From Verrucomicrobiota bacterium (GTDB lineage: Bacteria; Verrucomicrobiota; Verrucomicrobiia; Chthoniobacterales; JAFAMB01), in assembly GCA_019246215.1 (NCBI GenBank), contig JAFAQT010000391.1, forward strand, positions 1 through 33,138: a stretch of 33,138 nucleotides of DNA, written 5' to 3'. Positions 1 to 33,138 of this stretch are shown here, in pieces; the first letter of the stretch is position 1; every line of letters starts with the position of its first letter. Under the pieces are notes generated by a model, which was not told where the DNA came from, did no database searches, and was given only the letters and a program-made list of their open reading frames with translations. The translations under genes were made by a program, and so were the position numbers.

Positions 1-1
1 C

Positions 2-88
2 GAAAAATTCAACGATCTGCGCGCAGGCCAGATTTTATCTGTCCGTAAGGCCTGCGGAAATTTTTTGGAAAGTCGCGGGTTACAGTAA
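2..88 (+). CDS. C-terminal fragment of a protein running in from the left edge (EKFNDLRAGQILSVRKACGNFLESRGLQ*)
   Basis: Open frame from the window edge to TAA at 86-88; composition looks coding. Too short to identify. Confidence 0.35.
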   Translation, partial: EKFNDLRAGQILSVRKACGNFLESRGLQ

Positions 89-262
89 GTAAGTACTGAA
101 GGTTTCCGCGGCTGTAGCAGCCCGGCTGGGGCGCGAGGCAAGTGAACGCCGGCTCTCCGTGGGTTTCTCACCGCACTCGGAGAACGTGGGCAACCTTTGA
201 CAGCGTCGCGATTGCTCCCAAAAAGAGCTTTTCGGGGAACCAACCGTGCATGGCGGTGCATG

Positions 263-280
263 TCGCAAGCCAACTTGCGA
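263..280. repeat. Perfect 7-bp inverted repeat TCGCAAG-CCAA-CTTGCGA
   Basis: Read directly: 263-269 pairs with 274-280 across a 4-nt loop, upstream of the ORF at 339. Confidence 0.5.
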
Positions 281-338
281 TTCAAGAGCTTTGGCTTGTA
301 CTTGCTAAAGTTAGGCCCAACTCTGGATAAGTAATGAT

Positions 339-1217
339 ATGTATCCGGTGGGCTTTGCGGCAGCAACAACTTGGACATGGATGATATTTATGGTGGGGCC
401 ATCTTACGCAGCACAACGTCCGTTAGCTCAATGGGTGCCCCAGGGCACACTCCGAAACGTGCCGGTCCGTACCGATTGTAAGATGACGCGACACAGCGTC
501 GGAGTGAGTCTTCAACCCACACTTTTCTATCCGTACGGCGCAATTTTTCTTTGTCCTGAGCGCCAACGAGAAATCGACTCTCTGCGCCCAGGGGCCTCGC
601 GATTTTTCCTGGTCCACGAGTATGGACATCTTGCTTTGCGCACCAGAGAGGAAGCGGTGGCTGATCGTTGGGCGGCTAAACAGCTGGCGATGGTGCCTTC
701 TGAAATGGGTACTTTGCGAGCGGTCCTCTTCTATTTTGTGGATGAAGGCACCTTCTTTGATCCCTTATATGGCACCGGTTTTGACCGAGCTTTGCGAGTG
801 GCTCGCGCGGCCGGTATCGGGGAGAAAGAATGGCCTTTACCGCTTGTCGCCTACGCCAAAGCTCAGGAACGCAGGAAAGCGAACGGGACAACGATGAGGC
901 TTCGGCTGCACGATGCATACACTAATGCCGCGCAGATGATCATCTGGATTGATGGCCAGCCGGTTGGTGTCTTGAGCAACGTGGATGGGGAGAAGCTTCT
1001 CCAATTGCCGAGGCTGGTTCCCGGGCAACATCTCATTCAAGCTTACCAGGTATGGCTTTATCATAGTGAACCCTCGGGGATGAAGTCCGAGGTTGCGCGT
1101 CGACTGCAAGCGGAATGCGAGTTAACGTCAACGGGCAGAAAACTGGTTGTTCTCAACCTCCGATACAACGGTCCCGACGGTGATATATTGTCGATCCGGG
1201 CAGATGAAGTGCGATAA
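339..1217 (+). CDS. Putative secreted zinc metallopeptidase (HEYGH) with C-terminal PEGA-like beta domain
   Basis: 292 aa; hydrophobic N-terminus; HEYGHLALRTREEAVAD matches HExxH plus a downstream E..AD ligand pattern; C-terminal IWIDGQPVGVL...LVPGQHLIQAYQ resembles PEGA-type surface domains. Confidence 0.7.
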   Translation: MYPVGFAAATTWTWMIFMVGPSYAAQRPLAQWVPQGTLRNVPVRTDCKMTRHSVGVSLQPTLFYPYGAIFLCPERQREIDSLRPGASRFFLVHEYGHLALRTREEAVADRWAAKQLAMVPSEMGTLRAVLFYFVDEGTFFDPLYGTGFDRALRVARAAGIGEKEWPLPLVAYAKAQERRKANGTTMRLRLHDAYTNAAQMIIWIDGQPVGVLSNVDGEKLLQLPRLVPGQHLIQAYQVWLYHSEPSGMKSEVARRLQAECELTSTGRKLVVLNLRYNGPDGDILSIRADEVR

Positions 1218-1324
1218 TGGAAAGCCGCACGCCGGACACCTTGCCTTCAGTCTCCAGTGAAATCCGTGTAGTCTGCAGGTTAGCTCTTGTCTTCGGTTTT
1301 CTGGACTTGGTGCGCTAGCTTTTT

Positions 1325-2479
1325 TCAAGCCGCAAGGAATCCGCGATTCATTGCTCGAAGTTTTTCAATCGCGTTCGGAATTATCTGCAGCGCCCGCTCT
1401 ACTTCCGTTTCTGAATTGAATCGGCTAAAGGAAAATCGCAGGCTGCCCCGCGCGCGTTCATTGGAATATCCCATTGCCTTTAACACGTGGGACGGCTCTA
1501 AGGAGCCCGCTGTGCACGCCGAGCCTGCCGAGCAACAGATTTCTTTTTGGTCGAGAAGCATCAGCATCCCTTCCGCATCAATCCCTTCAATCGCCAGGTT
1601 GGAGGTGTTTGGAAGACGCTGCGTCCGATGACCGTTAATTTGAATCGACGAAACCGTCGCAAAGAGTCCCTGTTCGAAGCGGTCCCGCAACGCTCTGACA
1701 CGACTGTTTTCTTCGTGCATAGCGGACGACGCCAGTTCAGCTGCTCTCCCCAGAGCCACAATCGAAGCGGTGTTTTCGGTTCCACCGCGCCTTTTGTTCT
1801 CCTGGCCGCCGCCGATCAGGTAAGGATTAAATCTTGTTTTACGATTGACGTACAACGCTGCGATACCCTTTGGAGCATGCAGTTTATGGCCGGAAAGTGA
1901 AAGGAAGCTGATCGGAAGCTGCCGGAGATCAATCTCGATCTTTCCGACGGCTTGGACCGCGTCTGTGTGGAAAGGAGTTCCCTTGGAGCGACAAATTTCA
2001 GCGGCTTCTTCCATCGGGAAGAGGGTCCCGGTTTCGTTGTTGGCCCACATCAAGGAAACGATTGCGGTGTCGTCTCGAATCGCTCGTTCGAGATCGTCCA
2101 GACTGATTAATCCACCCGAATCGACATCCAGCCAGGTGACCTCGTAGCCCCTCCTGGCCAGGGCTTCGGCGTGTTTGATGATCGCGCTATGCTCCACTTT
2201 GCTGGTTACCAGATGTCTGCGGTCCGGGTCGGCCAACAAGGCGGACTGTATGGCGCTGTTGTCAGATTCAGTGCCGCAGCTCGTGAAGATGATCTCTGAG
2301 GGCTCACATCGTAACAGTGCTGCGACCTGTTCGCGTGCCGTTTGAACTGCGCCCGCGGCATGTTTGCCGAAAGAATACGCGCTGGAAGGATTTCCGTACT
2401 GATCTTTCAGGTACGGCAACATTACTTGAATCACTTCCGGATCGATTTGTGTCGTAGCGTTGTTATCAAAGTAAATCAT
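1325..2479 (-). CDS. Cysteine desulfurase (NifS/IscS family, class V aminotransferase)
   Basis: Starts MIYFDNNATT; PLP lysine in SLSGHKLHAPKG; catalytic Cys loop CCSAGSACTAGS. The track ORF extends to 2566, but the family N-terminus begins at the internal Met at 2479. Confidence 0.93.
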   Translation of the reverse strand: MIYFDNNATTQIDPEVIQVMLPYLKDQYGNPSSAYSFGKHAAGAVQTAREQVAALLRCEPSEIIFTSCGTESDNSAIQSALLADPDRRHLVTSKVEHSAIIKHAEALARRGYEVTWLDVDSGGLISLDDLERAIRDDTAIVSLMWANNETGTLFPMEEAAEICRSKGTPFHTDAVQAVGKIEIDLRQLPISFLSLSGHKLHAPKGIAALYVNRKTRFNPYLIGGGQENKRRGGTENTASIVALGRAAELASSAMHEENSRVRALRDRFEQGLFATVSSIQINGHRTQRLPNTSNLAIEGIDAEGMLMLLDQKEICCSAGSACTAGSLEPSHVLKAMGYSNERARGSLRFSFSRFNSETEVERALQIIPNAIEKLRAMNRGFLAA

Positions 2480-2487
2480 ACGGACGG

Positions 2488-2862
2488 CTATCGGGTCACG
2501 ATCTCGGGATTGGCAGGTGCAGTCCCGCTCGCGGGCTGCCTCTTTCCTGACAAGACCTCTTTCCATTTCAGATAAAGATTTCTGATATAGAGGGGGAGCG
2601 GCATCAATGTCATGATCACTCCGACCGAATCCCTCCGATAAAACGCAAAATAACTCAGCGCTAAGAGGCTACCCAGGAGGCTGCATTCCCAAAAACCAAT
2701 GGGAATAATGCTTTTTTTCGCACGTTCCGAAGCGATCCACTGGAGGAAGAAGCGGATTGAGAATACGGCGCTTCCGGTCCAGCCGACAATCTTCCAGGGA
2801 GTCACAACGATAAATGCCAACACTGCTGAATGGATCAACCACTCCATTCGGGCATATCGCAT
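2488..2862 (-). CDS. Lipid A biosynthesis N-terminal (LAB_N) domain membrane protein
   Basis: WKIVGWTGSAVFSIRFFLQWIASERAKKSIIPIGFWECSLLGSLLALSYF matches the LAB_N small membrane protein family. Confidence 0.8.
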   Translation of the reverse strand: MRYARMEWLIHSAVLAFIVVTPWKIVGWTGSAVFSIRFFLQWIASERAKKSIIPIGFWECSLLGSLLALSYFAFYRRDSVGVIMTLMPLPLYIRNLYLKWKEVLSGKRQPASGTAPANPEIVTR

Positions 2863-3003
2863 CGATTTGCCGCGTTGACAAGAGAACGGACGAGGGAGCC
2901 GGTCGGCGTGATAAACGCCCTAATTTGCCTCCTGAGAACCGTGCAAGCGGGAGATTTTGCTCACCTGATTCTTCTTCTTGAGTCGGCGCGGTCTGCGGGC
3001 TAC

Positions 3004-3510
3004 TCAAGATTTGTTGATCGGCTCCAGATCGGGATTTTTCGGAGGCGGTGCTATAGATTCGATCGGCCGATCCCCGTCATCATCCTCACCGCCGTGCGGA
3101 TCAAAAAAAAGGTCGAACGCAAGAAAAAGCGCCTTCGAATGGCGGGCGAACAAGACGTTAAAAATCGGCATGGGAACGATCGTCAGAGTGAGGACCAGCC
3201 AAATCGGCAGGTGCAGACAGACATCCAGTACCAGATAAATTATAAGGCCGAGTAATGCTCCCGCGCCGTAGTTGATAGCGAAGATGGAAAGCAGGAAATA
3301 TCCGGGTTCGCGCTCGAAGGGATAACCACAGCGCGGACAACCGTCGAGCGGCATAAACCAATCTCGCAAGGATCGCACCTCAGACCATGGGACGAACATC
3401 GGGCGTCCACCGCACGTCGGGCATCTCAATCTCAAGGCGTTCGACATCATCCGGCGAAAGCGTCTCGCTGAGTAGTCTGGTGGTTCCGTATGATCTATGG
3501 GGGAACCCAT
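3004..3510 (-). CDS. DUF983 family membrane protein
   Basis: LRCPTCGGRPMF...CPRCGYPFEREPGYFLLSIFAINYGAG: two CxxC pairs followed by TM helices, as in DUF983. Confidence 0.8.
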   Translation of the reverse strand: MGSPIDHTEPPDYSARRFRRMMSNALRLRCPTCGGRPMFVPWSEVRSLRDWFMPLDGCPRCGYPFEREPGYFLLSIFAINYGAGALLGLIIYLVLDVCLHLPIWLVLTLTIVPMPIFNVLFARHSKALFLAFDLFFDPHGGEDDDGDRPIESIAPPPKNPDLEPINKS

Positions 3511-3674
3511 GGATGCAGCCTAGTCTCGAAGCGCCAGGGCGCAAGAGGTGACAGCGGAATATTCATTGCTGGTGGGGTCGCGAGATCAAACAACGAGGAC
3601 TCGTTGCCGGGCTGGAATTCTCTTGGTCTCTCTTCTCATTGACCTGTGAACCGGTGCGGGAAAGTATGTGACTC

Positions 3675-4877
3675 ATGCAGGACATTGCCAGAGGGAACCG
3701 TGTTCTCGTGACAGGGCTAGGAGTAATTTCACCCCTGGGCCCGGATACGGACGCAAATCTTCGATCGCTGCTGGAAGGGAAAGATTGCGTGGCCCCGATT
3801 GAGATTTTCGACGTCTCAAGGACACGGTGTAAGACGGCAGGCCAGATTCCCGATGTTTGGCTGGAGAAAGCGTTTCCGCCAGGGCGAGTTTCCGACCGCT
3901 TTCACCGAGGTGCCCGGATGGCTGCGCTAGCGTTGCGGGAAGCCAGTAAAGTCGCCAACGGCGCCAAGCCCGAACTGATGGTCGTCGGGACGACGGTCGG
4001 AGGCATGAGCTACGGAGAGCTCTTTTATCGCCGTTTGCTTGCTACCAAATCCCGGAAGGGCTTTGCCCGGCTAGTGGGTAATTACACTCCGCAAAAACCC
4101 ATTCAGGACGCGCTGGAATTGAACAGATTACGAATCCCCACACAGATTCTCACCAACGCCTGTTCCTCGGGTTCGAATGCGATCGGACACGGATTTGAGC
4201 TGGTGAGGCACGGGCTGCGCAGTTGTGTCGTGTGCGGAGGCTACGAGCCACTGTGCGAGCTTGTTTTTGTCGGCTTTGATTCTCTCCAGGCTGCTACGCC
4301 CGAGAAAATCCGGCCATTTGACAGGAATCGGACGGGATTGGTTCTGGGCGAGGGAGCTGCTTTTTTAATTCTGGAGTCGGAAAGAAGCGCCAACAGTCGG
4401 GGGGCCGTAGCTCTGGCGGAAATGGTCGGCTACGGCGTCTCCACCGACACTTATCATCTGACTCAACCGAATCCATCTGGCATCGGCCCGAAACTCGCAA
4501 TGCAAAGAGCTCTTGATTCGGGAGGTGTGGCAGCGGGTGCCATCGATTATGTAAATGCCCACGGGACCGCGACGATTTTCAATGACGCAACGGAAGGCGC
4601 TGCGATCTCCGAACTTTGCGGAAAAGTTCCAGTCAGCTCGACCAAATCGATGATGGGTCATGCGCTAGGGGCTGCCGGCGCAATTGAAGCGGCATTCTGC
4701 GTACTGGCGTTGCGCGACCAGTTTCTCCCGCCCAACATCAACTTTGTTCAACCGGATCCAGCATGGAAGTTTGAAGTGGTCGCCAATCAGTTCAGAGCCG
4801 CACGCGTGAACTATGCACTCTCGAATTCGATCGGGTTCGGCGGGACGAATGCCACGCTGATACTGAAGCAGACATGA
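3675..4877 (+). CDS. Beta-ketoacyl-[ACP] synthase (FabF/KAS II-like), catalytic triad intact
   Basis: VTGLGVISPLG start; NACSSGSNAIG (Cys), NAHGTAT (His), KSMMGHALGAAGAIE (Lys/His). Confidence 0.92.
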   Translation: MQDIARGNRVLVTGLGVISPLGPDTDANLRSLLEGKDCVAPIEIFDVSRTRCKTAGQIPDVWLEKAFPPGRVSDRFHRGARMAALALREASKVANGAKPELMVVGTTVGGMSYGELFYRRLLATKSRKGFARLVGNYTPQKPIQDALELNRLRIPTQILTNACSSGSNAIGHGFELVRHGLRSCVVCGGYEPLCELVFVGFDSLQAATPEKIRPFDRNRTGLVLGEGAAFLILESERSANSRGAVALAEMVGYGVSTDTYHLTQPNPSGIGPKLAMQRALDSGGVAAGAIDYVNAHGTATIFNDATEGAAISELCGKVPVSSTKSMMGHALGAAGAIEAAFCVLALRDQFLPPNINFVQPDPAWKFEVVANQFRAARVNYALSNSIGFGGTNATLILKQT

Positions 4878-6013
4878 ATTTTTGTATTCAAGGAATCGGA
4901 GCTGTAACCCCTTTGGGCCCTACTGGCCTGGAAACGTGGTTGGCACTCTGCGACGGCCAGCATGCGCCCAGAACGCGCTTCGGAAAAGCGCTCGCCGATC
5001 GAAATTATTTCGCCTGCCCGGTGCCTGGGAAGTTTTTGGGGGGCGCTGCGCGTCAGCCTCGTCTGCGCCGATCCGGCACAATCTCACTGCTTGCAGCGTT
5101 GGCGGGATCTGACGCGTTTGCCGATGCCGGACTGAAACTGGACAGCGGCTTAGGAGATCGAATCGCTGTAGTGTTCGCGATCTGCTCAGGAGGCATCAAT
5201 TACACGCGTCGTTTTTATCACGAGATCGCGACGCAAGGAGCAAATTGCGCAAGCCCGTTGTTGTTCCCCGAAACCGTGTACAATGCTGCGGCGAGCCATC
5301 TGGCAGCTCTGCTCGGCGTCGACGGACAGAGTTATACGCTGGTCGGAGATTCCTCCGTCGGCTTGGCGGCGATTCATTTCGCCACGGAACTCCTGACAAT
5401 GCAACCGCGGCTCGACCGCTGTCTCGTGGTAGGCACCGAGGAAGTAGACTGGCTCTTAGCCGACGCGTTCGCCAGCTGGCGTATGGCGACGAATCGGGAT
5501 CAGTTCGAAGTGTACGGCCGAACAAACGGCACGATTTTTGGAGAAGGGGCTGCCGCGGTCCTGGTAGGACGAACGGGATCCTTAATGATCGCCAAATGCT
5601 CGGCAGGCCTGCCGTTTCATTCACTGAGCGAGACTGAATCCGCCGCGAAGGAGATGTTTTGTCACCTGCCGAGGGAAGGAGCGTTTGAAATGATTGTAAG
5701 TAGCGCCAACGGCACGTTCGCAGACGAAGTGGAGGGAAAGGTGTTCAGCGAATTCTATCCCGCCGTCCCGGTTTATGCTCCTAAACCGGCGTTAGGCGAG
5801 GCACTCGGTGCGGGCGCTCTGCTCCAGGTTGCCGTCGCTGGTTGGGCGCTTCGTCACCAACGGTTGCCGGGAACTCTGAGGGCCGGCTGCAAGCTCCTCA
5901 GTGTAAACCGGGAAACCCGGTCCTTACCGTCTTCCCAGGCCTTGGTGACATGCGTCGGGTTCAATCACCAGGTGAACGCGTTGAAGTTGTGCCTGGTGCA
6001 ATCCGCGTATTGA
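4874..6013 (+). CDS. Catalytically degenerate ketosynthase (KS-beta / chain-length-factor-like)
   Basis: Thiolase-fold similarity to the upstream KS, but the Cys, His and His positions read DSSVG, SANGT and GEALGAG. ATGA overlap with the upstream KS. Confidence 0.82.
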   Translation: MNFCIQGIGAVTPLGPTGLETWLALCDGQHAPRTRFGKALADRNYFACPVPGKFLGGAARQPRLRRSGTISLLAALAGSDAFADAGLKLDSGLGDRIAVVFAICSGGINYTRRFYHEIATQGANCASPLLFPETVYNAAASHLAALLGVDGQSYTLVGDSSVGLAAIHFATELLTMQPRLDRCLVVGTEEVDWLLADAFASWRMATNRDQFEVYGRTNGTIFGEGAAAVLVGRTGSLMIAKCSAGLPFHSLSETESAAKEMFCHLPREGAFEMIVSSANGTFADEVEGKVFSEFYPAVPVYAPKPALGEALGAGALLQVAVAGWALRHQRLPGTLRAGCKLLSVNRETRSLPSSQALVTCVGFNHQVNALKLCLVQSAY

Positions 6014-6046
6014 TCCTGCCCGGCGTTTAAGTAATAGTGGTTTTCT

Positions 6047-6526
6047 ATGCCAAGTAAGCTGGCGGCGGCGATGCTTATCATGGCTACTGTAGTGCTGTTG
6101 CTTGCTGGATGCGAGACCACCCAGGACCAATTTACCCAGTCTCAGGTTCTTGTTAACCAAGCCATCGCGAATGAGCCTGCAGGGAATTATTTTATTGGAA
6201 GACGATTTTACCGAAAAAATTATTTCTTCTGGGGATATATCCGGCAGCCGCGCCAACCGTGGAGGAGCGCTAAGCTTGTCATGTTGAACGAGCAGAAAAT
6301 GCTTGCTCCCGATCGCCAGGCAAATAAGCCCGGTTTCGACAGCAATTTTGAATATCGACTCCAGGGGTACTTGTCAGGGCAAACCGTTTATGAGCCCGCT
6401 TCGAACGGCTTTTATCCAGAATTTGTGTTAACGGGATACAAACTCATATCGAATCACCCTCCTCAGATTTTCCGGGAGCCGAAGGCGATGGACCCGGACC
6501 GACTTTATATCGACAAACCTCAGTAG
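6047..6526 (+). CDS. Hypothetical lipoprotein
   Basis: Signal peptide with lipobox LLLAGC; 159 aa; no recognised family. Confidence 0.75.
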   Translation: MPSKLAAAMLIMATVVLLLAGCETTQDQFTQSQVLVNQAIANEPAGNYFIGRRFYRKNYFFWGYIRQPRQPWRSAKLVMLNEQKMLAPDRQANKPGFDSNFEYRLQGYLSGQTVYEPASNGFYPEFVLTGYKLISNHPPQIFREPKAMDPDRLYIDKPQ

Positions 6527-6561
6527 ATTAAGCGATTCTCGAGAGAGTAGTTTTGAGGAGT

Positions 6562-9500
6562 ATGGGCGAAAGAGACAAGTTCGAGCACTTCGTTATCATG
6601 CGACACGCGGACGGTTCGTTGTGGGAACTCGGCCGGGGCGCCATGGGCGTCACGTACAAAGCCTTCGACACCAATCTGCGGTCAGACGTCGCGCTGAAGG
6701 TCATCAACTCGCAATTTCTGAACAGTGAGACGGCGCGTCAGCGTTTTCTGAGGGAAGCCAGAGCGGCCGCCAGTCTCCGGCATCCGAACGTGGCAACAGT
6801 TTTTCATCTCGGCAACTCTGAAGGAGGGTTCTACTATGCGATGGAGTATGTGGAGGGTGAGACTGTTGATCGACGCGTCCAGCGAGAAGGTCCTTTGGTG
6901 CCGGAACTCGCCCTTAGAATCGTACGACAGGTCTCTCGTGCGCTGATTGCGGCCGACCGTCAGAAACTGGTCCATCGCGATATCAAACCGTCGAATGTGA
7001 TGCTCGTCGCTGACGATGAAGAAGATCACCTGCTGGTCAAGGTGATCGACTTCGGCCTGGCGAAATCGCTCGTTGCCGCAGCGGACCAGTCTTTGACTGT
7101 GTCGATGGGAGGGTTTGTGGGCACCCCGCACTTCGCTAGCCCGGAGCAGTTGGAAGAAAAGGAGATCGATATTCGCTCAGATATCTATTCCCTTGGTGCG
7201 ACACTCTGGTTTACTCTCACCGGCCGTCCTCCGTTTTCTGGTTCGATGATCAGTGTGATCAATCAACACCTGAGCCAACCACTCCCGTCCGACGTTCTCG
7301 CTAGTCTTCATCCGCAGATTGCGGATCTGCTGGAAAGGATGCTCGCAAAGCAGGCCGAGGACCGATTTCAATCGCCGTCGGAGCTCAAGCGGCACATCGA
7401 CGAGATTCTGAGTGACTTGAAGGGGGAATCTCCAACCCTTGCCCCGATGGGAAGGTCCCCCCGTGCTGACGCGCATTTCCCTGGAATAGGGACAGTGGGA
7501 GGGACCAGTAGTTCCGGCTTCGCCACCGGCCAACTGATTCGGGACCGATACCAGATTTTAGGGCAATCATCATTCGATAACAACCTGTTTAGGGCGAAAG
7601 ATCTGCATTCCAATCGCATCGTAACCCTGCGTCCGCTCCCGATGGCGCTCCGATATGAGAAGGAGCGATTCACTCATCTGAGGCAGGAGATCGAACGGCT
7701 TCGAACAATGCATCATCCGAACCTTCTCGAAGTGTTCGGGCTCGAGGCCGACGATCGGTGCTTATTCTTAGTCAGCGAATGGATTAAAGGGTTTTCACTC
7801 CAGGAACTTTTGCGCGTTCGTCGGATCCTCGGGTGGGAGGAAACGCTGCGGATCGCCAAGCCGTTGGCCAAAGTTCTGGACTATGCTGCGGAGCGCGAAC
7901 TGCTGACAACGGGGTTATCATTGCGACACGTTTTCGTCGAAATGCCGCATCTTCCGGAGCCCGTCGAACTTCAGCGAACACCGGTTACGACCTGGCCGCC
8001 GTTTATCGTGAAAGTGGACGCCTTGAGCCTCGGTCAGAATACGCAGAAGAACCTGGCTGAGCCGGCTCAAACGATCGTTGACTCAGGCGGACTCGAATTT
8101 TCCGCAACCCACGTTCAGCAGCTTGCCTGCGTCATCCACGAGCTGTTGGGCGGGGTCAGAATCGGCTCTTCCACAGGCGCATACACTTCCCGCTTGAACC
8201 CGGTGGCCAAATTATCTGAGGAAGGAAATATCATTTTGCGCCGCGGAGCGACTGAGCCGACGCGCTTTACAATCGCGAACGATTTCCTGGCAGAGCTGGA
8301 GGCTGCTGAGGTTCCCAACGAGTCCCTGGTGGCGGTCCCCCCGTCGACTGGCAAGGGCGAGCAATCGGGATTCCCGCGAACGCCAGGTAACGCTCCTTCT
8401 CTTTCGGAACCGCTAGAGGATAACCAGCCGAAAACGTCTCCGGTTTTTCTACGCATACTGCTGACAGTGGTCGGCATGTTTTTAGTCTGCGCAATTGGCG
8501 CAGTCATCGGAGCAAATTTCTTTCTTCGTAAACCTGAGGGACCGCCACCCGTTTCACTGATGGGCAGTGTGACTCTGACAAGCAAACCGGAAGGCGCAAC
8601 GGTGAAATACAACGGGGTAGAAATTGGCCACACGCCGCTAACCTCTTATCCGTTGCCAAGAGGCAAACATGTGCTCGATCTCAGCAGGGCGGGTTATCAA
8701 AGCCGAGCGATTGAGGTGGAAATCATCCAGGGAAGTCTGAACGATCTCGGACTTATCCCCTTGATGCGTGAAGTCGGTCAACTATCGCTTAAGTCGGAAC
8801 CGACGAATCTCCCGATCGAGGTCGTGGATTCGGCACAGAAATCGAGTTTTGGGAACACTCCCATGACCCTCGACAACCTGCCTGTCGGGAATTACACAGT
8901 ACGGATCAAGCGTTCTGGCTGGCCGGACTATGTCCAACAGGTCAACGTGCAATCGAATGCTCCGATTGCCGTCGAGCACACCTTCAAAGGAGTGAATGTG
9001 ACCCTGAAAAGCGATCCCGTCGGCGCGACGATCTATGTGGGTCCTACCGAACTTGGCAAGGCGCCGCTCACGATTGAGCTCCCGCCCGAGCCAGTGGAAC
9101 TGGTGTCTCGAATTGGGGCGCTGGCACCGGTTTCCCGCGAAGTGGTGCCCGATCCAAATGGAAGCACGGTGGTCGAGTTCAAGCATGAATACGGGATCAT
9201 TTCGCTGGCCAGCGATCGCGAAGACGCTGAAGTCACCGTCGGGGGAATCGATCTCGGAAAATTGCCGCTCGAGGGAATTTTCCCGCCTGGGCAACACCAG
9301 ATCGTCGTTCGAGCCCCGGGCGTCCCCAATCAGACGCGGATAGCCGATGTTGCAGCGGGTCAGCGCCTTGCGATGGAAATTAATTTCAGTGTGGCGTCCC
9401 GTGCCGCGGCCAGCATGACCTCAAAGCGGCGTCCATCCGAAGAGGATTCTGGCCTGGATCAAACCTCGAAGCAAGGTCATCAGCGAACCCCGCGACCTGA

Positions 9501-9762
9501 CCAGACGCCAGTCTACCGCACGAAAGAGGATTACGACCGAGCGAAAGACGCCGCTTATAACCGGTTTGACGCTCAGTGGGATGCTCGCAAGAATGCCCTT
9601 AAGCGCGAGAAAGATTATTACGAAGATCAGATTGATCACTCCGAGGGCGCTCCCAAGGAGAGGTGGAAGAAGAAAAAAGAGGATGTGGAGCGGAGAATGG
9701 ACCAGCTGGATGATCAGAAGGATGCCGCCAAGCAGGTGCTAAAGCGTCAGTGGAACGACTAG
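6562..9762 (+). CDS. Serine/threonine protein kinase with second pseudokinase domain, TM helix, PEGA repeats and charged C-terminal tail
   Basis: Kinase 1: LGRGAMGVTYKA, VALKV, HRDIKPSNVM, DFGLAK, GTPHFASPEQ. Second kinase-like region from about 7534, TM about 8443-8526, four PEGA-like units from about 8563. The track ORF uses TTG 6553; ATG 6562 is more likely. Confidence 0.92.
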   Translation: MGERDKFEHFVIMRHADGSLWELGRGAMGVTYKAFDTNLRSDVALKVINSQFLNSETARQRFLREARAAASLRHPNVATVFHLGNSEGGFYYAMEYVEGETVDRRVQREGPLVPELALRIVRQVSRALIAADRQKLVHRDIKPSNVMLVADDEEDHLLVKVIDFGLAKSLVAAADQSLTVSMGGFVGTPHFASPEQLEEKEIDIRSDIYSLGATLWFTLTGRPPFSGSMISVINQHLSQPLPSDVLASLHPQIADLLERMLAKQAEDRFQSPSELKRHIDEILSDLKGESPTLAPMGRSPRADAHFPGIGTVGGTSSSGFATGQLIRDRYQILGQSSFDNNLFRAKDLHSNRIVTLRPLPMALRYEKERFTHLRQEIERLRTMHHPNLLEVFGLEADDRCLFLVSEWIKGFSLQELLRVRRILGWEETLRIAKPLAKVLDYAAERELLTTGLSLRHVFVEMPHLPEPVELQRTPVTTWPPFIVKVDALSLGQNTQKNLAEPAQTIVDSGGLEFSATHVQQLACVIHELLGGVRIGSSTGAYTSRLNPVAKLSEEGNIILRRGATEPTRFTIANDFLAELEAAEVPNESLVAVPPSTGKGEQSGFPRTPGNAPSLSEPLEDNQPKTSPVFLRILLTVVGMFLVCAIGAVIGANFFLRKPEGPPPVSLMGSVTLTSKPEGATVKYNGVEIGHTPLTSYPLPRGKHVLDLSRAGYQSRAIEVEIIQGSLNDLGLIPLMREVGQLSLKSEPTNLPIEVVDSAQKSSFGNTPMTLDNLPVGNYTVRIKRSGWPDYVQQVNVQSNAPIAVEHTFKGVNVTLKSDPVGATIYVGPTELGKAPLTIELPPEPVELVSRIGALAPVSREVVPDPNGSTVVEFKHEYGIISLASDREDAEVTVGGIDLGKLPLEGIFPPGQHQIVVRAPGVPNQTRIADVAAGQRLAMEINFSVASRAAASMTSKRRPSEEDSGLDQTSKQGHQRTPRPDQTPVYRTKEDYDRAKDAAYNRFDAQWDARKNALKREKDYYEDQIDHSEGAPKERWKKKKEDVERRMDQLDDQKDAAKQVLKRQWND

Positions 9763-9905
9763 TGCACCAAGTCCATAGCACACGAGCACAGGAGTTCATC
9801 GGTTGGCGGGAGTTGCAGGATGGCACAATCAATATGGTCCGGGCGTCCTTGGGAGTTCGCGAATTTTATGAGAACATCGTTTGCCAGCCGTCCGAAGAGT
9901 CCTGA
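9762..9905 (+). CDS. Candidate 47-aa small protein, GTG start overlapping the kinase stop (TAGTG)
   Basis: VHQVHSTRAQEFIGWRELQDGTINMVRASLGVREFYENIVCQPSEES*; exactly in frame to TGA at 9903-9905. Below the length cut-off of the supplied track. Confidence 0.4.
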   Translation: MHQVHSTRAQEFIGWRELQDGTINMVRASLGVREFYENIVCQPSEES

Positions 9906-9930
9906 TTACTGACTCCTGAACTCCTGCCTC

Positions 9931-10974
9931 ATGTCAAGCTGGTTAGCCGAAATCGTTCGATCGGAAGGCGGTCGGATTAGCTTTGAGCGATTTATGGAAC
10001 TTGCGCTTTATCACCCCGTTCACGGCTACTATACTCGGCACATTTCGGCAATCGGCAGGTCGGGTGATTTTTCAACCGCCACAACCATCGGCGACTCACT
10101 GGTGCGCAGCTTGGCCTCCTGGCTGAAAGCGGAAGCCAAACAGCTATCCATGCCGATCGCTCAAGTCATTGAATTGGGAGGAGGAACTGGTCAGCTGGCT
10201 GCAGGAATTCTGCGTTCATTCCCTCCTTGGCAGCGAATTCGGTATCAGATCGTCGAAATTTCAGGAACACTTCGGCGATTCCAGGAAGGAGAATTGCGAG
10301 GAAGATGTGTCCAGTGGACAAATTCCGTCGAGGCAGCTCTGTTAGCCGCTAAAGGTGAAGCCATTTTGATTTCAAATGAGTTTGTGGATGCGTTTCCGTG
10401 CCAGCGATTTGAACAGGGGGAGCGGGGCTGGAAGGAAATTAATCTTGCGCTCGAGGAGGACCTTTGGATGGAAGAGGATTCCGACAACCGCGCGCCTCCC
10501 GCTAGTTCAACCTTTAGCGTCAAATACGCGAACGGTCAGCGCGTCGAGACGCTCCAATCCTATCGAAAATGGCTGACAGATCTGAATCGCCATCTTCGCC
10601 GCGGTACCATGCTCACAATCGATTATGGTGGGTCGCCGGCGGAGATCTATCATCGTAAGCCCGGCGGAACGATACGCGCTTACTTTCGTCATCAGCGAAT
10701 CGAGGGATCGGGGATATATATGCGCGCCGGTCATCAGGATCTCACTTCGGACGTCAACTTTGTCGATCTCAAAGAGTGGGGTGAGCAGCTTGGCTTCGAA
10801 ACGGTTCAACTCGTTTCTCAAGCTGATTTTATTCGCCAGTGGGCCAAACCGCGTTCAGCAACTCAGCCGCTGGCGGACGATTACGTCGCGGAGGAATCCG
10901 GGATGGGCGAAGCATTCAAGGTCCTTCACCAGCGTAAGCTCCTGGATGGCTGGCGAACGCCCACGTATCGGTGA
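9931..10974 (+). CDS. SAM-dependent methyltransferase, MidA/NDUFAF7 (DUF185, COG1565) family
   Basis: ISFERFMELALYHPVHGYYT...GDFSTATTIGDSL and ELGGGTGQLAAGIL are characteristic. Confidence 0.9.
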   Translation: MSSWLAEIVRSEGGRISFERFMELALYHPVHGYYTRHISAIGRSGDFSTATTIGDSLVRSLASWLKAEAKQLSMPIAQVIELGGGTGQLAAGILRSFPPWQRIRYQIVEISGTLRRFQEGELRGRCVQWTNSVEAALLAAKGEAILISNEFVDAFPCQRFEQGERGWKEINLALEEDLWMEEDSDNRAPPASSTFSVKYANGQRVETLQSYRKWLTDLNRHLRRGTMLTIDYGGSPAEIYHRKPGGTIRAYFRHQRIEGSGIYMRAGHQDLTSDVNFVDLKEWGEQLGFETVQLVSQADFIRQWAKPRSATQPLADDYVAEESGMGEAFKVLHQRKLLDGWRTPTYR

Positions 10975-11003
10975 CCTGAACTCTTGACTGCTCTCTTTCT
11001 GCC

Positions 11004-12086
11004 TCAAAGCAGCTTCGGCATGAATTCTTCCTTGGCGGCGATGGCGTGGACAAAATGAGTCAGCAAGGCGACACATCGTTCCACGTCGTTGAGATCGATC
11101 ATTTCCACCGGTGAATGCATATAACGGAGCGGCACCGACAGCAGAGCGCTTGGGATGCCGCCTCTCATGGCGTAAACATGGTCCGTGTCGGTTCCGGTAT
11201 TACGTGAGGAGGCTTCGTGTTGGATTGGAATTCCGAATTCGTTGGCTAATCTGATCAAACGTTTCACTACCTCTGGATGATTTGCCGATCCATGCGTCAC
11301 CGTGGGGCCGTTTCCAAGCTTGATCGAGCCATGTTTGTTCCGATCTATTCCTGGCGAATCTGTAGCGTGCGTGACATCTAGCACGATGGCGACGTTCGGT
11401 TCCAGCCTATAGGAAATCATCTTCATGCCGGATCCTCCGATCTCTTCCTGGACGGCATTCACGGCGAAAATGGTCGCGCCAGGAGGGGGACCATCAGTTC
11501 TCAGCCTTGCCAACACTTGCGAGAGGATGAAACCGCCGATCCGGTTGTCAATCGCTCGTCCAACGATCCGGCCGGAAACAAGCTCTTCGGCGGTATCGGC
11601 GTAGATCGCGGGCTGACCTACGCGTATACCGCGCTCTTCAACTTGCTCTTTGGAACTGGCTCCGACGTCCAGGTACAGCTCATGCACTTCCGGAATCTTG
11701 TCGTTCTCTTTTTCACGAAGATGAATGGCTGTGATTCCCATCACCGCAGGGACCGGCCCTTTTTGTCCCAAGATCCTGAGGCGTTTTCCGCGCGCGATGG
11801 CTCGGTCGGAGCCGCCGATTCGCGTGACATACAGAAAACCATCCTCGCTGATGTTCCGAATCATGAATCCGATCTCATCCGCATGAGCCTCCAGCATGAC
11901 TCGAGCAGATGATCTGTTTCCGGTTACCGTGGCCCACGCGTTGCCGTACGCGTCGTTTTCCATCGAATCCGCGAATGGCCCTATATAATTCATCCAGGTC
12001 CGCTGGCCGTCGGACTCAAATCCAGCCGGGCTCGGAGTATTCAGCAGCGCGAACAGGAATTCCTTCGCTTTGGTGTTCATAAACAC
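11004..12086 (-). CDS. M42 family metallopeptidase (glutamyl aminopeptidase / deblocking aminopeptidase-like)
   Basis: LNTPSPAGFE, EAHADEIGFM, AIDNRIGGF, VQEEIGGSGMK, DVTHATDSPG, NTGTDTD motifs. Confidence 0.92.
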   Translation of the reverse strand: MFMNTKAKEFLFALLNTPSPAGFESDGQRTWMNYIGPFADSMENDAYGNAWATVTGNRSSARVMLEAHADEIGFMIRNISEDGFLYVTRIGGSDRAIARGKRLRILGQKGPVPAVMGITAIHLREKENDKIPEVHELYLDVGASSKEQVEERGIRVGQPAIYADTAEELVSGRIVGRAIDNRIGGFILSQVLARLRTDGPPPGATIFAVNAVQEEIGGSGMKMISYRLEPNVAIVLDVTHATDSPGIDRNKHGSIKLGNGPTVTHGSANHPEVVKRLIRLANEFGIPIQHEASSRNTGTDTDHVYAMRGGIPSALLSVPLRYMHSPVEMIDLNDVERCVALLTHFVHAIAAKEEFMPKLL

Positions 12087-12168
12087 AACGAAATCCAGGA
12101 AATTAACCCGAAAAACAGAAGATATGAATAACCGCGGAACGCGCGGATTTCATCGGATTTCCATTTTG

Positions 12169-13152
12169 CTATTCGTTGGGAAACTGAAGATACAGACGGC
12201 CGGCTCGTCGCCGGCAGAAGACGCTGCGCGGGAGGTTAATTCTAGCGATATCCAGACGGTCGAGCAGGGATCGCACTGCCTCGATTTCGTCGAAGCCGAA
12301 ATCTTTGATGTTCTGGTGACGCAGCCAGCACAGAATGGTCCGTCGTTGGATCACCACCGGCAATTCCCTTAATTCCTTCACGTCAAGTTCCGCCTGGCTC
12401 TCGACCTTGGGAACAAGAGACCTCAAGAACTCGCCTTCGCTGGCTGCGAGCTCAATCGTGCGCAAAAGCGTGCGTTTGACGGGACGCCCCATCAGTCTTT
12501 CGATCTCGGGAATCAAGTCGTGCCGGATGCGATTGCGGACGATTTGCCGACTCAAGTTCGTGGAATCTTCGCGAAACTCAAGGCGGTAAGCTGCCGCGAA
12601 TTCATATATCTCCTCTTTCCAAACCCGAAGCATGGGACGCCGGATCCAGAGATTCCGTGTCCCCACGGTGATCTGAGATTCCGCTTTGATTGCGGCATTG
12701 TCGAGAGATCCGGTTCCGCGGAACAAGTTGAACAGAAATGTCTCCACTTGATCGTCTGCGTGATGCGCCAACAGGAGAGATGAAGTCGAAAAGTTTTCTG
12801 CGGCTCGCGCAAAACACTGAAGCCTTGCTTCGCGAGCCACCATTTCGAGCGAACCGGTTCCGGGCAACTCGGCCAAGGTCTCTATATGGAGTGGGAGCCC
12901 GAGCCGGCGAGTGAACCTGGATACGAAGTTACTATCTTCGAGGCTCTCGGCTCCACGCAGGTTATGATTCAGATGGCATACCACCAAGTCTGGAAAACCG
13001 ATCATCGGCAGCAGATGGAGTAAAACGCGCGAATCGACGCCACCTGAAACGCCCACCAGATGGCGTTCCTGCCTGGGATAGCTCAAAGTCGCCTCCTTCA
13101 CTTGCTCCACCCAAGGGAAACGAGTTGCGATATCTGCCTGGCGCTGCCTCAC
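12169..13152 (-). CDS. tilS: tRNA(Ile)-lysidine synthetase
   Basis: PP-loop VGVSGGVDSRVLLHLL; HNLRGAESLEDSNFV; LLAHHADDQVETFLFNLFRGTG; NLSRQIVRNRIRHDLIPEI. Confidence 0.93.
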   Translation of the reverse strand: MRQRQADIATRFPWVEQVKEATLSYPRQERHLVGVSGGVDSRVLLHLLPMIGFPDLVVCHLNHNLRGAESLEDSNFVSRFTRRLGLPLHIETLAELPGTGSLEMVAREARLQCFARAAENFSTSSLLLAHHADDQVETFLFNLFRGTGSLDNAAIKAESQITVGTRNLWIRRPMLRVWKEEIYEFAAAYRLEFREDSTNLSRQIVRNRIRHDLIPEIERLMGRPVKRTLLRTIELAASEGEFLRSLVPKVESQAELDVKELRELPVVIQRRTILCWLRHQNIKDFGFDEIEAVRSLLDRLDIARINLPRSVFCRRRAGRLYLQFPNE

Positions 13153-13365
13153 AAAAGAGTGTCCTGCAGGCGTTCCTTTATCTCTTCCTCAATCGTCCTC
13201 AGTGTCGTTCTCATCGTCTGTCGTTCATGGTTGTTGGTAAGACTCCGCTGCGATGTGCAAAGGAGCGTGAACGAGGGCACGAATCGATTGCGTTTCCTCA
13301 CTGCAGGAGCACGAGAACGACGACAAGGACGAGAACGATTCAAGAAATGATACAGGCCGGGAGGC

Positions 13366-16206
13366 CTATTTCGGGGACGTGACATCAGTGAGGTTGTGAA
13401 ATACCGCAAAAGGGAATGCATTGAGACTTTTGAGCGGGAGCGTATCCAATCCGGCCTTAATTGTGCGGCCGGTTAACTGATCCACCATTGCCGGTAAAGC
13501 CTTATCAACAAGGAGTTCAGTCTCTTTCCAATCACACCCGCATTCGGCCGTTCCGAGACGTGCCGTGAAGCGCGGCACAATCACCAGGATCATTTGCCTG
13601 TCCAGTTCTCGAGAGAACGCGACACAGCACTCAGCAAATTCACCATTGGCGTAGAATGAGGAATAGCTACCGGTTTCGAATAGGGAAGGCGCCTGCTGCC
13701 GAAGGCGCAGAAGCCGCGAGGTAACCGAGATTTTAATGCGACTATCCTGCCATGTCTTAAAAAGATTCTCGGCGTTTTCATTTTGAATCTTCTCAAGAAG
13801 CTGTGTGCGCAAGGCGAAATCTACGGGGCGGCGATTGTCGGGGTCGACCAGGCTGAAGTCCCATAATTCAGTGCCTTGATAAATATCCGGTACGCCTGGG
13901 ACAGTGAACTTAAGAATTGCTTGAGTGAGCGAATTTAACATTCCATGCCAGGCGATCTTGGCTGCGGTTGGCTCAAATTTGGACCGGAAACCGTGGTCTG
14001 GTCTGAGCAAATGGGCAATAAATTGCCTTACGGCTTCTTCCCAATCTTCGTTTGGCTGAATCCAGCTGCTATTGACCTTGGCTTCTTTGATGGCCTTGAG
14101 CATGTAGCGTTGAATCCGATCCACATACTCTGCGTTGACTTCTTCCATCGAAAGAGGCCAAGTGCCCAAGAGAGTTTGATAGGCCAGATATTCTTCATTC
14201 GCACTGGGGGCTAAGTCGCCTTCTAAATTTTTCTTCCAGACGGCATTCAAATCACGCCATTCATAGATCCACTTTTGCCACTCGTCTGGCATTTCACTTA
14301 GCACGGCCATTCTGGCTCGAGTGTCTTCGCTGCGTTTTGTGTCATGTGTGGTAGAAGCGAGCAGGGAAAGCGGTCTCTCCGCCAATCGTGCACGATTTCT
14401 TTCGTGAAAGCGCTCCAGGCTGATCCCGAACTGTTGTGGGTTTCCTCCGACCTCGTTGAGTGCGGCCAGGCGATTAAAAATATAGAAGGCGGTGTCTTCC
14501 AATCCCTTAGCCATGATTGGGCCGGTGCATTGTTGAAATTTCGAAACAAACTCCAGCCGCAATCGCTGAGCCTCGCCGTCGGAGTCGTCGAGTTTTTCGA
14601 GAAGGAGAATATCTCGCAGAAAATCGAAAATAGAAGTGTCGATTGAAGCATTACGGCGTTTTGCCGCCCGCACGGCGCGAAGGATGACCTGCCGATCCGC
14701 CTCTGAAACTCCATTCTCAGCGCTGATGTAGGTCCGATAGACCGGAAAACATGCGACCAACTCGCGGACCACAGTCCTTAAGGAATCCAGCGTGAAGTCC
14801 CGATGTAATCGGTCCCCTTCAGAGACGTCGCTCAACATATGGCCAAGCGACTCGATATCGCTGGCCAGAGAAACATCCATAACAAGCTTCTTTTTTTCGT
14901 AGATTAGCGATTCAAAGTGAACATGGCGTTCGATGAACTCTCGGTAGATCTTTGAGAACTTTTCTCCGTTCCTAGAATCCACCAGGAGCTGCGTGATTTC
15001 CGCGGTGAAATCATAGCCGGTCGTTCCGTAAACCGGCCAGTCGCTCCGTAGCTTTTCGTTATCGGAAAAAATTTTTTCTACGATCAGATAAAGGCCGAGC
15101 CCCGGCTCGGCAGAATCGCCATCGACCATTTCAGCGAACCGGCGTTGCAATGAGATAAGATATCGTTTCGGATCCCGTAGACCATCGACGTGATCGATGC
15201 GCAAACCCGTAATGCTGCGCTTTTCCAGCAGTTCGAAAAGGAACTTGTGGATCGTGTCGAAAACAATCGGATTTTCAACCCGAATCGCAGCGAGGTCGTT
15301 GACGTCAAAAAAGCGCCTGTAGTTAATCTCTTCGGCGGCAACCTTCCAGTAGCTCAAGCGGTAGGCCTGCGCGTCGAGGAGTCGGTCAAGTTGATCGAAG
15401 GAATGGGGATTACCAACCTGACCCTCGATATGTCTGATCGCGAGTTGAATTGCTTCCTCAACTTGCGGGCACTCTCTGCAGAGCCGGAAGATGCGCCGCT
15501 TGACGACTTCCTTCTCTCTGGCCCTTTCCCGAATCTTCTCCTCGTCCGTGTTTGTCCGCGGCGGGAGATATTCCAGCGCCGTAAGAATGCTCTCAAGGTC
15601 AAGAAACATCTCCTCATCCGAATATTGGCCTAACTTCTCCAGAGCGATTCGAAGCAAAAAATGGTACGTGCGCGGGTTCAGCGGAAAAACCCAGTCAAAA
15701 TAGTTCAGGTAAAAGGCTCCTTCCTTGAATTGGAGATGAAATTCGCCACGCTCAAGAACTCTGCCGTACTGGTCGCCGAGAACCGGAAGCAAAACTTTGT
15801 TGCGAAGTGCCTCTTTAAGCGGATCCCAGTCGATGTCGAAGAATTGAGCAAACCTTGAGCTGGGACCGTTCTCCAGGACGTCCATCCACCACTCGTTCTG
15901 TGGATCAATGATTCCCATGTGGTTGGGAACAAAATCGGCAACTTGACCCATGTCGTGCTCCTTCAGGCAGTCGACCATGATGTCGAAATCTTCTCGCGAA
16001 CCGATCGGCGGATGCAATTCGTTGTGATTGCTGACGTCGTACCCGTGATCGCTCTCTGGGCGCGAGCGAAAGAACGGTGAACTGTAGATATCGCTGATCC
16101 CGAGTTTCTTAAGGTAAGGGATAATTCCAGTCGCGTCTTTGAACCGGAAATGTCGATTGAATTGCAAGCGATAGGTTGATATTGGTATGCGGGGTGCGGG
16201 TGCCAT
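13366..16206 (-). CDS. treY: Malto-oligosyltrehalose synthase
   Basis: [107 protein letters not shown]. Confidence 0.96.
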
Positions 16207-16250
16207 TCCTCATTTCTCCTCTCACTGGTCGCAATTGTGCGGGGTGCGCC

Positions 16251-18113
16251 TTATGTATTCTGGTCGTCCTCTTCGCAGAACACGATCAACTCCGGTCCGG
16301 TCAGCACGATTTTGTTTCCGGAGCGGTCAAAGCGTGCCTTTTCTTTCCCACCGTACATCGGATCGTTCGTTGAAATCACGAATTCCCAGCTCCGACCTTT
16401 TGCGAGCCGCAGCAGGTCATTGTTTAGCTCTATAATACTCTCAGTTTCCAAAATTTGGGCCACCACAAGGATGTCGCCGGCGCTTTTCCGTCGATAGCGA
16501 ATAGCAATCGCGCTGCGCGAAACTCGATCGACTTGCCAGTGACCGCGGCGACGGTCCTCTAGGTTGGCTTGGCGAAAGCGCAGAAAATCCCGGTAAAGCT
16601 GAAGCGTCCCCCGATGAGGTTGCCGCTCCAGTTCTGTCCAGTCCAATCTTGAGGATGCGAATGTGGTCAGCGCTTGGGGATCAGGGATGAGGGCGCGATT
16701 TGCCGGATCCCGAAAATCCAAAAAATCAGCAAATTCTTTGCGTCGTCCTTCCGTCACGCCTTTGCCCAATTCATCGTGATGGTCCGTGAAATAAAGAAAA
16801 GGGCTTGAGGCTGCCCATTCCTGGCCCATGAAAAACATCGGTGTGTATGGGTCGAGGATCAGAACCGCCGATGCAGCCCGGTAGGCTGCGGGTGCGATCG
16901 AGTGATTCAGCCGCTCGCCGAACGCGCGGTTGCCGACCTGGTCGTGGTTCGAGATGCAGTGGACAAAATGCTCGGGTTCAAGGTCTGCGCCTCGGGTGCC
17001 GCGCGGAATCCCATCTTTCTGTAACTCACCGGTAAACAACCAGCCTTCCCGCACGGTTTTCACCAACTCCTCCATTGTACCTTTGAAGTAGCCCATGTAT
17101 CCCTCGTTTTCGTTAGTCATTTGAACGCGAACCACATGATGGAAGTCATCGGCCCACACTGCGTCGCATCCGTATCCGCCCAGATCGCGCGGAAGTACCA
17201 GCTTGCGGTCGTTTCTGGGATCCTCGCAAATCGCCAAGGCGCCAAGTGCCTGAATTCGTTCAGTGATCTCCTGAATGAGGTGCTTTGGAGAATCGTCCGG
17301 GATGGCATGTGTCGCGTCCAGCCGAAAGCCGTCGACGTGGAATTCTTTGATCCAATAGAGAGGATTTTCCGCGAAATGTTGCCGGACAGGTGCTGCGTCG
17401 GGCCCATCTAAATTGAACGCTGAGCCCCAAGGGGTGTCATGCGCAGCGTTGAAATAGCGATCGGAATAGACACCCATGTAGTTTCCATCGGGTCCGAGAT
17501 GGTTGTAGACCACATCGAGGATGACAGCCAGACCCGCCTCATGCGCGGCATTTACGAGGGTCCTTAGGTCATCCGGTTTTCCGTACGCTCTAGACGGGGC
17601 ATAAAGGGACACGCAGTCATAGCCCCAGTTCCTGTTGCCGGCGAAGTCAGCAATCGGCATTAGTTCAATGACATTCACTCCGATTCCTTTCAAGTGTTCG
17701 AACCGCTCGGCAATCGCCGTGAACGTGCCCTCCTGGGTGAAAGTGCCGACGTGCAACTCGTAAATGATCAATTCATGAAGACCGGGCGCCTTCCACTCAG
17801 AATCCGTCCAAGGAAATGAATGTCCATCGATGACTTGCGAAGGTCCGTGGACGCCGTACGGTTGAAATCGGGACGCAAGATCAGGAACCAACACACCGTC
17901 GAGCCGAAACTTGTACAGGGTTCCGGGAGAAGATAAGTAGTCGACGGCACTGTAATAGCCGGTCGCTTCCCGTTCCATAGGGAGTTCTCGCGCAACGCTC
18001 TGAGGATCGCCGAACAGGGAGACGGAAACATTTTTCTTTTGTGTTGCCCAAGTCCGAAACGACACGCCATATCCCTCGAGTTCTGCGCCTTGAGAGACCA
18101 GTCTATTTTTCAT
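16251..18113 (-). CDS. treZ: Malto-oligosyltrehalose trehalohydrolase
   Basis: GH13 with N-terminal early-set domain; IYELHVGTFTQEGTF, VNVIELMPIADFAGNRNWGYDCVSLYAPSRAYG, VDGFRLDATHAI, QEWAASSPFLYFTDHHDELG. Confidence 0.95.
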   Translation of the reverse strand: MKNRLVSQGAELEGYGVSFRTWATQKKNVSVSLFGDPQSVARELPMEREATGYYSAVDYLSSPGTLYKFRLDGVLVPDLASRFQPYGVHGPSQVIDGHSFPWTDSEWKAPGLHELIIYELHVGTFTQEGTFTAIAERFEHLKGIGVNVIELMPIADFAGNRNWGYDCVSLYAPSRAYGKPDDLRTLVNAAHEAGLAVILDVVYNHLGPDGNYMGVYSDRYFNAAHDTPWGSAFNLDGPDAAPVRQHFAENPLYWIKEFHVDGFRLDATHAIPDDSPKHLIQEITERIQALGALAICEDPRNDRKLVLPRDLGGYGCDAVWADDFHHVVRVQMTNENEGYMGYFKGTMEELVKTVREGWLFTGELQKDGIPRGTRGADLEPEHFVHCISNHDQVGNRAFGERLNHSIAPAAYRAASAVLILDPYTPMFFMGQEWAASSPFLYFTDHHDELGKGVTEGRRKEFADFLDFRDPANRALIPDPQALTTFASSRLDWTELERQPHRGTLQLYRDFLRFRQANLEDRRRGHWQVDRVSRSAIAIRYRRKSAGDILVVAQILETESIIELNNDLLRLAKGRSWEFVISTNDPMYGGKEKARFDRSGNKIVLTGPELIVFCEEDDQNT

Positions 18114-20340
18114 CGCTTGTGCTTTCTGTGGTTTGAGTTGGAACTTTGGTGGGCGATTTTCCGATTTTGGTTGTCCATGACGCTTCCCGGGCGAACCGCT
18201 CTTCTCCTGCGGAAAGTCTTAACAGGAAGAGACTTCTATCGGTTAATTCCACTTCGTCGCCCGCCGAGATAATCTTCTGATTTCTAACAAAGCCGCGTTC
18301 ATTGTTAGTATCTATTATCAGTTCCCACCGGATTTCTTCGCGGCCGGGGAGGATAAATGTGAGTGATTCGTAGTGTGCGTTGCATAGCAAAAGGAAAGTA
18401 TCATCCCGGATTGATTCTCCTTTTGAATCGCGGACGTCGTTAGTCGAACCACTGACCAGCACGCCAAGACATTTCGCAAACCCGTTTTTCCAATCCTGTT
18501 CGTTCATCTCCGCGCCACTCGGGGTGAACCACACGATATCTCTCACTTCCAAACCGCGAACCCTTCTTACCTTGAAATATTTTGGACGTCGCAGGACCGG
18601 GTGTTCTTTCCGGAACCGGATCAATTTTTTCGTGAAATCAAATAAATCCTTTGTCTGGTCCTCCCAATCCCAGTGGAACCAATTGAGCTCATTGTCCTGA
18701 CAATAGGTATTGTTATTTCCAAGCTGTGTTCGGCCGAATTCGTCTCCTGCGTTGAGCATTGGGACGCCTTGCGAAAGCAATAAGGTTGCCAGGAAATTTC
18801 GACGCTGGCGCCTGCGAAGTCGATTCACTTCGGGATCATCTGTCGGGCCCTCCGCGCCACTATTCCAAGAGTTGTTATTGTTGTCGCCATCCCGATTCCC
18901 TTCGCCGTTCGCCTCATTGTGTTTGTCGTTGTAGGAAACCAGGTCGTTCAGAGTGAATCCGTCGTGCGAAGTAACAAAGTTGATACTGGCGTACGGTCTC
19001 TTGCCGTGGTGCTCGTAGAGATCCGGGCTACCCGTCAGTCGATAAGCGAACTCGGCGATCGTATCGTCATCTCCTTTCCAATAACGGCGGATGCAATCCC
19101 GGTATTTACCGTTCCACTCGGACCAGGGTGCCGGAAAGTTACCGACCATGTAGCCTCCCTCACCGACATCCCAGGGCTCTGCGATCAGCTTTACTTGAGA
19201 CAAAATTGGATCCTGCAGCAAGATGTCAAAAAAGGTCGCGCTTCGATCCACAAAATGCTCTTCACGGCCGAGCGTCGACGCCAGATCAAAACGAAATCCG
19301 TCCACGCGCATTTCGGTCACCCAATAGCGAAGACTATCTAAAATGAGCTGCAGAACCCTTGGGTTCAGCGTGTTTGGCGTATTGCCGCATCCCGTGTAAT
19401 CCATGTAAAAGCGTCGATCATTTGCCACCAGCCGGTAGTACGCTGCGTTATCGACACTTTTGAACGAGATTGTCGGGCCCAAATGATTCCCCTCCGCAGT
19501 ATGATTGTACACAACGTCGATGATGACTTCGAGCCCTGCCCGGTGCAATTCCCGCACCATTTCTTTGAATTCGGTGACCTGGCCGCCTTGGTTCCCCTTA
19601 CTTGAATAGCTGCTCTCAGGAGCAAAAAATCCGATTGAATTGTATCCCCAGTAGTTGCTGAGGCCTCGGTCTACCAGAAAACCATCGTCCACATGTTCGT
19701 GCACCGGAAGAAGCTCTATTGCGGTTACTCCCAGTTCTTTGAAATATTTGATCGCTGCAGGCGAGCCCAGCGCAGCGTACGTTCCTCGGATCTCCTCCGG
19801 TATCTTTTCCCAGAGTTTGCTGAACCCGACGACATGAACTTCATAGATGATTGACTGGTGCAAAGGAGTGTTTGGGCGCTGGTCTCTGCCCCAGGCAAAG
19901 GAGGTGTCGACCACGACTGATTTTGGGATCTTGCCGGCGTTATCCCTGTAATCGCGTTTCAGATCTTCGCCGGGGTCACCCAGTGGGTAGGCGAACATTT
20001 CAGGACCCCATTGAATCTTGCCTGCGATCGCTTTGGCGTATGGATCTATGAGTACCTTGGAAGCGTTGAATCGGTTACCGTGGTGAGGCTCATAGGGCCC
20101 ATAGACCCTGTACCCGTACAGCTGACCGGGCCGGAGCTCAGGCAGAAAGACGTGCCAGACATGATCGGTGCATTCGGTCATCCGAACTCTGATTGTCTCA
20201 TGGTCTGAATCTGGGCGATCGAACAAACAGAGGTCGACGCCTGTGCAACTTTCTGAATAGACAGCGAAGTTCACGCCCTCAGCGGTCCAAGTAGCGCCCA
20301 TTGGATAGGGTGTTCCGGTCCATACCCTTACTTTGTTCAT
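18103..20340 (-). CDS. glgX: Glycogen debranching enzyme (GlgX/TreX, isoamylase-type GH13)
   Basis: YGYRVYGPYEPHHGNRFNASKVLIDPYAKA, YNHTAEGNHLGPTISF, VDGFRFDLASTLGR, GDEFGRTQLGNNNTYCQDNELNW. Overlaps treZ by 11 bp. Confidence 0.95.
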   Translation of the reverse strand: MNKVRVWTGTPYPMGATWTAEGVNFAVYSESCTGVDLCLFDRPDSDHETIRVRMTECTDHVWHVFLPELRPGQLYGYRVYGPYEPHHGNRFNASKVLIDPYAKAIAGKIQWGPEMFAYPLGDPGEDLKRDYRDNAGKIPKSVVVDTSFAWGRDQRPNTPLHQSIIYEVHVVGFSKLWEKIPEEIRGTYAALGSPAAIKYFKELGVTAIELLPVHEHVDDGFLVDRGLSNYWGYNSIGFFAPESSYSSKGNQGGQVTEFKEMVRELHRAGLEVIIDVVYNHTAEGNHLGPTISFKSVDNAAYYRLVANDRRFYMDYTGCGNTPNTLNPRVLQLILDSLRYWVTEMRVDGFRFDLASTLGREEHFVDRSATFFDILLQDPILSQVKLIAEPWDVGEGGYMVGNFPAPWSEWNGKYRDCIRRYWKGDDDTIAEFAYRLTGSPDLYEHHGKRPYASINFVTSHDGFTLNDLVSYNDKHNEANGEGNRDGDNNNNSWNSGAEGPTDDPEVNRLRRRQRRNFLATLLLSQGVPMLNAGDEFGRTQLGNNNTYCQDNELNWFHWDWEDQTKDLFDFTKKLIRFRKEHPVLRRPKYFKVRRVRGLEVRDIVWFTPSGAEMNEQDWKNGFAKCLGVLVSGSTNDVRDSKGESIRDDTFLLLCNAHYESLTFILPGREEIRWELIIDTNNERGFVRNQKIISAGDEVELTDRSLFLLRLSAGEERFAREASWTTKIGKSPTKVPTQTTESTSDEK

Positions 20341-20451
20341 ATTGGTGGTAAACCCCTACCGCGGATCGGTTTTTTGTCGAATACGAACTGCCACCCCTCT
20401 CAACTTGGGTAACGCCGAAGGACCGAGGCAGCAGGGCGATATCGGTGAGAA

Positions 20452-20479
20452 GGCGAAACGCGCGATTTCGCTTTTCGCC
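20452..20479 (+). repeat. Overlapping hairpin potential GGCGAAACGCGCGATTTCGCTTTTCGCC
   Basis: GCGAAA (20453-20458) can pair with TTTCGC at 20466-20471 or with TTTCGC(C) at 20473-20479; mutually exclusive pairings. Confidence 0.5.
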
Positions 20480-20490
20480 AATTTTGGTAC

Positions 20491-20505
20491 ATTCGGCTGC
20501 CGAAT
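20491..20505. promoter_or_regulatory. Perfect inverted repeat ATTCGGC-T-GCCGAAT directly upstream of the glycosyltransferase start
   Basis: Read directly; ends 6 bp before ATG at 20512. Confidence 0.5.
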
Positions 20506-20511
20506 AGAACG

Positions 20512-21714
20512 ATGAAGAAGCGAGTTTTGATCATGTCAACCAGCGCAGGAACCGGACACGTTCGAGCTGGGGAGGCACTAACCAAAGTATTCGAGGAGCA
20601 CCCCTTGGTAAGCGAGGTTCTGCACAGCGATGCGCTTCGTTTTACGAACAAGCTGTTCCGAGATTTTTATTCGAAACTTTACACTCACCTCGTGAAAGAC
20701 GCACCGGACTTCCTGGGATGGTGGTACAAACAGAGCGACGAACCATGGAAAACGGACGGGATGCGTCTAATGCTGGATCGTCTTAACACAGGGCCCCTGG
20801 TAAAATTCATCCGGCAATTCAATCCACACATCACGGTCTGCACGCACTTCATGCCTGCTGGCATTATTTCGCATCTTATCGCAAAAAATCTCTTGGATGC
20901 CCATCTGTCGATCGTAGTAACAGATCTGGACTTTCACGCGATGTGGTTGTCGCGGGTGTTTCATCGTTATTTCGTGGCTATCGAGGAAACCAAAGTTCAT
21001 CTCGAAGAATTGGGGTTGCCGAAAGAGAGAATCACGGTTTCGGGAATTCCGATCGATCCGGAGTTCATCACTCCCATCGATCGCGTTGCAACGCGGTTTC
21101 ACTATGGACTGCACCCAACGCGTCCAACGCTATTGCTGTCGGCCGGGGCGCTTGGCGTCGGACCCACGGAGTTTGTTGTCGAACGGCTTAGATCTCTACG
21201 ATCCAAAGCCCAGACTATCGTTGTTTGCGGCCGAAACTCAGAAGCCAGGGATCGTGTTCTCGAAATGGTGGGCGAGGATAACGAACACATCAAGGTATTC
21301 GGCTACACCGCTCGCATGGCGGATTTGATGAAGATTGCGGATTTGTTTATCGGGAAGCCGGGTGGATTGACCACAGCCGAGGCGCTAGCGTGCGGCTTGC
21401 CTATGGTGATTGTCAGCCCGATTCCCGGTCAGGAAGAGCGCAACAGCGATCATCTTCTAGAGGAAGGCGTGGCGGTGAAATGCAACGAGATGACGACCTT
21501 TCCTTATAAAATTGACTCATTGCTGGATGACCCGCTTCGGCTTGAGCAGATGCGTCGCAGAGCCTTCGCGATGAGCCGCCCGGAAGCAGCAAAGACCATT
21601 GTAGAGACTCTTGTGGCTGACGAGGTATCCGCCCTTGCAGTGTCGGACGATGAGGCGGAAGCGATCACGATCGCCGCAAGCAAGGAGCGAGACAATAAAC
21701 GCGGTAACCAATGA
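20512..21714 (+). CDS. MGDG synthase / processive diacylglycerol glucosyltransferase-like glycosyltransferase (GT28)
   Basis: RVLIMSTSAGTGHVRAGEAL; VVTDLDFHAMWL; VSGIPIDPEF; FIGKPGGLTTAEALACGLPMVIVSPIPGQEERNSDHLLEEGVAV. Confidence 0.88.
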   Translation: MKKRVLIMSTSAGTGHVRAGEALTKVFEEHPLVSEVLHSDALRFTNKLFRDFYSKLYTHLVKDAPDFLGWWYKQSDEPWKTDGMRLMLDRLNTGPLVKFIRQFNPHITVCTHFMPAGIISHLIAKNLLDAHLSIVVTDLDFHAMWLSRVFHRYFVAIEETKVHLEELGLPKERITVSGIPIDPEFITPIDRVATRFHYGLHPTRPTLLLSAGALGVGPTEFVVERLRSLRSKAQTIVVCGRNSEARDRVLEMVGEDNEHIKVFGYTARMADLMKIADLFIGKPGGLTTAEALACGLPMVIVSPIPGQEERNSDHLLEEGVAVKCNEMTTFPYKIDSLLDDPLRLEQMRRRAFAMSRPEAAKTIVETLVADEVSALAVSDDEAEAITIAASKERDNKRGNQ

Positions 21715-23264
21715 GCGAGTTCTTTTGGGGGGTAGCAACTTCCGCCTATCAGTCCGAAGGAGGTTATAACGGGCCCGGACAACCTCAGACGAACTGGGCA
21801 TCCGGAGAGCGACGGGGAGACGTTGCACGATCCGGCCGCGGCGCCGACTTTTGGAATCGTTATGCGGAGGATTTTGCGCGTTGCCGGGAGCTTGGTCTGA
21901 ATGCATTCCGCCTTGGGATCGAATGGAGCCGGGTACAACCGACCTATGTTGACCGGATAGGGCTGCCTCCGCCGTTCGATTATAAGGCGCTCGATCACTA
22001 CATCGATATGCTGGTGCAGTGCCATCAGAATGGACTTGAGCCCATCGTGACCCTTCACCATTTTGTACATCCTTCCTGGCTCGGGACAGACCCGTGGATG
22101 GAGGCGGACGTGAGCCAGCATTTCTGCCGCTACGCACATGAATCGATACTGCATATAAACCGCGCTTTAACTGATCGGCACGGCCTCCCGCCGATCCGCT
22201 ATTATATCACGATCAACGAGCCGAATATGTTCGTGTTGAACACGTATTTGGGCACACAGTTTCCTGGGCGCGGTCGAAAAACGCATGGTTTGCGTACATT
22301 GTTGGAGGTTTATCGCCAGATCCTGATCACACACGTCCGCGCGTACAATTTGATCCATCGAATTTACGTGGATCAAGGCTGGCCAGAACCTTCGATCTCG
22401 CTGAACAATTACTGCAGCGATCTCTACTGGTCGGATAAGATTCTGCTCGATCTCGTTTCGGTCAGGGAGCGCGGCATACGCCTTGAGGCGCTTCCTCACT
22501 ACATTTTCGAGAAAATTCGCCAGTTCGAAGAAGCGTTCTCCGCAGCAAAGATTCCGTTGAAAAAGGATATTCCCTATTTCTTTGGAGCGTGTTCAAAAAA
22601 AATTAGCAATTGGTTGGGTTACAAAACATTCATTCCCGAATGTTTCGCTCCTCTGATTGAAGAACTCTACGCGGCCGAGAGGGAATCGGCCTTTGACTAC
22701 GTCGGCCTGGACTATTACGATCCGTTCGCAGCGCACATGTTCCGAATCCCAGTCTGGTGGGATCACGAGTTCAAGAATAAATCTCTTCGGAGCTGGCTGA
22801 TGAAAAGCGTGACAAGCAAGTGGTGGGACTGGCGCGTCTTACCGGACGGAATGCGATTTTTCTGCGACTATTACAGTAGAGAATTTGGTAATCGTCCGGT
22901 CCTGATTGTTGAAAACGGCATGGCAGTGCGGCGTCGGTTCGACAACAAGAACACTTTGCGAAGGGATCGGATGACCCGCAGCCATTTTTTGCGTGTGCAT
23001 GTCGAAGAGATCATGAACATCATACGATCCGATGTCCCGTTGATCGGATACCTGCATTGGTCGTTGTTCGACAACTATGAGTGGGGAACTTTTACACCCA
23101 GGTTCGGCCTTTACTCGATCAATTACGCCAAGGACAATAACCGGCTAGTGGAAGACCATCTTGGCGACCACCCGTCGGCTACATATGCGCAGTTGATCCA
23201 ACGCTCCCGCGAGCAAACGAGTGCATTCGCGGAAACTCGAGAGGCCAGAGAACCCAGCAGCTAG
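21711..23264 (+). CDS. Glycoside hydrolase family 1 protein
   Basis: FFWGVATSAYQSEGG; acid/base motif TINEPN; nucleophile motif VLIVENGMA; HWSLFDNYEWGTFTPRFGLYSINY. ATGA overlap with the upstream GT. Confidence 0.92.
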   Translation: MSEFFWGVATSAYQSEGGYNGPGQPQTNWASGERRGDVARSGRGADFWNRYAEDFARCRELGLNAFRLGIEWSRVQPTYVDRIGLPPPFDYKALDHYIDMLVQCHQNGLEPIVTLHHFVHPSWLGTDPWMEADVSQHFCRYAHESILHINRALTDRHGLPPIRYYITINEPNMFVLNTYLGTQFPGRGRKTHGLRTLLEVYRQILITHVRAYNLIHRIYVDQGWPEPSISLNNYCSDLYWSDKILLDLVSVRERGIRLEALPHYIFEKIRQFEEAFSAAKIPLKKDIPYFFGACSKKISNWLGYKTFIPECFAPLIEELYAAERESAFDYVGLDYYDPFAAHMFRIPVWWDHEFKNKSLRSWLMKSVTSKWWDWRVLPDGMRFFCDYYSREFGNRPVLIVENGMAVRRRFDNKNTLRRDRMTRSHFLRVHVEEIMNIIRSDVPLIGYLHWSLFDNYEWGTFTPRFGLYSINYAKDNNRLVEDHLGDHPSATYAQLIQRSREQTSAFAETREAREPSS

Positions 23265-23336
23265 GCTAACCGTTTTTCCGCTCATCGGTCAAAGACCACG
23301 GCGGGTATTCTCTCTCTTTGCTTCGCACGTCAAGCC

Positions 23337-23366
23337 AAAAAATCCGCTGCAGCGCTGCTAAAGCAG
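23337..23366 (-). terminator. Putative rho-independent terminator of the 25869-23394 minus-strand operon
   Basis: Minus strand reads CTGCTTTAGCAGCGCTGCAGCGGATTTTTT: GC-rich self-complementary segment followed by T6, just after the phosphoesterase stop. Confidence 0.45.
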
Positions 23367-23393
23367 TCATCGACTTGGTGCACTCGTAACAGC

Positions 23394-24242
23394 CTATGCT
23401 GCCTCTGATTGAGGTTCTGCAACGGCGAATTTCCTCAGTGATTTGCCCAACACGAATTGCTGCTGGAAGGCGCTTATTTGTCGGACCTCGAGCCCGCCCG
23501 ATTCGAGGATGGCTGCACAGGCGCCGAAATAGGGCACGAAACTTCCCGTATTGATAATGACTCGCGGAGCAACTCTCCAGATACCTGGACAATGCGTGTG
23601 CCCGACGAGAACAAACCTTGCCTCCGGCCGGAAGACGCGCGCGAGATCGGCGGCCCGCCCGGGGACCTCACACCAAGCTTTGATGATCATCAAAGGGCGC
23701 CAAGGCGGCCAGCAGTTACGAATCAACAAGCGAAACCCGGATGAACGCCCGCGGGTCAGCGGCGGCTCAAGCATCTGCAGTTCAATCGACGTCCGTTTGG
23801 AGGCCAAAAGGCGTTTCTCGAAATCGGCGTATCCGTCCGGGCCAAGCCCGTCCAGAATCTGGCGATGTTTGTTGCGGTAGTGTCTGGCGGCGCGGCTCCA
23901 CGGCGCTACGTCCAGAAAAAGAATATCTCCGTGGGTCACTAGGACTGCGCCATTGGCCAGGTCAAGGTGATTGGTGCTTGAAACCGTCGGATCATGATTC
24001 CCATTGACGAAAAATGCCTTGCGTCCTGCCTGATGACAGATTCGCGCCAAATCCGCGGCGAGCTTACGGCCAATCCGCCGGTCCTCCGAATTGCGCATTT
24101 CTGATGTGTCACCGTTGAATATTACCGAACCCGGCCCATCTAAGATCGGCGCGAGCTGCTCCGGATGCTTTATCCGTGAAGCGCGATGGCCAAGGTGCAG
24201 GTCTGAGAGGACCAGGATCGGCTCCGTTGGCGTCAGGTTCAT
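23394..24242 (-). CDS. Metallophosphoesterase (calcineurin-like)
   Basis: LSDLHLG, FNGDTSE, VNGNHD, VTHGD, LVGHTHCPG motifs. Confidence 0.9.
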   Translation of the reverse strand: MNLTPTEPILVLSDLHLGHRASRIKHPEQLAPILDGPGSVIFNGDTSEMRNSEDRRIGRKLAADLARICHQAGRKAFFVNGNHDPTVSSTNHLDLANGAVLVTHGDILFLDVAPWSRAARHYRNKHRQILDGLGPDGYADFEKRLLASKRTSIELQMLEPPLTRGRSSGFRLLIRNCWPPWRPLMIIKAWCEVPGRAADLARVFRPEARFVLVGHTHCPGIWRVAPRVIINTGSFVPYFGACAAILESGGLEVRQISAFQQQFVLGKSLRKFAVAEPQSEAA

Positions 24243-25381
24243 CGGATCTCTCCAGACCGTGCATAAAAATTATCCACCAGTCTGAGCGATTTTGCGTTCG
24301 GAAAGATACCCGGCTCCATCTGATTCATCACGTAGGCGAAGGCAATGCCGTTTTTCGGATCGCAGAAGCCCAGGCTGCCACCCGACCCGGGCTGGCCGAA
24401 CCCATCCAGTTCGGGGCCAAAAATTCTTCGGATTTTCTTGTTCCCATGCAGAGGATCTTTCATGAATCCGATTCCGAATGCGGTATCAAGCTGAAGGATC
24501 TGATCCTTGCCCATGCATTGGGTCTCCGCAATTCGCCGGACCGTTTCCAGGGAAAAAATCTCGTCAGAACAAAGGCTCTCATAGAAGCGCGCCAATGCGC
24601 CGGCCGTACCGATTCCGCCTAATGAAGGAAGAGAATGCCTGCGCACCGTCGGATCGTTCATTTGTGACGGCGAATACAGGCCGGCGGGAGTCGAAAACGC
24701 CTTTCGAGTAAGCGAGTCCTGGTCCGCAAGGGCCTGGTAAAAGGGTTCCTCTGATTGCTGCGTCCGATGTGTGCGCGGCGCGTAGATCGTGGCTACATCG
24801 TTCACGAGTGATTCAGGCACTCCGATCCAGAGATTCAGGCCCAGAGGGTCGCCGAATACGAGGCGGAAATAGGTACCAAGCGGAGTGCCCAGGGTAACGC
24901 GACGAACCAACTCATCGACGAGAAATCCATAGGTTCTTGGGTGATAACCGTGCCCTTCACCTGGTTTCCAGAACGGTTCCTGCCGAGCCAGCTGACCAGC
25001 GACGGCGTCATGATCCAATATGGATATGGAGGGAGCGCGGAGAGCTGGTTGGCCGGCCCGGTGTGTGAGCACGTGGAGAAGAGTTGTACTCTCTTTCCCG
25101 TTTTTTCCATATTCGGGCCACAGGTCGACAATTCTGCGGTCCAGCGCGATCCGGTGCTCGGATGCGGCATGGATCAGGCAGGCGGAAGAGAGCCCTTTGG
25201 TGGCGGACCAAATTAAGACCGGTGTCTCTTTGGTCCAGCTGACCCTCCTGTCCCGGTCGAGATAGCCACCGGCAAGATGCACAATCTCCTCGCCATTGCG
25301 CCGGATACAGATGGAAGCTCCAAGTTCGCCTGATTGGTCGAAATTTTCTGCGAAGAGGTCGTAGAACCGTTCAAGATCCAT
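24239..25381 (-). CDS. Serine hydrolase (beta-lactamase class C / EstB-like)
   Basis: SATK (SxxK) in VLIWSATKGLSSACL; YHPRTYGFLVDELV; GQPGSGGSLGFCDPKNGIAFAYVMNQM. ATGA overlap with the phosphoesterase. A GTG start at 25402 is also possible. Confidence 0.9.
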   Translation of the reverse strand: MDLERFYDLFAENFDQSGELGASICIRRNGEEIVHLAGGYLDRDRRVSWTKETPVLIWSATKGLSSACLIHAASEHRIALDRRIVDLWPEYGKNGKESTTLLHVLTHRAGQPALRAPSISILDHDAVAGQLARQEPFWKPGEGHGYHPRTYGFLVDELVRRVTLGTPLGTYFRLVFGDPLGLNLWIGVPESLVNDVATIYAPRTHRTQQSEEPFYQALADQDSLTRKAFSTPAGLYSPSQMNDPTVRRHSLPSLGGIGTAGALARFYESLCSDEIFSLETVRRIAETQCMGKDQILQLDTAFGIGFMKDPLHGNKKIRRIFGPELDGFGQPGSGGSLGFCDPKNGIAFAYVMNQMEPGIFPNAKSLRLVDNFYARSGEIR

Positions 25382-25401
25382 GCTGTTTCGCGGATTGGAC
25401 A

Positions 25402-25869
25402 CTAAAGCTCGTCGCGTATTGGCTTCAAGTCGGGGTCTTTCTTCGCCATTTCCCGGAAAGACTTATCAAGGCGTAAGCTGGCGCGCAGATAGGCTTTCGC
25501 CTGTTCCAGATTCCCCAGAACCGTTTCGTAACAAGCGAGGTTGTAATAATAGACCGGCTCATCCAGCAGTGTCGCAGGTCCCTCCAGCAGCGTCTGTTTT
25601 GCTTCGGAGGTTCGCCCGAGCTCGTGAAGACAAAACGCGGCATGAACGTAACCGTGCGGTTGTGACGGGTTAATCGCACAAAAACGCAGGCTCAGCCGGA
25701 GAGCATCTTCCCAATGTTTTTTTCGTAGAAGGATGTCGACTCGTATTTGCAGTATCTCGAGGCGATCCTGGTGTTCGGAGTCGAGCTGGTCGATTTGCGC
25801 GAGCGCGTCATCGAGCATTCCGAGTTCAGAGTAGCCTTCCGCGATGCGGACTATCTGTTCGAAGGTCAT
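25402..25869 (-). CDS. TPR-repeat protein
   Basis: 155 aa; repeated TPR pattern (AEGYSELGMLDDALAQIDQ; AAFCLHELGRTSEAKQTLL; YYNLACYETVLGNLEQAKAYLRASLRLD). Stop overlaps a downstream GTG (TAGTG). Confidence 0.8.
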   Translation of the reverse strand: MTFEQIVRIAEGYSELGMLDDALAQIDQLDSEHQDRLEILQIRVDILLRKKHWEDALRLSLRFCAINPSQPHGYVHAAFCLHELGRTSEAKQTLLEGPATLLDEPVYYYNLACYETVLGNLEQAKAYLRASLRLDKSFREMAKKDPDLKPIRDEL

Positions 25870-26269
25870 CGTTGGTAAAAATCACCATTCCACCCGGCAT
25901 GAGCAAAGGTTATCCCGCTTGTCCCTCAAAGTACACTGATCACCTCCGACCCGTATCGCTTCTCACGAACCCGCTCTACCTTGGCGGTCACGTGTTATTT
26001 TCTCCGGGGCAGCGTTGTTGTTCGCGTCGTCAACCGCACTGTTCATCCTCACTATCCATCTCCCCTTTGGTGGACCTCTTTATTCGGTGTGAGGAGAAAC
26101 AAACGGAGAAGGACTTTGACGATGAGTTGGTGCCCTACAAAAGCAGGCGCGCTGATGCTATGGTCAAAAACGAAAATCAGAGGCGTTGCAGGTCTAAAGC
26201 AGGTGCAGCTCGCCCCCGAAAAAGGTATAGCGAGCAATCCAGGTCTGGTTGCGACAGGACCTGTAATAC

Positions 26270-27808
26270 TTAGAGCGCACGCATAAACGCCACTAAATCG
26301 GATTTTTCCTGCTTCGTCAGATTCAACTGAAGGATCAGATTGAAAAACTCAACCGTGTCTTCCAGGGTCAAGCATCTTCCGTCATGCATGTAGGGCGGAC
26401 TTTCCTTTATGCCACGCAGAGTGAACGTTTTGATAGGACCAGTCGGTGGCTCGTTCACAAACTTTTCCGATCCGAGATCATGCATCTGATGATCGAGATA
26501 GGTCGGCGGTTGATGGCACTCCGCACATTGGCCCTTCCCAAAGAACACTTTCTGTCCTCGCATCTCACTTTCACTCGCCTTGTCAGGATCCAATTTGCCT
26601 TCTGCATTCAGCTTTGGCGCCGGCGGGAAATCAAACATGTTCTGCATCTGGGCCATGTGGCTGACCTGGATGCGATCCAAAATGTTCATCCCTTTCTTAA
26701 TCGCATGGATTTCATCGCCATTGAAATACGCGGTGCGCTGTTCGAACTCGGTAAAATCCTCGACTGACCTCAGGCTGCGCTTCGAACCATGAATCTGCTG
26801 GTTGAACAATCCTCGGAGGCTAACCGTATCCAGACGCAACCTTCGCTGCTCTGGACGAATATCCGGGTTAAGGTGGAATTGCCCAGTGGTGTGCCCATTT
26901 ACATGGCAATCCAAACACGTCACTCCCAAGCTCGGATTAACGCTCTTTCGATCATCCGTGGGGTTGAATTCTTCCTGCGGAAAAGGTGTAAGAAGTAAGC
27001 GCAAACCATCAAGCTGCACCGGAGTAAGAATATCTTTAAATAGTCGATAATAGTTGTTGATACTCACCACTTCACCGCGTGAGACGTCTCCCAGCTCGGG
27101 CCTGCTTTGAAGGAAAATTGCCGGCGGAAATTCCGGAAGAAATGCTTCCGGTATATCGAAATCTACGTCAAAACGCTGCAGTCGGGGAAACATCTCGATC
27201 TGGACTTGCGGAAACACTTGGCCACCCGGCTGCTGCTTAGGATGCGGCAATGAAGGATAAGGAAATATCCCGGCCTTTTTTATTTCCTCGGGTGACATTT
27301 TAGCCAGGGATTCCCAAGATACCCCATTGCGAAGTTTGGCGGTCGGCCCAACCGCCAGGGGTTTGCCACGGAACATTTTGGTTTCGGGATCAAGGTGCGG
27401 CGTCAAGTCATAACGGCTTTCCAGCAATTTCCTTTGCGTCTCCATGACCTTCGACTTCGCTTCCATATCTGCCTGCATGATTTCGTCGAAAGTTTGCATC
27501 GGTTTTTTGGCATCCAGAGGGTCACGGTAGAAGTCGAATCCTTGGGTTTGGCCTTGTTCAGGCTGATCCTGGAACGCTGGAGACGACGGGTCTGCATTGC
27601 TGCTCTTAAAAACATTAGATTTGTCGTGTTCATTCTTCGTTTGTTCCGGACGACTCGCTGGGATCTCACGCGGCGTCTGACTATCCTGGATTACATCGTA
27701 TGCCCGATGTGATTGCTCCTCCGATTGCGTCCGAAGAGTTGTCATCCAGACCCCGAGGAGGACAGCTGCCGGAAAAATTCGATATCCACAACGAGAACTC
27801 ATTTTCAT
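26270..27808 (-). CDS. Di-haem cytochrome c peroxidase / MauG-like protein
   Basis: Two haem motifs, CLDCH and CAECH; PPTGPIKTFTLRGIKESPPYMHDGRCLTLEDTVEFFN is typical of the family; N-terminal signal-like segment. Confidence 0.85.
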   Translation of the reverse strand: MKMSSRCGYRIFPAAVLLGVWMTTLRTQSEEQSHRAYDVIQDSQTPREIPASRPEQTKNEHDKSNVFKSSNADPSSPAFQDQPEQGQTQGFDFYRDPLDAKKPMQTFDEIMQADMEAKSKVMETQRKLLESRYDLTPHLDPETKMFRGKPLAVGPTAKLRNGVSWESLAKMSPEEIKKAGIFPYPSLPHPKQQPGGQVFPQVQIEMFPRLQRFDVDFDIPEAFLPEFPPAIFLQSRPELGDVSRGEVVSINNYYRLFKDILTPVQLDGLRLLLTPFPQEEFNPTDDRKSVNPSLGVTCLDCHVNGHTTGQFHLNPDIRPEQRRLRLDTVSLRGLFNQQIHGSKRSLRSVEDFTEFEQRTAYFNGDEIHAIKKGMNILDRIQVSHMAQMQNMFDFPPAPKLNAEGKLDPDKASESEMRGQKVFFGKGQCAECHQPPTYLDHQMHDLGSEKFVNEPPTGPIKTFTLRGIKESPPYMHDGRCLTLEDTVEFFNLILQLNLTKQEKSDLVAFMRAL

Positions 27809-27917
27809 AGTCTTAGAGTGTTAGTGACTTGAGGTCAGAGGGACTGCGAATGTTCGCCGATCGCAGTGTAGAAGGATGCTTTTTTGCGTCACGCGAGTGG
27901 CCGTTAGGAACTAGACA

Positions 27918-27999
27918 AGTGCACCAAGCCCAAGGCTGGTTTAGCGGCCTTGAGCTGAGAATAGCCGCCGGCAAGGCAGTTCCAGCCGGACTGGCGGCT
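27918..27999 (+). repeat. Motif AGTGCACCAAG followed by two potential hairpins
   Basis: CAAGGC (27931-27936)/GCCTTG (27947-27952); AGCCGCC (27963-27969)/GGCGGCT (27993-27999). Confidence 0.4.
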
Positions 28000-28079
28000 C
28001 GGGGCGTCGCATCGTAGGATAGATCACCGTCTACAGAAAGGCAGGCGGGCCTCCCATGGTGAAACTCCCGACTCCAGAC

Positions 28080-29105
28080 TCAATGTCGCGGCAGTTCCTG
28101 AGGAACGACGCTCAAATCCACCATCTCGACGCCGCGGATCACTGTCAGGATGGAATTAATCCCGATCTCTTCACCGACCAGGGCTCGATGAAGATCGTCG
28201 ATGCTCGTAATGGGGGATCCTTTAAAGGTTATGATAATGTCTCCCTCTAAGAGGCCGCTTTTTCGAGCCGGCCCGTCCGATTCAATCCCCGCCACGAGGA
28301 TTCCCTGGGTTTTGGAGAGTTTGTGGTGGCGAACCAGTCTGGGATGAATCGTCGTGTTCTGGCCGGCCAAGCCAAGATAGCTTCTTCGGATTTTGCCGTC
28401 CCGGATCAACCAACCTGCGACCAATTGCGCCGTATTGGCGGCTATGGCAAAACAAAGTCCCTGGGCCGGCAGGATTACGGCTGTGTTCACGCCAATGACT
28501 TTTCCCGAAGAGTCCACCAGCGGTCCTCCGGAATTTCCGGGATTTAACGCGGCGTCGGTTTGGATTATATCGTCCATCAGTCGGCCGGATTGCGCTCTCA
28601 TTGATCTGCCCAAAGCGCTTACAACACCGGCGGTTACAGTTTGCTGAAAACCGTAGGGACTCCCAATCGCGATGGCAATCTGGCCCACTCGGAGTCTTTT
28701 CGAATCCGCAAATGGCAGGAACGCAAGCTGCGTAGCATCGATGCGAATGACCGCCAGATCCGTGTCAGGATCATCACCGATTAACGCTGCCCTAAAAGTT
28801 CGTGCATCGTGTAGCGTCACTTCTATCGTTTTGGCGCCATGGACAACGTGGCTATTGGTCAGAATGAACCCGTCCGGTGCAATGAAGAAGCCGCTTCCGC
28901 CCCCTTCGCCTCCTCTGCCTGAGTGGGGGTTTTTGATTTGGATGTTGACGACCGCGGGAGCGACGGTCGCTGCGGCGCCGCTGACGGTTTCCGAATAAAC
29001 GTCCAACAATTGGTCGTCACTCAGCGAACCGGGGACTGACGGCACGGGATCAACGGAATTTTCAAGTAGGACTGGAACCCAAGCCGGCTCAAATTCAGAT
29101 AACAT
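28080..29105 (-). CDS. HtrA/DegP-like trypsin-type serine protease with PDZ domain
   Basis: TNSHVVHGA (His), DTDLAVIRI (Asp), NPGNSGGPLVDSSG (Ser); C-terminal PDZ GPARKSGLLEGDIIITFKGSPITSIDDLHRAL. No obvious signal peptide. Confidence 0.93.
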   Translation of the reverse strand: MLSEFEPAWVPVLLENSVDPVPSVPGSLSDDQLLDVYSETVSGAAATVAPAVVNIQIKNPHSGRGGEGGGSGFFIAPDGFILTNSHVVHGAKTIEVTLHDARTFRAALIGDDPDTDLAVIRIDATQLAFLPFADSKRLRVGQIAIAIGSPYGFQQTVTAGVVSALGRSMRAQSGRLMDDIIQTDAALNPGNSGGPLVDSSGKVIGVNTAVILPAQGLCFAIAANTAQLVAGWLIRDGKIRRSYLGLAGQNTTIHPRLVRHHKLSKTQGILVAGIESDGPARKSGLLEGDIIITFKGSPITSIDDLHRALVGEEIGINSILTVIRGVEMVDLSVVPQELPRH

Positions 29106-29143
29106 AACGATGTCCTTTCACGGGAAGAAAAGCAGCGATAAAC

Positions 29144-29160
29144 GTAACCATTTTTGTTAC
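29144..29160. promoter_or_regulatory. Candidate Rrf2 operator upstream of htrA: GTAAC-CATTTTT-GTTAC
   Basis: Perfect 5-bp inverted repeat, 7-bp spacer, about 40 bp upstream of the htrA start; same architecture as 29605-29621. Confidence 0.5.
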
Positions 29161-29178
29161 AAATCAAGGAGGAACTTT

Positions 29179-29595
29179 TTATTCACTTTGCAGCTCACGC
29201 AGCACGTCCGCTAAGGTCATTCTCGCCAGTTCCCGCTCCAATGCCCGGTTGGTCCGATCCTGAATGCGTTCCATCACCCTGGCGATTTTCTTTCCGACCG
29301 GACATCCCTGAGAAGGTTCATTTGGATGCGTCCCGAAAGTGTTGCCCTGATCAACCGCCTCGTGAATTTCGCGCAAGGTCACTTTACCGGGTTTGCGCTT
29401 TAGAAGTGCCCCCCCGCGCGGACCTCGCAATGTCGAGATAAGTCCGGCTTCCTGAAGTTCGATCAGTAGTCGTCGAATAACGACTGGATTGGTGTTAACT
29501 GTCTGCGCCAGACGAGAAGAGGAGCAGCAGTGGGCCTTTTCCAATGCGAGCACAGCCATCACATGCACCGCAAAAGCAAATCGGCAGCTTTGCAT
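29179..29595 (-). CDS. Rrf2 family transcriptional regulator (YwnA-like, single-Cys type)
   Basis: MQSCRFAFAVHVMAVLAL...SSRLAQTVNTNPVVIRRLLIELQEAGLISTLRGPRGGALL...SQGCPVGKKI. The track ORF extends to 29745, but the Rrf2 fold begins near Met at 29595. Confidence 0.9.
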   Translation of the reverse strand: MQSCRFAFAVHVMAVLALEKAHCCSSSRLAQTVNTNPVVIRRLLIELQEAGLISTLRGPRGGALLKRKPGKVTLREIHEAVDQGNTFGTHPNEPSQGCPVGKKIARVMERIQDRTNRALERELARMTLADVLRELQSE

Positions 29596-29602
29596 AAAAT
29601 TA

Positions 29603-29623
29603 ATGTAACAGATCCTATTACAT
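29603..29623. promoter_or_regulatory. Candidate Rrf2 autoregulatory operator: ATGTAAC-AGATCCT-ATTACAT
   Basis: Inverted repeat with ATGTAA/TTACAT arms ending 8 bp upstream of the rrf2 start. Confidence 0.55.
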
Positions 29624-29821
29624 ATTCCAAGGCCTATCACAAAGATCGTCGCTGCCTCAAGCGTCCCCATTTGCTTCTTCAGAACCGTGCAAAGCGGGAC
29701 GCTCCGCGTACACCCTGTGGTTGCGACAACCCGGAACTGACGCAATCGTGAGGGGTCGCCTCGAAAATATTTTCCTTCAAATCGCCCGCGGCATTCCGAA
29801 CCTGGCTGGAAAAATCATGCT

Positions 29822-30319
29822 GTGTCGGAAGGTATTTGGCTGCGCCTTGTCAAAAAGGTTTCCAGCGAAGAATCGATCACTTACGGAGAAGCCTTGGATG
29901 CAGCACTGTCTTACGGCTGGATTGGTGGACAAAAGGCGGCCCATGATGACCGTTCCTGGCTCCAGAAATTCACGCCGAGGCGACCCAAAAGTGGATGGTC
30001 CAAGAATAATACCCAGCGCGTCGCACGCTTGATTAAGTCCGAAGAAATGACTTCCGCCGGGCGGAAGGAGGTGGAAGCCGCGAAATTGGATGGCCGCTGG
30101 AAGGCTGCCTATGATTCATTTTCCAACGCGGAGGTGCCAGATGATTTCTTAAAGGAGCTTGCTGAAAATAAGGCGGCGAAAGCTTTCTTTGAAACGCTTA
30201 ACAAAACCAATCTGTATTCGATAGCCTACCGGCTCCAGACTGCGAAGAAACCTGAAACCAGAGAGAAGCGAATGCGGAGGATCATCGAGATGTTGGCGCG
30301 AGGAGAGAAATTTCATTGA
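29822..30319 (+). CDS. YdeI/OmpD-associated family protein; 5' end disrupted by a probable frameshift
   Basis: GIWLRLVKKVSSEESITYGEALDAALSYGWIGGQ and WSKNNTQRVARLI match the family; the expected N-terminus lies in another frame immediately upstream (29752-29814). Confidence 0.8.
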   Translation: MSEGIWLRLVKKVSSEESITYGEALDAALSYGWIGGQKAAHDDRSWLQKFTPRRPKSGWSKNNTQRVARLIKSEEMTSAGRKEVEAAKLDGRWKAAYDSFSNAEVPDDFLKELAENKAAKAFFETLNKTNLYSIAYRLQTAKKPETREKRMRRIIEMLARGEKFH

Positions 30320-30776
30320 AAGGTAAGCGCAACCTTCGGCACATCTCACCAGCGATCTGCGCTTATTACGGCGACCGCCATTCCCCAGGGTTCTGAGTTA
30401 CGAGATCCGGCGGATCGGAAGCGGCTTCTTGACAACCATTAACGTGCTGCGCTAGCGCCGTTTGCATCATAATCGTACGCCGTCTGGGCAAGAACTCACG
30501 AACGTTCATTTCTAGCTCCAATAATTGATTGTTTCTATCTTTGAGTTGACATTCTGCCGTTTTCCATCGGCGCCGTGATTATTTGAACAGACTCGCTTTA
30601 TTGATGCTGGCCGGAGAATTAGCAACCGGGCACTATTTGAGCAGATTGTACGCAATTTCTTCAGACCAGTTAGCAGCCGCCAATACTCTTCCAGCCTGCC
30701 TTGCTACTCAACCAATCCTCACTCATGTGGATGGCACCGTTCTGCCTTCGTTTTTCAAAAGGAAAGGAAATCCTCC

Positions 30777-31244
30777 ATGAACCCAGAAGTCGGAGTTACC
30801 GAATCTGTTTCGGTGGCCTCTGAAGCCTATAAGTACCACCGATTCAGTCCTGAACTCGTCGAACGCCTGATCTCCATCTATCAGATCATGTTTCCGCACA
30901 ATGGCGTCCCCAATGAGTTTTACGAGCATGTTGTTCAAAAGCTCGACGACAAAGCGGCGCAAGACCGAGACTTTGCCTGTTTTCTCTCCGAGGGAGTCGA
31001 GGCTCTGAACCGCCAGACAGGGTCCACCTGGACTGGCCTTTCGAAGGAGGCAAAACTACAAACACTCAAGCGAGCTGAGGAGACTCCCTTTTTTCAAAGG
31101 CTGCGGTCGGACTTCGTCATTTACTTTTACAGTAATCCGGCGATCTGGCAGCGATTCGGGTACCAAGGGCCGTCGAATGATCAAGGCGGCTATCTAAATC
31201 GTGGCTTCAACGATATCGACTGGATCAAAAGAGAGGAATTTTAA
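30777..31244 (+). CDS. GMC dehydrogenase small subunit (gluconate 2-dehydrogenase subunit 3-like)
   Basis: 155 aa; FYEHVVQKLDDKAAQDRDFACFLSEGVEALN...FVIYFYSNPAIWQRFGYQGPSNDQGGYLNRGFND; directly precedes a GMC oxidoreductase. Confidence 0.75.
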   Translation: MNPEVGVTESVSVASEAYKYHRFSPELVERLISIYQIMFPHNGVPNEFYEHVVQKLDDKAAQDRDFACFLSEGVEALNRQTGSTWTGLSKEAKLQTLKRAEETPFFQRLRSDFVIYFYSNPAIWQRFGYQGPSNDQGGYLNRGFNDIDWIKREEF

Positions 31245-31247
31245 TCT

Positions 31248-32831
31248 ATGCCACGAACGTTTGATCTGGATGACAGTAGCGTGGTGTTAATTATCGGCTC
31301 GGGTGCCGGAGGTGGCACACTAGGAAACGAGTTGGCTCAAAAGGGGATTCGCACACTGATTCTCGAGGCCGGACCTCGGATCGACCGGGAGCAGCATGTT
31401 GATAATGAGCTGCAATCCTTTGCTCAATTGACGTGGCTCGATAAACGGGCCACTTCAGGATCCTGGCAGATTGCTAAGGATTTTCCCAACTTTCCCGCGT
31501 GGACTTGCAAAGTCGTTGGCGGGACGACGGTGCATTGGACGGGTTGCTCGCTGCGGTCCCAGGAGCATGAATTCCGAACTAAGGATGTGTACGGCGAGAT
31601 CGCGGGGGCGAATCTTTTGAATTGGCCGCTAACGTTAGCGGAGCTTGAGCCTTACTACGACAAAGCGGAAGATAAGATGGGAGTAACCGGTACCCACGGA
31701 ATTCCTCTGCTTGAGGCCAACAACAACCAGATTGTTATGGCGGCTGGAGCCAAAAAGGTTGGTTACAAGGAATGTTCTACGGGCAACATGGCCATCAATT
31801 CGCTTCCGCGGGACGGGCGTCCAGCGACGGTTCAGGACGGGTTCTGTATGCAGGGAATTCGCTCCAATGCGAAATGGTCGACGCTGAACGCCGAGATTCC
31901 CAAAGGTGAGGCGACGGGCAACCTTGAGGTGCGTCCCGAATGTCACGTTTTGACTATCGAACATGACAAGTCTGGTAAGGTTACCGGGGTAGTGTACGCC
32001 GACAGGCAAGGCAATCATCATCAGCAGCGAGCGCGCATCGTCTGTGTTGCTGGCAACTCCATTGAAACACCTCGGATCTTGCTCAACTCCGCCAGTTCCC
32101 AGTTCCCAGAGGGCTTGGCGAACTCTTCTGGACAAGTTGGGAGAAACTACATGCGCCACACGACCGGCATAATATGGGCTATGTTCGATAAGCCGGTACG
32201 AATGTACCGCGGGAATACGCTGGCCGGGTGCATCAAGGACGAACGATATCATAGACCAGATCGCGAATTCGTCGGTGGCTACTTCATGGAAACGATGCAC
32301 CTCGGCCTGTCGTTCTTCGCTACCAAGCTTGCCACCAACACCGAGCTTGGAGGCTGGGGTCGCGAATTCACGCATATTATGGAATCGTACGAGTGCATCG
32401 CTGGCATGTACCTGGTGGGCGAAGACCTGCCGCAAGAGACCAACTGTGTGACGCTTCATCCGACAGAGAAGGATCAGTTCGGCATGCCGATTCCGAATGT
32501 TCATTTTGACGACCATGCAAACAACATCGCGATGCGGAATCACGCCTACAAGCGGGGTGCCATGGTCTACGATGCCGTGGGTGCGACCCGCATCATTCCG
32601 ACCCCACCCGGCCCATCCACGCATAATCTTGGCACCTGTCGCCAAAGCGCGCGTCCTGAGGAGGGCGTTTGCAACCGATGGGGGCAGACTCACGATATCA
32701 AAAACCTACTCATTTCGGACGGCAGCCAGTTCACAACCAGCGCCGCGGAAAATCCGACACTGACGATTGTCGCGCTCGCGATCCGGCAAGCGGATTATAT
32801 TGCACGGGAAATGGCGCGGCAGAGTATCTGA
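31248..32831 (+). CDS. GMC family FAD-dependent oxidoreductase
   Basis: VLIIGSGAGGGTLGNELAQKGIRTLILEAGP (FAD-binding), VVGGTTVHWTG, HNLGTCRQS, C-terminal NPTLTIVALAIRQADYIA. Confidence 0.92.
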   Translation: MPRTFDLDDSSVVLIIGSGAGGGTLGNELAQKGIRTLILEAGPRIDREQHVDNELQSFAQLTWLDKRATSGSWQIAKDFPNFPAWTCKVVGGTTVHWTGCSLRSQEHEFRTKDVYGEIAGANLLNWPLTLAELEPYYDKAEDKMGVTGTHGIPLLEANNNQIVMAAGAKKVGYKECSTGNMAINSLPRDGRPATVQDGFCMQGIRSNAKWSTLNAEIPKGEATGNLEVRPECHVLTIEHDKSGKVTGVVYADRQGNHHQQRARIVCVAGNSIETPRILLNSASSQFPEGLANSSGQVGRNYMRHTTGIIWAMFDKPVRMYRGNTLAGCIKDERYHRPDREFVGGYFMETMHLGLSFFATKLATNTELGGWGREFTHIMESYECIAGMYLVGEDLPQETNCVTLHPTEKDQFGMPIPNVHFDDHANNIAMRNHAYKRGAMVYDAVGATRIIPTPPGPSTHNLGTCRQSARPEEGVCNRWGQTHDIKNLLISDGSQFTTSAAENPTLTIVALAIRQADYIAREMARQSI

Positions 32832-32950
32832 CGCAACTTACGCGCGATGACGCCTGAGGGGGCGTGGTGATCGGCCGTATTGGGCATTTTGAGCGGATGC
32901 GTACGCTGAGCAAACCCTCATAGCCAGATGCACCCTGGAGCACTACACGC

Positions 32951-33138
32951 ATGCCTGCTTCAAATGCGGATCCCCAAGGTAAATCTCGCGTCAGCGTGGA
33001 CGCTGGCGGCCGCATCTTATTGCCGAAAAAAGTGATGGGCCACTTCTCACACGACAACGCCCGCTTACGGCAGATTCGGCTCCGAGCGGTTCTGCCGGGT
33101 TGCCTATTGACGCGCGATCGGGCGAGGCGTCTAATGGG
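32951..33138 (+). CDS. Partial ORF running off the right edge; N-terminus faintly AbrB/SpoVT-like
   Basis: MPASNADPQGKSRVSVDAGGRILLPKKV... ; VDAGGRILLPKKV resembles an AbrB-type strand, but the continuation is not convincing. Confidence 0.25.
   Translation, partial: MPASNADPQGKSRVSVDAGGRILLPKKVMGHFSHDNARLRQIRLRAVLPGCLLTRDRARRLM

Follow-up and report, generated by a model that had tools for sequence, protein, structure and literature searches.

A conserved two-gene unit of a GT28 glycosyltransferase and a divergent GH1 protein that probably makes and reworks a membrane glycolipid in Verrucomicrobiota and Methylococcales

The window, i.e. the whole stretch of 33,138 nucleotides that was analyzed, is one contig (C16) of a verrucomicrobial genome of 3.8 Mb in 443 contigs. 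It carries a gene for a glycosyltransferase (GT) of family GT28 followed by a gene for a glycoside hydrolase of family 1 (GH1), as summarized in Table 1. The original prediction had described the gene order, the ATGA overlap, the TINEPN and VENG motifs, and a divergent trehalose operon. Both reading frames were located as it had described them, and GlgX, TreZ, and TreY are indeed encoded upstream on the opposite strand. Two further genes of the window were noted in passing. A metallophosphoesterase gene (23394-24242), considered for a PlcP-like role, adjoins the pair only in close relatives, and a 512-aa protein (26270-27808, minus strand) had no Pfam match and matched MauG/di-heme peroxidase models weakly.

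Table 1. Features of the GT28-GH1 locus, in window positions
Feature	Position	Strand	Basis
GT28 glycosyltransferase gene, 400 aa, UgtP/MGDG-synthase type, first of the two-gene unit	20512..21714	+	ORF, Pfam/NCBIfam/PDB matches, conserved partner
MGDG_synth N-terminal domain, PF06925, GT residues 16-181	20557..21054	+	Pfam match
ATGA overlap, translational-coupling arrangement (GH1 start ATG 21711-21713, GT stop TGA 21712-21714)	21711..21714	+	Sequence
GH1 gene, 517 aa, divergent clade T1	21711..23264	+	Pfam, trees, AlphaFold2 model
TINEPN motif, acid/base Glu170	22209..22226	+	Alignment
T1-specific lengthened region, residues 250-325, between beta5 and beta6	22458..22685	+	Alignment, model
Asp334 codon; Asp in 36/36 T1 proteins	22710..22712	+	Alignment
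VENG motif, nucleophile Glu401	22908..22919	+	Alignment
GlgX-TreZ-TreY, divergent, upstream of the pair	13366-20340	minus	Pfam/model matches

The resemblance of the GT to MGDG synthase and UgtP was borne out by several models and structures. In Pfam, the protein matched MGDG_synth (PF06925, 1e-21) and Glyco_tran_28_C (8e-12), and among solved structures UgtP (7e-38) was a better match than plant MGD1 (1e-25). The UgtP-type NCBIfam model was matched over nearly its full length with 218 bits, which lies below its equivalog cut-off of 500; MurG was matched weakly. The genome encodes a second PF06925 protein (G000:C270, L098:1336-3441) with a C-terminal PHP-type phosphoesterase region. Such a PHP-fused GT adjoins a T1 GH1 divergently at loci L053 and L055, which is not the case in the genome of the window. 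L053 and L055 are very similar, yet the metagenome-assembled genome of one bears the title 'Methylacidiphilum sp. Phi' and that of the other 'Akkermansia muciniphila'; one or both of these titles are probably incorrect.

An acceptor other than diacylglycerol has to be considered for this GT, i.e. another lipid or an isoprenoid, an LPS or a carotenoid intermediate, in which case the GH1 protein would trim or edit the resulting glycoconjugate. MurG is also a member of GT28, and the score against the UgtP model is well under the equivalog cut-off. Moreover, genes of the kdsB, pyrG, kdsA, and LptA types, encoding CMP-Kdo-synthetase-, CTP synthase-, Kdo8P/DAHP-synthase-, and LptA-type proteins, precede the pair in one family (L130-L132). 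These surroundings are an envelope-lipid setting, but they are confined to this single family, and PF06925 as well as the best solved relatives, UgtP and MGD1, stand for diacylglycerol glycosyltransferases. We consider a different acceptor unlikely. The same three loci carry a gene of the metallo-beta-lactamase fold downstream of the pair.

The GH1 protein matched PF00232 with an E-value of 2e-54; the match is in two parts, with an atypical middle region between them. Its AlphaFold2 model (pTM 0.88, pLDDT 82) shows the (beta/alpha)8 fold by which family GH1 is recognized together with the NEP and ENG glutamates, and the top PDB matches listed by Foldseek for this model were GH1 structures (E ~1e-19). 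As had been proposed, the enzyme is catalytically complete, with both E170 and E401 in place. Subsite -1 is mostly kept in T1 (Q14, H117, N169, Y336, W450, E457, and W458), including the Glu/Trp that GH1 enzymes have for a non-phosphorylated hexose, and Asn172, the +1-side residue in TINEPN, is invariant across T1. Two positions deviate. Asp334 corresponds to Asn in the other GH1 proteins compared (Asn293 in Thermotoga maritima, Asn282 in Tt-beta-gly), and Phe118 replaces the Trp of classical GH1 enzymes. In Tt-beta-gly, a Thermus beta-glycosidase, the exchanges N282T and W120C raised transfer relative to hydrolysis (PMC4030847, PMC4803828). In HoBGLA, the exchange N294T at the position equivalent to N282 did not raise transfer (PMC4803828). 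With the literature thus mixed, Asp334 was rejected as proof of transglycosylation, and by analogy Asp334 and Phe118 give no more than a hint of transfer activity.

Residues 250-325, in which three helices are predicted (258-278, 287-306, and 309-321), form the least conserved part of the T1 core (mean conservation 0.45, against 0.62-0.73 elsewhere). Analysis of the hydrophobic moment gave no clear signal of a membrane-binding signature in these helices, whose amphipathicity is not strong and whose net charge is small. The idea of a membrane-binding helix in this region was dropped. Hydropathy revealed neither a signal peptide nor a transmembrane segment, and the protein is predicted from its sequence to be cytosolic. 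Some relatives are organized differently. At L012 (454-2961, minus strand), the T1 frame is extended at its C-terminal end by a GH26-like part to a total of 836 aa, and a separate, convergent ORF of GH26-like appearance is found at L016 (72-1343, plus strand). An in-frame TAG near codon 235 interrupts the GH1 gene at L034 (8001-9506) and L005, which are the same genome region, indicating decay or an assembly error. On an Embleya plasmid (L202, NZ_CP108785.1, match 6001-7170), the GH1 frame continues into an alpha/beta-hydrolase-like stretch with HGGG and GGASAGG motifs (843 aa), and no GT was found nearby by tblastn.

Verrucomicrobiota and Methylococcales contain relatives of the window GH1, mostly with 42-82% identity. 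In the majority of these, the GT gene lies ahead of the GH1 gene on the same strand, overlapping it or at most ~150 nt apart; overlaps or gaps of a few nucleotides, like the ATGA of the window, prevail, and the other neighbors vary. A survey of 289 Verrucomicrobiota genomes, with a GT threshold of E<=1e-60, detected T1 in 10 and the GT in 44 genomes. The GT was present in nine of the ten T1 genomes and was adjacent to T1 in all nine. Most genomes in which T1 has no adjacent GT nevertheless encode the GT at another site; T1 occurs without a close GT in genomes G131 and G037. The co-occurrence of T1 or T2 (the second GH1 lineage described below) with the GT among the 289 genomes gave a hypergeometric p of ~1e-18, which is too optimistic because the genomes were treated as independent and their kinship was ignored. 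The arrangement is not due to chance, as the adjacency in 9 of 10 T1 genomes and in Methylococcales demonstrates, and the survey of co-occurrence suggested along with the original prediction came out strongly in favor of conserved adjacency. At one locus (G204:C1:967950-969064), the GT gene adjoining a T1 GH1 is split into two frames by a frameshift or decay.

Among 299 Pseudomonadota genomes, a close GT was present in four, including the Methylococcaceae genome used as a center, and no GH1 was found within ~5 kb of the close GT in the other three. The Methylococcales sequences are nested inside Verrucomicrobiota in the GH1 tree as well as in the GT tree. Thus, GT and GH1 were most likely transferred horizontally to Methylococcales as a unit. 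In four Methylococcales loci (L043, L045, L046, and L056), an ORF of about 150 aa (151 aa) lies downstream of the GH1 gene; the one tested, from L043, contains a DUF3617 domain.

A second GH1 lineage, T2 (427-476 aa, ~26% identical to T1), is found next to members of the same GT clade in further families of Verrucomicrobiota (L105-L111, L113-L115, L192, and L193). A profile search detected T2 in 12 of the 289 genomes, all of which also contain the GT, and 12 of 13 T2 copies are adjacent to it. Because T2 was first found through its adjacency to the GT, only the absence of further, GT-less T2 genomes from the profile search counts as independent evidence. In the GT tree, the GH1-linked GTs fall into one clade (99), with the exception of that at L121, where the adjacent GH1 gene is convergent and belongs to neither T1 nor T2. 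The T1-linked GTs form a clade (99) inside this group, and seven rows of the group are without an adjacent GH1. None of the 289 genomes contains T1 and T2 together, which suggests that the two are interchangeable partners of one GT clade.

The possibility that the GH1 protein is an ordinary soluble beta-glucosidase for oligosaccharides, placed beside the GT by accident, accords with its annotation-level likeness to BGL models and GH1 crystal structures. The conservation of adjacency across two phyla and two GH1 lineages argues against it. Furthermore, the genome of the window has a separate classical GH1 (L002), and in the careful tree T1 formed a clade of its own (100/100) on a stem of 1.7 substitutions outside the classical glucosidases. 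The last result also answers the phylogenetic check proposed for the locus, since T1 is not nested among classical beta-glucosidases. We regard an ordinary soluble glucosidase as highly improbable.

The best PDB match of T2 was BGPh of Pyrococcus horikoshii (1vff, 275 bits). Membrane-associated GH1 enzymes of the BGPh type are recognized by a hydrophobic mound that lies close to the active site and is encircled by basic residues. BGPh is described as a membrane-associated GH1 enzyme that prefers long alkyl glucosides, and steryl glucosides in biodiesel are cleaved by its relative from Thermococcus litoralis (PMC8790579, PMC4687101, PMC1934363). T1 was not located near BGPh in the careful tree. 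As T1 is not the lineage closest to BGPh or SFR2, the membrane-related evidence from T2 reaches T1 only via the shared GT partner.

The original prediction had regarded the pair as a possible bacterial counterpart of plant MGD1 and SFR2. In its strict form, this would make the window GH1 homologous in function and descent to the galactolipid:galactolipid transglycosylase that stabilizes membranes on freezing or desiccation. The Arabidopsis SFR2 sequence used for comparison (622 aa) was reconstructed rather than taken from a database record; it matches GH1 and carries the four published residues S90, K136, A550, and L580 (PMC11155703). A LacS sequence reconstructed in the same way was identical to PDB 1uwq. 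The SFR2 sequence shared 22% identity with the window GH1. Upon profile comparison with hhalign, SFR2 scored 349 with T2, 310 with classical BGL, and 205 with T1, and 256, 218, and 188 with three other GH1 sets. The lead of T2 is not specific to SFR2, because LacS and BGPh also scored highest with T2. In the careful tree, SFR2, which sits on a long branch, grouped with LacS (99/89) and then with T2 (84/87), and T1 was placed outside. AU tests on the quick tree rejected none of the groupings SFR2+T1 (p 0.50), SFR2+T2 (0.60), and T1+T2 (0.44). T1 is a very divergent GH1 clade and among the least SFR2-like of the sets compared, and T2, to judge from these sequence comparisons, is more SFR2-like and BGPh-like than the window GH1.

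The anatomy of the window protein was compared as well. SFR2 is held in the membrane by an N-terminal anchor. Loop A and the C-terminal region of SFR2 are reported to be needed for its transferase activity (PMC11155703, PMC11525325). In sequence, model, and hydropathy, the window GH1 lacked an SFR2-type N-terminal hydrophobic anchor, loop A, and a C-terminal extension; in the model, it begins at the first beta strand and ends after the last helix. What it shares with SFR2 is the GH1 core with both catalytic glutamates.

Trehalose genes were likewise part of the case for SFR2-like function, since their divergent transcription from the pair had been taken to fit an osmotic, desiccation, or freezing role. 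Among the loci compared, they lie beside the pair in three close relatives only and thus outside the conserved unit. The freezing argument falls, and a link to trehalose was rejected as a general feature of the pair. Taken together, the partnership with an MGD1-family GT, the unrejected SFR2+T1 clade, and the trehalose genes of the closest relatives speak for a true SFR2 counterpart; the profile scores, the grouping of SFR2 with LacS and T2, the missing SFR2-specific parts, and the unconserved trehalose linkage speak against it, and the comparison rests on a reconstructed SFR2 sequence in which four published residues match. Direct orthology was rejected as the best reading on the profile scores and the careful tree, the AU value of 0.50 notwithstanding, and a true SFR2 counterpart appears very unlikely. 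Specific kinship of the window GH1 with SFR2 is not supported by the sequences; functional analogy is possible.

The two genes are best explained as a self-contained, horizontally mobile unit with which its bacterial carriers probably synthesize and remodel a glycolipid of the membrane. Family membership, the coupling of the genes, and the analogy of T2 with BGPh suggest that the GT uses diacylglycerol and that the GH1 protein uses the GT product. We assign a probability of about 0.58 to the reading that the GT makes a glycosyl-diacylglycerol and that the GH1 protein acts on this product at the cytosolic membrane face. On the cytosolic side of the inner membrane, the GT28 enzyme would use a UDP-sugar to attach a hexose to diacylglycerol, yielding a beta-glycosyl-diacylglycerol. 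The translationally coupled GH1 protein, as a retaining beta-glycosidase, would attack this beta-linked head group, likewise from the cytosolic side, and could either remove the sugar, which would amount to turnover with regeneration of diacylglycerol, or pass it to another glycolipid (2 hexosyl-diacylglycerol -> dihexosyl-diacylglycerol + diacylglycerol), which is the type of reaction catalyzed by plant SFR2. In other members of the phylum, a T2 GH1 would take the place of T1 beside the same GT clade. Hydrolysis and transfer of the GT product seem about evenly probable.

Confined to the hydrolytic option, the GH1 protein would be a plain beta-glucosidase of the membrane surface that serves homeostasis by breaking down the GT product and does not transfer sugars, a sub-case of the reading preferred here. 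It has every classical catalytic residue, and lipid-glycoside hydrolases of the same fold exist, namely BGPh and the cytosolic glucosylceramidase of humans (2e9l), which held rank 8 among the Foldseek matches of the window model. The unaltered transfer of HoBGLA N294T also means that the Asn-to-Asp exchange in T1 is no proof of transfer (PMC4803828). On the other hand, a hydrolase tightly coupled to its own synthase would create a futile cycle unless regulated, which also counts against T1 acting on the product of its partner, and Asp334 and Phe118 occupy sites at which N282T and W120C favored transfer in Tt-beta-gly. Catabolism as the sole function is possible rather than probable. The most far-reaching version of the preferred reading would combine a GT28 diacylglycerol glycosyltransferase and a GH1 glycolipid:glycolipid transglycosylase in a remodeling module, with two GH1 lineages recruited to one GT clade and passage from Verrucomicrobiota to methanotrophs. 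Such a module would be a convergent counterpart of MGD1/SFR2, and T2 might be near the prokaryotic source of SFR2. This version is speculative and rather doubtful.

In annotations, GH1 enzymes nearly always appear as beta-glucosidases that degrade sugars. A GH1 clade that moves together with a synthase of membrane glycolipids would point to a new in vivo role for unassigned members of the family and would explain a two-gene unit of hard-to-study soil Verrucomicrobia and methanotrophs. Since one GT clade is combined with two GH1 lineages, the system offers a testable setting for the step from glycosidase to lipid-active or transferring enzyme, for which plant SFR2 has been the best-known case to date. 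Direct tests are feasible because the cultured Chthoniobacter flavus Ellin428 (L039, NZ_ABVL01000006.1) carries the pair. Neither a GT28-GH1 pair nor a bacterial SFR2 was found described in the non-subscription papers searched.

Several known systems resemble the pair in part. Bacterial UgtP, a processive diacylglycerol beta-glucosyltransferase (PDB 9wde), is of the same family as the window GT, which matches its model near full length, and both have a PxPGQE-type motif in the C-domain; the window GT scores under the UgtP equivalog cut-off, and we know of no GH1 partner described for UgtP. BGPh shares the GH1 fold with T1 and is the best solved relative of T2, yet it is remote from T1 and, unlike the bacterial pair, archaeal, with no GT partner mentioned in the accounts consulted. 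Human cytosolic beta-glucosidase (GBA3/KLrP) is a GH1 enzyme that acts on glycolipid; unlike the bacterial GH1, it is an animal enzyme not coupled to a GT. The PlcP-Agt lipid-remodeling operon (e.g. of Methylosinus) is likewise a two-gene unit, shifts head groups to glycolipids, and occurs in methanotrophs. In contrast to the GT28-GH1 pair, it combines a phospholipase with a different GT and has no glycoside hydrolase; PlcP is reported to be absent from verrucomicrobial methanotrophs (PMC9239053). Plant MGD1 and SFR2 provide, like the bacterial pair, a PF06925/GT28 synthase plus an enzyme of the GH1 fold with both glutamates. The window GH1 differs from SFR2 in belonging to another, very divergent clade and in lacking the anchor, loop A, and the C-terminal region, and coupling of the two activities in a two-gene unit is a feature of the bacterial pair.
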